Shown piece after piece: positions 1 through 64,000 of a stretch of DNA of 64,000 nucleotides. The stretch spans positions 3,410,001-3,474,000 of the forward strand of contig NZ_CP034363.1 of assembly GCF_007981265.1 (NCBI RefSeq), written 5' to 3'. The notes beneath the pieces were generated by a model. That model was not told where the DNA came from. It worked only from the letters and a program-made list of their open reading frames with translations, and searched no databases. A program made the position numbers and the translations under genes. Every line of letters starts with the position of its first letter. Position 1 is the stretch's first letter. The stretch comes from Pantoea sp. CCBC3-3-1. Lineage in GTDB: Bacteria > Pseudomonadota > Gammaproteobacteria > Enterobacterales > Enterobacteriaceae.

Positions 1-832
1 AGAGATTCAGCGCGTCGCTGCCGTACAGGGCGTTGAGCTGGGTAAAGGCATTGAGATTGTCGATCCGGAGGTGGTCCGTGAAAATTACGTCGCTCGCCTG
101 GTTGAGCTGCGTAAGAGTAAAGGCATGACCGAAGTGGTCGCGCAGGAACAGCTGGAAGACAACGTGATGCTCGGCACCATGATGCTGGAACGTGGTGAAG
201 TAGACGGCCTGGTTTCTGGTGCGGTGCATACCACGGCGAATACCATCCGTCCTCCGCTACAGCTGATTAAAACCGCGCCAGGCAGTTCGCTGGTTTCCTC
301 GGTCTTCTTTATGCTGCTGCCAGAGCAGGTGCTGGTTTATGGCGACTGCGCCATTAACCCGGATCCTAACCCAGAGCAGCTGGCCGAAATCGCCATTCAG
401 TCGGCAGATTCTGCTACCGCCTTTGGGATTGAGCCTCGCGTAGCGATGATCTCCTACTCAACCGGTGATTCAGGTGCGGGCAGTGACGTGGAAAAAGTGC
501 GTGAAGCGACCCGTATCGCCCAGGAAAAACGTCCTGATTTGGTGATTGACGGGCCGTTGCAGTACGACGCGGCTATCATGGCGGATGTGGCAAAATCCAA
601 AGCACCAAACTCTCCGGTTGCCGGACGTGCCACGGTGTTTATCTTCCCTGATTTGAACACCGGCAACACCACGTATAAGGCCGTGCAGCGTTCAGCGGAT
701 CTGATTTCAATCGGGCCGATGCTGCAAGGCATGCGTAAACCGGTCAACGATCTGTCCCGCGGTGCACTGGTGGATGATATTGTCTACACTATCGCTCTGA
801 CGGCTATTCAGTCAAAGCAGGCTGACAGCTAA
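1..832 (+). CDS. pta: Phosphate acetyltransferase, C-terminal part
   Basis: The open frame enters from the left edge and ends at TAA 832, giving the last ~276 residues; the real start lies outside the window. Pta converts acetyl-CoA and phosphate to acetyl phosphate and CoA in the cytoplasmic acetate overflow pathway with AckA. The visible part is the catalytic PTA_PTB domain, with conserved stretches such as [26 protein letters not shown] and [17 protein letters not shown] blocks near the end. The frame is already coding upstream of the first in-frame GTG at 71, so 71 is not the start. A strong terminator follows directly. Identification is from family recognition; truncation is only a window-edge effect. 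Confidence 0.96.
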
Positions 833-842
833 CAGCCACTTT

Positions 843-874
843 AAAAAAGGCGGATCGAAAGCTCCGCCTTTTTT
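843..874 (+). terminator. Rho-independent terminator of pta
   Basis: Stem AAAGGCGGA / TCCGCCTTT with a short loop (TCGAAAGC region) followed by a run of T, 10 bases after the pta stop codon. The preceding A run makes it potentially bidirectional. Confidence 0.9.
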
Positions 875-1148
875 ATCCTTAATGCAATAAAAGTATTTAT
901 TTCTTACTGCTAAAAAATTTAAAACCATAAAATAATGGCGCCCTGCCATAAGCCTGACGCAATATATTGAAAATAACCTAACGCACCCTTTTCAACTCCC
1001 TGATAAACATACAAAACATACCGTGGTAAATATTTCCTGGTCGAAAGCCGGTTCCGGGACTAACCTTATGATGGCAACGCGTTAAGCCGTAATCCGATAA
1101 TAAGGTCCAGACAGGAAACTCACTAATATCAGGCAAGGGAGACTCACC
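875..1148 (+). other. AT-rich intergenic region upstream of the membrane protein gene
   Basis: About 270 bases without a gene. The left half (roughly 880-980) is clearly AT-rich and probably holds the promoter of the gene starting at 1149. I do not see a convincing -35/-10 pair or operator. The end carries the ribosome-binding sequence AGGGAGA about 8 bases before the ATG. Confidence 0.5.
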
Positions 1149-2150
1149 ATGAGTGACACTCAAATCCATCCGGTCCACAGTGAAATAAATAGCGGCATTC
1201 CGCTAAAGCGCATTTCATGGAGCGCTGTATTTGCAGGCGTAATATTATCCGTGGTTATTTATTTGCTATTAACCATATTGGGTACGGCGATCGGTGCTAC
1301 CACTATCGATCCGCTAAAAGAAAGAAACCCGCTTGAGGGTCTTGGGACAGGCGCCACCATCTGGACCGGACTGAGCATGCTGATTTCGATTGCAGCAGGA
1401 GCGTTTATTACTGGTCGACTGGCACAGCGAGAAGGCGCTTTGCACGGGCTGCTGATGTGGGCCGTCAATACTCTGGTTTGCGTCTGGCTGGTTGTGGCAG
1501 TATTAAGCAGTGCAGTCAGCGGTACGGCCAGCGTAATTGGTTCAGGTTTCAGTATGTTGGGTAACGGTATTTCCGCTATTGCCCCTTCTGTTACGCAAAG
1601 TGCCAAAGAGACGCTACAGGAAAATAATATTGATTTAAACAATCTGCAAAATGAACTGGAAACAACGCTGCGCCAGACCGGGAAACCGGAATTGCAGCCT
1701 GAGAAACTTCAGCAAGATGCTAATAAAGAAGCAGATAATGCGAAGGGCCAGGCAGAAAGTACCGCTAATAATCAACAAAATGCAGACACTGATTTAGCTA
1801 ACTGGTTTAAAGGCGTACTGGGCCGTAACCAGGCCACGCTACAGGCTGCTGATGTTGATGCACTGAAAAATATTATTAAGGCGCGTACCGGTAAAAGCGA
1901 TCAGGAAGTCGATCAGATTGTTGCCCAGACTCAGCAGAGTTATGAGCAGGCTTACAAAAAATATCAGGAGTTAAAAGCGCAGGCCGAACAGAAAGCGCGT
2001 GAAGCAGGTGAAAAAGCGGCATCAGCGACGGCGAAAGCCAGCTGGGTAACGCTGATTGTCCTGCTGGTCGAAGCTGCGCTGGCTGGCTGGTTAGGTAGCG
2101 TTGGTCGTAAAACGCAGCCGCGTCTGGCGGTTCGCGAAACGCATCGCTAA
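1149..2150 (+). CDS. Conserved inner-membrane protein with coiled-coil-like insert, function unknown
   Basis: 333 residues. It opens with RISWSAVFAGV followed by a hydrophobic segment (about residues 25-48). Two further membrane segments lie at about 70-90 and 100-130, a long hydrophilic Q/N/E/K-rich stretch at about 155-295, and a last membrane segment at about 298-318 before a basic tail. Homologues with this N-terminal motif are annotated in many proteobacteria only as hypothetical or PhnA-like/CAP-Gly-like membrane proteins, without an established role. The ATG has a good GGGAGA Shine-Dalgarno. It stands alone between pta and a convergent ABC gene, so context gives no function. A stress or envelope role would be a guess. 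Confidence 0.85.
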   Translation: MSDTQIHPVHSEINSGIPLKRISWSAVFAGVILSVVIYLLLTILGTAIGATTIDPLKERNPLEGLGTGATIWTGLSMLISIAAGAFITGRLAQREGALHGLLMWAVNTLVCVWLVVAVLSSAVSGTASVIGSGFSMLGNGISAIAPSVTQSAKETLQENNIDLNNLQNELETTLRQTGKPELQPEKLQQDANKEADNAKGQAESTANNQQNADTDLANWFKGVLGRNQATLQAADVDALKNIIKARTGKSDQEVDQIVAQTQQSYEQAYKKYQELKAQAEQKAREAGEKAASATAKASWVTLIVLLVEAALAGWLGSVGRKTQPRLAVRETHR

Positions 2151-2156
2151 GGGAAT

Positions 2157-2176
2157 AAGGCCGCAGCCGCGGCCTT
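2157..2176 (+). terminator. First copy of duplicated terminator hairpin (no T tract)
   Basis: Palindromic 20-mer beginning AAGGCCGC and ending GCGGCCTT, 6 bases after the stop codon of the membrane protein gene. It is identical to 2336-2355, but is followed by GATT rather than a T run, so on its own it is a weak terminator. Confidence 0.7.
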
Positions 2177-2202
2177 GATTTCAGACAACACAGAAGTTTA
2201 AA

Positions 2203-2313
2203 GCACGAGGGGCATGGGCCGGTAATAAAGCGTCACGGGCCATGGACGGCCCGTGTCGAGCTGGCATGGATGCCGCTTTTTGCGTCTTTATGAACGGCCC
2301 ATGCCCCTTGTGC
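2203..2313 (+). repeat. Structured palindromic repeat, copy 1
   Basis: An outer inverted repeat (2203-2221 against 2295-2313, 18 of 19 bases pair) encloses two hairpins. Hairpin 1 is 2234-2255 with 8-bp arms CACGGGCC/GGCCCGTG. Hairpin 2 is 2263-2274 (GGCAT/ATGCC). A conserved GCTTTTTGCGTCTTT follows at 2275-2289. A second copy lies on the other strand at 53587-53687: the 22 bases of hairpin 1 and the 15-base GCTTTTTGCGTCTTT are identical there, whereas the outer arms differ in sequence but still pair. It sits between convergent genes. I do not recognise it as ERIC, BOX or classical REP. Confidence 0.8.
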
Positions 2314-2335
2314 AGACACGACATTATCAGCCAAC

Positions 2336-2358
2336 AAGGCCGCAGCCGCGGCCTTTTT
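2336..2358 (+). terminator. Second copy of duplicated terminator, with T tract
   Basis: Exact copy of 2157-2176, displaced by 179 bases and here followed by TTTTTA, so it can act as a rho-independent terminator for the plus-strand membrane protein gene. The inverted stem also faces the end of the convergent ABC ATPase gene 22 bases away. Confidence 0.85.
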
Positions 2359-2379
2359 ATCGTCTTTATCGTCTGTCAA

Positions 2380-3465
2380 TCACTGAATCATCACATCCAG
2401 CGCGCGCAGGTGCTCCGACTGCCAGGAAAGCGTGACTTCGCTGCCTGCCTTCCAGCGGCTGTCCACCTTCGCCGGACTTAGCTTGATCATAAAATTGCCC
2501 TGCCCGCCCACTTCCGTCAGCATACGGACATGATCGCCAAGATAGATAAACTGCTGAATTTTCGCACGAACCTGCTGATCGCCTGCTTCAGGCGCATTCA
2601 CGTTAACGCGTTCCGGACGAATACTGAGCTGGATTTTTTTACCGGGCGAGCTTGGACGTACTTTCAATGCCTTTAGCTGCGTGCCGTCATCCAGCTGCAC
2701 ATGATAATAATCCCCTTCCGAGGCGAGCTGCGTGGCCAGCAAGCTATTGTTTTCACCGATAAACTGCGCGACAAATGCGTTAGAAGGTTGTTCATAGAGT
2801 CGGTCAGGACTGTCCATCTGCTGGATCATGCCGTCGTTGAAAACCGCGACGCGATCGGACATCGTCATCGCCTCGCTTTGGTCGTGCGTCACATAAACGA
2901 TGGTCAGGCCAAGCATTGCGTGCAGCTGCTTGATCTCCATCTGCATATGCTCACGCAGCTGCTTGTCCAGCGCGCCCAGCGGCTCATCCATCAGCACCAG
3001 TTTAGGTTCAAAAACCAGCGCGCGTGCTAACGCAACCCGCTGCTGCTGCCCCCCGGACATTTGGGCAGGATAACGATCTGCCAGCGACGTCAGTTTGATC
3101 ATATCCAGCACGCGATGGACGCGTTCTTTCACATCCGCTTTGCTGAGACGACGGATCGACAGAGGAAACGCCAGGTTTTCCGCTACCGTCATGTGAGGAA
3201 ACAACGCATAGTTCTGAAAAACCATGCCGATATCCCGCTGATGCGGCGGCAGGGTGTGCAGCGGTTTATCACGCAAGAAAATTTCGCCATCGGTGGGCGT
3301 TTCAAACCCGGCCAGCATCATCAGACTGGTGGTTTTACCTGAACCTGATGGGCCAAGCAGGGTTAAAAACTCCCCTTCCTGCACGTCAAGATTAAGATTA
3401 CGCACCACCAGCTTGTCGCCGTCGTAACTTTTTTTAATGTTTTTAAAACTGACCAGTGACTTCAT
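2380..3465 (-). CDS. ABC transporter ATP-binding protein, PotA-type (polyamine/GABA module)
   Basis: 361 residues from the ATG at 3465, preceded by GAGAG at suitable distance; an upstream in-frame extension is non-conserved. It carries Walker A GPSGSGKT (residues 38-45), Q-loop QNYALFPH, signature [14 protein letters not shown], Walker B LVLMDEP, D-loop and switch His (YVTHD), then a C-terminal TOBE-like region. This is the energising subunit of a spermidine/putrescine-family importer. No permease or binding protein adjoins it on this strand. The matching subunits lie at 6681-9851 on the other strand beyond the regulator, so assignment to that transporter is inferred from context. The family is certain, the substrate is not. 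Confidence 0.9.
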
Positions 3466-3730
3466 CGCGTTCTCTCGTCCAGGCAGGATAATTGACCCAC
3501 GGCCAGGCGTACCGGATTGTGGGTGGCTTCTTTTAGCTCTATCACAACCCATTTCCTGCCGACAAGCAGAATTTGAACAGCCCATCAAAAACCACGATCA
3601 AAAACACAAGTTAAATTATTGATATTAAATCATATTTATTATGGTTATTTTTTACACCCATTATTAAAAGCAGAATCAGGCAAGGTTTTGCACCATAAAT
3701 ATGCACTTGCCCTTATTTGGCGCCCCGTTA

Positions 3731-5224
3731 TCAGGCAGGAGAAAGACGCCGTTGCAGACAGTGAAGTACCGGCGCGAAGGTCTCGGCCATATTCTGTTCC
3801 TCCACGCAGGCATAGCCCAGCAGCAGACCACGGCGTTGCGTGCCCTGAATGTAATAGGCCGAAAGCGGCCGGGTCAGCACGCCCTTTTGTTCCAGCTCGG
3901 CGGCCAGCGCCACATCGTCGATACGCTCCGGCAGGGAAAGGATCAGGTGCAGCCCGGCATTTCCCTGCTGTGACAGAAACGCCGGCCCGAGGCTGTCGCT
4001 GATTACCTTCACCAGCGCGGCGCGGCGGCGGCTGTAGAGTTGCCGCATGCGTCTTACGTGAGCAGCGTAATGCCCCTCCCGGATAAATTCAGCCAGCGTC
4101 AGCTGCGCCAAACCATTTCCGCCACGATACAGCTCCGAATGCGCCATTTTCATCCTGGCGGCCAGCGGTTTTGGCATCACCATATAGCTCAGCCGCAGAC
4201 CCGGATACAGCGTTTTGCTAAAGGTACCGAGATAGATCACCGGCGCGTCTGCCGACAATCCCTGTAGCGCGGGAACCGGGCTTTCGCCAAAGCGAAACTC
4301 ACCGTCGTAATCATCTTCAATCACCCAGCTACCTGCCGATTTCGCCAGCGCCAGGAGCTGCTGTCGGCGCTGCAAACTCATTACCGAACCCAACGGATAC
4401 TGGTGTGAAGGCGTTACGCAAATCAAGACTGGCGGACGTTGCAGCTGGCTAAAGGAGGCCAAATCGGGCAGCAGCATCCCTTCGTCATCGACCGGCGTTG
4501 GCAAGAGCTCGACGCCGTTCACCGCCAGCACGTTACGAAATCCCCAATAGCCCGGCTCTTCAATCCAGGCCCCCTCGCCCGGGTCACAGAGCATTTTCGC
4601 AACCAAATCTAACGCCTGATGGGTCCCCGCCGTAATTAAAATTTGCTCGGGAGCACAGTTCAGCGAACGACTAACCCGCAAATATTCCGCCAGCGCCTGC
4701 TGAAGCTGTAGGCAGCCGCCGTGATTGGAATAGCTCAATGCCTCAACCGGCATCCGTCGGCTAAGCCGCAGCTGGATCTTCCGCCAGATATCATGCGGCA
4801 TATGGCTGACGTCCGGTACGCCAGGCATAAACGCACCCCATTGATAAGCTCCGGCACCGCTGCGTGCCAGCACCCTTGTTCCCCGGCGGGAAAGGCGAAT
4901 GTGGTTGAACGGCGGGCTGGAGGTCGATGGCGACAGGCTGGCCTGCGGAGCCGTTTCCGGTAGCTGTTCGCAAACGTAGGTTCCGCTGCCGGTTCGGGTT
5001 TGCAAATACCCTTCCGACTGGAGCTGCTCGTAGGCCGCCAGCACGGTATTGCGTGAAACGGAGAGCTCCTGAGCCAGATCGCGTGAGGCGGGCAATCGAC
5101 TCCCCGTTGCAATAGCTCCCTGCTGGATCGCAGTCTGCAAAACATCGTACAGGCGCTTGCTGAGAGCGCCTGCCGGAGCCTGACTTAAACGATGTGCGAT
5201 CAGGTCGCCAGATAACGTTCGCAA
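3731..5224 (-). CDS. MocR/GabR-type transcriptional regulator (GntR-wHTH fused to aminotransferase-like domain)
   Basis: 497 residues. The N-terminal GntR winged helix (about residues 15-85; SRLPASRDLAQELSVSRNTV) is followed by a class I aminotransferase fold with ITAGTHQALD, EDDYDGEFRF and the PLP-lysine block GTFSKTLYPGLR. Such proteins use PLP as a co-sensor and typically control PLP- or GABA-linked genes. It is divergent from the transaminase gene at 5345, so it probably regulates gabT and the transporter, as B. subtilis GabR controls gabTD. The start is TTG at 5224, chosen because GAGGT lies 8 bases upstream and no ATG is available near the conserved N-terminus. PdxR is an alternative label. 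Confidence 0.88.
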   Translation of the reverse strand: MRTLSGDLIAHRLSQAPAGALSKRLYDVLQTAIQQGAIATGSRLPASRDLAQELSVSRNTVLAAYEQLQSEGYLQTRTGSGTYVCEQLPETAPQASLSPSTSSPPFNHIRLSRRGTRVLARSGAGAYQWGAFMPGVPDVSHMPHDIWRKIQLRLSRRMPVEALSYSNHGGCLQLQQALAEYLRVSRSLNCAPEQILITAGTHQALDLVAKMLCDPGEGAWIEEPGYWGFRNVLAVNGVELLPTPVDDEGMLLPDLASFSQLQRPPVLICVTPSHQYPLGSVMSLQRRQQLLALAKSAGSWVIEDDYDGEFRFGESPVPALQGLSADAPVIYLGTFSKTLYPGLRLSYMVMPKPLAARMKMAHSELYRGGNGLAQLTLAEFIREGHYAAHVRRMRQLYSRRRAALVKVISDSLGPAFLSQQGNAGLHLILSLPERIDDVALAAELEQKGVLTRPLSAYYIQGTQRRGLLLGYACVEEQNMAETFAPVLHCLQRRLSPA

Positions 5225-5344
5225 AATTGGTACCTCAAATAAAAAAAAACTGGCTCTGGATTATAAATCTCATAAAAAGTTACAAATCAGATAGCCCAAT
5301 TCTGCGTGGAACAAGCCGCGCAATGACATCTGATGAGGTAGAGC
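5225..5344. promoter_or_regulatory. Divergent promoter region between regulator and transaminase
   Basis: 120 AT-rich bases between the two divergent starts. On the minus strand a TATAAT (complement of 5260-5265) could be the -10 for the regulator. The gabT side has a GAGG ribosome site at about 5333-5338. MocR regulators usually bind direct repeats in such regions; I see CTGG repeated around 5250-5259 but no convincing operator. Confidence 0.45.
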
Positions 5345-6601
5345 ATGAACAGTGAAGTGCAACAGCGTCGTTTAGCTGCCACGCCGCGTGGCGTTGGCGT
5401 CATGTGTGATTTCTACGCCGTCCGCGCGGAAAATGCCACGCTGTGGGATCATCAGGGACGAGAGTATACCGATTTTACCGCCGGGATCGCCGTTCTCAAC
5501 ACGGGTCACCGCCATCCAAAAGTGGTCGAGGCGGTGAAAAATCAGCTGGACTGCTTCACCCACACCGCTTTTCAGGTTATCCCTTATGAAAATTATTTGC
5601 AGCTGGCAGAGCGCCTGAATCAGCGTGTCCCGGTAGAAGGCCCGGCAAAAACGACCTTTTTCTCCACCGGCGCTGAAGCCGTTGAAAACGCCGTTAAAAT
5701 TGCTCGTGCCGCAACCGGCCGCGCTGGCGTCATCGCTTTTACCGGCGCGTTCCATGGTCGCACCATGATGACGATGGCGCTGACCGGCAAAGTGGTACCT
5801 TATAAAACCGGCTTCGGCCCGTTTCCGGGTTCAGTATTCCATGCCCGTTATCCTAACGCACTACAGGGTTACAGCGTTGACGATGCGATGGAGAGCCTGG
5901 CCACAATTTTCCGCTGTGATATCAGCCCGCAGGACGTTGCCGCGATTATTTATGAACCGATTCAGGGCGAAGGCGGCTTCAATATCGCGCCGGCTGAATT
6001 TGTCAGCAAGCTGCGTGAACTGTGTGATGAGCACGGCATTCTGCTGATTGCCGACGAAATCCAGACCGGCTTTGCCCGCACCGGCAAAATGTTCGCCAGC
6101 GACTACTACGATGCAAAACCGGATCTGATGACCATGGCGAAAAGCCTGGGCGGCGGTTTACCGATTTCCGCCGTGGCGGGACGCGCTGAGATCATGGATG
6201 CACCCTTGCCTGGCGGTCTGGGCGGTACCTATGCCGGCAATCCTCTGGCAATTGCCTCTTCACTGGCGGTGCTTGAAATCATTGATGAGGAACAGCTGTG
6301 CGAGCGCGCGCTCAAGCTGGGCGCTGAACTGGTGGAAACGCTGAACGCCAGCGGTCATCCGGCGCTGGCAGAAGTTCGTGCCAGAGGCTCGATGGTAGCA
6401 GCGGAATTTAACGATCCTGCTACCGGCAAGCCTTCCGCTGAGATTGCACGAGACATTCAGCAAAAAGCGCTGGCGCAGGGTTTGATTTTGTTGACCTGCG
6501 GCGTACACGGCAACGTTATCCGCTTCCTCTATCCGCTGACGATCCCCGACGCGCAGTTTAAAGCCGCGCTCAGCCTGCTTTCTACCCTTTTAGCGCACTA
6601 A
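5345..6601 (+). CDS. 4-aminobutyrate--2-oxoglutarate aminotransferase (GabT/PuuE type)
   Basis: 418 residues, class III PLP aminotransferase. It transfers the amino group of GABA to 2-oxoglutarate, giving succinic semialdehyde and glutamate, the step after putrescine breakdown. Visible blocks are the N-terminal QRRLAATPRGVGVMC, STGAEAVENAVKIARA, FHGRTMMTMALTGK, the PLP-binding Asp region LIADEIQTGFARTG, and the Schiff-base lysine at residue 266 in MAKSLGGGLP. From memory the N- and C-terminal blocks look closer to E. coli PuuE than to GabT, so no symbol is fixed. It is the first gene of a plus-strand run with the transporter genes; GAGG precedes the ATG. No succinate-semialdehyde dehydrogenase is adjacent. 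Confidence 0.93.
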   Translation: MNSEVQQRRLAATPRGVGVMCDFYAVRAENATLWDHQGREYTDFTAGIAVLNTGHRHPKVVEAVKNQLDCFTHTAFQVIPYENYLQLAERLNQRVPVEGPAKTTFFSTGAEAVENAVKIARAATGRAGVIAFTGAFHGRTMMTMALTGKVVPYKTGFGPFPGSVFHARYPNALQGYSVDDAMESLATIFRCDISPQDVAAIIYEPIQGEGGFNIAPAEFVSKLRELCDEHGILLIADEIQTGFARTGKMFASDYYDAKPDLMTMAKSLGGGLPISAVAGRAEIMDAPLPGGLGGTYAGNPLAIASSLAVLEIIDEEQLCERALKLGAELVETLNASGHPALAEVRARGSMVAAEFNDPATGKPSAEIARDIQQKALAQGLILLTCGVHGNVIRFLYPLTIPDAQFKAALSLLSTLLAH

Positions 6602-6680
6602 GCCTGCGGGCCTCTGGCAATACGCTGTATGACATCCGGCAGGTTCGCCTGCCGATAATAACAATGACGGGAGTTCAGGC

Positions 6681-7706
6681 ATGGTAAAGAAGTTAGCAGC
6701 ACTGATATTGGCCACCTTCGCGCTACATGCGCAGGCTGAAACGCTGACCGTGGTCTCTTTTGGCGGCACCAATAAAGACGCGCAGGACAAAGCGTTTTAC
6801 AAACCTTTTACCGCCGCCGGGAAAGGTACGATTGAGGCCGGGGAATATAACGGCGAGATGGCTCGCATTCGCGCAATGGTGGAAACCGGCCAGATTGGTT
6901 GGGATGTGGTTGAACTGGAAACGCCAGAACTACAGCGCGGCTGTGAAGAAGGCCTGTTGGAGACCATGGACTGGAGCAAGCTGGGTAAAAAAACCGACTT
7001 CATTCCTGCTGCCGTAACCGAATGCGGTGCCGGGATTTTCGTCTGGTCGACGGTGCTGACTTATGATGCCAATAAATTGAAAAAAGGCCCCACCAGCTGG
7101 GCTGATTTTTGGGACATCAAAGATTTCCCGGGCAAACGTGCGCTGCGTAAAAGCGCTAAATATACGCTGGAAATTGCCCTGATGACCGACGGCGTGAAGC
7201 GTGAAGATGTCTATAAAGTGCTGGCAACCCCAGCAGGCGTCGATCGCGCCTTTAAAAAACTGGATGAGATCAAACCCAATATTCAGTGGTGGGAATCGGG
7301 CGCGCAGCCGCTGCAATGGCTGGTATCCGGCGACGTGGTGATGAGTTCTGCCTATAATGGCCGTATCGGTGCTGCCCAGGATGAGGGGCATAACTTCAGG
7401 ATCGTTTGGGATAACGGACTGTACGATCTGGATAACTGGGCCATTGTAAAAGGCTCAAAGCATAAAGCGCTGGCGGAACAGTTTATCGCCTTTGCCAATC
7501 AGCCTGAAAACCAGAAAGTGTTTGCGGAAAACATTCCTTACGGGCCGACCAATATCAATACCGCTAAGCTTCTCGATCCCGCGCGTCTGAGCAAGCTGCC
7601 GACCGCGCCAGAAAACCTGGCGAAATCGTTGCAGGTCAGCAGTGATTTCTGGCTGGAACACGGCGAAGAACTCGAACAGCGTTTTAACGCCTGGGCCTCC
7701 AGGTAA
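6681..7706 (+). CDS. Periplasmic substrate-binding protein of a polyamine/GABA-type ABC importer
   Basis: 341 residues with a signal peptide (basic MVKK, hydrophobic core, cleavage after AQA at about residue 19). The mature protein is a PotD/PotF-like type II binding protein, with TLTVVSFGGTNKDAQ near the start, WDVVELETPE and a YNGRIGAA block before a Trp/Asp-rich region. It would bind a cationic amine or amino acid in the periplasm and deliver it to the two permeases that follow. It lies 79 bases after the transaminase gene, with its own GGGAG ribosome site. The family is clear from overall pattern. The ligand is inferred from the neighbouring GABA transaminase; putrescine, spermidine or GABA are all possible. 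Confidence 0.9.
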   Translation: MVKKLAALILATFALHAQAETLTVVSFGGTNKDAQDKAFYKPFTAAGKGTIEAGEYNGEMARIRAMVETGQIGWDVVELETPELQRGCEEGLLETMDWSKLGKKTDFIPAAVTECGAGIFVWSTVLTYDANKLKKGPTSWADFWDIKDFPGKRALRKSAKYTLEIALMTDGVKREDVYKVLATPAGVDRAFKKLDEIKPNIQWWESGAQPLQWLVSGDVVMSSAYNGRIGAAQDEGHNFRIVWDNGLYDLDNWAIVKGSKHKALAEQFIAFANQPENQKVFAENIPYGPTNINTAKLLDPARLSKLPTAPENLAKSLQVSSDFWLEHGEELEQRFNAWASR

Positions 7707-7762
7707 GCCAAACCGGTCGGGCTGCTCTCCGGTCCGGCCGCCGCTCAATCAAGGAGCCAGCG

Positions 7763-9025
7763 ATGAGTCAAAACCCGGTTTTAGAGTCCACTGTTGCCGC
7801 GAAGCCCCGCGAACTGACGCTCAGTCAACGTCTGCGCCAGGTGGATCGGGTCAAAACCCGCCGCTCGCTGCTGCTGATCGCGCCATTGCTGATTTTTGTC
7901 GTGGTCTGCTTCCTCTTCCCCATTTTTTCGATTCTTACTAAGAGCGTCGATAACCCGGAATTCAGCACGACGCTGCCGGAAACCACGACGGCTTTACAAC
8001 ACTGGTCAGGCAAAACGCTGCCAGATGAAGCGCTGTATGCAACCCTGGGCAAAGAGTTAATCAGCGCGCGCGATCGCGGACAGATTGCCCTTGTCGCTAA
8101 ACGGATGAGTTATGAAGATGCCAGCTTTCGCCGCCTGATCACCGCCGCCCCTCGCATGGTCCCGGCTTCAGGTGAAAACGTTAAAGAAGCGATGATAGCC
8201 AAACAGCCGTTATGGGGCGAACTCAGCACCTGGCAAACGCTCCAGCGCGCGGCGAAACCGATGACCAGTTACTATCTGCTTTCGGTTTTTGATCGCAAGG
8301 TGGATGTCAAAACGGGCGAAATCAAGGCGCTGTCGTCCGATCAGGCGCTCTATGTCAACGTCCTGCTGCGCACGTTGTGGATGGCGCTGGTCGTCACCTT
8401 GCTGTGTGTTGGCATTGGTTATCCTCTGGCGTACTGGCTGGCGAAACAGCCTTCCAATCGCGCAAATCTGCTGATGATTTTGGTGCTGTTGCCGTTCTGG
8501 ACGTCACTGATTGTCAGAACCGCCAGTTGGATTGTGCTGCTTCAGTCCGGTGGACTGATTAACCGCGCATTAATGGCGGTTGGTTTCATCGATCATCCGC
8601 TGACGCTGGTATTTAACCGTGTCGGGGTCTTTATTTCGATGACCCATATTTTGCTGCCTTTTATCGTGCTGCCGCTCTACGCGGTGATGAAAGGGATCTC
8701 GCCGAGCTATGTTCGGGCTGCGGTCTCGCTTGGTGCGCATCCGTTCCTCGCCTTCTGGCGGGTGTATGTCCCGCAGACTTATGCGGGCGTGGCGGCGGGC
8801 GCGCTGCTGGTGTTTATGATGGCCATTGGCTATTACGTTACGCCTGCCCTGCTGGGCGGACCGGACGATCAGATGGTCAGCTACTTTGTCGCCTTCTTTA
8901 CCAACAGCACCATGAACTGGGGAATGGCCGCAGCGCTGGGCAGTCAGCTGCTGATTATCGTGCTGCTGCTGTATATCGTTTATGTTCGAGTAACCCGCAC
9001 TTCTGCCGAAGCGGCAGCCCATTAA
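7763..9025 (+). CDS. ABC transporter permease, PotB/PotH type with long N-terminal region
   Basis: 420 residues, longer than the ~285-317 of PotB/PotH. A basic N-terminus and first membrane segment (about residues 33-55) are followed by roughly 140 mainly hydrophilic residues, predicted periplasmic, before the remaining five membrane segments from about residue 205. The inner part shows the permease motif region around ISPSYVRAAVSLGAHPFLAFWRVYVP, which contacts the ATPase. AAGGAG precedes the ATG and the next permease begins 7 bases after the stop, so the two are co-transcribed. The enlarged first loop is a known variant in polyamine-family permeases rather than an obvious fusion. Confidence 0.9.
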   Translation: MSQNPVLESTVAAKPRELTLSQRLRQVDRVKTRRSLLLIAPLLIFVVVCFLFPIFSILTKSVDNPEFSTTLPETTTALQHWSGKTLPDEALYATLGKELISARDRGQIALVAKRMSYEDASFRRLITAAPRMVPASGENVKEAMIAKQPLWGELSTWQTLQRAAKPMTSYYLLSVFDRKVDVKTGEIKALSSDQALYVNVLLRTLWMALVVTLLCVGIGYPLAYWLAKQPSNRANLLMILVLLPFWTSLIVRTASWIVLLQSGGLINRALMAVGFIDHPLTLVFNRVGVFISMTHILLPFIVLPLYAVMKGISPSYVRAAVSLGAHPFLAFWRVYVPQTYAGVAAGALLVFMMAIGYYVTPALLGGPDDQMVSYFVAFFTNSTMNWGMAAALGSQLLIIVLLLYIVYVRVTRTSAEAAAH

Positions 9026-9032
9026 GGAGACG

Positions 9033-9851
9033 ATGATGAGACAAAATGGCAGCCAGCTTCTTCGTTTATGGAACGCCTGTTTTAACGTTTACGGGGCGGC
9101 GGTTCTGCTGTTCTTAATCGTGCCGATTTTGGTGATCGTGCCGCTCTCGTTTAATTCCAGCTCGTTTCTGAGCTATCCGCTCAGCGGCTTCTCGCTGCGC
9201 TGGTATCAAACCTTTTTTCACTCGCAGGAGTGGCTGAACGCGCTGGGCAATAGCCTGACGATCGCGCCTCTGGCTACGCTGCTGGCGACGGTTCTGGGCG
9301 TGCTTGCCGCGATGGGGCTAACGCGTGGAGAATTTCGCGGCAAGGGCGTCGTGATGGCCATTCTGATCTCGCCAATGGTTGCGCCTGTCGTCATCATTGC
9401 GGTTGGGATGTTTTTCTTCTTCGCGAAACTGTCGCTGCTGAACAGCTATCTGGGATTGGTACTGGCACATGCGCTGCTCGGCGTGCCGTTCGTGGTGATT
9501 ACCGTTATTGCAGTGCTGAAAAGCTACGACACCAACTTGTCACGCGCGGCGGCAAGCCTCGGTGCCTCCCCTTTTCTCACCTTCCGCAAAGTCACGCTGC
9601 CGCTGATTGCACCTGGTGTATTTTCCGGCGCGCTGTTTGCCTTTGCCGCCTCGTTTGACGAAGTGGTGGTCACGCTGTTTTTAGCCAGCCCCCGCCAGCG
9701 GACGTTGCCGATCCAGATGTTTGCCGGGATCAGAGAAAACCTCGATCCCACTATCGCGGCGGCGGCATCGCTAATGATCGGCGCATCGCTGATTCTGCTG
9801 ATTGTGATGGAGCTGCTGCGACGCCGTGGAGAGAAGATGCGGGTGGCATAG
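9033..9851 (+). CDS. ABC transporter permease, PotC/PotI type
   Basis: 272 residues with six predicted membrane segments. The conserved cytoplasmic EAA-like loop DTNLSRAAASLGASPFLTFRKVTLP lies at about residues 165-190, followed by LIAPGVFSGALFAFAASFDEVVV. It forms the second half of the membrane channel with the preceding permease. It is the last gene of the transaminase-transporter run, with a bidirectional terminator about 100 bases downstream. AAGGAG of the preceding stop region provides the ribosome site. Confidence 0.92.
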   Translation: MMRQNGSQLLRLWNACFNVYGAAVLLFLIVPILVIVPLSFNSSSFLSYPLSGFSLRWYQTFFHSQEWLNALGNSLTIAPLATLLATVLGVLAAMGLTRGEFRGKGVVMAILISPMVAPVVIIAVGMFFFFAKLSLLNSYLGLVLAHALLGVPFVVITVIAVLKSYDTNLSRAAASLGASPFLTFRKVTLPLIAPGVFSGALFAFAASFDEVVVTLFLASPRQRTLPIQMFAGIRENLDPTIAAAASLMIGASLILLIVMELLRRRGEKMRVA

Positions 9852-9953
9852 CGTCACCCACCATGTTGAGTGATGATGAAAAACGTTGGCTTGCAAATGG
9901 CGCTATTGCCAGCGGAAGGCGATGTGCCTGATTTACTTAATGTAAATAACGTT

Positions 9954-9980
9954 AAAAGCGCCCGGTTTGGGCGCTTTTTT
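9954..9980. terminator. Bidirectional terminator between permease gene and yfcD
   Basis: AAAAGCGCCC / GGGCGCTTTT stem with a 5-7 base loop and T run; the leading A run serves the convergent yfcD gene ending at 9991. Confidence 0.88.
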
Positions 9981-9990
9981 ATTGATTCCG

Positions 9991-10530
9991 CTACGCCTGA
10001 GCGCCTGCTACCGCCCGGCCCTGCTCGTTGTTACGGCTCAGCCACAGCGAGAGCGCCTTCAGCGAATCGTCAGTGAACTCATCGCAACGCGCAGTGATCT
10101 CTTCCGGCGTCAGCCAGAAAATTTCATCCACTTCCTCTTCCTGCATGGCAAAAGGCCCGTGCGAAACGCAGCTGAACAGTCCACCCCAGACGCGGCAGTG
10201 TTGATCTTCATAATAGAACAGGCCATGTTCAGCAAAGGGGACAGCGGCAATACCCAGCTCTTCTTCAGCTTCACGACGCGCCGATTCCAGCATCTCTTCA
10301 CCGCTTTGGACGACGCCGCCCGCCGTGGCATCCAGCATCCCCGGCATGAAGTCTTTCGTTTCAGTGCGACGCTGCACCAGGATTTTACCCATACCATCGT
10401 GTACCACGATATAGGTTGCGCGATGACGCAAACATTGTGCCCGCATTTGCGCACGGCTGGACTGCGCAATGACTTCGTTATCTTCACTAACGATATCGAC
10501 CCATTCCGTGCCGCGATCTTGCTCCACCAT
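9991..10530 (-). CDS. yfcD: Nudix hydrolase YfcD
   Basis: 179 residues. The Nudix box is clear ([24 protein letters not shown], about residues 72-95), with the REAEEEL metal-binding core. The N-terminus [13 protein letters not shown] resembles IPP isomerase-like Nudix proteins. Family members hydrolyse nucleoside diphosphate-X compounds; the natural substrate of YfcD is not established. In E. coli it follows yfcC after pta. Here the GABA/polyamine module occupies that interval. Confidence 0.93.
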
Positions 10531-10608
10531 CCCTAACCCTTATTTGTTTTTGCGCCGCAGCGCTGATTTGACCTGTGCCCGCACAGTGTGCCACGGGCTG
10601 CCAAAAAA

Positions 10609-11424
<816 letters not shown>

Positions 11425-11492
11425 TCACAACCCTTCCGCCAAACATCACCTAAGCTTGTGGCAAGCTTTTCACTTTTATGAGGGCAGACAGC

Positions 11493-12386
11493 ATGCATAT
11501 TTTACTTACAGGCGGCACTGGCCTGATTGGCAGCCATCTTATTCCTCGCCTCCTCGCGCGAGGCGATAGCATAAGCGTCGTCACGCGTGATGTGGTTAGC
11601 GCACGCAGGAAGCTGGGCGACCAGGTGAACCTGTGGTCCGGTCTGGAACAACAGCATGACCTGAATCAGGTAGATGCGGTTATTAACCTGGCAGGCGAGC
11701 CGATTGCCGATAAACGCTGGACCGATCATCAAAAGCAGCGGCTCTGTGAAAGCCGCTGGCTGATTACCGAACGGCTGGCCTCATTGATCAATGCCAGCAG
11801 CACCCCGCCCGCTGTGTTTATCTCAGGGTCGGCCACCGGCTATTACGGCGACACCGGCGAACTGGTGCTAAACGAAGACGATCCTGGCCATGATGAGTTT
11901 ACCCACACGCTGTGCGCGCACTGGGAAGCACTGGCGCAAAGCGCCGACAGTGAAAAAACCCGTGTCTGTCTGCTACGTACCGGCGTGGTGCTGGCGAAGG
12001 AAGGCGGTGCGCTGAGCAAAATGAAGCTGCCCTTTAAGCTGGGCATTGGCGGCCCGATTGGAAGCGGGCGACAGTATATGCCGTGGATCCATCTTGACGA
12101 CATGCTGAATGCCATTCTCTGGCTGCTGGATCATCAGGAGCTGCGCGGCCCTTTTAATATGGTGGCGCCTTATGCCGTACGAAATGAGCAGTTTGCGGCC
12201 ACGCTGGGGCATGTGATGCATCGTCCGGCTTTTATGCGTACGCCGGCCAGCGCTATCAAGTTAATGATGGGCGAATCGTCAGTATTGATATTGGGTGGCC
12301 AACACGTGTTACCAAAGCGCCTGGAAGAGTCCGGCTTCGGCTTCCGCTGGTATCAGCTGGATGAAGCGCTGGCCGATGTAGTGTGA
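11493..12386 (+). CDS. yfcH: NAD(P)-dependent epimerase-type protein YfcH
   Basis: 297 residues, same length as in E. coli, starting at ATG 11493 with GAGGG 9 bases upstream. The in-frame ATG at 11478 lies before that ribosome site and is rejected. SDR/atypical epimerase fold: glycine motif [11 protein letters not shown] at about residues 6-16, [12 protein letters not shown], and the TGYYG segment containing the catalytic Tyr. A C-terminal DUF1731 domain with [11 protein letters not shown] follows. The reaction is unknown; the family also contains SulA/YfcH-type cell-division-linked proteins. It is divergent from yfcF. Confidence 0.93.
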
Positions 12387-12397
12387 AATTACGGCGC

Positions 12398-12444
12398 GCA
12401 TGACTCCCCGGCAGCTTATTCACCCAGCGGCCGGGGAGTCATGC
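12398..12444. terminator. Long inverted repeat between convergent yfcH and hisP
   Basis: Perfect 14-bp arms GCATGACTCCCCGG (12398-12411) and CCGGGGAGTCATGC (12431-12444) with a 19-base loop, located between two converging genes. No T tract on either side, so it is a strong hairpin that may act with Rho or as an RNA-end stabiliser rather than a textbook terminator. Confidence 0.6.
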
Positions 12445-12496
12445 ATGCAGCCAACACCGCTTTACCAACAGGCGGCGACCACCGCCTGGACAAAGA

Positions 12497-13270
12497 CTAT
12501 TTTAACGCGCCAGACAGAAACTGCTGCAAGCGCGGACTTTTCGGCTGATTGAACAGCTCATGCGGCGGGCCTTCTTCCTCAATTTTGCCCTGATGCAGGA
12601 AAATCACATGGCTGGAGACATGGCGGGCAAACTCCATTTCATGCGTCACCACCACCATGGTTTTCCCCTCTTTTGCCAGCTTCTGCATGATCCTCAGTAC
12701 TTCTCCAACCAGCTCTGGATCGAGCGCCGAAGTGGGCTCGTCAAACAGCAATACCTCCGGCTCCATTGCCAGCGCCCGGGCAATGGAAACACGCTGCTGC
12801 TGTCCACCAGAGAGATTTACCGGATATTTGGCGCGGGCGCGTTCATCGATACCGACCTTGTCCAGATAGCGAATAGCCCGCTCCCGCGCTTCCGCTTTGC
12901 TCAGTCCCAGCACCTGTATTGGCGCTTCCATCACGTTTTGCAGCACCGTCATGTGGCTCCACAAATTGAAGTGCTGAAACACCATCGTCAGGCTGGTACG
13001 CAGCGCACGCAGCTGTTCTTTATTAGCTACTTTTAGCTGGCCATCGGTATCGCGTACCAGCGTGATCAGCTGATTATTGACCGAGATCGATCCTTCACTG
13101 GGTTTTTCCAGAAAGTTGATGCAGCGTAAAAACGTACTTTTCCCGGAGCCGGAAGAGCCGATAATGCTGATCACATCTCCGGCTTTCGCCTGCAGCGATA
13201 CGCCTTTCAGCACCTCGTGCTCGCCATAACGTTTATGCAGTTCGGTCACGTGTAATTTATTGTCGGCCAT
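12497..13270 (-). CDS. hisP: Histidine/lysine-arginine-ornithine ABC transporter ATP-binding protein HisP
   Basis: 257 residues from ATG 13270 (MADNKLHV), 8 bases after hisM. The ATPase dimer HisP2 energises HisQM in the inner membrane. Motifs: Walker [10 protein letters not shown]-loop FQHFNLW, signature [14 protein letters not shown], Walker [13 protein letters not shown], switch VVTHEM. It is nearly identical to the Salmonella protein by eye. A TTG four codons upstream is possible but overlaps hisM and matches the family length less well. Confidence 0.97.
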
Positions 13271-13278
13271 AGTTCTAC

Positions 13279-13995
13279 TCAATGAGTCGATGAGGGTTTC
13301 ACGTGCGCCAGCCAGCGTTTTTCCGCCTTGCGGAACAGACTAATCAACACATACGAGATAATCAGGTACAGCACGGCGGCAATGCCAAAAGCCACAAATG
13401 GCTGGTAGGTCGCTGCGTTAATATCGCGCGCCACCTTTAACAGATCGGGAACGGTTGCCGTAAATGCCAGCGCTGTCGAATGCAGCATCAGAATGACTTC
13501 GTTGCTGTAGGCCGGCAACGCCGTTCGCAGCGCCGACGGCAGAATAATGCAGCGGTAGAGCTTAAAAGTGGAAAATCCATAAGCCCTTGCCGCTTCGATT
13601 TCACCATGCGGCACGGCGCGAATGGCCCCGGCAAAAATTTCAGTGGTATAAGCGCAGGTGTTTAGCGTCAGTGCCAACAGCGTACAGTTCAGGCCGCTAC
13701 GGAAGAAAGCGTTCAGCAGCTCGTTGCCTTTTACCACCTCCAACGTATACATGCCGGAATAAAAGACCAGCAGCTGCACATAGAGCGGCGTTCCGCGAAA
13801 AATATAGGTGAACAGCCAGACCGGGAAACGCACTGCCCTGACGGGTGAGACGCGGGCAATTGACAGCAATACCGCCATGCAGCCGCCCAGTACAACGGAG
13901 ATAATCAGCAGCCAAAGCGTAATGGCCACGCCGGAAAAACGATATCCGTCCGTCCACAGCAGGGCTTTCCAGTATTCCTGCACGATATCGATCAT
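13279..13995 (-). CDS. hisM: Histidine transport permease HisM
   Basis: 238 residues with five predicted membrane segments and the EAA loop [24 protein letters not shown]. HisM pairs with HisQ to form the translocation pore for histidine and basic amino acids. Its start overlaps the hisQ stop by 4 bases (ATGA), showing translational coupling. Confidence 0.97.
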
Positions 13996-14678
13996 AATTC
14001 AGCCCTTCTTACGCCCACCGAATAGCGACGCGTCAGCCACCACAGCACCCCATTGGAAAGCGTGGTAAAAATCAGGTAAATCACGCCAGCGACGATGGCG
14101 AAATAAAACGGCTGCCAGGTACTTTTCCCCGCCAGCTGGGTGGCCTTAACCACATCTTCCAGCCCCAGCAACGAGACCAGCGCGGTCGCTTTCAGGATCA
14201 CCTGCCAGTTGTTACCGATGCCCGGCAACGCGTAGCGCATCATGCCGGGAAAGAGGATACGGCGGAACGTTTGAGAAGCGGTGAAACCAAAAGCCGTGGC
14301 GGCTTCAATCTGCCCTTTCGGCACCGCCATCCAGGCACCACGAAACGTTTCCGTGAAGTAAGCACCATAGATAAATCCCAGCGTAATGATCCCGGCAACC
14401 ATCGGATCGATATCAAACTGTTCGAAACCGAGCAGATCTGTCACCTGATTCAGCGCAATTTGCAGCCCGTAAAAAATCAGCAGCATCAATACCAGATCGG
14501 GTACGCCGCGGATCAAAGTGGTGTAGCCTTCAAAAATCATCCGCAGCGGACGGTTGCTGGAAAGTTTGGCCCCGGCGCCAATTAAACCCAAAATGACGGA
14601 GAGCAACACGGAACTGAGCGCCAGCTCCAGCGTTACCATCGCGCCTTTAAAAATAACGTCAGAATAGCCATACAGCAT
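13992..14678 (-). CDS. hisQ: Histidine transport permease HisQ
   Basis: 228 residues, HisM-like fold with EAA loop KGQIEAATAFGFTASQTFRRILFP. It is separated from the binding-protein gene by 77 bases containing a stable hairpin, the usual arrangement that lets the binding protein be made in excess over the membrane subunits. Confidence 0.97.
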   Translation of the reverse strand: MLYGYSDVIFKGAMVTLELALSSVLLSVILGLIGAGAKLSSNRPLRMIFEGYTTLIRGVPDLVLMLLIFYGLQIALNQVTDLLGFEQFDIDPMVAGIITLGFIYGAYFTETFRGAWMAVPKGQIEAATAFGFTASQTFRRILFPGMMRYALPGIGNNWQVILKATALVSLLGLEDVVKATQLAGKSTWQPFYFAIVAGVIYLIFTTLSNGVLWWLTRRYSVGVRRAEL

Positions 14679-14711
14679 CAGGAGTTCCTGTCTTTGGTTG
14701 AGCGAGACAAA

Positions 14712-14743
14712 ATGGGGGCCAGCGCTTACCAGCTGGCCCCCAT
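14712..14743 (-). repeat. Intercistronic stem-loop between hisJ and hisQ
   Basis: Perfect 12-bp arms ATGGGGGCCAGC / GCTGGCCCCCAT with an 8-base loop between the binding-protein stop and hisQ. It has no T tract. In Salmonella the same position holds REP sequences that protect the upstream hisJ mRNA; a similar stabilising role is inferred. Confidence 0.8.
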
Positions 14744-14755
14744 GACAGGTTTTTA

Positions 14756-15538
14756 TTAACCGCCGTAGATATCAAAATCGAAATATTTTTTCGCCAGCTT
14801 GTCGTAAGTGCCGTCTTTGCGGATCTCATCGAAGGCTTTATCAATCGCCGCTTTCAGCCCGGCATCATCTTTACGCATGCCGATGCCCGTTCCCACGCCA
14901 AAGATTTTTTCATCTTTTACCGCCGGACCCGCAAAAGCATAGTCTTTACCCGCAGGCTGTTTGAGGAAACCTTCGCTGGCGGCGACTTCGTCCTGGAAAG
15001 CCGCATCGATACGGCCCGCGGTCAGATCCTGATAAACCAGGTCCTGATTAGCATAAGGCGTAATGGTAATGCCTTTTGGCCGCCAGTTTTGGTTGGCATA
15101 GATTTCCTGCGTCGTCCCTTGCAGCAAACCAATGTTTTTCCCTTTCAGCGATGCTTCGGTCGGCTGGAGCGGGGAGCCTTTCGGCGCAATCAGGCGGGCA
15201 TTAGCCGCATACAGCTTTTCGGAGAAAGCAATTTCCTGCTGGCGTTTTTCAGTGATGGAAAGAGAAGAGATAATTGCATCGATTTTTTTCGCTTTCAGCG
15301 AAGGGATCAGTGCATCAAAGTCACTTTCAACATAGGTGCACTTCGTTTCCATACGCTTGCAAATTTCATTGGCCAGATCGATATCAAATCCAACCAGCTG
15401 TCCCTGCGCGTTTTTAGCTTCAAACGGCGCATAGGTAGGATCGGTGCCGATGCGCAGCGTTTTCGGTGCGGCAGCAAAAGCGCTCCCGGCCGAGGCGAGA
15501 GCCAGCAGCAAAGAAAGAGCCAGAACCTGCTTTTTCAT
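14756..15538 (-). CDS. hisJ: Periplasmic basic amino-acid binding protein, HisJ/ArgT type
   Basis: 260 residues with a signal peptide (MKKQ, cleavage after about AFA at residue 22). Conserved ligand-binding blocks include [56 protein letters not shown] and the C-terminal [13 protein letters not shown]. It binds histidine or lysine/arginine/ornithine and feeds HisQMP. E. coli and Salmonella carry two genes here, argT and hisJ; this genome has one. As I remember those proteins, this one mixes HisJ-like pieces ([11 protein letters not shown], ending GG) with ArgT-like ones ([18 protein letters not shown]). The hisJ symbol is therefore positional. GAGGGTAA precedes the ATG. Confidence 0.92.
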
Positions 15539-15587
15539 AGATTACCCTCAATTTTCTTATATTAGTGGTGTGTCAGCGCAGAGCACG

Positions 15588-15603
15588 TGCAGGTTCCGTG
15601 CCA
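15588..15603 (-). promoter_or_regulatory. Sigma-54 (RpoN) promoter upstream of hisJ
   Basis: Minus strand reads TGGCACGGAACCTGCA: the -24 GG and -12 GC are exactly 10 bases apart and the TGGCACG half is perfect. Transcription would start about 40 bases before the hisJ ATG. The E. coli/Salmonella argT promoter is a known nitrogen-regulated sigma-54 promoter at this locus. Confidence 0.75.
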
Positions 15604-15718
15604 GTTTGACTGTCTGAGGCAGATCGCCGCCTGAAGAGGCCAGACTGAGGGGCAGACCCGTCTGTATGCCAGCTGACTAAATATCTATAGCAGGTCAGGA
15701 GAAAAGGAGAGGTAAAGA

Positions 15719-15735
15719 TGATCTGTTTTGGTGCA
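15719..15735 (-). promoter_or_regulatory. NtrC-type enhancer site 1
   Basis: TGATCTGTTTTGGTGCA matches the NtrC consensus TGCACTATTTTGGTGCA at 14 of 17 positions. It lies about 115-145 bases upstream of the sigma-54 promoter, a normal enhancer distance. Confidence 0.65.
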
Positions 15736-15769
15736 CTTGCTGCACGAAAAGCGATTCAGCAGCGGTAAA

Positions 15770-15786
15770 TGCACCAAAAAAATGCG
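15770..15786 (-). promoter_or_regulatory. NtrC-type enhancer site 2
   Basis: TGCACCAAAA followed by AAATGCG matches the consensus TGCACCAAAATGGTGCA at 13 of 17 positions. It lies 51 bases (about five helical turns) from site 1, suiting cooperative NtrC binding on one DNA face. Confidence 0.5.
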
Positions 15787-15798
15787 TCAAAAAAGGGG

Positions 15799-16368
15799 TT
15801 ATGCACCTTGCCAGCGCGTAAACAGATCTTTATCGAGCGTAACGTCAAACTGATCGAGAACGCGATTAACCGTCTGGTCCACGATGTCCATCACCTTGTC
15901 CGGTCGGTGATAGAAAGCAGGAACCGGTGGCATGATAATCGCCCCCAATTCTGCCGCCGTCGTCATCATCCGCAAATGCCCCAGATGCAACGGCGTTTCG
16001 CGTACGCACAGCACCAGACGTCGCCGCTCTTTCAGCACCACGTCTGCGGCCCGGGTTAGCAAACCGTCGCTGTAACTATTCACAATGCCGGAAAGGGTTT
16101 TCATCGAACAGGGTAAAATCATCATGCCGTCGGTTTTAAACGATCCGGAGGAGATGCTGGCAGCAATATCACGCGCATCATGCACCACGTCCGCCAGCGC
16201 CTGCACATCACGCAGGGAGTAGTCGGTTTCCAGCGCCAGCGTCTGGCGTGCGGCCTGACTCATTACCAGGTGCGTTTCCACATCGCTGACCTGCTGTAAG
16301 ATTTGTAGCGTGCGAACGCCATAAATCGCGCCGCTGGCGCCTGAGATACCGATAATGAGTCGTTTCAT
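15799..16368 (-). CDS. ubiX: Flavin prenyltransferase UbiX
   Basis: 189 residues. It makes prenylated FMN, the cofactor of the UbiD decarboxylase in ubiquinone synthesis. Motifs: GISGASGAIYG at the FMN site, SSGSFKTDGMMILPCSMKTL, and RETPLHLGHLRMM with the conserved Arg/Glu region. AAGGACG precedes the ATG. It lies 78 bases downstream of purF, beyond a purF terminator, so it depends on readthrough or its own promoter. Confidence 0.96.
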   Translation of the reverse strand: MKRLIIGISGASGAIYGVRTLQILQQVSDVETHLVMSQAARQTLALETDYSLRDVQALADVVHDARDIAASISSGSFKTDGMMILPCSMKTLSGIVNSYSDGLLTRAADVVLKERRRLVLCVRETPLHLGHLRMMTTAAELGAIIMPPVPAFYHRPDKVMDIVDQTVNRVLDQFDVTLDKDLFTRWQGA

Positions 16369-16383
16369 ATTCGTCCTTACCTG

Positions 16384-16420
16384 AAAAATAAAAAATGGGC
16401 CGGAATCGCTTCCGGCCCAT
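16384..16420 (-). terminator. Terminator of purF
   Basis: Minus strand: 11-bp perfect stem ATGGGCCGGAA / TTCCGGCCCAT with a 4-base loop, then TTTTTATTTTT. It follows the purF stop codon by about 26 bases. Confidence 0.9.
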
Positions 16421-16446
16421 CATACCTGCTGACGCACGCAAGGGCA

Positions 16447-17964
16447 TTAGCCTTCGTTGTGCATTTCCAGGTTTTCAACTTCGTTCTGGCGAGCCATCGC
16501 TTTCGCATCGTCGTTACGCAGCGACTGCAGATACTCCAGATACTGCTGATCGACATCTTTCGTCACGTAGATGCCGTTAAATACCGAGCACTCAAACTGC
16601 GCGATATCCGGGTTCTCTTCACGCACCGCTTCGATCAGGTCGTTGAGATCCTGGAAAATCAGCGCGTCAGCACCAATCAGCTGGCGAATCTCTTCCACTT
16701 CACGGCCATGGGCAATCAGCTCCGTCGCGCTTGGCATATCGATGCCGTAGACGTTCGGGAAGCGGATTTCCGGGGCGGCAGAAGCCAGATAGACTTTCTT
16801 CGCGCCAGCATCACGCGCCATCTCAATGATCTGTTCGGACGTGGTGCCACGCACGATAGAGTCATCCACCAGCAGCACGTTTTTACCCCGGAACTCAGCA
16901 CGGTTAGCGTTCAGCTTACGGCGAACCGCGCTGCGGCGCAGGTGCTGGCCTGGCATAATAAAGGTGCGGCCAACGTAGCGATTCTTCACAAATCCCTGAC
17001 GGTATGGCTTATCAAGGATGCGGGCCATTTCCAGCGCGATATCGCAGGAGGTTTCCGGAATTGGAATAACAACGTCAATGTCCAGATCTTCCCATTCGCG
17101 CGCGATTTTCTCGCCCAGCTTGGTGCCCATACGGACGCGTGCGCTGTAAACGGAGATTTTGTCCAGGAATGAATCCGGGCGGGCAAAGTAGACGTACTCA
17201 AACAGGCACGGATTGAATTTCGGGTTTTCCGCACACTGACGGGTAAAGAGCTGCCCTTTTTCGCTCACGAACACCGCTTCGCCCGGCGCCACATCGCGCA
17301 GGAACTCAAAGCCCAGCGTATCCAGCGCCACGCTTTCAGAAGCCACCATGTATTCCGTACGACCATCCGCCATCGCACGCTTGCCAATCACTAAAGGACG
17401 GATGCCGTTAGGATCGCGAAACGCCACCAGACCGTGTCCGATGATCATCGCCACGCAGGCATAAGCGCCGCGAACCTGCTGATGGACAGCGGCCACAGCG
17501 GCAAAAATGTTTTCAGCTTCCAGCGGATAATGCTGGAAACGATCCAGCTCAACCGCAAAAATATTGAGCAGAATTTCAGAATCTGATGTGGTGTTAATGT
17601 GACGACGACCGCTCTCAAACAGCTGTTTACGCAGTTCATGAGCGTTGGTCAGATTACCGTTGTGCGCAAGCGTAATGCCGTAAGGCGAGTTGACGTAGAA
17701 GGGCTGCGCTTCGGAAGCACTGGAGCTTCCCGCCGTCGGGTAGCGAACGTGGCCGATCCCCATATTGCCCTGCAAACGCTGCATATGGCGGGCTTCAAAT
17801 ACATCGCTCACCAGGCCGTTTGCTTTACGCAGGCGGAAGCAGTTTAATGCATCAATGGTGACGATGCCTGCGGCATCCTGCCCACGGTGCTGAAGCACCG
17901 TTAACGCGTCATAAATCGACTGGTTGACCGGCATGAAACCGGCGATCCCGACAATACCGCACAT
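16447..17964 (-). CDS. purF: Amidophosphoribosyltransferase
   Basis: 505 residues, the E. coli length. It catalyses the first committed step of purine synthesis: PRPP plus glutamine to phosphoribosylamine. Cys2 (MCGIVGI) is the glutaminase nucleophile after Met removal. Other visible elements are HRGQDAAGI, the GHVRYPTAG and SDSE blocks of the Ntn domain, and the PRPP-binding loop [13 protein letters not shown]. Second gene of the cvpA-purF operon, 36 bases after cvpA. Confidence 0.97.
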
Positions 17965-18000
17965 ATGGTCATTTCCTCATAAGCCGCACCCCCGGTTTGA

Positions 18001-18486
18001 TTACCGGGGTAAAAAACTCGACGTGCTTTTCAGGTAGTCAAAAAACCACCTGATAATGTAACTAAACTGGGGAACCAGCTGGGACTGTTGCCAGTCCGGG
18101 CTTTTGGCAAAGCCGGTGAAGGTATCGAGGAAAAACAGAATGGCCGACACAATCAGTACGCCACGTAATGCCCCGAAACAAACCCCAAGCACTCTGTCGG
18201 TACCCGACAGGCCGGTTTTATCAACCAGCGAACCAATCACGTAATTGACAATCGCCCCGACTAACAGCGTGGCGATGAACAACACCGCAATGGCTATGCC
18301 ATTTCGAACCAGTTCGTCTTCAAATCCTGTAAACCAGACGGCAAGGAAGGAGTAGTAATGACTGGCGACAAAAAATGCGCAACCCCAGGTGACGAGTGAT
18401 AATGCCTCCCGAACGAACCCGCGGATCAGGCTGACAAGAGCCGAAAAACCAATAACCGCAATAATGACGTAATCTATCCAGACCAT
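18001..18486 (-). CDS. cvpA: Colicin V production protein CvpA
   Basis: 161 residues from ATG 18486 (MVWIDYVII), matching the usual ~162; an upstream in-frame extension runs through the leader hairpin and is rejected. Four predicted membrane segments and the conserved RGFVREALSLVTW and GALRGVLIV pieces. In E. coli CvpA is needed for colicin V export and for envelope stress resistance; the mechanism is not settled. It is co-transcribed with purF under purine control. Confidence 0.95.
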   Translation of the reverse strand: MVWIDYVIIAVIGFSALVSLIRGFVREALSLVTWGCAFFVASHYYSFLAVWFTGFEDELVRNGIAIAVLFIATLLVGAIVNYVIGSLVDKTGLSGTDRVLGVCFGALRGVLIVSAILFFLDTFTGFAKSPDWQQSQLVPQFSYIIRWFFDYLKSTSSFLPR

Positions 18487-18512
18487 GAACTCTTCCAGCG
18501 ACTGTGCCCCTA

Positions 18513-18565
18513 AGGTCGCCTCCCGCTGTTGCACGTGGTGATACTGCAACAGCGGGAGGCGACCT
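18513..18565 (-). repeat. Perfect 21-bp stem-loop in the cvpA-purF leader
   Basis: Arms 18513-18533 and 18545-18565 are perfect reverse complements over 21 bases with an 11-base loop. The hairpin begins about 8 bases after the expected transcription start and ends 26 bases before the cvpA ATG. There is no T tract, so it is not a simple attenuator. It may protect the 5' end of the mRNA or limit ribosome access. Confidence 0.85.
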
Positions 18566-18579
18566 GTAGTTCGGGGCGA

Positions 18580-18608
18580 ATTCTAACAGAAAAAGAAAAC
18601 GTTTGCGT
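18580..18608 (-). promoter_or_regulatory. cvpA-purF promoter with PurR operator
   Basis: Minus strand reads ACGCAAACGTTTTCTT (18593-18608), a close match to the PurR consensus ACGCAAACGTTTGCGT. It is followed by the -10 hexamer TAGAAT (18580-18585). The operator covers the -35 position, as in E. coli purF, so PurR with hypoxanthine or guanine would block RNA polymerase. Confidence 0.85.
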
Positions 18609-18726
18609 AGGTTTTCCGTAACCTGCTTACGCAAAACGTTTTGCGCAAAAAAACAGCCGTCACCCCAGGGCTGGAACGGGAAAAACCCCATCCAATGCAA
18701 CTGGTTTAATTAGCTGATAGTTATAT

Positions 18727-18767
18727 AAAAAAAGGCCGCCCTGCGTTTTTATTTCGCAGCGGAGACC
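18727..18767 (-). terminator. Terminator of dedD
   Basis: Minus strand: imperfect G/C stem around CTGCG/CGCAG with outer GG/CC pairs, followed by a run of seven T. It lies about 60 bases after the dedD stop. Confidence 0.6.
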
Positions 18768-18826
18768 TTCACTAACACGGCTTGAAAGGCACAGGCTTTC
18801 GCAATAATAGCGAGAGCCTGACAGGG

Positions 18827-19573
18827 CTAGCGGGCGCTGTAAGGTTTTACTACCCCACCCAGCCCGGAGATGCCTTTCAGTTCACCGACCGCAGCCTGCA
18901 TCTTCGCCTTCGACGCATCCGGGCCAACGTAAATCCGCGTGATCGCGCCCTGTACCGGCGTTGATGGCACGGTAAAGGCCCGATAACCCGACAGGCGTAG
19001 CTGTGCGACGATCTCGTTCACCTTAGCGGCATTCTTCAATGCCCCCAGCTGCACCACGTAAGCCTGCCCTGCTGGCGCACTTTCCTGCGTGGCAGGTGCC
19101 TGCTGCGGTTCAGGACGACTTTCCGGCTTTGTCTCAGGTTTTGGCTGCGGCTCCGGTTTTTCAACCGGCTTTGGCTGCGTTTTGGGTTTTTCTACCGGCT
19201 TCGGCGCTTCGGCCGGTTTCTGTTGCTCAACCGGTTTCTGCGGCTCGGTTTTCATCGGCGGCGGCGAAACAACAGTAGGCTGATTGGCCGACTGAGGTGC
19301 AGTAGAGCCACTTTCCGCCTGAGAGGTGTTTTCGCTGCTGTGGCCACCCAGCGCAGTGCCTGCGCCTTCCGGCGGCTGTGCCGGAAGAGACTGTGTCACC
19401 GGTGGCACACTGTCCGTTTCCTGCTGATCGCCTGGTTTGGGCACCAGCGGGATCGCGGCAAACTCTTCTTTGTAGTGCTTTTTCTTGCCGTCCAGCAGTC
19501 CCGGCAGAACAATTACGCCCAGGGCTACAATGATGACGGTGCCGACTAAACGGTTTTGAAACTTACTTGCCAC
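18827..19573 (-). CDS. dedD: Cell-division SPOR-domain protein DedD
   Basis: 248 residues (E. coli about 220). Short cytoplasmic start, one membrane segment (about residues 9-27), a long Pro/Lys/Glu/Gln-rich periplasmic linker with repeated PKPVEKP-type units (about 110-165), and a C-terminal SPOR domain (about 170-248, YVVQLGALKNAAKVNEI). SPOR domains bind denuded septal peptidoglycan, recruiting DedD to constriction sites. The linker is longer than in E. coli. The start overlaps the end of folC by 11 bases. Confidence 0.95.
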   Translation of the reverse strand: MASKFQNRLVGTVIIVALGVIVLPGLLDGKKKHYKEEFAAIPLVPKPGDQQETDSVPPVTQSLPAQPPEGAGTALGGHSSENTSQAESGSTAPQSANQPTVVSPPPMKTEPQKPVEQQKPAEAPKPVEKPKTQPKPVEKPEPQPKPETKPESRPEPQQAPATQESAPAGQAYVVQLGALKNAAKVNEIVAQLRLSGYRAFTVPSTPVQGAITRIYVGPDASKAKMQAAVGELKGISGLGGVVKPYSAR

Positions 19574-20825
19574 TGCCGCTCTCCGTTTCCAGCATTTCCA
19601 TTACCTGCGCCACAGTGTGAAACGAACCACACACCAGCACAATATCTTGTTCCTGAGCTTTTAAGCGCGCCTGCTGATACGCCTCTGCCACGCTGGTAAA
19701 AACCCCTGCGCCAGGCAGGTGAGCGCTAAGCTGCTCTGCCGTCGCCCCGCGTGGCCCTTCCAGCGGGGCGCAATACCAGGAATCCACCTGCGAGGTCAGA
19801 CACGCCAACGTGCCGGCAATGTCTTTATCATGCAGCATACCGACCACCGCATGCACCTTGCCGGTTTTTGGCAGTTCGCTCAACCGACCCGCGAGATAGC
19901 CTGCCGCATGCGGATTATGCGCAACATCCAGAATCACGCGTGGCGCGTCGGCGACCGTCTGGAAACGGCCAGGCAAAATTGCCTTATCCAGCCAGCCGGT
20001 AACGATAGCGTCATCCACCTTCAGCTCAGACGCGCGCAGCGCAGCGATGGCCGTAGCCGCATTGGGTAAAGGAACCTGCGGTAAAGGCAATCCGCTGAGC
20101 GTGCCTTTTGCGTCGCTAAATGACCAGCTCCCCTCGCCCACGCTGAAAGTCCAGTCACGACCGCGTTTTGACAGGCGTGCACCGAGGCTGTCAGCCACCT
20201 CAGCAATAGTGTGGGGCATATCCGGTTCACCGACGACAGCGGGCTTACCGCTGCGGAATACCCCGGCTTTTTCACGTCCGATGCTTTCACGATCCGGCCC
20301 CAGCCAGTCGGTATGGTCGAGCGCAATGCTGGTGATGACAGCAACATCCGCATCAACAATATTGGTGGCATCAAGACGACCGCCCAGCCCGACTTCCAGA
20401 ATCACCACATCAAGCGCAGCGCGTTTAAACAGCCAGAGCGCAGAAAGCGTGCCGTATTCAAAATAGGTCAGGGAGGTGTCGCCGCGCCCTTTTTCAATAT
20501 CGGCAAACGAGGCGGTGTGATCGGATTCGGCCAGCTCTTCACCCTGAATACGCACGCGTTCGGTGTAACGCAGCAGATGCGGTGAGCTGTAGACGCCAAC
20601 GCGATAACCTGCAGCCATCAGCAGCGTTTCCAGCGTACGGCAGGTAGTCCCTTTGCCATTCGTTCCGGCAACGGTGAAAACAACAGGCGCAGGCGTTAAC
20701 AGGTCGAGCTGCTTTGCCACGCGTTGAACGCGCGTTAGCCCGAGTTCGATAGCTTGAGTATGAAGATTCTCAAGATAATGAAGCCACGTGACCAGAGGCG
20801 ACGTGGCTTGAGGAAGATTATCCAT
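19563..20825 (-). CDS. folC: Bifunctional folylpolyglutamate synthase / dihydrofolate synthase
   Basis: 420 residues. It adds L-glutamate to dihydropteroate and then extends folates with gamma-linked glutamates using ATP. Mur-ligase fold with P-loop TVAGTNGKGTT (about residues 52-62), YSSPHLLRYTERVRI, EVGLGGRLDATN, SIALDHTDWLG and the C-terminal LDVAHNPHA block. It lies 63 bases after accD and overlaps dedD, as in other enterobacteria. Confidence 0.97.
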   Translation of the reverse strand: MDNLPQATSPLVTWLHYLENLHTQAIELGLTRVQRVAKQLDLLTPAPVVFTVAGTNGKGTTCRTLETLLMAAGYRVGVYSSPHLLRYTERVRIQGEELAESDHTASFADIEKGRGDTSLTYFEYGTLSALWLFKRAALDVVILEVGLGGRLDATNIVDADVAVITSIALDHTDWLGPDRESIGREKAGVFRSGKPAVVGEPDMPHTIAEVADSLGARLSKRGRDWTFSVGEGSWSFSDAKGTLSGLPLPQVPLPNAATAIAALRASELKVDDAIVTGWLDKAILPGRFQTVADAPRVILDVAHNPHAAGYLAGRLSELPKTGKVHAVVGMLHDKDIAGTLACLTSQVDSWYCAPLEGPRGATAEQLSAHLPGAGVFTSVAEAYQQARLKAQEQDIVLVCGSFHTVAQVMEMLETESGSGK

Positions 20826-20888
20826 GTGTCCCGTTCACAACGTTACGGTTCATTGGTGAAAGGGCATTTACGCCCTTTCGTAAATCAG

Positions 20889-21800
20889 TCAGGCTTCGTG
20901 GCTCTGCCCGGCCTCTTCAGCGGGTTCTTGCCGTTTTTCTTCCTGCGGCTCCGGCAGATTCATCATCTTCGCCAGAATGCTCGCCAGCTTGAAGCGCATC
21001 ACCGGGCGACGCACGATCATATCGATGGCGCCCTTCTCGATCAGGAACTCACTACGCTGGAAGCCAGGTGGCAGCTTCTCGCGAACGGTCTGTTCGATAA
21101 CGCGGGGACCTGCAAAGCCGATCAGCGCTTTCGGTTCCGCAATGTTCAGATCGCCTAACATCGCGAAGCTGGCGGAAACGCCGCCCATGGTCGGGTCGGT
21201 CAGCACGGAGATATAAGGCAGGCCGCGAGCCTGCATCTTCGCCAGCGCCGCGCTGGTTTTGGCCATCTGCATCAGCGACATCAGCGCTTCCTGCATGCGA
21301 GCACCACCGGATGCAGAGAAGCAGATCATTGGACAGTTATCTTCCAGCGCCTGTTCAACCGCACGCACGAAACGTGCACCAACGACCGAACCCATTGAGC
21401 CGCCCATAAAGGAGAACTCAAAGGCCGCAGCCACCACCGGCATGCCGTGCAGCGTGCCTTTCATTACGATCAGCGCGTCTTTCTCGTCGGTCTCTTTCTG
21501 AGCCGCAGCCAGACGATCTTTATATTTTTTTGAATCCCGGAACTTGAGCAGATCTTTCGGCTCCAGCTCGCTGCCCAGCTCAATCATTGAGCCTTCGTCC
21601 AGCACGCTGTGCAGACGTTCACGACCATGCATACGCATGTGATGATCGCATTTCGGGCAAACTTCCAGATTGCGCTCCAGCTCGGCGCGGTACAGAACCT
21701 GACCGCAGCTGTCACACTTGGTCCAGACCCCTTCAGGGATACTGGCTTTGCGCGAGGGGGTGATAGTGCTCTTATTGAGAATTCGTTCAATCCAGCTCAT
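20889..21800 (-). CDS. accD: Acetyl-CoA carboxylase carboxyltransferase subunit beta
   Basis: 303 residues from ATG 21800 (MSWIERILN) with AGGT upstream; a 16-codon upstream extension is not conserved. With AccA it transfers the carboxyl group from biotin to acetyl-CoA, giving malonyl-CoA. The N-terminal four-cysteine zinc finger (CDSCG ... CPKCD, about residues 29-51) is followed by the crotonase-type core with [23 protein letters not shown] and [12 protein letters not shown]. Confidence 0.97.
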
Positions 21801-21944
21801 TGATGACCTTTCTGTTTGAACCTGGTGAAACCAGTTTTCTTTTTCCACGCCGCAACGGCGCAGACCATAATGTCGCTCATTAAACCATAACCGCCCGATG
21901 CTGTGGATAAAAATCTGGCCTTCGGGCGGCAGTTTGGCGATTTG

Positions 21945-22607
21945 TTACTGTGATTTCGTCTGGCGAGCCGTACGACGATGGCGCAAAATTTCTATCACGC
22001 CCGGCAGGACCGAAACCAGAATTATCGCAATAATCAGGTAGTGAATATTCTTCTGTACCGCTGGCAGGTTGCCAAAGAAAAATCCGGCATACGAGAACAG
22101 CAGCACCCAAAGCAGCCCCCCCGTCACGTTAAACAGCGCAAAATGGCGATAAGACATTTTACCCATGCCCGCGACAAAAGGTGCGAAGGTGCGAACGATC
22201 GGCACGAAGCGCGCCAGAATAATCGTTTTCCCACCGTGACGCTCGTAAAATTGATGCGTTTTATCAAGGTAGCTGCGACGGAATACCTTTGAGTTCGGAT
22301 TGCTGAACAGTTTATCGCCAAACAACCGGCCAATAGTATAGTTCACCGCATCACCCGCAATCGCTGCCACGCACAGCAGCAACGCCATGACGTGGACATT
22401 TAACGCGCTGTCAGGAATTGCCGCCAGCGCGCCCGCCACGAACAGCAGCGAATCGCCAGGCAAAAACGGCGTCACAACCAGCCCCGTTTCGCAGAACAAG
22501 ATAAGGAACAAAATGGCATAAATCCAGACGCCGTACTGCGCAACCATCGCTTGCAAATGGACATCAATGTGCAGAATAAAATCGATCACGGTGTGAATCA
22601 TTTCCAT
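21945..22607 (-). CDS. dedA: DedA-family inner-membrane protein
   Basis: 220 residues, SNARE-associated/DedA family. Conserved [17 protein letters not shown], the [13 protein letters not shown] segment and [18 protein letters not shown] with essential Arg. DedA proteins are implicated in undecaprenyl-phosphate or phospholipid translocation and proton-motive-force maintenance. It lies upstream of accD with a 144-base gap containing an 8-bp inverted repeat (21891-21898/21922-21929), and downstream of truA. Confidence 0.95.
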
Positions 22608-22636
22608 AGATGTATCCTTAATACTCCAGGCCAGGG

Positions 22637-23452
22637 TTAATCCTCGAGGAACAGTGGTCCCATCGGTGGACGGGGTAAATCATATTTTTCCGGGTAATCG
22701 ACCGCGACCAGATAGAGCCCTTCCGCTCTGGCGGTCGCCGCAGCCAGCGTGCGATCTTTCGCCGCCAGCAGCTCGGCCATCCAGCTTTCCTGCTGATTCC
22801 CACACCCTATTTCCATCAGGCTGCCTACTATGTTACGCACCATATGATGCACGAACGCGTTGGCTTTAATGTCCACTATCACGTAAGCGCCAAAACGGCT
22901 GACGTTCAGATGCATGACGTTACGCCAGGGCGTACGTGACTGACACTGCACCGCGCGAAACGAGGTAAAATCGTTCTCGCCGAGCAGAGCCTGGCCTGCA
23001 CGCTGCATTTTTTCCGCATCCAGCGGATGGTAAAAATGCGTGACGCCGCCGTGTAAAATCGCTGGGCGTAACCGACGGTTATAAATCACATAGCGATAAC
23101 GGCGCGCCGTGGCGCTGAAACGAGCGTGAAAATCGTCCGTGACCGGCTTGACCCAACGCACCGCAATATCGTCCGGCAAATTCGCGTTTACCCCCAGCGT
23201 CCAGGCAGCATCTTTACGCCGTGAGGTCGTTTCAAAATGCACAACCTGACCCGTTCCGTGAACGCCTGCGTCGGTACGCCCGGCACAGAACACCACGACC
23301 GGATGATCGGCGACTTTCGACAGCGCCTTCTCCAGCTTTTCCTGTACGCTTCGGACTTCCTGCTGGCGCTGCCAGCCGTAATAACGGCTGCCATCGTATT
23401 CAATGCCGAGCGCCAGTTTTACCGTTTGCTGCGGCAAATCTGCTGCTGACAT
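22637..23452 (-). CDS. truA: tRNA pseudouridine(38-40) synthase
   Basis: 271 residues. It isomerises uridines 38-40 in the tRNA anticodon arm. The catalytic Asp is in [16 protein letters not shown] (about residues 58-73); [14 protein letters not shown] and [19 protein letters not shown] are typical. The start codon overlaps the usg stop by one base (TGATG). Confidence 0.97.
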
Positions 23453-24462
23453 CAGTAAAAATACTCCTGCACCAGCTTCTCAGCGGTTTTGACCGCCATC
23501 AACGCGCCGCCAAAGCGTACGTTGTCCGCCACTGACCAGAACTGCAGCATCTCCGGCACGCCGTAGTCGTTACGCACGCAGCCCAGGCTCAGCTGTACGT
23601 TGCCGGAAGCATCACCAACCTGAGTGGGATAATCGTCCTCATCAGACAGCGCAATATCTTCTGCCTGCAACAGCGCGTCACGAGCCTCTTCTGCCGACAT
23701 TGGGCGCAGATTTTCGATATGCACAATCTGCGCGTTGCCGTAGAACACCGGCGCCTGTACGGTCGTGACGGTGATCGGCAAGCCTTCGTCCTGCATCACT
23801 TTACGTACCTGATCGATCAGGCGGCGCTCCTGCAATACGCTACCTTCCGCATCGGCCAGCAGCGGCAGCATGTTAAAGGCCAGCTGACGGCCGAAATAGG
23901 TCTCTTCAGCGGGCAGACCGTTCAACAGACGAGCGGCTTCACCCGCCAGCGAGTCCACGGCGGCTTTGCCGTGAGCAGAGGCGGCAATCAGGCTGGTCAC
24001 CTGCAAACGACTCAGGCCAGCCTGATCCACCAGCGGCTTGATCGCACACAGCAGCTGGCTGGTTACGCTGTCCGCTACGCTAATAATATTGCGGTTGCGG
24101 TAGTCGGCCAGCACCTGAGGGTTCACATCCGGTACGACCAATGGCACGTCCGGTTCCAGCGCGAACAGATCGCTGGTATCAATGACCAGACAGCCCGCGC
24201 TTGCCGCTTCGTCTGCATAACGCGCTGAGGCTTCGCGACCGGCAGCGAAAAAGGCCAGCTGCACCTGTGACCAGTCGAAATTACTGGCATCGGTTACCAG
24301 CAGAGTTTTTCCTTCAAAACGCAGGTTTTCGCCCGCGCTGCGTTCGCTCGCCAGCAAATGCAGCTCACCAACCGGGAACTGGCGTTCAGCCAGTAATTCC
24401 AGTACAGCTCCCCCTACTGCGCCTGTCGCGCCAAGTAGCGCAATGTTCCAGCCGTCAGACAT
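23452..24462 (-). CDS. usg: Usg, aspartate-semialdehyde dehydrogenase-like protein
   Basis: 336 residues with an N-terminal NAD(P)-binding fold ([16 protein letters not shown]) and a semialdehyde dehydrogenase dimerisation domain. At the position of the catalytic Cys of true Asd enzymes (NCT-type motif) the sequence reads SVADSVTSQ, so the nucleophile appears absent. It is therefore probably not an active Asd; the role is unknown. It is translationally coupled to truA, an arrangement conserved in enterobacteria. Confidence 0.93.
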
Positions 24463-24486
24463 GTTGGTTTACTCCAGACAATGACA

Positions 24487-24516
24487 TAAAAAACAAAAGG
24501 CGGTGAGTCCACCGCC
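24487..24516 (-). terminator. Terminator of pdxB
   Basis: Minus strand: stem GGCGGTG / CACCGCC with a 4-base loop, then TTTTGTTTTTT, 15 bases after the pdxB stop. Confidence 0.88.
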
Positions 24517-24531
24517 CGGCAATTCAGATTT

Positions 24532-25668
24532 TTACGAGGCCGATTTGAAAACGGCATTGAAGCCAATTTGCTTCAGCAACACCGCGGCCTGCTCAGAATC
24601 ACAGATTACCCGCAGTGAAGACCACTCGCGGCGCTCCAGATAATTTTTGCGCAGGCGATCGAATTCGCCTGGGATGGCGGCTACTTTTCGCAGCGGTGCA
24701 TCATCGCGGCGCACATCATACACCAGATGGGCCAGTCTTTTCAGCGTTGGCTGATCCAGCTCGCCGTGCAGCGTGATTTCACCAAACTCTGGCGCAGGAA
24801 GCAGCGTGGCGAGTTCGACCTGTTGCGGTTGTCCAAGGAACTGTGTCCAGGCCTCGAAAACCTGCGTTGTGCCACGCGCTTTACCTTCCAGCGTGTAGCC
24901 GGCGATATGCGCGGTCGCGATGTCCACCTTATCCAGCAGCGGCAGAGAAAGTTCCGGCTCCGGTTCCCAGACGTCTAACACCACGCTCAGATCGCGACGC
25001 TGCTGCAACACGTTCAGCAAGGCGGTATTGTCCACGACCGGACCACGGCAGGCATTGATCAGGATGGTGCCCGGCTTCAGCGCCCGCAGCAGCGCTTCGT
25101 CGGCCAGATGCAGCGTTTTGTATTCACCCTGCTTAAACAGCGGCGTGTGGAAAGTGAGGATATCAGCTTCGGCCACCAGCTCTGAAAGCGGCAGAAACTC
25201 GCCCTCGTCACCGCGATCGGCGCGAGGCGGATCGCAAAGCAGAGTCCGAATACCGAGCGCCGCCAGACGAGCCTGTAAACGGCCGCCAACGTTGCCGACG
25301 CCGACAATCCCCACGGTGCGATCTTTCAGCAAAAAGCCATCGCGTTCCGCCAGCAGCAATAAAGCGGAGAAAACATATTCCACCACGGCAATAGCATTGC
25401 AGCCCGGCGCGGCAGAAAAACCAATCCCCTGCTCTTGCAGGAATGTCTCATCAATATGGTCGGTACCCGCCGTCGCCGTACCGACAAATTTTACCGGTTT
25501 GCCGCCGAGCAGCTCAGCGTTCACTTTTGTTACCGAGCGCACCATCAGCCCATCGGCATCATCCAGCTCGGCCTGCGGCACCGGCCTGCCCGGCACGGCA
25601 ACCACGGTGCCCGTGCGGCTGAACAGCTCGCGGGCATAGGGCATATTTTCATCAACGAGAATCTTCAC
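24532..25668 (-). CDS. pdxB: Erythronate-4-phosphate dehydrogenase
   Basis: 378 residues when started at GTG 25668 (reading [16 protein letters not shown]), with AGGAA 7 bases upstream; this equals the E. coli length, and the longer ATG form adds 29 non-conserved residues. It oxidises 4-phosphoerythronate in pyridoxal-phosphate synthesis. D-isomer 2-hydroxyacid dehydrogenase fold: [16 protein letters not shown], catalytic [16 protein letters not shown] and [16 protein letters not shown]-terminal dimerisation domain includes [12 protein letters not shown]. Confidence 0.96.
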
Positions 25669-25762
25669 AATTGGGTTCCTGCTCTGAAACAGTGAGGGGC
25701 GGTATTCTGCCATAATCCCACCGAGGGGATAACCCTGAAGTGCGGCGTTCGGCAATCTGTCG

Positions 25763-26170
25763 TCAGGGATGTAGCGAAAGTCCTTTAATGACCTTATCTA
25801 CCTGCTTTTTTGGCCCACGCAACGCCAGCCCAGCCAGACACAGATTACTGGCGTCCTCCGCCATAAAAACTTCCCGGTTGGCCTCATCGTTTCCGGTTGA
25901 AAACATCGCCTGCACATAAGGAATCAGCGTCAGTTCGCGTTCCAGTCCTTTCCGGTGAGCATGTTGCAAATCCGCCAGATCGGCGGAAAAAATCAGCATC
26001 GGTTGCCCATACAGATTACCGTACTGCCGTCCAAGCGCGTCGACGTAGGGCTTGCCCATCATTTCAGGCGAGGCGGAGGCAATTCCCGTGGCGAGAAACG
26101 CGACGACGTTTAATTTCTGCCAGACCGCCAGATCGTCGCGCACCACAATCGCTACTTTCGTATCAAACAT
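25763..26170 (-). CDS. DUF2000 family protein
   Basis: 135 residues from ATG 26170 ([14 protein letters not shown]), with GGAGAG upstream; 25 upstream codons are non-conserved. Compact alpha/beta protein with the DUF2000 pattern [14 protein letters not shown] ... MGKPYVDA and a C-terminal [23 protein letters not shown]2000 proteins have a peptidyl-tRNA hydrolase II-like fold but no assigned function. It lies 53 bases downstream of the AraC-family gene on the same strand and is not part of the E. coli pdxB-flk interval. Confidence 0.8.
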
Positions 26171-26223
26171 CACTTTCTCTCCTGTTACTGGTTGAAACAA
26201 GAGAGTGACAGATTTGCTGTTGT

Positions 26224-27078
26224 TCAGTCTGGAACGTTTGTGCACTGACGCTGATACAAAGCCGGAGACATGCGATAAGCGCGCTGAAACCAGCGTCCCA
26301 AATGGCTCTGATCGGCAAAACCAACCGTCGCGGCGACGTGCGCCGGTTCCAGACCCTGGGCAAGCAGCACGCGGGCAGTTCGTAACCGTAGACGAACCAG
26401 GTAAGCATGCGGCGAGAGTCCAAACGCCTTTTTAAATTGTCGGTTCAGGCGAAAGCGATCTAATCCGCTATAGTGCGCAAGCTCATCCAGTCCGATGTCG
26501 CATGCCATCCGATCGTGCAGATAAGATCTCAGCAAATTCATCTGTCCGACAGAGCCATCAAGCAGGGAAAGCGGCCGTGCCTGAATATGCCGCCCAAGCA
26601 GCGAAAGCAGATGATCCAGGCTCTGATCGCGCGCCAGCCGACCTTCATTATGATGGATGGCAAAAAAGGCCTGCTGGATGGCGGCGATCAGCAACGGATC
26701 CCCGGTCAGCGTATGCCGAAAGCCGGCTTCCAGCGTCGATACATCCCCCAGGCCACGCTGCTGCATCATGCCCGTTACCCAAGGCTGCGGCAGGTAAAGC
26801 ATGAGATAGGTAAAGCCATCCTGCTCGGGCGCATGCCCGTCATGAACCGCACCGGGTTCAATAAGTATGGCCTGGCCGGGCGTGCTGGTATGGAGAAAAC
26901 GGTGACAGTTAAAGCGCTGCAAGCCCTGTTGCGTAACGCCCAGCAGGATTTCATCATGATCGTGAGGGTCGTAGGCGTGCCCCCTGAAGTGCGCATGGAC
27001 GCTTTCGATGCGGGTCTCTTCATCACGACGAAGTTCGACCCAGTCGTTGCAGCCTTTCTTATTACGCCCTGCATCCAT
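26224..27078 (-). CDS. AraC-family transcriptional regulator with cupin sensor domain
   Basis: 284 residues from ATG 27078 with GGAG 7 bases upstream; a TTG at 27093 is a weaker alternative. The N-terminal cupin-like AraC_binding domain (HAHFRGHAYDPHDHDEILLGV, EPGAVHDGHAPEQDGFTY) precedes two C-terminal helix-turn-helix motifs (about residues 190-280) with LDRFRLNRQFKKAFG and ATVGFADQSHLGRWFQRAYRMSP. It is divergent from an EamA exporter at 27180, so control of that exporter and of the DUF2000 gene is the simplest inference. The ligand is unknown. Confidence 0.9.
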   Translation of the reverse strand: MDAGRNKKGCNDWVELRRDEETRIESVHAHFRGHAYDPHDHDEILLGVTQQGLQRFNCHRFLHTSTPGQAILIEPGAVHDGHAPEQDGFTYLMLYLPQPWVTGMMQQRGLGDVSTLEAGFRHTLTGDPLLIAAIQQAFFAIHHNEGRLARDQSLDHLLSLLGRHIQARPLSLLDGSVGQMNLLRSYLHDRMACDIGLDELAHYSGLDRFRLNRQFKKAFGLSPHAYLVRLRLRTARVLLAQGLEPAHVAATVGFADQSHLGRWFQRAYRMSPALYQRQCTNVPD

Positions 27079-27179
27079 AAAATCGCTCCACAAATCAACG
27101 GCTGGATCAAATTATCATTTTTCGTTTGAAACAGGGCAAGCGTACACTGGCTGTCGTTCACTTAACTCCAGGTAAATTG

Positions 27180-28085
27180 ATGAATTTTATGTTTCCGCTG
27201 CTGGCCGTGTTGATCTGGTCGGTGAATGCTATCGTCAGTAAAATTTCGGCTGGCGCTATCGATCCGGCCGCGATCTCTTTTTATCGCTGGCTGGTGGCGT
27301 TAATAACCCTGACGCCGTTTGTATTGCCTGCCGTCTGGCGCAACCGCCAGCAAATTAAAAAGCTGTGGTGGAAGCTGCTGGTCCTTGGCCTGCTGGGAAT
27401 GGTGCTCTATCAGAGCCTGGCTTACTATGCTGCTTATAGCGTTAGCGCACTGTTTATGGGAATTCTGGCTTCGCTGATCCCGCTGTTAACGGTCTTAATC
27501 AGCATGGTGGTATTACGACTGGCACCAACGCTGGGGATTGTTCTCGGTGCGGTTTTATCGCTTAGCGGACTGATCTGGCTGGTCAGTCAGGGTAATCCTC
27601 AACAGCTGCTGACGCACGGATTAGGAAAAGGTGAGCTAATGATGTTTGCCGCGTCGACATCCTACGCCCTGTATGGCGTTCTCACCAAACGTTGGGCAAT
27701 CCCGCTGCCCAACTGGCAGAGCCTCTATGTGCAAATTGTTTTCGGGGTAATCCTGCTGACGCCGGGCTTTTTCCTGGCGCAGGATATTTCTCTTAATGCC
27801 CATAATATTCCGCTGGTGCTGTTTGCCGGCATCCCCGCTTCCATTATCGCTCCCTTCCTGTGGATTCAGGGCGTGATACGGATGGGCGCGAATACCGCTA
27901 CCATTTTTATGAACCTGACGCCGATTTTTACTGCCGTCATTGCGGTTGCGTTTTTACATGAAGCGTTGCACAGCTATCACTTTATTGGCGGCGGCATCGC
28001 GCTGTTTGGCGTTATTCTTGCTCAGCGTTTGCGCACGCCGCTGCGATTCAGGAAACGACCACAGTCGGAACAGCCCACTCCTTAA
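27180..28085 (+). CDS. EamA/DMT-family transporter
   Basis: 301 residues from ATG 27180 with AGGT upstream. About ten predicted membrane segments in two EamA repeats, with PLLAVLIWSVNAIVSKIS at the start and a second repeat from about residue 150 (GELMMFAASTSYALYGVLTKRW). Family members export amino acids, metabolites or drugs. It is divergent from the AraC regulator. The C-terminus is basic and cytoplasmic. Confidence 0.88.
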   Translation: MNFMFPLLAVLIWSVNAIVSKISAGAIDPAAISFYRWLVALITLTPFVLPAVWRNRQQIKKLWWKLLVLGLLGMVLYQSLAYYAAYSVSALFMGILASLIPLLTVLISMVVLRLAPTLGIVLGAVLSLSGLIWLVSQGNPQQLLTHGLGKGELMMFAASTSYALYGVLTKRWAIPLPNWQSLYVQIVFGVILLTPGFFLAQDISLNAHNIPLVLFAGIPASIIAPFLWIQGVIRMGANTATIFMNLTPIFTAVIAVAFLHEALHSYHFIGGGIALFGVILAQRLRTPLRFRKRPQSEQPTP

Positions 28086-28107
28086 CCGGCCTGTAAAATA
28101 ATTCCCC

Positions 28108-28143
28108 CTGCGCGGCGTCCCGCTACTACCTATCGCAGGGCGG
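28108..28143 (+). terminator. Possible hairpin after the EamA gene
   Basis: CCCTGCG ... CGCAGGG inverted repeat 20-60 bases after the stop, without a clear T tract; weak candidate. Confidence 0.4.
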
Positions 28144-28214
28144 GATTGTTATCATAGCGAATCCCCCTTTTCCGGCGCGCCCCGGATATTGACCTGTGAG
28201 TTAAGGATTTTGCC

Positions 28215-29240
28215 ATGCAACCTTTAAGTGGCCCAGGTGCGCCGCTCCCCGGCAATCGTACGCAAGTCGATGCCGGATCGGCCTCGCCTCGTACCGGCCC
28301 CGGCGATCAGCCGCTGACCCCGGCTCAGCGCACCACGCTGGAAAGGCTGATTGTCAAAATCATGTCGCTCAGCTCGTTAAAGTCTCCTGAACTGTGGGCT
28401 GGAATGCGGCACGAGGTCGGCGTAAAAAATGATGCTGGCTTATTATCCCGTCACTATCCCGCTGCCGAGCAGTTTCTGAATACGCGCCTCTCTCAGGTGC
28501 AGAATACGCACGCCACGCGCCAGCTGTTTCAGCAGTTAAGCGACCTGTTGCCCCAGGGCAATAACCGTCAGGCTGTGAGCGATTTTATTCGCCAGCAGTT
28601 TGGCCATACCGTTCTCAGTTCGCTTAACCCAGACCAGTTACGTCAGGTGTTAACCATGCTGCAAAACGGGCAGATGGCGATCCCGCAGCCGCAGCAGAAT
28701 CGCATTACTGACCGAACGCTGCTGCCTGCCGAGCATCACGCATTAAATCAGCAGATTTCGAAGCTGGCGGCCGCCACAGGCGAACAGCCGGTTAAGCTGT
28801 GGGCTGCCGCATTAAAAGTGGTGAACCTGCACAGCGGCGATCCTATCCCGTCCCGCTTGTTCCCGCTGCTCACGCAATATTTGCAGGTGAGTCAGACGCT
28901 GAGTCACCACGCTGCGCCAACGCTTCCAACGCTGCTTTCTTCTCTGAAAGTGCCGCCGGATCATGCTGAACAACGCATGCTGGAAGACGCCAGCCAACAG
29001 CGCTTCCAGCTGCCACCTCAGGCGATACTCACCCCGGCACAGGCGCAGGATTTAATGAATCTGCTGTTTGCCCGTCGTGCTGAACGCCTTAAGGAACAGC
29101 CGGTCGCCGACAGTGAAATCAATCCGCAGCCGCTGTTTGGCTACGTGCCGCCAGTGCTGCTGCCTTTGGTGAACCGTCCGGCATTTACCGCCTTTGCCGT
29201 GCTGATTTTGATCGGCTTTTTGCTGTGGATTTTTCTCTGA
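28215..29240 (+). CDS. flk: Flagellar regulator Flk
   Basis: 341 residues with a Pro-rich N-terminus, a helical cytoplasmic body and a single C-terminal membrane anchor (about residues 322-340, VLILIGFLLWIFL). Flk couples flagellar ring assembly to export and prevents premature FlgM secretion. LERLIVKIMSLSSLKSPELWAGMRHEVGV is the conserved N-terminal segment. AAGGA precedes the ATG. Its stop lies only 2 bases from the stop of the convergent rhodanese gene, with no terminator between. Confidence 0.93.
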   Translation: MQPLSGPGAPLPGNRTQVDAGSASPRTGPGDQPLTPAQRTTLERLIVKIMSLSSLKSPELWAGMRHEVGVKNDAGLLSRHYPAAEQFLNTRLSQVQNTHATRQLFQQLSDLLPQGNNRQAVSDFIRQQFGHTVLSSLNPDQLRQVLTMLQNGQMAIPQPQQNRITDRTLLPAEHHALNQQISKLAAATGEQPVKLWAAALKVVNLHSGDPIPSRLFPLLTQYLQVSQTLSHHAAPTLPTLLSSLKVPPDHAEQRMLEDASQQRFQLPPQAILTPAQAQDLMNLLFARRAERLKEQPVADSEINPQPLFGYVPPVLLPLVNRPAFTAFAVLILIGFLLWIFL

Positions 29241-29242
29241 TA

Positions 29243-29695
29243 TCAGCAGCCGCAGTCCGCTAAAACCGTCTGCGGTGGCCACTCGCCCACCGCATCGCCT
29301 GGGGTGACCGGATGCTGGTCACGCCGCCAGAAATCCAGCCCGCCAATCAGCTCTTTTACCCGAAACCCTGCGGTTGCCAGCTTCCATGCGCCTTTGGTCG
29401 AGCCGTTACAGCCGATCCCGTCGCAGTAGGTGATATAGACTTTTTCTTTGTCCAGATCCGCCAGGGTTTCCGCGTTCATGGTGCGATGAGGGAAGCTGAT
29501 TGCACCGCAGATATGCCCCATTTGATACTGCTCTGGCGATCGGGTATCAATGACCACAATATCGGCGATCCCCCTGGCTAAATCCTGCGCCACATCCCAG
29601 GCATCGGCATAATGAGCCAGCTTTTCGCTAAGCCAACGTTCGCTCTGCTGAGCAGACGGCGGAGGAAACTGTAAAACGGCAGAAACGGTCATCAT
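29243..29695 (-). CDS. Rhodanese-like domain protein
   Basis: 150 residues from the first of two adjacent ATGs (29695; 29692 also possible) behind AAAGGAG. Single rhodanese domain, about residues 35-130: VVIDTRSPEQYQMGHICGAISFPH, then the active-site loop starting at the Cys of YITYCDGIGCNGS. It could handle persulfide sulfur; the six-residue loop CDGIGC with two Cys is notable. It is divergent from the MocR regulator at 29784, which probably controls it. This pair is absent between E. coli flk and yfcJ. Confidence 0.88.
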   Translation of the reverse strand: MMTVSAVLQFPPPSAQQSERWLSEKLAHYADAWDVAQDLARGIADIVVIDTRSPEQYQMGHICGAISFPHRTMNAETLADLDKEKVYITYCDGIGCNGSTKGAWKLATAGFRVKELIGGLDFWRRDQHPVTPGDAVGEWPPQTVLADCGC

Positions 29696-29731
29696 CACAA
29701 CTCCTTTGATTAGTGTCTGGCTCAATGATAC

Positions 29732-29766
29732 GGTGAAATGGCCTTAACAACAGGACCCATTTCACC
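29732..29766. promoter_or_regulatory. Inverted repeat in rhodanese/MocR divergent promoter
   Basis: GGTGAAATGG (29732-29741) and CCATTTCACC (29757-29766) are perfect 10-bp inverted repeats, 15 bases apart, in the 88-base divergent spacer. This is the best candidate operator for the adjacent regulator. Confidence 0.6.
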
Positions 29767-29783
29767 AGGCCAATAAGACCACT

Positions 29784-31211
29784 ATGTCACTGAACAAGGT
29801 TCCGCTAATCCAGATTTTTGCTTCTCAGCAGGCGCAAACGTTGCGGGACAAGCTGTGTGCAACGCTGCGCCAGTTAATCGTTAGCGGAACATTGCCACAG
29901 GGCGAGCGGCTCCCTTCCTCACGCCTGATGGCTGCCGATTTGTCACTGTCCCGGGTGACGGTAGAAGCCGCCTACACGCAGCTGGAAAGCGAAGGTTATT
30001 TAGTGCGTAACATCGGTAAAGGCACTTTTGTCGCCATTGCGCTGGAACCACCGCGGCGAGTCCGAAAAATGGCGCAGCCCGCGCCGCTGGCGCTTTCCTC
30101 TCGCGGTAAAAAGATCGTTGCTACCGGAGGCTGCCGGGATCCGCTTTATCCACAGGCGTTTGCCGCAGGCTCGCCTGATTTGCGCGTCTTTCCTCATGAC
30201 ATCTGGCGACGTCTGACCGCGCAACGCTTACGGTCACCGGAAACCGTGATGGGCTATGGCGATCCGCAGGGATTACCAGAACTGCGCCAGGCGGTTGCAC
30301 GCTATCTCGCGCAGTCACGCGGCGTGCGCTGCGCGGCTGAGCAGGTGATAATCCTCACCAGCTCCCAGCAGGCGCTGAAAATGTTGGCGATGCTGCTGTG
30401 CGATGTGGGTGAAAAAATCTGTCTGGAAGAGCCAGGCTACAGCGGCGCTTTTAACGCGTTTGTCAGTGCCGGAGCAGAAATTAGCGGCCTGGAACTCGAC
30501 GATCGGGGCGCAAAAATCCCCGACACGGGGCGAGCGAAGCTGATTTATCTGACGCCTTCACATCAATATCCCACCGGCGTCACCATGAGTTTGTCACGAC
30601 GTCTGCAATGGCTGGCTTATGCTAACAAGCACGACAGCTGGCTGATTGAAGACGATTACGACAGCGAATTTTACTACGATGAGCAGCCAATGCCTGCGCT
30701 TCAGGGCCTTGATGATAACGGTCGGGTGCTTTATCTCGGGACATTTTCAAAGGCGCTGTTCCCTTCCCTGCGGCTGGCTTATCTGGTGGTGCCACCCGCG
30801 CTGGTCGAGCCTTTTTGTCGGATGCGCAGCGTCATGGACGGACACAGCGCCCAACTGATGCAGGCCGTCACGGCGGACTTTATCATTCATGGTCATTTTC
30901 AGGCGCATCTGCGGCTGATGCGTAAGCTGTACGCCAGCCGTCGCGATCTGTTGCTGACGCAGCTGGCTGAAAAACTCGGTGACAGGCTCAGGCCGCAAAG
31001 CCACAGCGGCGGATTACAGCTAACGGTGACGCTGCCGGGCGGCGGAGAAGAACGGCTTACGCGGGCAGCGCTTAACGCAGGGCTGATTTTGCCACGGCTG
31101 TCGCCGCTGTATCAGGGGGCGGTAAGAGAGGAAGGCTGGCTGTTAGGGTTCTCCGTTCTACAACGAGCGGAGATTATTAACGCGGTCGATAAGCTTGCGC
31201 GGCTGTTTTAG
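29784..31211 (+). CDS. MocR/GabR/PdxR-family regulator (second copy in window)
   Basis: 475 residues: GntR winged helix (about residues 15-85, ERLPSSRLMAADLSLSRVTV), then an aminotransferase-like domain with ILTSSQQALKML, EDDYDSEFYYDEQPMPALQG and the PLP-lysine block GTFSKALFPSLRLAY. It is divergent from the rhodanese gene, its likely target. Only moderately similar to the regulator at 3731-5224, so not a recent duplication. It ends 16 bases from the convergent porin gene. Confidence 0.88.
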   Translation: MSLNKVPLIQIFASQQAQTLRDKLCATLRQLIVSGTLPQGERLPSSRLMAADLSLSRVTVEAAYTQLESEGYLVRNIGKGTFVAIALEPPRRVRKMAQPAPLALSSRGKKIVATGGCRDPLYPQAFAAGSPDLRVFPHDIWRRLTAQRLRSPETVMGYGDPQGLPELRQAVARYLAQSRGVRCAAEQVIILTSSQQALKMLAMLLCDVGEKICLEEPGYSGAFNAFVSAGAEISGLELDDRGAKIPDTGRAKLIYLTPSHQYPTGVTMSLSRRLQWLAYANKHDSWLIEDDYDSEFYYDEQPMPALQGLDDNGRVLYLGTFSKALFPSLRLAYLVVPPALVEPFCRMRSVMDGHSAQLMQAVTADFIIHGHFQAHLRLMRKLYASRRDLLLTQLAEKLGDRLRPQSHSGGLQLTVTLPGGGEERLTRAALNAGLILPRLSPLYQGAVREEGWLLGFSVLQRAEIINAVDKLARLF

Positions 31212-31227
31212 CGCGTGCACGCCACCA

Positions 31228-32556
<1,329 letters not shown>

Positions 32557-34218
32557 TCAGTTTTTCAGCCACCAGATAGCTTCAAACGGACGCAGTGTTG
32601 TCGCTTGCGGCTGTCGTGGCGCATCGGCATAGTTGCTGATAAGGCGATGCCAGCCGGGTGCAGTCATGTTTTCTCCAGGCTGCCATGTCAGCGGCTCGCG
32701 GCTTAAATTCGCCACGACAATCAGCTGCCGATCCTGCCAGCGACGTCGATAGCACCAAAGCATCGGGTGGAGTGGCGCCAGATCCTCATAATCGCCTTGC
32801 GTCAGTAGTGCATACTGCTTGCGCAGTGCGATCAGCTGGCGATAGGTGTGAAAAATGGAATCGGGATCGGCTACTGCCGCTTCTGCATTGATGAGCGAAG
32901 CGTTTGGCGCGCAGCGCAGCCAGGGGGTGCCTGTGGTGAAACCAGCCTGCGCTGAGCTGTCCCATTGCATTGGCGTACGGCTGTTGTCGCGGGATTTACG
33001 GGCAAGAATAGCCAACAGCTCAGACTCGTTGCGGCCCGCGGCGCGTAATTCAGCATACATATTCAGGCTTTCCACATCGCGATACTGGTCAATGTGGGTA
33101 AAGCCAGGGTTAGTCATGCCAATTTCTTCACCCTGATAGATATAGGGCGTTCCCTGCATACCATGCAGCACCATTGCCAGCATTTTAGCGGCAGGCTCGC
33201 GCAATGCGCCTTCATCACCAAAACGTGAAACAATGCGCGGCTGATCGTGATTACACCAAAACAGCGCGTTCCAGGCGCGATTATGCATACCGCGCTGCCA
33301 GTAGTGAAAAATCGTTTTCAGCGCAACAAAGTCTGGGCTGGCCTGGGTCCATTTTTCCCCGTTGAGATAGTCCACCTTTAAATGGTGAAAGTTAAAGGTC
33401 ATGGAGAGTTCGCTGCCATCGCATGCAGCATACTGCTGGCAGTTTTCCAGCGTGGTGGAGGACATTTCACCCACCGTCATCAGGCCGAGAGGCTGAAATA
33501 CCTCACGGCTCATTTCCTGCATGTATTGATGAATTCGCGGGCCATCGGTATAAAAACGGCGGCCGTCGCCTTTGTCGTCATTTGGCAGGCCCGGCTCGCG
33601 GGAAACCAGGTTAATGACGTCCAGCCTCAGACCATCGACGCCTTTATTCGCCCAGAACCGGCAAATTTTCTTTAACTCCTCACGTACCGGCGGATGTTCC
33701 CAGTTCAGATCGGCCTGCTCTGGGGCATACAGGTGCAAATAATAGTGCCTGCTGGGTTCATGCCACTGCCAGGCCGAGCCGCCAAACTTAGAACGCCAGT
33801 TATTAGGCGGCCCCGCTTTATCGCCTTCACGCCAGAGATAAAACTGTCGGTAAGCGCTTTGCGGATCCTGTGAGGCCAGAAACCAGGGATGTTGGGTCGA
33901 GGTATGGTTAAACACCATATCCATGACGATACGGATACCCCGTTGATGCGCCGCAGCCACCAGCCGTTCAAAATCAGCGAGGGTGCCATAGGCAGGATCG
34001 ATATCGTAGTAATCCGCCACGTCGTAGCCGTTATCTACCTGAGGCGAAACGTAGACCGGCGTCAGCCAGATAGCATCAACGCCCAGCGTCTGCAAATAGT
34101 CCAGCCGCGACGTTACGCCGTTGAGATCGCCATAACCGTTGCCGGTACTGTCCTGAAAGCTTTTTGGATAGATTTGGTAAATGACCCCGTTCTGCCACCA
34201 GGGAAGTACATCACTCAT
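32557..34218 (-). CDS. treC: Trehalose-6-phosphate hydrolase
   Basis: 553 residues, glycoside hydrolase family 13. It splits imported trehalose-6-phosphate into glucose and glucose-6-phosphate in the cytoplasm. Motifs: WWQNGVIYQIYPKSFQDS, DMVFNHTS, nucleophile Asp in GLRLDVIN, acid/base Glu in TVGEMS, and NHDQPR with the third acidic residue. It lies between treB (52 bases) and the porin gene. Confidence 0.95.
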   Translation of the reverse strand: MSDVLPWWQNGVIYQIYPKSFQDSTGNGYGDLNGVTSRLDYLQTLGVDAIWLTPVYVSPQVDNGYDVADYYDIDPAYGTLADFERLVAAAHQRGIRIVMDMVFNHTSTQHPWFLASQDPQSAYRQFYLWREGDKAGPPNNWRSKFGGSAWQWHEPSRHYYLHLYAPEQADLNWEHPPVREELKKICRFWANKGVDGLRLDVINLVSREPGLPNDDKGDGRRFYTDGPRIHQYMQEMSREVFQPLGLMTVGEMSSTTLENCQQYAACDGSELSMTFNFHHLKVDYLNGEKWTQASPDFVALKTIFHYWQRGMHNRAWNALFWCNHDQPRIVSRFGDEGALREPAAKMLAMVLHGMQGTPYIYQGEEIGMTNPGFTHIDQYRDVESLNMYAELRAAGRNESELLAILARKSRDNSRTPMQWDSSAQAGFTTGTPWLRCAPNASLINAEAAVADPDSIFHTYRQLIALRKQYALLTQGDYEDLAPLHPMLWCYRRRWQDRQLIVVANLSREPLTWQPGENMTAPGWHRLISNYADAPRQPQATTLRPFEAIWWLKN

Positions 34219-34270
34219 CGTGATAATCCTTTATTGTCATAAGCGGCCCATTCCTGGGCCAGAGAGTGCG

Positions 34271-35680
34271 TTAAACCGGTAGCGATCCGCGACGGGCTTT
34301 ATGTCGGTACACCATAACGGTCAGCAGGATGGGTACGATTATCGCGATCAGCATTGCCGCCATAAAAATCAGCCAGAACTGCGGTCGAATCGATAAAATC
34401 CCCGGCAACCCGCCAACGCCAATACCGTTGGCCAATACGCCATACAGGCCGCAAAGTAAGCCAGCGATAGCCGACCCGATCATCGCGCACAGCATGGGAA
34501 AACGATATTTAAGATTGATACCGTACATGGCCGGTTCAGTTACGCCGAGATAGGCGGAAAGGGCTGCCGGGATAGAAATCTCCCGTTCGTTTGCCTTGCG
34601 GCTGATGATAATAATGCCGAGAACGGCAGAGGCCTGAGCGATATTCGACAGGGCGATCAGCGGCCAGAGCGGCGTACTTCCCATGCTGTTGATCATCTGC
34701 AAATCAATCGCCAGGGTAGTTTGATGAATGCCGGTGATCACCAGGGGCGCATACAAAAAACCAAACAGCGCAGCGCCAATCGGGGCAAAACTGCCGGTCA
34801 TCAGTGCCTTCACGCACCAGGCAATACCGTCACCCACCAGGCGGCCAAAAGGCCCGATTGCCGCGTGCGCAAGGAAGACGGCCAGTAAAAGCGAAACAAC
34901 CGGCACAATAACCAGATAGAGGTAATCCGGGGTCAGTTTCTTTAGTCTGATTTCAATCCACGCCAGCGCCATGCCTGCCAACACGGAAGGAATGACCTGC
35001 GCCTGATAGCCGACTTTTTCAATGACAAACCAGCCGAAGTTCCAGACTTCCGGCTGCTGCTGCCCGAGCAGGTAGGAATTCATGAGCTGCGGCGAAACCA
35101 GGGTAATACCCAGAACAATGCCCAGTACCGGCGTTCCCCCCATTTTCTTAACCGTTGACCAGCAGACGGCCACCGGCAGAAACATAAAGATCGCCTCCCC
35201 CAGCAACCACAAGAAATCATAAAGGTTTTGCCAGGCCGGGTGCATTTGTGCCAGCGTCTGGCCTTCTGAGAAGGGAATATCACCGATAATATTACGGAAG
35301 CCGAGGATCAAGCCGCCGCTGATCAGCGCGGGTAGCAGCGGAAAAAAGATTTCAGCAAAGTGAGAGATCGCCCGTTCAGACCACTTCATATTCTGTCTTG
35401 CGGCAATTTTAGTTTGTTCTTTATCGGCCGTGCTGTGTCCTGTGGCCGCAATTAATGCCTGATAGTACTTCCCTACGTCTGGCCCGATAACGACCTGGAA
35501 CTGCCCCGCATTTGTGAAGCAGCCTTTTACCATGGGTAGCGCTTCAATGTCTTGTGGTCGGGCCTGACTGGCATCATTAAGCACGAAGCGTAACCGGGTA
35601 ATACAGTGGCTTACAGCGGCAATATTGCCGTCGCCGCCGACCAGCTCAATCAGACGATCAACGTCATAAAATTTTTCCAT
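34271..35680 (-). CDS. treB: PTS trehalose-specific EIIBC component
   Basis: 469 residues. EIIB domain with phosphorylated Cys26 in VSHCITRLRF, PMVKGCFTNAGQFQVVIG, then an EIIC membrane domain of about ten segments (HFAEIFFPLLPALISGGLILG, ITGIHQTTLAIDLQ, LGVTEPAMYGINLK). It imports and phosphorylates trehalose. It has no EIIA; E. coli TreB uses the glucose EIIA (Crr), and the same is expected here. Confidence 0.96.
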   Translation of the reverse strand: MEKFYDVDRLIELVGGDGNIAAVSHCITRLRFVLNDASQARPQDIEALPMVKGCFTNAGQFQVVIGPDVGKYYQALIAATGHSTADKEQTKIAARQNMKWSERAISHFAEIFFPLLPALISGGLILGFRNIIGDIPFSEGQTLAQMHPAWQNLYDFLWLLGEAIFMFLPVAVCWSTVKKMGGTPVLGIVLGITLVSPQLMNSYLLGQQQPEVWNFGWFVIEKVGYQAQVIPSVLAGMALAWIEIRLKKLTPDYLYLVIVPVVSLLLAVFLAHAAIGPFGRLVGDGIAWCVKALMTGSFAPIGAALFGFLYAPLVITGIHQTTLAIDLQMINSMGSTPLWPLIALSNIAQASAVLGIIIISRKANEREISIPAALSAYLGVTEPAMYGINLKYRFPMLCAMIGSAIAGLLCGLYGVLANGIGVGGLPGILSIRPQFWLIFMAAMLIAIIVPILLTVMVYRHKARRGSLPV

Positions 35681-35770
35681 AGGAAGTCCCTTCCATTTTT
35701 ATTTTATTAAAATGAATTCAAACGTTTTTAGATCGGACGGAGTGTAACCATTCTCTTTCTAACCGAAAAA

Positions 35771-35782
35771 GGGAACGTTCCC
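35771..35782. promoter_or_regulatory. TreR operator upstream of treB
   Basis: Perfect palindrome GGGAACGTTCCC about 90 bases upstream of the treB start and downstream of treR. It matches the LacI-type TreR site as I know it from E. coli (GGGAACGTTCCC core). Confidence 0.75.
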
Positions 35783-35833
35783 ATTTTGGCGCAGCGATCA
35801 CAAAATAACCGTTATTGACCCGAGTTTAAGCGT

Positions 35834-36799
35834 TTACAGGAAAGCGGGAGGAGAGTTGAGATGGCAGGGAACGACAATATCACGCAGAACCGACTCACCG
35901 TTTAGCTGGGCCAGAAGCTGTTGTGCTGCCTGAACACCCGCTTTGTCGTAGCCAAATTCTACCGATAAGGTTTCAGGAAACAGGAAACTCAACAGTGGGC
36001 TGTTGCCAATAGCACCAACCTGGATACCGGTGATTTTCTGCTGTTGTAGATATTTGATAGCGCCGAGAGCAATGCTGTCGGAGGCACAAATCAGTGCGGT
36101 TGTTTCCGCAGCCAGCACGCTGGAAGCATGGTCATAACCGTGTTGAAAACTCAATTCTCCTGACGAACTGAGCGGCGTAATGTTCAGACGCTGACATCCT
36201 GCAATATAAGCCTGATAGCGACAAGCGCCTGTGGTGGCATCGCTTTGGTTCACGCCAAGGTAGCTGATATGCCGATGGCCTTGCTGACTCAGGCTGTCCA
36301 TCAGCAGATTGACTGCACCGGCGTCGTCATAGCGTACCGAGGAAAACCCAACGTACTGACGTACCATCACCACCATTTTCTCCTGCCAGCGGCTGAGCAG
36401 CGCTTCCGTCAGGCCATTAAAGCCAAACAGGATCACGCCATCCACATGGCGTTGCGCCAACATATGCAAATGCCCGGAGACCAGCTCGGGATCAAACTGA
36501 CTTTCCATGATTATCGGGTCGAACCCGTGCTGATAAAACAGCGGCAGCATGGTTCTCACCGCCTGGTTTTCCGCAGGAGAATCAAGACGCGAGACAATAA
36601 TGCCGACCACCCTGTCGCTTTGTCCACGCATGGCGCGTGCCGACTTGGAAGGGGTGAATCCCTGCTGATGAATGACCGCCTCTACTCTGTCGCGCGTTTT
36701 CTGGCTTACGCTATGTTCACCGTTCAGCACGCGTGAAACCGTCGATTTCCCTACCCCACTCAGACGAGCGATATCCTTGATTGTCAGACGGTTGTTCAT
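35834..36799 (-). CDS. treR: Trehalose operon repressor, LacI family
   Basis: 321 residues. N-terminal LacI HTH (LTIKDIARLSGVGKSTVSRVLNG, about residues 5-27) with hinge region, then a periplasmic-binding-like sensor domain that in E. coli TreR binds trehalose-6-phosphate. SPLLSFLFPETLSVEFGYDKAG is in the C-terminal domain. It lies upstream of treB in the same direction, with 153 bases and the operator between them. Confidence 0.94.
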   Translation of the reverse strand: MNNRLTIKDIARLSGVGKSTVSRVLNGEHSVSQKTRDRVEAVIHQQGFTPSKSARAMRGQSDRVVGIIVSRLDSPAENQAVRTMLPLFYQHGFDPIIMESQFDPELVSGHLHMLAQRHVDGVILFGFNGLTEALLSRWQEKMVVMVRQYVGFSSVRYDDAGAVNLLMDSLSQQGHRHISYLGVNQSDATTGACRYQAYIAGCQRLNITPLSSSGELSFQHGYDHASSVLAAETTALICASDSIALGAIKYLQQQKITGIQVGAIGNSPLLSFLFPETLSVEFGYDKAGVQAAQQLLAQLNGESVLRDIVVPCHLNSPPAFL

Positions 36800-36902
36800 A
36801 GCGTATCTGTTGTAATGAGGTTAATGCGGATTAGCCACAGAGTAGCCTATTCCGCAAAAACAATCTGCGATTCATGGCATTCGGCTAACAAAAATCAAGC
36901 GG

Positions 36903-38078
36903 TCATTGATTTCTGGCAAAGTTAAGCGTGACGGCAATACCCAGCACCGCGCAGATTGCACCCGCCAGATAAACGGCGCCATAACCCAATGAAGTTGCAA
37001 GAAAACCGGTCAGCGGGCCGCTGGCACCGTAGGCGACATCCTGAAAAGCGGAAAATCCGCCCAGTGCCGTGCCGCGAACCTGAGGCGCTACGCGTTTTAC
37101 CACTTCCACGCCGAGCGCCGGAAAGACCAGCGAGCAGCCGCAACCCGTCAGCGCCGCGCCTGCCAGCGCCATCCAGCCGTTTACAGCCAGCCCCAGCACC
37201 AGCAATCCCATTGCTTCGATCGCCAGCGAAATCAGCGCAACCTTAACGCCGCCAAGCCTGTCGGGCATCCAGCCAAACAGAATACGCATCAGCACAAACG
37301 CCATGCCAAACGCGGTGAGTGCAAATCCCGCATTGCCCCACTGCTCGCTGGCAAAATAGAGCGTGGTAAAGGTGCCAATAACAGCAAAGCCGGTTCCCTG
37401 TAACGCCAGCGCAAAACCGGGAGAAAGGATCTGGCCGACCACTTTCCACAACGAAGGCCGCTCACCGCCATGCGTTGGCACCGGTTTAACCCAAAAGTTA
37501 AACAGCAGCGCGATACCCGGCAAAATAATGGTCGCGATACCCATTGCCATAAAACCCCAGTGGTTATGCAACAGCAGCCCCAGAGGTGCACCGGCGGCCA
37601 ACGCGCCATAAATCGCCATGCCGTTCCACGACATCACCTGACCGGAACGTTTAGGCCCGACGAGGCCCATCCCCCAGGTAAGATTGCCGGTGAGTAATTG
37701 ACTTTCGCCAAAGCCGAGCAGCAACCGCCCCACGACCAGTAGCGCAAATTTGCCCATGACGGGCAAAGGCAAAATGGCGGCCAGAACATAGGCTATACCA
37801 ACCAGCATACAGGCCAGCATGCCCTGTAAAACCGAGCGTTTGGCACCACGCTGATCTGCCAGTCTTCCGGCATAGCCGCGCGTCAGCAACGTTGCAAAAA
37901 ACTGTACGCCGACTGCAATGCCCACCATCACATTGTTCAGCCCCAGTTCCTGATGAACAAACAGGGGGATGACCGGCAAAGCCAGCCCGGCGGTGAGGTA
38001 GGTCAAAAAGACGGCGAAAGAAATAGCGCCCAGCGAAACGGTTGCCCGGGTCGGGCGTTCATCGGTGATTGATGACAT
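36903..38078 (-). CDS. yfcJ: Major facilitator superfamily transporter YfcJ
   Basis: 391 residues, twelve predicted membrane segments. MFS loop 2-3 motif [12 protein letters not shown], and in the second half [15 protein letters not shown]. Location next to fabB and length match E. coli YfcJ (392). It belongs to the YhhS/YfcJ group; YhhS relatives are linked to arabinose or glyphosate efflux, but the YfcJ substrate is unknown. AAGGAG lies 11-12 bases before the ATG. Confidence 0.92.
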
Positions 38079-38115
38079 GAGACACGCATCTCCTTATGTT
38101 TACGTAACGGGCCGC

Positions 38116-38144
38116 ATTATACGCACCCGGCTATTCCGCTACAA
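38116..38144 (-). promoter_or_regulatory. Promoter of yfcJ
   Basis: Minus strand TTGTAG (38139-38144), 17-base spacer, TATAAT (38116-38121), about 38 bases upstream of the ATG. Confidence 0.7.
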
Positions 38145-38307
38145 AGAGCGGTTCAGGTGCGTTGATTAACGTAAACGCTTACGCAACATCGATGAAGACG
38201 TTGAGGGGAATGTTTAGCGGGTGAGTGTGACGAATTAAATCAGTAACGTCAATTTAACATTGGGGTATTTATAATAACAAACCCAAGGCAGCTGTGTTCT
38301 CCAGGCG

Positions 38308-38335
38308 AAAAAAAAGATGCCTTGTGAGCATCTTT
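38308..38335 (-). terminator. Terminator of fabB
   Basis: Minus strand: AAAGATGC / GCATCTTT stem with 7-base loop followed by about eight T. A second hairpin (9-bp arms, 38344-38370) sits between it and the fabB stop. Confidence 0.88.
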
Positions 38336-38386
38336 ATTTCGCAGACGTAAGCCGCAATGCAGCTTACGTCTTAACCCGATGACGAA

Positions 38387-39607
38387 TTACAGCTTACGCA
38401 TAACCAGCGTAGCGTTCGTTCCGCCGAAACCGAAGCTGTTAGACATCACGGTCGTCAGTTTCTGCTCGGTTGGTTTAGTCACGATGTTCAGACCTTCAGC
38501 AGCCGGATCCAGCTCGTCGATGTTGATGCTTGGCGCGATAAAACCGTGCTCCAGCATCAGCAGTGAGTAGATGGCTTCCTGCACGCCAGCGGCACCCAGA
38601 GAGTGACCGGTCATGGCTTTAGTCGCAGACATTGCCGGGGTGTTATCCGGGAAGACTTCGCGGATTGCGCCCAGCTCTTTCACATCACCAACCGGCGTGG
38701 AAGTACCGTGGGTGTTCAGGTAGTCGATTGGCGTATCCACGCCCTGCATTGCCAGACGCATACAGCGCATTGCGCCTTCGCCTGATGGTGCAACCATGTC
38801 TGCGCCATCGGAAGTTGCGCCGTAGCCAACAACTTCAGCATAGATGTGTGCGCCGCGAGCCAGTGCATGCTCCAGCTCTTCCACCACGACCATGCCGCCG
38901 CCGCCAGCGATAACGAAGCCGTCACGGCTGGTATCGTATGTACGGGACGCTTTTTCTGGCGTGTCGTTGTATTTGGTGGAGAGTGCGCCCATTGCATCGA
39001 ACTCGCAGGACATTTCCCACACCAGCTCTTCGCCGCCACCGGCAAAGACCACGTCCTGTTTGCCCAGCTGGATCTGCTCAACGGCGTTACCGATGCAGTG
39101 TGCTGAGGTTGCGCAGGCAGAGCTGATGGAGTAGTTCACGCCGTGGATTTTGAACGGCGTTGCCAGACAGGCAGACACGCCGGAAGCCATCGCTTTAGTC
39201 ACCATATACGGGCCAACGCCACGCAGGCCTTTAGCACGCATGCCGTCGACGCTGGCTGCCTGGTAGAACGGTGAACCGCCGCCAGAACCCGCAACCAGAC
39301 CCACGCGTGGGTTGTTCTGGTACTGCTCAGCAGTCAGGCCGGAATCTTTTACCGCTTCCAACATAGAGATATAAGCATAAATGGACGCATCGCTCATAAA
39401 ACGCAGAACTTTACGATCGATGAGGCTGGAGATCTCGTCTTTAGACAGCTTGACGTTACCCCAGACGTGACTACGCATACCGGAATCTTTCAGCTCCTGA
39501 GAGAAGGTAATGCCGGAACGCCCTTCACGCAGAGATGCAAGGACTTCCTGTTGGTTATTACCAATGCTGGAAACGATACCCAGGCCAGTAATCACTGCAC
39601 GTTTCAT
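38387..39607 (-). CDS. fabB: 3-oxoacyl-[acyl-carrier-protein] synthase I
   Basis: 406 residues. It condenses malonyl-ACP with acyl-ACP and is essential for elongating the unsaturated branch. Active-site Cys in [14 protein letters not shown], His in [11 protein letters not shown] and His in [11 protein letters not shown]-terminus [18 protein letters not shown]. The upstream region carries FadR and FabR sites. Confidence 0.97.
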
Positions 39608-39653
39608 TCAATACCTCGTTAACTACTTATATTAGGATTCGACACGCACTTTA

Positions 39654-39671
39654 GCGTACAGTTGTAAGCCG
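39654..39671 (-). promoter_or_regulatory. FabR site upstream of fabB
   Basis: AGCGTACA GTTGTAAGCC closely resembles the FabR palindrome AGCGTACACGTGTTCGCT, 47-64 bases before the fabB start, where the repressor would meet the promoter. Confidence 0.65.
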
Positions 39672-39672
39672 A

Positions 39673-39688
39673 ACAAGTCCGATCAGCG
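39673..39688 (-). promoter_or_regulatory. FadR activator site upstream of fabB
   Basis: Minus strand GCTGATCGGACTTGTT matches the FadR consensus (ACTGGTCNGACCNGTT) at most positions and looks like the E. coli fabA FadR site. It lies immediately upstream of the FabR site, as in fabA/fabB of E. coli. Confidence 0.7.
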
Positions 39689-39764
39689 CTTAACTTTTGT
39701 AAATTTGCGTGGGCACCCCCGGGTGGTTACAATCGCAACACCGCAGGATAACTGAGTTTTTGCC

Positions 39765-41873
39765 GTGAAAAGCGCCCCAATTGAGCATGCTGAACTGAAC
39801 TGGAATGAACAGGGTACACCTGTATCCCGAACCTTTGGCGACGTCTATTTTTCCAATGAAAACGGACTGGAGGAGACGCGACATGTCTTCCTGGCGGGCA
39901 ATGACCTGCCCGCTCGTTTTATCACGCATTCACGGGCGCTGTTTGTCACCGCCGAAACCGGTTTTGGTACCGGATTAAACTTTTTGACGTTGTGGAAGGC
40001 GTTTGACCAGTTTCGTGCAACCACGCCAGACGCAAAGCTACAGCGTTTACACTTCATCAGCTGTGAGAAATATCCGTTAAGCGTTAGCGACCTTGCCAGT
40101 GCGCATGCCTGCTGGCCTGAACTGGCCGATTACGCCGCCGCGCTGCGGGACCAGTGGCCGGTCGCGCTGCCGGGCTGCCACCGCCTGTTGTTGGATGGCG
40201 GACGCGTGACGCTGGATTTATGGTTTGGCGATATTAATCAGCTTATTCACACTTTTGATGACAGTCTGCAAAATCAGATAGATGCCTGGTTTCTTGATGG
40301 CTTTGCGCCGTCGAAAAACCCCGATATGTGGACGCCAGCGCTGTTCGCCTGCATGGCAAAAATGGCCCGTACAGGCGGCACGCTGGCCACCTTTACCTGT
40401 GCCGGATTTGTTCGCCGTGACTTACAGGAAGCCGGTTTTACCGTTGCTAAACGTCCCGGGTTTGGCCCTAAACGGCATATGCTTTCCGGGGTGATGGAAG
40501 AAGCGCTCTCCCCCCGATCTCAAACCCCCTGGTATGCACGCCCAGCGGCTAAAGAGACCGATTTTATTGCCGGGCCTGGCAATTCGGAAGATTCTGCCGA
40601 GCCGAATAACGCTGAAAGTACTGCGCCTGGCGAACACGCAGGCAGTGCGGGTGGAAGCGATATCTCAATAATCGGCGGCGGCATTGCCAGCGCGCTGCTG
40701 GCGCTGGCGCTGCTGCGGCGCGGCAAATCCGTTACGCTTTACAGCGCCGATGCACATTCTGCTCAGGGCGCTTCCGGCAACCGTCAGGGCGCGCTTTATC
40801 CGCTGCTTAATCATCATGACCCGGCGCTGGCACGTTTTTTCCCTGCCGCCTTTACCTTTGCCCGTCGCCTGTACGATCGCCTGCCGGTCGATTTTGATCA
40901 TCAATGGTGCGGCGTCACCCAGCTCGGCTGGGACGAAAAAAGCGCCGATAAAATTGCCAAAATGTTGACTATGCAGCTGCCGGAAGAGATTGCCCGCGCG
41001 GTTAACCAGCAGCAGGCCGAAGCGCTATGCGGCGTGGAAACCGGTTGCGGCGGCATCACTTATCCGCTGGGCGGTTGGCTTTCCCCTGCGCAGCTAACGC
41101 CTGCGCTGTTTGCTCTTGCCCAACAGCAGGGATTACAGATTCACTGGCAGCATAAACTGACCACGCTCGTGCCTGACGAGTCCGGCTGGCTGCTGGAATT
41201 TGTTGATCAACCTGCCCGCCATCATACCAATGTGGTGCTGGCAACCGGGCATGCACTGACCGATTTTGCGCAGAGTGAAGCGCTCCCTGCCTATGCGGTT
41301 GGTGGACAGGTCAGCCATATTCCCACCACGCCGGCACTGGGCGAGCTGAAACAGGTGCTGTGCTACGACGGCTATCTGACGCCGGTCAATCCGGCTAATC
41401 AGCACCACTGTATTGGTGCCAGCTATCATCGCGCCGACCGTTCAACCGCTTATCGTGAAGAAGATCAGCAGGAGAATCGTGACCGGTTGCTGCGCTGCCT
41501 GCCTGAAGCCGACTGGCCCAAAGAGGTGGATGTGAGTGAAGGCAGCGCTCGCTGCGGCGTACGCTGCGCCACGCGCGATCATCTGCCGATGATTGGCCCG
41601 CTGCCGGACTATTCGCGCACGCTGGCCCAGTACGCCACGCTGGCACAGCATAAGGATGAGGCGGAAGATGCGCCCGTTCATCAGGGGCTGTTTGTTCTGG
41701 GCGCGCTGGGTTCAAGAGGATTATGCAGCGGCCCGCTGGCGGCCGAAGTTCTGGCAGCGGAGCTTTGCGGCGAGCCGATCCCGCTGGATCGCGATACGCT
41801 GGCGGCCATGCATCCTAACCGTTACTGGGTTCGAAAACTGCTGAAGGGAAAAGCGGTGAAGACGGCGAGCTGA
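39765..41873 (+). CDS. mnmC: Bifunctional tRNA wobble-uridine modification enzyme MnmC
   Basis: 702 residues from GTG 39765 (E. coli 668). The N-terminal methyltransferase domain (about 1-245; [31 protein letters not shown]) methylates nm5s2U. The C-terminal FAD-dependent oxidase domain (about 290-680; [33 protein letters not shown]) removes the carboxymethyl group from cmnm5s2U. Between them is an extended acidic, Ser/Glu/Gly-rich linker of about 35 residues (about 265-290). The start has only a weak ribosome site. Confidence 0.96.
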
Positions 41874-41888
41874 GGTAAAAACCGGGTT

Positions 41889-41910
41889 CAGGCGGCACGA
41901 CTGCCGCCTG
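41889..41910. terminator. Hairpin between convergent mnmC and yfcL
   Basis: 9-bp perfect stem CAGGCGGCA / TGCCGCCTG with CGAC loop in the 42-base gap; T tract poor on both sides. Confidence 0.6.
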
Positions 41911-41915
41911 ATTAT

Positions 41916-42197
41916 TCAGGAAGGCTGGCGTGCCTGAAGGAAAAGGTTGTCCCACATGCCGATGACCAACGCCTGATCGCGCGGGGAGAGCTCTCCGGCA
42001 TCAATGGCGTTATGCAGACTTTTCTGTACCTGAATCTGCAACGCTTCCGGCGTGTGTTCGCCAGACTGTTCGATCTCAGCCACGGCCAGCGTCAGGTGGC
42101 CACGCAGATAGCCACTGGCGAACAGCTCATCATCACTGGCACTCTCCACCATGTCGTCAATCAGGGCCAGAATACGCGCTTCAAATTCATCGATCAT
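41916..42197 (-). CDS. yfcL: YfcL family protein
   Basis: 93 residues from ATG 42197 ([10 protein letters not shown]) with AAGGA upstream; the 30-codon upstream extension is not conserved. Acidic helical protein with [22 protein letters not shown] and LSPRDQALV. Function unknown. Last gene of the prmB-to-yfcL run, 55 bases after epmC. Confidence 0.9.
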
Positions 42198-42252
42198 ACA
42201 ATTCCTTATTCCTTTACGTCGGGCCGTGGAAGCTGTGCCGCTATCGGCAGGC

Positions 42253-42795
42253 TCAGAGATCTTCCGGCCACGGAAACTGCGCTGCATTCAGCGGGGGTGT
42301 GGCGTAATAGTGACAAAGCGCCGCAATAAAACGCGCGGGCCGTGGCGGAATACCCTTTTCCAGGTGCGCCATGACCTGGGCATGCACTTTACGCTGGAAC
42401 GCGATGCGATCCGGCTCACAATCGCCATTGAGATTGTCACAACTTACATTGAAGGGAAACCCTGCCGCAACACAAAACATCCATTCCAGTGACTGTGGCT
42501 TAACTTCCACCGCTTCAAACTGGCTTTGTGTCATCGCATCACGGCCGTCAGGACAGTACCAGTAGCCAAAATCCACCTGCTTGCGGCGCCCGGCGCCGGC
42601 AATGCACCAGTGTGAAATCTCGTGCAGCGCGCTGGCGTAGTAGCCATGCGCGAAAACGACACGGTTGTAATCCAGCGCTTCATCAGCAGGCAGATAAATC
42701 GGTTCGTCGTCGCCCTTTACCAGGCGCGTATTAAATTCTTCAAAAAAGCAGCCTTCAAAGATGTCAATCAGCTGCTGATAATGGTGAGCAATCAT
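42253..42795 (-). CDS. epmC: Elongation factor P hydroxylase EpmC
   Basis: 180 residues from ATG 42795 (E. coli 182). It hydroxylates the beta-lysyl-lysine of EF-P, the last step of that modification. Conserved [10 protein letters not shown] with the metal-binding His residues, [18 protein letters not shown] and [14 protein letters not shown]. The ribosome site is weak and the 20-codon upstream extension is not conserved. 62 bases after yfcA. Confidence 0.94.
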
Positions 42796-42857
42796 AGTTA
42801 TCTTCTGCAAATACTCGCGCCATAAGAGCGGCGCGCCGGTGAGGCCTTGCGGCAAAT

Positions 42858-43661
42858 TCAGTTAAACAGGTGATGGCACCAGGCCGCTATGGCCGCGCCG
42901 TGGCTGTCATAAAGCAGTTTCGCACTCATCACTACCGAAACCGTGACGACCATCGGGCGGATCAGTTTCTGTCCGCGACTGAGTACCAGCCGGGCGCCCA
43001 TCCGTGCGCCGCAAATAGCGCCGATCAGCATCACCAGCCCGGTTCCCCAGATCACCTTGCCGCCAAACATAAAGAACAGCAGGCCGCCAAGATTTGAGGT
43101 GAAGTTAAGCACCTTGGCATGCGCGGTAGATTTCGCAAGGTTAAAGCCGCAGAGTGTGATAAACGCCAGCGCATAAAATGAACCGGCGCCCGGGCCAAAG
43201 AAGCCATCATAAAAACCGACACAGCCGCCAGCGACCAGCGCAAAAGGCAGGCCATGTAAACGACGATGGCGATCTTCTTCCCCTACTTTCGGCATCAGTA
43301 AAAAGTAGAGTCCGATACCAATCAGCAGCAGCGGCAGTACCTGACGTAGCAGGCCCGGCTGGATGTGTTGGATAGCAATCGCTCCACTTACCGCCCCGAT
43401 AAAGGTCATGGCGATATTGAGTTTTTGTTGGCGAAGATCCACCGCTTTGCGTCTGACAAAATAGAGGCTGGCGGAAAAAGAGCCGCCGACCGACTGTAGC
43501 TTATTGGTCGCCAGCGCCTGTGCCGGTGAAAGCCCGGCAGAAAGCAGCGCAGGCACCGTCAGTAATCCGCCACCGCCCGCAATGGAATCAATAAATCCGG
43601 CCAGCATGGCGATGAAAAACAGCAGCCCAACCAGCAGCGGGCTTACCACAAACCAATCCAT
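42858..43661 (-). CDS. yfcA: TSUP-family membrane protein YfcA
   Basis: 267 residues, eight predicted membrane segments in two halves with FIDSIAGGGGLLTVPALLSAGLSP and the mirrored GFYDGFFGPGAGSFYALA. TSUP/TauE proteins are proposed sulfite or organosulfonate exporters; YfcA's substrate is unknown. 9 bases after mepA. Confidence 0.94.
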   Translation of the reverse strand: MDWFVVSPLLVGLLFFIAMLAGFIDSIAGGGGLLTVPALLSAGLSPAQALATNKLQSVGGSFSASLYFVRRKAVDLRQQKLNIAMTFIGAVSGAIAIQHIQPGLLRQVLPLLLIGIGLYFLLMPKVGEEDRHRRLHGLPFALVAGGCVGFYDGFFGPGAGSFYALAFITLCGFNLAKSTAHAKVLNFTSNLGGLLFFMFGGKVIWGTGLVMLIGAICGARMGARLVLSRGQKLIRPMVVTVSVVMSAKLLYDSHGAAIAAWCHHLFN

Positions 43662-43670
43662 CTTTATTTC

Positions 43671-44492
43671 CTAAAGCAGATGTTTATCCAGCAGCGCCTG
43701 ACAGGAAGGCGGTAACGGCGGTGGTTCACGTTTTACCGGTTTGCCGGCCGGTTTCGGCGGTGCAAACCAGCTTTGCAGTTCAGCGCCACAGCCATCGCCA
43801 GGCGGCGGAGTGGGCTGATCCTGACATTCCAGACTGCCTGAAGGGCAACGCAGGCGAACATGCATGTGCGCACGATGCCCAAACCACGGGCGCACCTTAC
43901 GCAACCAGTCACGATCGGTGCCCGCATCGGCACAAAGCTGCTTTTTAATCGCTGGATTGACGAAAATGCGTGTAACGTCATCGTCTTTCGCCGCCAGTTT
44001 GACCAGACTGTCGATTTCCGGCTGCCAGTGACGTGACACGACGCTTTTACCGTCCGCAGTGACTAAATCAAGCGGCTGTGGTTTCAGCAGCATCTGCGGC
44101 GTCCAGCGTGTTTTGGGCAGCTGTAGCCAGATATCCACATCCAGCCCGGTCTGATGGCTGGCGTGACCGCTACTAAAGCGTCCGCCTGCCGCCATCCCCA
44201 TATCGCCAATCAGCACTTCACCCAGCTGCAAATTATGCACCTGCGTACTGAGCCGTTGAATAAAGAGGATGAGGTCAGGATGGCCATAGAAACGACGCTG
44301 ATCCTGGCGCATCACCTGGTAAGCTGGCGAATTGAGCGGCAGTTCCTGCGCACCCACGATGCAACCGTTGGCGAATGCGCCTATCGACTGCGGCGCTCCG
44401 CTTACCGGCTGACGGATGGATTGCCAGGGCGTAGCCGCCAGCGTGGAAGCACTTACCAGCAGCGCACAAAGGGCGATCAGCGTCTTTTTCAT
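43671..44492 (-). CDS. mepA: Murein DD-endopeptidase MepA
   Basis: 273 residues with signal peptide (cleavage after LAA, about residue 19). Penicillin-insensitive LAS metallopeptidase that cuts D-Ala-mDAP cross-links in the periplasm. Zinc ligands lie in [20 protein letters not shown] and in HAHMHVRL near residue 210. A Pro-rich C-terminus follows. 4 bases after aroC, so translationally coupled. Confidence 0.95.
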
Positions 44493-44496
44493 GTTT

Positions 44497-45582
44497 TTAC
44501 CAGCGAGGAATATCCGTGTGCACGTCAGCGTTTTGAGCGCGCTGGCGCAGTAAGTGATCCATCAGCACGATCGCCATCATCGCTTCCGCGATCGGCACCG
44601 CACGGATCCCTACGCAAGGATCGTGGCGGCCTTTGGTGATCATTTCCACTTCTTCACCTGAACGATTGATCGTTTTGCCCGGCACGGTGATGCTGGAGGT
44701 CGGCTTCAGTGCCAGGGTGGCCAGAATCGGCTGCCCGCTGCTGATACCACCCAGAATGCCGCCCGCATGGTTGCTCTGGAAGCCGTCAGCACGAATTTCA
44801 TCGCGATGCTCGCTGCCGCGCTTGTTCACCACGGCAAAACCGTCGCCAATTTCAACGCCTTTTACCGCGTTAATGCTCATCAGCGCATGCGCCAGATCGG
44901 CATCAAGACGGTCGAAAACAGGTTCACCCAGGCCAACCGGAACATTCTCTGCCATCACCGCCACTTTCGCGCCAATGGAGTCACCCTCTTTTTTCAGCGC
45001 GCGCATCAGCTCATCCAGCGCTTCCAGTTTGGTCGGATCCGGGCAGAAGAACGGGTTCTGTTCAACCTGTTCCCAATCGGCCAGTTCACAAACCACGTCG
45101 CCCATCTGCGCCAGGTAGCCACGGATTTTGATGCCGTGCTTCATTTCCAGGTATTTTTTTGCAATCGCGCCAGCGGCAACCCGCATCGCGGTTTCACGTG
45201 CGGAAGAACGCCCGCCTCCGCGATAGTCGCGCAGGCCATATTTCTGCTCGTAGGTATAATCGGCATGGCCAGGACGGAAAACGTCTTTGATGGTGCCGTA
45301 ATCCTGTGAACGCTGATCGGTGTTTTCAATCAGCAGGCCAATGCTGGTGCCGGTGGTTACGCCGTTAAAAACGCCGGAGAGGATTTTAACCTGATCGGGT
45401 TCGCGGCGCTGCGTGGTATAGCGCGATGTGCCAGGACGACGACGATCGAGATCGTGCTGCAAATCAGCTTCCGTCAGGGGAATGCCCGGCGGAACGCCAT
45501 CAACAATACAGCCGAGCGCCAGTCCATGAGATTCTCCAAACGTGGTCACGCGGAAAACCTGCCCAAGAGTATTACCAGCCAT
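44497..45582 (-). CDS. aroC: Chorismate synthase
   Basis: 361 residues. It converts EPSP to chorismate with reduced FMN, the last shikimate step. Motifs: [58 protein letters not shown] and [15 protein letters not shown]. Strong AGGAGAGG upstream; 12 bases after prmB. Confidence 0.97.
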
Positions 45583-45594
45583 GACTACCTCTCC

Positions 45595-46527
45595 TTAGTC
45601 CTTATAGATGCTGAAGTGATGCTGGGCATCGACAATTTGCTGACGGGTCAGCATAAAGACGCCATCGCCGCCGTTGGTGAACTCCAGCCAGGTGAAAGGC
45701 ACATCCGGGTACTGGTCGATCATGTGCACCATACTGTTGCCCACTTCACAAATCAGCACGCCCTCTTCGCTCAGGTAATCCGGCGCACAGGCCAGAATGC
45801 GGCGAGCCAGTTTCAGGCCATCACGGCCTGCGGCCAGACCCAGCTCGGGTTCGTGCTGGTATTCACCCGGCAGATCGCCCATGTCTTCTTCATCAACATA
45901 CGGCGGATTGGTAACAATCAGGTCGTAAGGGGTTTTTGGCAGCTCGCGGAACAGATCGGCGCGGATTGGCGTCACGTTATGTTCCATACCGTGCGCTTCA
46001 ATATTTTGCTCGGCAACCGCCAGCGCATCGGTGGAGATATCCACCGCATCTACTTCAGCGTCCGGGAAGGCGTAGGCGCAGGCGATGGCAATACAGCCGC
46101 TGCCGGTACACATATCCAGGATATGCTGCGGTTCATGAGGGATCAGCGCGGCAAAGCGCTCATTAATCAACTCGCCGATTGGCGAACGCGGCACCAGCAC
46201 GCGTTCATCAACGTAAAATTCATGACCGCAGAACCAGGCTTTGTTGGTCATATAGGCAACAGGAATGCGTTCGTTGATTCGACGGATCACGCGTTCAACG
46301 ATGCGGTGACGTTCGCTGGACGTGAGGCGTGCAGCGCGCATATCTTCCGGAATATCCAGCGGCAGATAGAGCGTGGGCAGCACCAGCTGGACAGCTTCAT
46401 CCCAGGGATTATCAGTACCGTGACCGTACCAGATATCGGCAGCGGCGAAGCGACTGACCGACCAGCGAAGCATATCCTGGATGGTGTGCAGTTCACTGAC
46501 TGCCTCATCAACGAAAATTTTGTCCAA
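45595..46527 (-). CDS. prmB: Ribosomal protein uL3 glutamine methyltransferase
   Basis: 310 residues when started at TTG 46527 ([10 protein letters not shown]), with GGAGGG 4-5 bases upstream, equal to the E. coli length; the longer ATG form adds 67 unrelated residues. It methylates Gln150 of ribosomal protein L3 using SAM. SAM motif [18 protein letters not shown] and the NPPY motif ([12 protein letters not shown]). First gene of the prmB-aroC-mepA-yfcA-epmC-yfcL run, divergent from smrB. Confidence 0.95.
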
Positions 46528-46702
46528 TGTGCCCTCCAACAGGCCAAACTCAACTCGGCAGCTAGTTTGCCATGAAGCTGACGATAATCCAGCGCGCAGG
46601 CATGAAAAAGCTGACATTTGTTTAAAAGCCGGTAAAAGACAAGGTAGACTGTGGTGAATATTGCTGAATATTCTGGCCGTTTTGCGCCGCCATGAGAACG
46701 AA

Positions 46703-47254
46703 ATGAGTAAAAAACAGAATCTGAGCACTGAAGATCAAGCGCTGTTTCGCGGCTTAATGACCGGCACCCGAAAGCTGGCTCAGGACACTATTGTCCATAA
46801 GCCGCCGCGTAAAAAGATCTCGGAAGTTCCACAAAAGCGTCTGCTTTCAGAACAAATGGATGCCAGCCACTATTTTTCTGACGAATTCCAGCCGCTGCTG
46901 GCGGATGAAGGTCCGGTGCGCTATGTCAGAAGCGACGTCAGTCATTACGAGTTGAAAAAACTCAGGCGGGGAGACTACACGCCAGAAATTTTTCTCGATT
47001 TGCATGGATTGACTCAAAAACAGGCCAAAGCGGAGTTGGGAGCGTTAATTGCCGCCTGCCGACGCGAGCATATTTTCTGCGCCAGCGTGATGCATGGCCA
47101 CGGTAAACACGTGCTGAAGCAGCAAACGCCGCTCTGGCTGGCGCAGCATCCAATGGTGATGGCTTTTCATCAGGCGCCGAAACTGTTTGGGGGCGATGCC
47201 GCACTGCTGGTGCTGATTGAAGTGGAAGAGTGGCTGCCGCCGGAACTGCCGTAG
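46703..47254 (+). CDS. smrB: Ribosome rescue endonuclease SmrB
   Basis: 183 residues from ATG 46703 ([15 protein letters not shown]), the E. coli length; 14 upstream codons overlap the promoter. SmrB cleaves mRNA between collided ribosomes. Smr domain about residues 95-175 with [15 protein letters not shown] and the HGHGKHVLK active loop. N-terminal ribosome-binding extension conserved ([10 protein letters not shown]). Confidence 0.95.
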
Positions 47255-47257
47255 GAC

Positions 47258-47275
47258 GGGCCGGGATACCGGCCC
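47258..47275. terminator. Hairpin between convergent smrB and sixA
   Basis: GGGCCGG / CCGGCCC stem with GATA loop in a 32-base gap, without T tract. Confidence 0.5.
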
Positions 47276-47286
47276 ACAGAAGGGTC

Positions 47287-47769
47287 TTACATCGCTTTTG
47301 CCAGCTTCGCGGGGCTCACCTGCCAGGCAAGCCGCCCACAGGCGCTTTCCACATCAAAATCGACGCAGGCAATCGCAGAGGTCGCAAACATTGGCGGCGC
47401 TTCCTGCGGACAAAGTTCGGAAACCAGATAGCCCACCAGAGGCAGATGTGAAATGACCAGCGCGGACTTCACGCCTTCTTTCCCCAGCGCCTGCAAATAA
47501 CAAGCCACCAGTCCGGGATCGCCGCCAGGCGTCAGTTCCGGCAAAACGTCCTGTTCCGCAGGCAAGATTAGCGCTTCACGTACCGTTGCCAGCGTCTGTT
47601 CCGCACGCAGATAGGGGCTGACCAGTACTCGTTCGATATCTATTGTCTGGCCGTTTAGCCAGGTCGCCATCTGGCGTGATTCATCACAACCGCAATGAGT
47701 CAGAGGTCTTACAGAATCACTGGCTGCATCAAGTGCCGCATCGCCGTGACGCATAATGAAAACTTGCAT
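47287..47769 (-). CDS. sixA: Phosphohistidine phosphatase SixA
   Basis: 160 residues. RHG catalytic motif at residues 7-9 (MQVFIMRHGDA) and second His in SALVISHLPLVGYLV. It dephosphorylates phosphohistidine on proteins such as NPr in the nitrogen PTS or ArcB. Confidence 0.95.
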   Translation of the reverse strand: MQVFIMRHGDAALDAASDSVRPLTHCGCDESRQMATWLNGQTIDIERVLVSPYLRAEQTLATVREALILPAEQDVLPELTPGGDPGLVACYLQALGKEGVKSALVISHLPLVGYLVSELCPQEAPPMFATSAIACVDFDVESACGRLAWQVSPAKLAKAM

Positions 47770-47940
47770 AATGCACCGCTGTTGTTAAACATAAAACGCC
47801 GGAAAACACCGCCTTCCGACTCTTCACTCAGAGAATGAACGCTGTGTTGTACCCCAATGCTTAAAGCCAAGTCAACCGATTGTTTACTTAATGAGCGCCA
47901 TCCGGATGAAGGCCAGTAAGTCCTTTTGTCGAAACGAATT

Positions 47941-50094
47941 CTAACCCGCTGAATCGGCGTGGGTATTGATTTCCTGCGCCGATTTGTAAAAGGTTTGTCG
48001 GGAAACGGCCCGCTGGCGTAAAGCCTCACAGGGGGCAAATCGCTCACCGTGAGCCTGTGCCAGCCGTTCTAATATGCTCACCACCTGCCCAGCCCCCAGC
48101 CGATCGATATAGCGAAAAGGGCCGCCGAGAAAAGGAGGGAAACCTATGCCAAATACCGCGCCAATGTCGCCATCACGTTCACTGCGAATCACGCCTTCAT
48201 CCAGCGTTCGCACCGCCTCATTCAGCATCATCATCACGCAGCGCTGAGCAATATTTTCGCCGCTCAGCCGTTTGCGTGGGCTGAGGTTGAGCAGCTGATA
48301 AATTGTGGGGTCAACGCGCTTCCTGCTTTTCCGCCCCGGGTATAAATAGAATCCCCGGCCGTTCTTACGCCCCTTGCGATTATCGTTCAGGACGGCATCC
48401 AGCGCTGACGGCGCTTTAAAACGCTCGCCCAGAGCCTGCTCAAGCACCGGCATGATATGGGTGCCGACATCAATACCGACTTCATCAAGCAGCTGCACCG
48501 GCCCAACCGGGAAACCAAAATCCATCAGGGCTTCGTCAATCGTCTCAATCGGCTCGCCTTCCAGCAGACAGCGCATCGCCTCAATAATATAGGGCGCCAG
48601 AATGCGGTTAACGTAAAATCCGGCGCGATCGGCAACCACAATCGGTGTTTTACCCTGCCTTTTTGCCAGCGCAACCGTGGTGGCAATCGTTGCCGCGCTG
48701 GTTGAAGCATGAGGGATCACTTCCACCAGCGGCATTTTATCAACCGGACTGAAGTAATGGAGACCGATCACGTTTTCCGGCCGCCTGGCGTGCGCCGCTA
48801 TCTCGCCAATCGATAGCGAAGAGGTGTTGGAAGCAAAAACAGTCTGTGCTGACGCGTTGGCTTCCACTTCCGCGACCATTTTCTGCTTCAGCATCAAATC
48901 TTCGAATACGGCTTCGATAATCACGTCACGTCGACCAAATCCCTGGTAATCCATTCCGCCGCTGATGCGCGCCATTTGCCGCTGTCTTTCGGCTGGCGTC
49001 ATATGACGGCGCGCGACCTTTTTGCTGAGCAGATCCCAGCTATATTTCAGCGCGGGGTTGATACCCTGCGCGTTGATATCTTTGATCCTGACCGGCAGTT
49101 TGCCACGGCTCGCGGTGACAAAAGCGATGCCGCCGCCCATTAACCCACCGCCGAGCACGCCGATAGCGTTCAGCTCTCGCGGTTTTGCCTCGGCACCCAG
49201 CTCTTTCTTCATCTGCGTGGAGGCAAAAAAAAGGCTGCGCAGCGCCGCGGATTCTGGCGTCATCGCCAGCTCGCCAAAAGCTTTCGCTTCTGCGGCATAG
49301 CCTGCACTGCGACCATGATGCAGGCCGGTACGCACCACGGAGAGGATTTTTTTGATCGCCGGATAATGACCCCGGCTTTTTGCCTGCGCCCGTTTTGCCA
49401 CCAGTGAAAATAGCAGCGCCCTGCCCGCAGGCCCATTTAACAGACGTTCACGCAGCGGTAACGATTTGCGCGGCCTGCGCCCTTTAAGCACCATGCCGAT
49501 CGCCGTTTCCAGCAGAATAGTTTGCGGCACAACGTCGTCAACCAGCCCCAGTTTTAAGGCTTGCTTAGCCCGCAAGGTTTTTCCGGTGAGCAATAAATCC
49601 AGCGCATGAGACGCGCCGATCAGCAGCGGCAGCCGCTGTGTGCCACCGGAACCCGGCAGCAGGCCGAGCTGCACTTCGGGCAGCCCGAGCCGGGTTTTCT
49701 CATCCAGCGTGCAAACACGTTGATTACAGGCCAGTGCCAGTTCAAGACCGCCGCCTAAACAGGCGCCATGAATTGCCGCCACCACCGGCACCGACAGCGA
49801 AGCGATCTCCGCCATCACGCGCTGCCCCTGTTTCGCCAGATCTTCCGCTTCCCTTGCCGTCTGACAGGCTGCAATCATGGTGATATCCGCACCCGCAATG
49901 AAAGAATCAGGCTTGCCGGAAATAATTACCAGCCCGGCCAGTTCAGGATTGCGACGCGCCTCGTTAATTATTGCTTTGATCTGACTGATAAACTCAGCTT
50001 TCAGCGTATTCAGCTTTTCGCCAGCAACGTCTACCGTTATCACACCAATGTTGTCCAGCCGCATGCTGAGAGTAAATGCAGATTGCGTCGCCAT
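47941..50094 (-). CDS. fadJ: Multifunctional fatty acid oxidation complex alpha subunit FadJ
   Basis: 717 residues from ATG 50094 (E. coli 714). Enoyl-CoA hydratase (about 1-190; GSGGTQRLP), then 3-hydroxyacyl-CoA dehydrogenase with NAD motif [13 protein letters not shown] and [18 protein letters not shown]. Works with FadI in anaerobic or medium-chain beta-oxidation. The ATG overlaps the fadI stop by one base (TAATG), coupling the two subunits. Confidence 0.96.
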
Positions 50095-51404
50095 TATTCC
50101 GCCTCCAGAACCATGGCCGCGCCGAGGCCCCCTGCGGCACATGCCGTCACCAGCCCAAGCCCGCCACCACGGCGTCGCAGCTCATTAAGTGTCTGGGTAA
50201 TCATTCTTGCTCCCGTTGCGGCAAAGGGATGTCCGTAGGCGATTGAGCCGCCCAAAACATTAAATTTTTCTTCATCGACCTCGCCTAACGCATGAGGACG
50301 ATTGAGCACTTCGCGGGCGAAACGTTCGTCGGCAAACAGCTTGAGATTGGTCAGCGTTTGCGCAGCGAAGGCTTCGTGCATATCGATCAGCGTCAGATCG
50401 GCAAGCGTAAGGCCTGCCCTGTCCAGCGCGAGCGGCGAGGCGTAGGCAGGTCCCAGCAGCATATCCTGCCAGACATCCGTCGCCGTGAAAGCATAGCTGC
50501 GCAGATAGCCTAACGGCGTGATGCCCAGCGCTTTCGCGCGCGATTCAGTCATCATCACTACTGCCGCTGCACCGTCAGTCAATGGCGTGCTGTTAGCGGC
50601 GGTAACCGTGCCATATCGCCGATCAAAAGCCGGCCGCAGCCTGGCATATTCTTTCAGATCGGAATGGGTGCGGATGCTGTTATCTCTTTCCAGCGCCTTG
50701 CGCCAGGGCGGCACAAACGCGGTCATGACTTCTCCGGCCAGTTTGCCTTCGTCCCAGGCACGCGCTGCGCGGACATGAGAACGATGCGCCAGGGCATCCT
50801 GTTGTTCGCGGGTAATACCGTAGGTTTTTGCCATTTGTTCCGCGGTATCGCCCATGCGTAGTCCGGTAGAGTACTCCGCTACGGCAGGCGGCACAGGCAG
50901 CAAGTCGCGTGGTCGTAGCTGGCTGAACAGCGTTAACTTTTGTGAGAGCGTTTTAGCTTTATTGAGGTCGACCAGCGTCCGGGCTAATTTTTTACTGACG
51001 CCAATGGGCAATACAGAAGCAGAGTCGGCACCGCCAGCCATGCCCGCCTGAATAGTGCCGGCCAGCAGGCTCTCCGCGACGTTCGCCACGGCCTGGAAGC
51101 TGGTCGCGCAGGCCCGGCTGACGCTGTACGCATCGGTCCGCACGCTTAACCCGCTACCGAGCACGATCTCACGAGCGATATTGGGGGCTTCAGGCATTTG
51201 TACTACCTGGCCAAAAACCAGTTGCTCAATAATTTCCGGCGCAATTTCGCTGCGGATGAGCAATTCACTAATTACCATTCGGCCCAGCTCTACCGCAGGA
51301 ATGCCGTGTAGTGCCGTAGCCTGACGGGCGAAAGGCGTTCTTAAACCGTGCGTAATCGCGATGCGTTCGCCCTGACGGGTCAGTAACGGTTGCGCTTTGA
51401 TCAT
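50094..51404 (-). CDS. fadI: 3-ketoacyl-CoA thiolase FadI
   Basis: 436 residues from ATG 51404, the E. coli length, with AGGTGG upstream; 12 upstream codons are excluded. Nucleophilic Cys in [24 protein letters not shown], and [11 protein letters not shown] plus terminal Cys in [17 protein letters not shown]. It releases acetyl-CoA in the last beta-oxidation step. Confidence 0.96.
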
Positions 51405-51440
51405 TCCTGCCACCTGTATCAATCCGGGCATCATTGCCAA

Positions 51441-51457
51441 AAGAGGTCTGACCTGAC
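51441..51457 (-). promoter_or_regulatory. FadR operator upstream of fadI
   Basis: AAGAGGTCTGACCTGAC shares the GGTCNGACC core of the FadR consensus AACTGGTCNGACCNGTT (13 of 17), 37-53 bases before the fadI start, suited to repression. Confidence 0.7.
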
Positions 51458-51569
51458 TAATGTTAACCAGATTTTTACATTTTGCGCGTTAAGAAAGGAA
51501 AATTGCGAAGGAAGACACGCTTAAGCGCACAGTGAGCGAGAGAGACTCGCTCACTGCAAAGAGAAGAAC

Positions 51570-51866
51570 TTAGCGCAGACCGAGCTGGAAAATCATCGTC
51601 TCAGCCTGGCAGCTAAAGGTGAAATCGACATCCAGCTGTACGCCGCTGGGCTGGTCGCTAAACCGTGCGTCAATCTGGCAGGGTTCAGACTCTATCTGAC
51701 GCGCTTTCCCGGTCAGCTGTTGCAGAGCGGCTTCTGCCTGCTGCCGAGTTTCATACAGCTGACTCCACGATGCGGTGCAGTCGGTATTGTCCATAATGGT
51801 TCCAACGTCCACACAGCAGCAGGCAGCGGTTTCATTAGCGCTGCATTTTTTTATGGCATGAGTCAT
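51570..51866 (-). CDS. yfcZ: YfcZ/YiiS family protein
   Basis: 98 residues (E. coli 94). Cys-rich start ETAACCCVDVGTIMDNTDCTAS and conserved DFTFSCQAETMIFQLGLR end. UPF0381 family without known function; usual neighbour of fadI and fadL. Confidence 0.92.
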   Translation of the reverse strand: MTHAIKKCSANETAACCCVDVGTIMDNTDCTASWSQLYETRQQAEAALQQLTGKARQIESEPCQIDARFSDQPSGVQLDVDFTFSCQAETMIFQLGLR

Positions 51867-52098
51867 AGGATTCTCCGGGAGGCCAGTAACGGCATGAAGT
51901 TAAAACATTGCCAGCAGTTTACGCCGTGGTTTTTTTCTTGTCTGGCAATCCGCTGAAGAAAGCACGCTAAGTCGTGAATATCAGGGTTAAATTTGATCTT
52001 AAACAAGTTAAACTCCGCTGCGCTAAAACATAGCAAGACGTTTTTTGTTAAGCAGATCCCTTTTTGTGGATCATTATGGAAAAAACTATAAAACAATA

Positions 52099-52129
52099 TT
52101 GCAACATCAGTGCGAGTGAGACCTATACT
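52099..52129 (+). promoter_or_regulatory. Promoter of fadL
   Basis: -35 TTGCAA (52099-52104), 19-base spacer, -10 TATACT (52124-52129); the long spacer suggests moderate strength. Confidence 0.55.
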
Positions 52130-52133
52130 GGGG

Positions 52134-52150
52134 CACTGGTCTGATAAGTT
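52134..52150 (+). promoter_or_regulatory. FadR operator of fadL
   Basis: CACTGGTCTGATAAGTT matches AACTGGTCNGACCNGTT at nearly all informative positions and lies just after the -10 box, where FadR would block transcription, as in E. coli fadL. Confidence 0.8.
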
Positions 52151-52233
52151 AGCGGTTATTCAGATCCAATGAGTACCGACAGGGGTTATAAAATTAACCT
52201 GTTGAATAATAATCAAATAATGAGGTTGTGGTC

Positions 52234-53517
52234 ATGAACCATAAAAACCTGTTTGCGAAGTCTGCGCTCGCAGCCGCAGTGGCCATTGTTTCTTCAAACG
52301 CTTTTGCAGCCGGCTTTCAACTTAATGAATTTTCCGCAATCGGTCTGGGCCGCGCCTATTCAGGCGAAGGCGCGATGGGCGATACCGCTGCCTCCGCCAG
52401 CCGCAACCCGGCAACAATGGCATTAATGGATCGCCCGATGTTTTCCATCGGTACCGTATTTATCGACCCGGATGTGGCGGTTGACGGTTCAAGTTCAACC
52501 GGCCAGAGCCTGCATGCAAATAATATTGCGCCTACGGAATGGGTGCCGAATATTCATTATGTCCAGCCGCTTAACGATCGCTGGTGGCTGGGTGCTTCCG
52601 CCAACTCTAATTATGGCCTGGCGACCGAGTTTAATAATGACTACACCGCCGGCCCTTATGGCGGAAAAACCGATCTTCAAACGGTAAACTTTAATTTAAG
52701 CACCGCTTATCGACTTAATGAGAATTTTAGTTTTGGCGTGGGCTTTGATGCCGTTTACGCCCGCGCTAAAATTGAGCGCTACGCGGGTGAAGCCGGCGCT
52801 GCTTTAGGTTTCCCGGCCGATACTCAGATTGCGCATCTGAAAGGCAATGAATGGGGCTACGGCTGGAATGCCGGTATTTTGTATGAGGTGGATCAGAATA
52901 ACCGCTTCGGCTTTACCTATCGTTCAGAAGTCAAAGTCGATTTCGATGGCGCATATAAAAGTTCGGTTCCTGGCTATATCAATTCGCTGCCGCAAGCCCA
53001 GGCTTTTGGTCTGCCATACGGTACCAGCGGTTCAACCATTCCAGGCTCGTTGACGCTGAATCTGCCTGAAATGTGGGAACTGTCCGGCTATCACAAAGTC
53101 GCGCCACAGTGGGCGGTGCATTACAGCCTGACCTACACCAGCTGGAGCCAGTTCCAGGAGCTGAAAGCGACCGGCAGCAGCGGCCAGACGCTGTTCTATA
53201 AAGACGAAAGCTATAAAGATGCGTACCGCATCGCGCTGGGAACATCCTATTTCTATGATGATAACTGGACTTTCCGTGGCGGTATCGCCTTTGATGACAG
53301 CCCGGTCCCGGCCGACCAGCGTTCAATTTCCATTCCCGATCAGGATCGTCTGTGGCTGAGCACCGGCGCCTCCTACGCGTTTAACCAGGATGCTTCCGTC
53401 GACGTGGGCGTTTCATATATGCACGGTCAGCACGTTGAGGTGAACGAAGGCCCCTATACGTTCCGCTCTACCGGCAAAGCCTGGCTATATGGCGCGAGCT
53501 TTAACTACAAGTTCTGA
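52234..53517 (+). CDS. fadL: Long-chain fatty acid outer-membrane transporter FadL
   Basis: 427 residues from ATG 52234, with GAGG 8 bases before (a GTG two codons earlier is rejected). Signal peptide cleaved after AFA (about residue 25). Mature N-terminus [22 protein letters not shown] and [13 protein letters not shown], the NPA-containing hatch motif; a 14-stranded barrel ending in Phe. Takes up long-chain fatty acids. Confidence 0.96.
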
Positions 53518-53534
53518 TTGCCTGACTCATCGTC

Positions 53535-53562
53535 AAAAGGCCTGTCGCAAGACGGGCCTTAA
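53535..53562 (+). terminator. First copy of duplicated fadL terminator (no T tract)
   Basis: AAAAGGCCTGTC - GCAA - GACGGGCCTT, near-perfect 10-12 bp stem with GCAA tetraloop, 17 bases after the fadL stop; followed by AAGG instead of T. Confidence 0.75.
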
Positions 53563-53586
53563 GGTTGTTGACAAAGTGCAGGCTCA

Positions 53587-53687
53587 GGGAGCATACCCCC
53601 TCCGCAAAGACGCAAAAAGCGCCATCCGTGGCAGCTCAACACGGGCCGTCCATGGCCCGTGATGCTTTGCTACGGGCGTAAGCTCCC
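53587..53687 (-). repeat. Structured palindromic repeat, copy 2
   Basis: Reverse-strand copy of the element at 2203-2313. Hairpin 1 (53640-53661) is identical over 22 bases and the 15-base GCTTTTTGCGTCTTT is identical (53606-53620). Hairpin 2 (53621-53632) keeps its stem although a G-C pair became C-G. The outer arms (53587-53600/53674-53687) still pair at 12 of 14 positions but differ in sequence from copy 1. It sits between convergent fadL and mlaA. Confidence 0.8.
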
Positions 53688-53708
53688 CTCGCTTCAGGTT
53701 TGTCAGCA

Positions 53709-53741
53709 GTCAAAAGGCCTGTCGCAAGACAGGCCTTTTTT
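53709..53741 (+). terminator. Second copy of duplicated fadL terminator, with T tract
   Basis: 12-bp perfect stem AAAAGGCCTGTC / GACAGGCCTTTT, GCAA tetraloop, six or more T. The first copy lies 177 bases upstream; the shared unit is about 29 bases with one mismatch. Confidence 0.9.
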
Positions 53742-53753
53742 GTGCTGAATGCT

Positions 53754-54512
53754 TTAGTTCGCGTCGATGTCGTTGAGATCGCCCTGAATCGCCGCGGCGT
53801 TTGGATTTTCCTGCGGGATTAGCTTGCCATCGCTGGCAAGGAAATCGTGACGCTGGAAATAAGCTGCCCGCACAAAGGCGTAAGGGTCGCCAGAGTTGCG
53901 CAAAATCGCGTCGGAGTCGAGCAGCTGCGCACGGGTTTCAACACCTTCCAGCGCCCATTTACCCGCAGTCATCCACCAGGTCAGCCAGCCCAGTGGCGCG
54001 TAGAGATCGTCCACCATGCCGCCAACATCTTCACGCGGCGTAAAGCTGCCGTAACCCGGTAGCTCGACATACGTGCCGTATCCCACGCCGTAATTACCCA
54101 GCGTGCTGCCGAAGCGGCGCGGTTCTTCCTTCGCCAGTTTCGGATTCGCCATGCCGGCTACGTCGATAAATCCACCCATTCCCAAAATGGTATTCAGGAA
54201 GAAGCGGTTGAAGTGAATCATCGCTTTATAAGGTTTGCCCTCAACAAAGTAGTTCACCATGGTTGAAGGTTCGCTCAGGTTGCCGAGAAAATTGCTCAGG
54301 CCGCTACGGGCAGGCATTGGCACATAATCACGCCAGGCAACAGCTACAGGGCGGACGACGTAAGGGTCCAGCACGTTGTAGTTGAAGTTGAACATCGATC
54401 GGTTGAAGCCTTCCAGCGGATCGGACCGCTCCTGAGGTTCATCCGTCGGCGAACTGGCACACCCGATCAGCAATACGCTTGCCAGCGCAACGCCCATCAC
54501 GCGGTAGCTCAT
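53754..54512 (-). CDS. mlaA: Outer-membrane lipid asymmetry lipoprotein MlaA (VacJ)
   Basis: 252 residues from ATG 54512 behind GGGAG; a 48-codon upstream extension overlapping ccmI is rejected. Lipoprotein signal with lipobox LIGC (Cys18) and non-Asp +2 residue, so outer membrane. Conserved DPLEGFNRSMFNFNYNVLD, GGFIDVAGMANP and FGSTLGNYGVGYGTYVELP. It removes misplaced phospholipids from the outer leaflet with OmpC/F and MlaBCDEF. Confidence 0.95.
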   Translation of the reverse strand: MSYRVMGVALASVLLIGCASSPTDEPQERSDPLEGFNRSMFNFNYNVLDPYVVRPVAVAWRDYVPMPARSGLSNFLGNLSEPSTMVNYFVEGKPYKAMIHFNRFFLNTILGMGGFIDVAGMANPKLAKEEPRRFGSTLGNYGVGYGTYVELPGYGSFTPREDVGGMVDDLYAPLGWLTWWMTAGKWALEGVETRAQLLDSDAILRNSGDPYAFVRAAYFQRHDFLASDGKLIPQENPNAAAIQGDLNDIDAN

Positions 54513-54546
54513 ATCTGTCTCCCTGTAGTGAAATGTATAACTGCCG

Positions 54547-55758
54547 CTACGGCTGCCGTTGATTAATCTCAACGGCCAGCTGTTGATGACCATCGAAAGG
54601 CGTAAGCGCACTCGTACCAAACCAGTCACCCGCCTGTGGATTAGCGCTGCCATCACGCGAGATGCGTACGCGAACCTGAACCTGACGCTGTGCAGAGAGT
54701 AAACGCTCCGGCATCATGGCATTGCTGTCATCAAGCGTCAGCGATAGTGGAAAATGGCTTAACGGCAGTTTTTTTACCGCCACCGGAACCGGTGAAGTGC
54801 CATCGGCAACGGAAATATACAACACTCCGCTCTCGGGTAACATTTTTTCTGCGCCCGGTGCCAGCGTAACGGTTAAAGCCAGATGGCTGTTTTGCTTGCC
54901 GGAATCGGTTTTGGCCTGCTCAATACTGCGTTGAATCATCAAGACCCGGCGATCGTCAGCAGGTAACAATTGTAACATCTTTTGCCAGCTCGCTATCGCT
55001 TCAGCGTAGTGCTGTTGGCTAAAAGCATTAAATGCCAACAGGCTGAGAACCCGAAGATTGTTGCCGTCGGTTTTTATCATCTCGTTCAGCATGGTCGCAG
55101 CCTGACGATTGTTTTCAGGATCCGGTGAACGCGTCAGAACATCGGCATAGCTTAATTTTACTTCGGGATTGTCAGGCGCCAGCTGCATCGCGCGCTGAAA
55201 AGCCTGCGTCGCAGTGGTGGCGTTATTTAACACCATGCCAATTCGTCCCAGCATTAGCCAGTCATCAACGTTGCGCGGATCGTTTTGCAGCGAAGTACGG
55301 ATCCCCAGCCCCAGACGAGCCAGCTGCTCCGTGCTTAGCGGTTTGGCATTAGCATCCATCAGCTGCGCACGCAGCGCAGGAAGCTCATTATTGACCTGCT
55401 GCCATGCCATTACCTGAGCAAAACCACCGGTTTTGAAATAAAAGCCCAGGCTGACCAGGACAATAACCAGTACGCCCGGCACTAATACCCAGCGGCTGAC
55501 CGTGCGCTCGCGGAGCTGTTCATCCTGTGGAATATCCCACAGCAGCGTCTGTTGCAGTTCAAGCACCATTTCCGGGCGTTCGGCTACCACGCCCTGCTGC
55601 TCATCCAGTTCAAGCTCTTTCAGACGCTGATGATAAAAAGTTTTATTCAGCGTATCGCGATCGGCGGTAACGGATTGCTGCCTGCGTCCACCCGCAATCA
55701 GCAGCAGCGCGCTCGCGGCGACCAGCAATGCCAGAAGGGTGAACCAAAATCCACTCAT
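54547..55758 (-). CDS. ccmI: Cytochrome c maturation protein CcmI
   Basis: 403 residues. Two N-terminal membrane segments (about 3-22 and 92-112) with the cytoplasmic KTFYHQRLKELELDEQQG leucine-zipper-like loop between them, then a periplasmic TPR-type domain (about 150-270) and a C-terminal beta domain. CcmI captures apocytochrome c. In E. coli this is fused to CcmH; here it is separate, overlapping ccmH by 4 bases. Confidence 0.92.
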   Translation of the reverse strand: MSGFWFTLLALLVAASALLLIAGGRRQQSVTADRDTLNKTFYHQRLKELELDEQQGVVAERPEMVLELQQTLLWDIPQDEQLRERTVSRWVLVPGVLVIVLVSLGFYFKTGGFAQVMAWQQVNNELPALRAQLMDANAKPLSTEQLARLGLGIRTSLQNDPRNVDDWLMLGRIGMVLNNATTATQAFQRAMQLAPDNPEVKLSYADVLTRSPDPENNRQAATMLNEMIKTDGNNLRVLSLLAFNAFSQQHYAEAIASWQKMLQLLPADDRRVLMIQRSIEQAKTDSGKQNSHLALTVTLAPGAEKMLPESGVLYISVADGTSPVPVAVKKLPLSHFPLSLTLDDSNAMMPERLLSAQRQVQVRVRISRDGSANPQAGDWFGTSALTPFDGHQQLAVEINQRQP

Positions 55759-56219
55759 GGTTGCTTCCTGTTATTTTTTAAAAGCTCGTCCAGCCGCGCC
55801 TGCTGTTCAGCATCCAGCTCACTGCCGGTCTGCCGTTTTTTCCGACTGCGTAATACAATCACCAGCCCACCGATAAGAACAAACAGTACCGGGCCAGCCC
55901 AAAGGATCAGGGTTGAAGCCATCACGGGCGGCGCATAGCTGACAAAATTACCGTAGCGGGCCACCATATAGGCTTTCACCTGTTCCGGCGTCTGGCCGCT
56001 TTGCAGCAGCTCATACACTTTCAGGCGCATATCGCCCGCGATCATGGCATTCGAATCGGCGATGCTGTTGTTCTGGCATTTTGGACAACGTAAAGACTCG
56101 GTCAGATGCCGGTACTGCTGCTCCTGATCGACAGAAGAAAATTTATAGGTATCAATATTGTCTGCCAGCGTGCTGAAAGAGATCATCAGCGCCACCGCCA
56201 GTATCATGCAGTGTTTCAT
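55755..56219 (-). CDS. ccmH: Cytochrome c maturation protein CcmH (thiol-reducing subunit)
   Basis: 154 residues: signal peptide, redox motif LRCPKCQNNSIADSNA, one C-terminal membrane segment (about 104-122) and a charged tail. It reduces the CXXCH cysteines of apocytochrome c. Short CcmL-type form. Overlaps ccmG by 4 bases. Confidence 0.94.
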   Translation of the reverse strand: MKHCMILAVALMISFSTLADNIDTYKFSSVDQEQQYRHLTESLRCPKCQNNSIADSNAMIAGDMRLKVYELLQSGQTPEQVKAYMVARYGNFVSYAPPVMASTLILWAGPVLFVLIGGLVIVLRSRKKRQTGSELDAEQQARLDELLKNNRKQP

Positions 56220-56773
56220 GTTCCTGCCTCCTTGCTGTATTTATCCCATAATGGCTTCACTTCGGTATTCCATACCCGGTCATTCATGTCCCCGGCATGG
56301 CGATAGCGGATAATCCCTTTACCATCGATTAAAAACGTTTCTGGTGCGCCATACACGCCCAAATCAAGCCCCAGCATACCGTCGCCGTCATACAGACTCA
56401 ATGCATAAGGATTGCCCAGCGAATTCAGCCAGCCGATCGCCTTGCTGCGGTCATCTTTATAATTCAGGCCGACAACCCGAATTCCCTGCACCGCCAGGGA
56501 ATTGAGATACTGGTGTTCAGCCCGGCAGGTGGGACACCAGGTCGCCCAAACGTTCAGCAAAATCGGCTTACCGTCCGTCAGCACCGACTGGTCATACGTT
56601 TTTCCAGGCTGGTCGAGCGATTCCAATTTGAACAGCGGAACCGGCTTGCCCACCAGCGCGGACTCCAGGCGAGTGGGGTCGTCGCCGTTTGCATTTCGGC
56701 TCAGCTGCCACATCAACGCGGCCGCCAGCAGCAAAAACAGAACCAGCGGGATATACAGTATTTTCTTATTCAT
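56216..56773 (-). CDS. ccmG: Thiol:disulfide interchange protein DsbE/CcmG
   Basis: 185 residues: membrane anchor (about 5-22) and periplasmic thioredoxin fold with ATWCPTCRAEH active site (about 80-84) and GAPETFLIDGKGIIRYRHAG. It delivers reducing equivalents from DsbD to CcmH. Overlaps ccmF by 4 bases. Confidence 0.95.
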   Translation of the reverse strand: MNKKILYIPLVLFLLLAAALMWQLSRNANGDDPTRLESALVGKPVPLFKLESLDQPGKTYDQSVLTDGKPILLNVWATWCPTCRAEHQYLNSLAVQGIRVVGLNYKDDRSKAIGWLNSLGNPYALSLYDGDGMLGLDLGVYGAPETFLIDGKGIIRYRHAGDMNDRVWNTEVKPLWDKYSKEAGT

Positions 56774-58725
56774 GCCAGCTCCTTTTGCGCTTTCTTACGC
56801 GAGCGATAGCGCGGATCGAGCAGACAAAATATGCCGCCTGCCGCCATAAACACGCCGCCAAACCAAATCCAGCGCACAAAAGGTTTGTAGTAAATCCGCA
56901 CCGCCCAGGAATGATCATCCAGCTCTTCACCAAGCGCAGCGTAAAGGTCGCGAGTGAAACCACCGTTGATGGCGGCTTCCGTCATCATGGTGTGCGCCAC
57001 GCTGTAGTAGCGTTTCTCCGCATGCAATGTTGCTTCCTGCTTGCCGTTACGTGTGACGTCGATAATGGCGACGCCCCCCGTATAGTTCGCTCCCTGCAAG
57101 TTGTGCACGTCGCGGAAGGTGAAGTGATAGTTGTGAATGTCTACCGTGTCTCCCGCGCGCATACGCACGTCGCGCTCGACGCTGTAATTCTGGCTGAAGG
57201 CAATACCAATTACGGTGACGGCAACCCCCAGATGGCCGAGCACCATGCCCCAGTGACTACGTGACAGATGGCGCAAGCCGGTGAAAAAACGGTGACGATG
57301 CGTTGCGCGCTCATGCAGTTCCATCAACGTCAGGAAGATGACCCAAATCGCCATCAGCAGGCCAACGACGGTCATCGCCTCAATACGATCCTGCATCAGC
57401 CAGGGCACCGCGACGGAAAGCACCAGCGTACCCACCAGCGCCAGCGCCAGCCGCTTCCACAGCTTTTGCGGCTCGTCGCGACGCCAGCGAACCAGCGGCC
57501 CCACGCCCAGCAGCAGCGCCAGCGGTGCCATCAGCCAGGTGAACAGCGTATTAAAGAAAGGTTCGCCAATTGAAATGCTGCCAAGCCCAAGCTGTTTATG
57601 CACCAGTGGCAGCAGCGTACCCAGCAGCACGACCAGCATGGCGGCGATCAGCAAAATATTATTGCCGAGCAGGAAAGATTCTCGTGACCAAATCTCGTTT
57701 TGCACCCGCCCGCGCACCTTGCTGCCTTTAATGGCATAGAGCAACAGCGAGCTGCCGATCACGATCACCAGGAAAGCAAGGATAAACATGCCGCGAGCCG
57801 GATCGGAGGCAAAAGAGTGCACCGAAACCAATACGCCGGATCGCACCAGGAAGGTACCCAGCAGGCTAAGAGAAAAAGCGGTAATCGCCAGCAGCACCGT
57901 CCAGGCTTTGAACGTCCCACGTTTTTCGGTGACCGCCAGAGAGTGGATCAGCGCGGTACCTGCCAGCCACGGCATAAAAGAGGCGTTCTCAACCGGATCC
58001 CAGAACCACCAGCCGCCCCAGCCAAGTTCGTAATAGGCCCAGGCGGAGCCGAGCACAATGCCGATAGTCAGAAAGACCCATGCGGCCGTGGTCCAGGGGC
58101 GTGACCAGCGAGCCCAGGCGGTATCCAGCCTGCCGGCCATTAACGACGCAATAGCAAAAGCAAACGCCACCGAGAAGCCCACATAACCCATATATAACAG
58201 CGGTGGGTGGAAGATCAGCCCGATATCCTGCAGCATCGGGTTCAGATCGTTGCCGTCAATGGGGAAGTCGGGCAGCGTTCGGGTAAAAGGATTAGAAGTC
58301 AGCGTAATAAACAGCAGGAAGCCAAGATTTATCATCCCCATCACGGCCAGTACGCGGGCAATCGCATCCAGCGGCATGCCGCGGCTGAACAGCGCTACCG
58401 CCAGCGTCCAGGTGCTGAGCAACAGCAGCCACAGCAGCAGCGAGCCTTCATGCGCGCCCCAGGTAGCCGCAATACGGTAGTAAACCGGCAGCAGCGTGTT
58501 GGAGTTTGTCACTACGTAAGCAACGCTGAAATCGTTCACAATAAAGGCGTGAACCAGGAGGGAAAACGCTCCCAGAATACAGGCAAACAGGGCATAGCTG
58601 AGCGGTCGGGCCAGGCCCATCAGCCGTGGATCCTGGCGAGATGCCCCCCATAAAGGATAAATGCTAAGCAACAGCGCCAGCGCAAGGCCGAGACAAAGCA
58701 GAAAACTGCCGATTTCAGGCATCAT
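56770..58725 (-). CDS. ccmF: Heme lyase subunit CcmF
   Basis: 651 residues, about 15 membrane segments. Tryptophan-rich motif [19 protein letters not shown] near residue 230, conserved His residues in periplasmic loops, and [17 protein letters not shown]. It ligates heme from CcmE to apocytochrome c. Overlaps ccmE by 4 bases. Confidence 0.96.
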
Positions 58726-59213
58726 GACGAGCCTCCTGGCTGCGCGTTCTGATAGTTTGATGCCGGTCCACGGTGATTCTTCTTCATTGCATCCTCGATT
58801 TCCGGCGGGGTATATTTTTCGTCATGCTTCGCCAGCACCTCTTTCGCCTTGATCAGGTTCCCCTCTTCCAGCACGCCCTGCGCGACAACGCCCTGCCCTT
58901 CCCGGAACAGATCGGGGAGAATGCCAAGATAGCTCACGCTGATCGTGCCGTTACCGTCATACAGCTTAAAAAAGACCTGCAAGGTTTGCGGATCTCGCCT
59001 GACGCTGCCAGGCAACACCATACCGCCTACGCGCAGGCGTTGGCCCGCCACCGGTTTTTCATGATCTTCCCCTTTGCCATTGAGAATTTCACTTGGGGTA
59101 TAAAACAGATCGATATTTGAACGTAACGCGTACATCACTAATGAAGTAGCCAGACCCAGGCCGACCAGCACAGCGATAATCAGGATCAGACGATTTTTAC
59201 GACGGGTGTTCAC
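58722..59213 (-). CDS. ccmE: Heme chaperone CcmE
   Basis: 163 residues: N-terminal anchor and periplasmic OB fold with [11 protein letters not shown] and the covalent heme-binding His in [12 protein letters not shown] (about residue 130). Receives heme from CcmABCD. Overlaps ccmD by 4 bases. Confidence 0.96.
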
Positions 59214-59431
59214 GGTTGCTCTCCTGCCGCGTTTTTTATTTTTGCCGCGTGCATACGACGTTCGCGTGACTGCCGCTGGCGTATATCAGTCAGCAAACGC
59301 TGGCGCTGAATAACGGTGTGCAGTACCAGCACGCCGAGTGCAATGAGCGTACAGGCGACAGCCAGCCAGACATAAAAGGCATAGCCGCCCATCGCGAAAA
59401 AGGCCTGCCAGGAAGAGAATGCGGGCGTCAT
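59210..59431 (-). CDS. ccmD: Heme exporter small subunit CcmD
   Basis: 73 residues, one membrane segment (about 17-39) flanked by [17 protein letters not shown] and a basic cytoplasmic tail. Helps release heme-loaded CcmE from CcmABC. Overlaps ccmC and ccmE by 4 bases each. Confidence 0.93.
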
Positions 59432-60168
59432 TTACGCGCTCCTTTTGCTGCAACGGATGCTACCCAGGGACGATGACGTTCGGTAAACAGGATCAGGTTA
59501 CGCAGGCGCATCAGCGTAAGCGTGATGAACAGCAGCCAGTAACCCAGAATTGACCAGCGCAGCGGTGTACGCATTTCCGGTGCGATAGCCTGTTGCAGCA
59601 TACCGGAGGAGCCCTGATGCAACGTGTTCCACCACTGTACCGAGTAGTGAATGATCGGCAGGTTTACCACGCCAACCAGTATCAGGATCCCGGCAGCGCG
59701 GCCCGCCATCCGGCGATCGTCGAAGGCGTTATAAAGCGCAATAACGCCCATGTAGAGGAATAAAAGCACCAGCTCGGAGGTCAGCCGGGCATCCCAGATC
59801 CACCAGGTTCCCCACATCGGCTTGCCCCAGGCAGACCCGGTGATCAGCGCAATAAACGTGAAGACTGCGCCAACGGGAGCCATTGCGGCTGCTGCCAGAT
59901 CGGCGGTTTTCCATTGCCAGACCAGACCGGTAAACGCCGCGATTGCCATCATCGAATAGATACCCATCGACCACATGGCAGCAGGCACGTGAATATACAT
60001 GATGCGATAGCTGTTACCTTGCTGATAGTCGGCAGGCGCGAAGCCGAACCCCCAAATCCACCCCAATAACAGCGTTGCGGTGGCGGCGATTGCAAACCAG
60101 GGCAAGAGCCGACCGCATAATGAGTAGAGCCGCTCCGGCTTACCCAGCTGGTGTATCCATTTCCACAT
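59428..60168 (-). CDS. ccmC: Heme exporter subunit CcmC
   Basis: 246 residues from ATG 60168 (MWKWIHQLG); a GTG five codons upstream is also possible, and neither has a strong ribosome site. Six membrane segments, with the heme-handling motif GKPMWGTWWIWDARLTSELVL and conserved His residues. It attaches heme to CcmE. Confidence 0.94.
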   Translation of the reverse strand: MWKWIHQLGKPERLYSLCGRLLPWFAIAATATLLLGWIWGFGFAPADYQQGNSYRIMYIHVPAAMWSMGIYSMMAIAAFTGLVWQWKTADLAAAAMAPVGAVFTFIALITGSAWGKPMWGTWWIWDARLTSELVLLFLYMGVIALYNAFDDRRMAGRAAGILILVGVVNLPIIHYSVQWWNTLHQGSSGMLQQAIAPEMRTPLRWSILGYWLLFITLTLMRLRNLILFTERHRPWVASVAAKGARK

Positions 60169-60224
60169 TATTATTTTGCTCACATAAAAAGAAAATGCGT
60201 TCTGGTGTTCAAAATTTAAATACG

Positions 60225-60884
60225 TTAATGCACGCTAACCCGCAATGCGGCGGCAGTAGCGAAAGGCGCCAGCGTTATGCTGCCTGCAAGTAATGCACCT
60301 AAAATAGCCAGATAACCTTTAATCGGTAATCCCATGCTCGCGGCGTCTATGGCCGCTGTAGCAAAAATCAGTACCGGCACGGCAAGCGGCAGCACCAGTA
60401 AACTCAGCAAAACACCACCACGGCGCAGGCCGACCGTCAGCCCCACGCCAATGGCACCCAATAAACTCAACGTTGGCGTTCCCAGCAGCAGCGAAAGCGC
60501 CATCGCACGCCAGCTGGCAAAGTCCAACGACAGCAGCAGCGCCGCCAGCGGAGAAAGCAGCAGCAACGGCAATCCGGTGATCACCCAGTGAGCGGTCACT
60601 TTTCCCAGCACCGTTACCGGCAGTGGGGTCGGCAACAGCAGAAGCTGTTCGAGTGAACCATCCAAAAAATCGTCGCGGAACAGTCGCTCCAGCGCCAGCA
60701 AGGAGGAAAGCAGCGCGGCAACCCACACAATGCCCGGCGCAATCCGCGCCAGCAGCTGAGGTTCAGGTCCAATCCCCAGGGGGAAAAGCGTGATAACTAT
60801 AAGGAAAAACCACAGCGGATTAATGATTTCTGCTCCGCTTTGCGAGGCAATACGCAATTCACGCTTCACTACACGCCAGAACAT
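60225..60884 (-). CDS. ccmB: Heme exporter permease CcmB
   Basis: 219 residues, six membrane segments; FRDDFLDGSLEQLLLLP and LPLAVPVLIF are typical. Forms the ABC transporter with CcmA that drives CcmE release. A 56-base gap to ccmC is the only sizeable gap in the cluster. Confidence 0.94.
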   Translation of the reverse strand: MFWRVVKRELRIASQSGAEIINPLWFFLIVITLFPLGIGPEPQLLARIAPGIVWVAALLSSLLALERLFRDDFLDGSLEQLLLLPTPLPVTVLGKVTAHWVITGLPLLLLSPLAALLLSLDFASWRAMALSLLLGTPTLSLLGAIGVGLTVGLRRGGVLLSLLVLPLAVPVLIFATAAIDAASMGLPIKGYLAILGALLAGSITLAPFATAAALRVSVH

Positions 60885-61501
60885 CAGCTCAGCTCCGACG
60901 AGGTCAGACGAATTTTGCGAATCGGGTTCTCTGCTACAGGTAGTTCCTGATGAGTGGTCAGAATGACCGCTCCCCCGCTGTCTGCATGACGGGTAAATAA
61001 GGTCATTAACGTCGCCACGCCTGATTTATCAATGGCGGTCAGCGGCTCATCCAGAATCCATAATGGCGCCTGCGTTAACCACAGTCTGGCAAGCGCAACG
61101 CGGCGCTGCTGTCCGGCAGAGAGCTGAGCCGTAGCCACTTCTTCAAATCCCATCAAATCCACTTCTTCCAACGCGTTCCACACAGCATCCTGCGAGCAGG
61201 AAGCATGAAAGAACTGCAAATTTTCCTGAGGCGTTAACCGCGCTTTTACTCCTGGCTGATGGCCAAGGTAGAGCAGCCCGGCGTGATAATTTTCCCGCTG
61301 CTGACGAATGGGCTGCTGATGCCACATCACTTCACCCTGTTCGGACTGGCTCAGGCCCGCAAGAATACGCAACAACGACGTTTTTCCCGTCCCGTTTGCG
61401 CCCTCAATCTGAACAATGTCGCCCGCAGAAACAGCAAAACTGAGATCGCTAAATAGCGTGCGCTCATCACGTACGCAGGTAAGATTGCAGGCCTGGAGCA
61501 T
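60884..61501 (-). CDS. ccmA: Heme exporter ATP-binding protein CcmA
   Basis: 205 residues. Walker A GANGTGKTS (about 34-42), signature LSAGQQRRVALARL, Walker B WILDEP and switch TTHQE. First gene of the ccm run; it overlaps ccmB by 1 base. The ATG lacks a clear Shine-Dalgarno. Confidence 0.95.
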   Translation of the reverse strand: MLQACNLTCVRDERTLFSDLSFAVSAGDIVQIEGANGTGKTSLLRILAGLSQSEQGEVMWHQQPIRQQRENYHAGLLYLGHQPGVKARLTPQENLQFFHASCSQDAVWNALEEVDLMGFEEVATAQLSAGQQRRVALARLWLTQAPLWILDEPLTAIDKSGVATLMTLFTRHADSGGAVILTTHQELPVAENPIRKIRLTSSELS

Positions 61502-61752
61502 TAATTTATATCGCGCTTGTTAAAAAGGAGTGAAATAGTACCACAGGAACTCCGGTCATCGCAGCCTGCAGCCTTCCTCCCGGCGCGTGGATCGATGTCA
61601 TTATGTGCTTTTTCGCTGCAAATTCGCTGAAAAAAACCGCTTCGTTAAAAGCTTGTTACCCTTCTCTTCAACCTTCGTTACATTTCAGCATTGGCAAAAT
61701 CCCGCTACGCTTAACACAGGATCTCTCCTCTGGGGCATCAGGAGCCGCAAAC

Positions 61753-62673
61753 ATGAAAAACAAAAATGAAGATGAAGTAGAAGTCGAAAGTGATGAAAGT
61801 GAAACAGGACAAGAGATTGAAGTCGATGAGGAGGCTTTGCCTTCACGCGCAGCGGCGATTCATGAGCATATTCGTCAGGATGGCGAAAAAGAGCTTGAAC
61901 GTGACAGCATGGCGCTGCTGTTTTCCGCCATCGCTGCCGGACTGTCAATGGGTGCATCATTGATGGCGAAAGGTATCTTTCAAACCCATCTGGAGGGAGT
62001 CCCGGGCGCTTTTTTGCTGGAAAATCTGGGATATACCTTCGGTTTTATTATTGTGATTATGGCCCGACAGCAGTTATTCACAGAAAACACCGTTACGGCC
62101 GTGTTGCCCATCATGCATAAACCGACCGGGAGCAATATGCTGCTGTTGCTGCGTTTATGGGGCATTGTGCTGGCGGGCAATCTGGTTGGCACAGCAATGG
62201 CTTCGCTGGCCTTTACGCATATGCCCATTTTTGATGACGCCACGCGGGAAGCCTTCGTCGCTATCAGCCAAAAAGTGATGGTCAATACGCCCGCAGAGAT
62301 GTTCGCTAACGCTGTCGTTTCGGGTTGGATTATTGCCACTATGGTTTGGATGTTCCCTTCTGCCGGTGCGGCAAAAATCTGGGTGATTGTTTTAATGACC
62401 TGGCTGGTGGCGCTGGGCGATCTGGCCCATATCGTGGTGGGCTCGGTTGAAGTGCTTTATCTGGTGTTTAACGGTGTGGTTAGCTGGCAGGAATTTATCT
62501 GGCCGTTTGCACTGCCAACGCTGGCGGGCAATATCATCGGCGGAACCTTTATTTTTGCCTTAATCAGCCACGCGCAGATTCGTAACGATATGAGTAACAA
62601 GGCGAAGGCTGAAGCGGCTAAAAAACAGCAGAAAAAGCGCCGACAGGGCGAAAAAGACTCTTCAGAAAGCTAA
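61753..62673 (+). CDS. yfdC: FocA/NirC-family channel protein YfdC
   Basis: 306 residues from ATG 61753 with AGGAG 8 bases upstream; a 50-codon upstream extension is not conserved. A very acidic N-terminus (EDEVEVESDESE...) precedes six membrane segments of the formate/nitrite transporter fold (about 50-275) and a Lys/Arg-rich C-terminus. The transported ion is unknown. Next gene before argW, as in E. coli. Confidence 0.92.
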   Translation: MKNKNEDEVEVESDESETGQEIEVDEEALPSRAAAIHEHIRQDGEKELERDSMALLFSAIAAGLSMGASLMAKGIFQTHLEGVPGAFLLENLGYTFGFIIVIMARQQLFTENTVTAVLPIMHKPTGSNMLLLLRLWGIVLAGNLVGTAMASLAFTHMPIFDDATREAFVAISQKVMVNTPAEMFANAVVSGWIIATMVWMFPSAGAAKIWVIVLMTWLVALGDLAHIVVGSVEVLYLVFNGVVSWQEFIWPFALPTLAGNIIGGTFIFALISHAQIRNDMSNKAKAEAAKKQQKKRRQGEKDSSES

Positions 62674-62675
62674 AC

Positions 62676-62711
62676 AAAAACGGCAGCTGCCTTAACAAAG
62701 ACGCTGCCGTT
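62676..62711 (-). terminator. Terminator of the small membrane-protein gene (between it and yfdC)
   Basis: AACGGCAGC / GCTGCCGTT 9-bp stem. The T tract (TTTTTGTTT) is on the minus strand, 7 bases after the stop of the small open frame at 62718-62819, not on the yfdC side, so it is oriented for that small gene. Confidence 0.75.
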
Positions 62712-62717
62712 ATTGCC

Positions 62718-62819
62718 TCAGCTGAACAGCGAGAAGGTGTGCATATAGAACGTGCTGGCAAACGCGACGTAACCCAACCAGACCAGCATGATAATGGCAA
62801 GTGACAGTTTCAGGGACAT
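62718..62819 (-). CDS. Probable 33-residue single-span membrane protein
   Basis: MSLKLSLAIIMLVWLGYVAF followed by ASTFYMHTFSLFS and TGA. The N-terminus is short and basic, with one hydrophobic segment from about residue 6 to 22. AGAGGT lies 6 bases before the ATG; an in-frame ATG two codons earlier is too close to that ribosome site. A terminator aligned to this strand starts right after the stop. I do not recognise the protein; size and pattern resemble small enterobacterial membrane proteins such as YpdK. Coding status is inferred from ribosome site, hydrophobicity and terminator. Confidence 0.62.
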   Translation of the reverse strand: MSLKLSLAIIMLVWLGYVAFASTFYMHTFSLFS

Positions 62820-63071
62820 GGGCATACCTCTTTCAGGTAATAAATGAGAAGTTGATTCACTTCGCATTACACTATTCCTCTGTCAGATCGCCGATATTGA
62901 TCCAGCGCAATAATGCCCGATCAGATTGCAAATATGTCACAGCCACTGACGCCAGCGCAGGACAAAACACAGTCTAAATCTTAAAAGCACCAGCCGATTG
63001 TGGATAAAACCAGCAGTCAATCGGGTAAGTGGTTAATCTGAAGATAAAAACGCGCTATACTCCCCGCCGCT
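62820..63071. other. Intergenic region between the small gene and argW
   Basis: About 250 bases. The left part should hold the promoter of the small minus-strand gene, though I cannot place it firmly. The right part holds the argW promoter. No other feature seen. Confidence 0.55.
63033..63071 (+). promoter_or_regulatory. Promoter of argW
   Basis: TTAATC (63033-63038), 17-base spacer, TATACT (63056-63061), then a G/C-rich discriminator CCCCGCCGC, typical of stringently controlled stable-RNA genes. Confidence 0.7.
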
Positions 63072-63146
63072 GTCTCCTTAGTTAAATGGATATAACGAGC
63101 CCCTCCTAAGGGCTAGTTGCAGGTTCGATTCCTGCAGGGGACACCA
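63072..63146 (+). tRNA. argW: tRNA-Arg (anticodon CCU)
   Basis: 75 bases including an encoded CCA. Acceptor stem GTCTCCT / AGGGGAC with one G-U pair; D-arm region TAGTTAAATGGATATAAC; anticodon loop CTCCTAA gives CCT; T-arm GCAGGTTCGATTCCTGC. It matches E. coli argW, whose 3' end is a well-known phage and island integration site, and an integrase gene follows. Confidence 0.97.
63125..63146 (+). other. Probable attachment site (left end) within the 3' end of argW
   Basis: The 3' part of the tRNA from the T-loop through CCA is the usual crossover region for P4/P22-type integrases. The integrase gene starts 180 bases downstream. The partner att site would lie outside the window, so the exact core cannot be drawn. 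Confidence 0.55.
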
Positions 63147-63325
63147 AATGTTAGCCCACCAAAGTATTTCAAAGTCTAGTCAACTCTTTAACTTCAAACA
63201 CTTACCTCTCGTTAATAGCCCATTAACGTTTACCGCTGTATTTCAAAATCCACTCTGTTTAGTTGGTACATATGTTGGTATGTTAAGTTCGATATTGCAG
63301 ATACCATCATCTGAGGGTTTTTAGT
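63147..63325 (+). other. Leader between argW and the integrase gene
   Basis: 179 AT-rich bases unlike the surrounding chromosome. It has a direct repeat GTTGGTA at 63262-63268 and 63274-63280 (12-base period) and GTTAAT/ATTAAC inverted half-sites near 63215-63230. These could be arm-type integrase or excisionase sites or the int promoter region. Confidence 0.45.
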
Positions 63326-64000
63326 ATGGCACTCACAGAGCTAAAAGTAAGAAATACAAAGCCTTCTGATAAACCTGTCAAGATGACCGACGGTAATGGT
63401 ATGCACCTGTTGATCACCACAAGTGGTTCCAAATACTGGCGTTTTCAGTATCGCTTCGCTGGTAAACAGAAAATTCTCGCGCTGGGTGTTTATCCAGAGG
63501 TTTCATTGTCAGAAGCCAGACGAAGAAGAGATGAAGCCCGTCAGCTCGTTGCAAACCATGTAGACCCAAGTGAAAAGCGAAAAGCACAAAAGATTGAGAG
63601 CAAAGGCTTGCTAACATTTGAGCAAGTTGCCAGAGAATGGCATACCAGTAACAGAACCTGGTCAGACAGTCATAGAACTACCGTATTGAACAGCCTTGTT
63701 TCCCATGTGTTCCCTGTCATCGGCAAACGTAATATCAGCGAGCTAAAAACTCGTGATTTGTTGGTTCCTTTGAAAAAAGCAGAAGCTTCAGGACACCATG
63801 AACTGGCTTCCCGCTTACAACAGCGCATTACGGCGGTAATGAGGTATGCCGTTCACAATGCTTTGATTGAACAGAATCCTGCAAACGACCTCGCTGGTGC
63901 TGTTGTTTCCACTAAAAGTGTTCATCGCCCTGCCCTTTCTCTGGAACGATTGCCAGAGCTTATGAATCGTTTGGAAGCATATAAAGGAAGAGGCATTACC
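63326..64000 (+). CDS. Tyrosine-type site-specific integrase, P4 family (partial, runs off window)
   Basis: The first 225 codons are in the window, from ATG 63326 behind GAGG. N-terminal DUF4102 arm-binding domain (about residues 1-85: ALTELKVRNTKPSDKPVKMTD, YRFAGKQKILALGVYPEVSLSEARRRRDEAR), then the SAM-like core-binding domain (about 95-195: LTFEQVAREWH, VLNSLVSHVFPVIGKRNI). The catalytic domain with R-H-R-Y residues is beyond 64000. It drives integration of a phage or island into argW; composition is more AT-rich than the core genes. Confidence 0.93.
   Translation, partial: MALTELKVRNTKPSDKPVKMTDGNGMHLLITTSGSKYWRFQYRFAGKQKILALGVYPEVSLSEARRRRDEARQLVANHVDPSEKRKAQKIESKGLLTFEQVAREWHTSNRTWSDSHRTTVLNSLVSHVFPVIGKRNISELKTRDLLVPLKKAEASGHHELASRLQQRITAVMRYAVHNALIEQNPANDLAGAVVSTKSVHRPALSLERLPELMNRLEAYKGRGIT

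Follow-up and report, generated by a model that had tools for sequence, protein, structure and literature searches.

The window, a stretch of 64,000 nucleotides, contains a quasi-palindromic unit of about 150 nt in the gap that separates fadL from the convergent gene mlaA (copy B in Table 1). The unit lies on the minus strand. A hairpin sequence occurs twice around it, at 53532-53560 and at 53709-53737, with 97% identity and a start-to-start distance of 177 nt. Repeat and domain searches confirmed the arrangement given in a preliminary description of this DNA, an element between fadL and mlaA with a hairpin doubled 177 nt apart. Judged by their G+C stem and T run, the flanking hairpins are terminator-like. 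A scan of the window against Rfam returned no match to the element above the gathering cut-off; the sole match was a tRNA gene at 63072-63143.

A sister copy (copy A) lies on the opposite strand, also between convergent genes, one without a Pfam match and the other encoding an ABC transporter ATPase. Its flanking hairpin differs from that of copy B and is again doubled, with a spacing of 179 nt. Internal hairpin 1 is identical over 22 nt in copies A (from 2234) and B (from 53640, reversed). The outer stems differ in sequence and still pair, and hairpin 2 carries a G-C to C-G swap. On the stems, the hairpins and the placement of both copies between convergent genes, the preliminary description was right. 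The second copy on the opposite strand is there as well, but the element is not limited to two copies; it belongs to a family of dozens.

Table 1. Positions in the window of the two element copies, their flanking hairpins and the genes around copy B.
Feature	Position	Strand	Evidence or remark
YPAL-like element copy A	2182..2330	+	covariance model match, 160 bits
Terminator-like hairpin copy 1 at element A	2157..2176	.	AAGGCCGCAGCCGCGGCCTT
Terminator-like hairpin copy 2 at element A	2336..2355	.	AAGGCCGCAGCCGCGGCCTT
fadL	52228..53517	+	PF03349, E 1.4e-148
fadL-proximal terminator-like hairpin copy	53537..53560	.	AAGGCC..GGCCTT; one stem change, G for A
YPAL-like element copy B	53565..53713	-	model positions 1-149; covariance model match, 158 bits; BLAST to RU-2
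Copy B outer stem, 3' arm (approximate)	53587..53609	-	predicted structure
Copy B internal hairpin 2	53621..53634	-	loop ACGGA
Copy B internal hairpin 1	53640..53661	-	loop ATGGA; same as in copy A
Copy B outer stem, 5' arm (approximate)	53665..53687	-	predicted structure
mlaA-proximal hairpin copy	53714..53741	.	T run intact
mlaA	53754..54656	-	PF04333, E 1.4e-62

Family identity and distribution

The window copy aligns end to end with RU-2, 64.6% of the 164 alignment columns being identical; the E value is 1.1e-10 for a searched set of only 53 sequences (the RU-2/YPAL unit sequence is that given in Table 1b of PMC2759123, the part of the source used here). The ends of the two are near-identical (GACTGCTGACAAACC, TTTGTCAAYAACC), and the motifs AAAGCRTC, GAGC and GCGTCTTT are common to both. 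Compared with shuffled sequences, the local score of RU-2 reaches z 15.8 for copy A and z 24.7 for copy B. ERIC/RU-1 (z 0.4 and 0.8) and RU-3 (z 1.7 with copy B) were tried as identities and rejected.

The accessible part of the review PMC2229807 describes YPAL as a unit of 168 bp with internal inverted repeats and duplications of 3-26 bp, whose targets span or abut dyad symmetry, and cites a report of its mobility from 2006. In our copies the inverted repeats are likewise internal (the outer stem), and full copies begin with CAGAC and end with AAYAACC. They resemble YPAL/RU-2 in sequence from one end to the other, in size, in having internal rather than terminal inverted repeats, in their intergenic location, and in the variable-size duplications at dyad symmetry. 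Set against YPAL/RU-2, they are about 15-20 nt shorter, identity is about 65%, and most of the stem sequence differs. With ERIC/RU-1 the element shares the character of a short, palindromic, intergenic enterobacterial repeat, but sequence similarity is absent and the TA ends of ERIC (listed in a table of PMC2229807, in the accessible part) are missing here. Hence, by sequence comparison, the element is a relative of YPAL in another host genus and not a new family. The novelty considered in the preliminary description falls with this match to a named family. The element is ordinary in its identity and of moderate interest in its mechanism.

BLAST finds 40 matches in the host genome. A covariance model trained on 33 copies gives 77 rows there at E <= 0.01; 13 of these are opposite-strand duplicates, which leaves 64 places, the weakest of them uncertain. 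Of the 37 genomes from the genus, 24 contain matches to the model (E <= 0.001, host genome included), and subfamilies, tandem arrays and inverted pairs occur among the copies. In an even draw of 198 genomes and 154 genera from the taxonomic family, 15 genomes and 14 genera have matches (E <= 1e-5 and stricter filtering, host included). Searching plasmids with the window copy gave 48 matching records, all from Pantoea; a copy from another genus matches 15 plasmids from Klebsiella, Citrobacter, Escherichia and Shigella. A 133-nt relative with about 80% identity to the copy in genome G109 is carried by plasmids H150-H164, 14 of these 15 being typed as conjugative. E. coli genomes and phages searched with the window copy gave no match, and neither did phages searched with the copy from another genus. 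Among viral contigs the left end was matched in 14, one of which carries the element: the IMG/VR contig L336, at 6182-6340 (84 bits).

Several copies depart from the simple form. Genome G006 holds a head-to-tail array (L159:470-936) with a period of 159, in which the model matches of three full copies are about 10 nt apart. At nine G050 loci (L127, L129, L131, L133-L137, L139) a second, weak unit (37-44 bits) lies inverted about 57-225 nt from the main one, which suggests a paired or composite form. Locus L255 in G022 is composite and repeated; it has several units, which are inverted and of a more distant type. The host genome itself contains a full element that shares one hairpin with the left end of another (L232), as well as truncated copies that retain one end and the adjoining hairpin (L231, L233, L236, L241, L239, L247). 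It also has two mini-copies of 54 and 63 nt (L229, L230), which keep both ends and miss the core; L229 is flanked by an apparently decayed hairpin duplication. We rejected these mini-elements as proof that the ends suffice for mobility, since deletion of a palindrome after insertion is equally possible.

Insertion at terminator-like hairpins with dyad-centred duplications

All 37 genomes of the genus have a match to the 3' end of fadL, and we compared 30 loci. A script placed the fadL end at 29 of these 30. The element is found at one, that of the host genome, and in none of the stretches compared at the other 28. In G022 and G013 the identical 20-nt stem stands between fadL and mlaA as a single copy; in G050 it is single with one change. 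In two relatives the same gap holds an insert other than the element, about 130 nt long (L180, L181). The site of copy A was matched in 14 of 37 genomes, and at L203, L204 and L208 there is one hairpin and no element. Because relatives have one hairpin and no element, the doubled hairpin is a target-site duplication made by the insertion. The doubled terminator of the preliminary description is thus present, but not as a separate unit: it is the duplicated target of the element. Among the roles offered there, that of a mobile palindromic unit is borne out by copy number, empty sites and target-site duplications. Pantoea plasmid alleles, compared as a young filled and empty pair, gave no clean comparison, and the filled allele is degraded.

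To describe the target we kept 101 copies from 159 model matches. Low scores, opposite-strand readings, the tandem array, the second units of inverted pairs and most loci from other genera were removed. A second set comes from another genus, in which two genomes hold many near-identical copies; 50 of the 55 matches listed were used. The abstract of the 2006 YPAL paper reportedly states that many targets overlap terminator-like sequences.

In the first set, 23 of the 101 copies have a flanking repeat above the 99% level of the null. A hairpin above the 95% level of shuffles lies upstream of 34 copies, downstream of 37, on both sides of 22 and on neither side of 52. Of the 34 significant upstream hairpins, 29 end no more than 3 nt from the element start, in a search that reached 3 nt into the element. 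A second group of 23, defined by a score of at least 10 and by adjoining the element, includes L102 and leaves out L022. Here 22 of the 23 duplications contain a hairpin that touches the element, L126 being the exception. The duplications of the first set are mostly 18-29 nt long (outliers of 9-11 and 32 nt are automatic calls), and for 19 of 22 the midpoint lies no more than 2 nt from that of the hairpin.

The second set agrees. Duplications above the 99% null are found at 19 of 50 copies, and for 16 of these 19 the rebuilt empty site contains a strong hairpin. Fifteen of the 16 duplications have their midpoint at most 2 nt from the hairpin centre, and in 12 the offset is within half a base. 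Two of these duplications are orthologous to others in the set, so that the independent sites number 14. Lengths range from 7 to 26 nt, and the 7-nt duplication covers only the loop region of GGCAGGATATAATCCTGCC.

Duplication length and hairpin length correlate loosely: r is 0.72 and 0.71 in the first set, 0.49 and 0.57 without the poor row L126, and 0.25 in the second set. Hence duplication of the whole hairpin is not the rule; dyad centring is. The repeat is dispersed and inserts at terminator-like hairpins, and the flanking hairpin copies, where found, are target-site duplications of variable length centred on the dyad. Such dyad-centred duplications are a quantitative signature of structure-guided insertion. 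We found no report of them in the accessible parts of the literature searched; the original YPAL report, which lay beyond the reach of that search, may state it. A detectable duplication is absent from 78 of the 101 copies in the first set and from 31 of the 50 in the second. Age and decay are the likely reason, and replacement of the target or one-sided insertion is possible.

Fold and covariation

RNAalifold predicts an outer stem and two internal hairpins, each with an ANGGA-type loop. Two-sided changes occur in 26 of 35 pairs. Of all cells, 95.9% are paired; shuffles reach 79.3%, and sliding the partners brings the share down to 47.7% or less. For the covariation score the observed value is 0.517, compared with 0.199 in shuffles (0 of 500 reach 0.517) and at most 0.127 with slid partners. 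The structure was derived from the alignment on which it was tested, which biases the slid control in its favour, and the relatedness of the rows helps it against the shuffles. The test for covariation that the preliminary description had called for backs the fold. The ANGGA loops, the GAGC linker and the GCGT strand beside CTTT are kept between genera.

We counted cells in 120 model-aligned rows, the best 46 of 65 and the best 74 of 94, one of which is an opposite-strand reading. They contain 3770 Watson-Crick cells, 132 G-U cells and 65 A-C cells, in an alignment to a covariance model that itself leans towards G-U. Without a doubtful two-pair helix, the counts are 103 G-U and 59 A-C. The roughly twofold G-U excess is a weak strand preference, and it fits pairing at the DNA level or correction by template switching. 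Of the suggestion that the structure rather than the sequence is selected or replicated, the covariation part therefore stands, and a strand-specific RNA function does not follow, with G-U only about twice A-C.

These observations bear on two other explanations. The structure may be kept as an RNA or single-stranded DNA module at gene ends, as a transcript stabiliser, an RNase target or an aid to termination, with its mobility long past. The covariation of the fold speaks for such a module, and so does gene orientation: where it could be called, at 24 loci, 16 are convergent and none is divergent. However, the strand bias is weak, and 28 of the 29 readable fadL-mlaA loci lack the element, which argues against a conserved role there. 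We consider this module distinctly unlikely.

Alternatively, the covariation could be mutational. Template switching in quasi-palindromes fixes both arms at once, without selection. The few G-U and A-C intermediates beside the Watson-Crick cells are consistent with this, and the left and right target hairpins at L009 also differ by a paired change. Template switching leaves the conservation of the ANGGA loops, the GAGC linker and the GCGT strand between genera unexplained, and as the source of the covariation it is improbable in our view.

Mechanism and candidate mobilisers

The explanation that we hold to be very probable as a whole is that of a non-autonomous YPAL/RU-2 repeat which duplicates hairpins about their dyad, and which would rely on an extruded target and on its own fold. 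The target would be recognised as an extruded hairpin or cruciform, and gap repair after insertion would duplicate the stem-loop. The fold of the element would be needed in cis for mobility; its parts are the outer stem, the two hairpins with ANGGA-type loops, the conserved GAGC linker and the GCGT strand. A fixed-stagger transposase makes duplications of one length. Here the length varies and the centre stays on the dyad axis, unlike such an enzyme.

A comparable target is used by IS1272 of the IS1182 family, for which Wan et al. (2017, PMC5678879) drew a hypothetical cruciform model. In the part of that paper available to us, the outcome is a duplicated stem-loop when transposon ends attack the 5' feet and a duplicated loop when they attack at the loop. 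IS1272 itself reportedly replaces the stem-loop and leaves no duplication. Our repeat is like IS1272 in that a stem-loop and not a sequence is the target, and the outcomes resemble the stem-loop and loop duplication pathways of the model. Unlike IS1272, it has no transposase and duplicates its target; the likeness drawn here is one of target and model. We infer that the extruded cruciform is the substrate and a DDE enzyme the actor. A more specific proposal is plausible and falls just short of probable: YPAL-type elements may owe their movement to a structure-guided transposase whose substrate is the extruded terminator cruciform, attacked symmetrically either close to the 5' feet or at the loop. 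The duplication would then be set by the dyad axis instead of a fixed stagger, and the cis signal would be the three-way fold with its twin ANGGA loops. If this is true, structure-guided transposition would provide real cases of the duplication pathways drawn as possibilities in the accessible part of PMC5678879.

The preliminary description suggested looking for a linked RAYT-type transposase. A REPIN-like unit moved by a RAYT (Y1) enzyme would, like this element, be palindromic, intergenic and repeated, and Y1 matches, found in 10 of the 37 genus genomes, coincide with the element in G005, G015, G023, G041 and G047. However, no Y1 match exists in the host genome (E <= 1e-5) or in the element-rich genomes G006, G050, G003, G048 and G002, and G052 has 59 Y1 matches and no element. 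The linked transposase is thus not borne out, and a RAYT mobiliser is scarcely credible. The resemblance to REP/REPIN sequences stops at palindromic units in intergenic DNA. The repeat here duplicates its target, its structure is different, and its host is without a Y1 transposase match.

A retro-element moved by reverse transcriptase, either SINE-like or group II intron-like, would account for a structured core and for duplications of variable length. RVT_1 matches occur in 13 of 37 genomes, with one in the host genome, but there are none in G050, G006, G003, G048 and G002, and we regard this origin as highly improbable. We rejected both mobilisers on the grounds that their phyletic pattern does not track the element, though some hosts have both.

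The ends of the element were also used to look for a full-length partner. In the host genome the left end has 44 places, compared with 11 for a reversed control, and the right end 271 compared with 177. With 99 of the 271 right ends used in pairing, at least three end pairs lie 0.5-5 kb apart, and none is a full-length partner. One joins two known copies, and two are matches with three mismatches. The eight long ORFs examined between end pairs are metabolic or regulatory genes and include no transposase. At L017 and L020, where only the left half is present, long ORFs look ordinary by eye, and no hidden transposase was noticed. The searches for Y1 enzymes, reverse transcriptases and end pairs thus yielded no mobilising enzyme, and the accessible part of the review PMC2229807 names none for YPAL. 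Hosts with and without the element provide the start of a phyletic profile for finding the enzyme: copies are many in the host genome, G050, G006, G109 and G235, and 13 genomes of the genus, among them G016, G021, G043, G049 and G052, gave no match to the model.

Dyad-centred duplication would also explain where the element is found. A hairpin left on each side would make insertions at gene ends nearly harmless. Among 27 loci with usable flanks (simple ORF calling), 16 are convergent, eight co-directional, none divergent and three undetermined. This bias towards convergent ends would follow from terminator hairpins being the target, and a role as collision barrier, one of those proposed in the preliminary description, would not be needed. 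As safe landing sites that are copied at insertion, terminator hairpins would explain the build-up of repeats between convergent genes. On the Pantoea plasmids at L275 and L276 a terminator-like hairpin is interrupted by another insert, about 260-570 nt long and accompanied by a repeat of about 10 nt; the ends of this insert are reminiscent of IS4.
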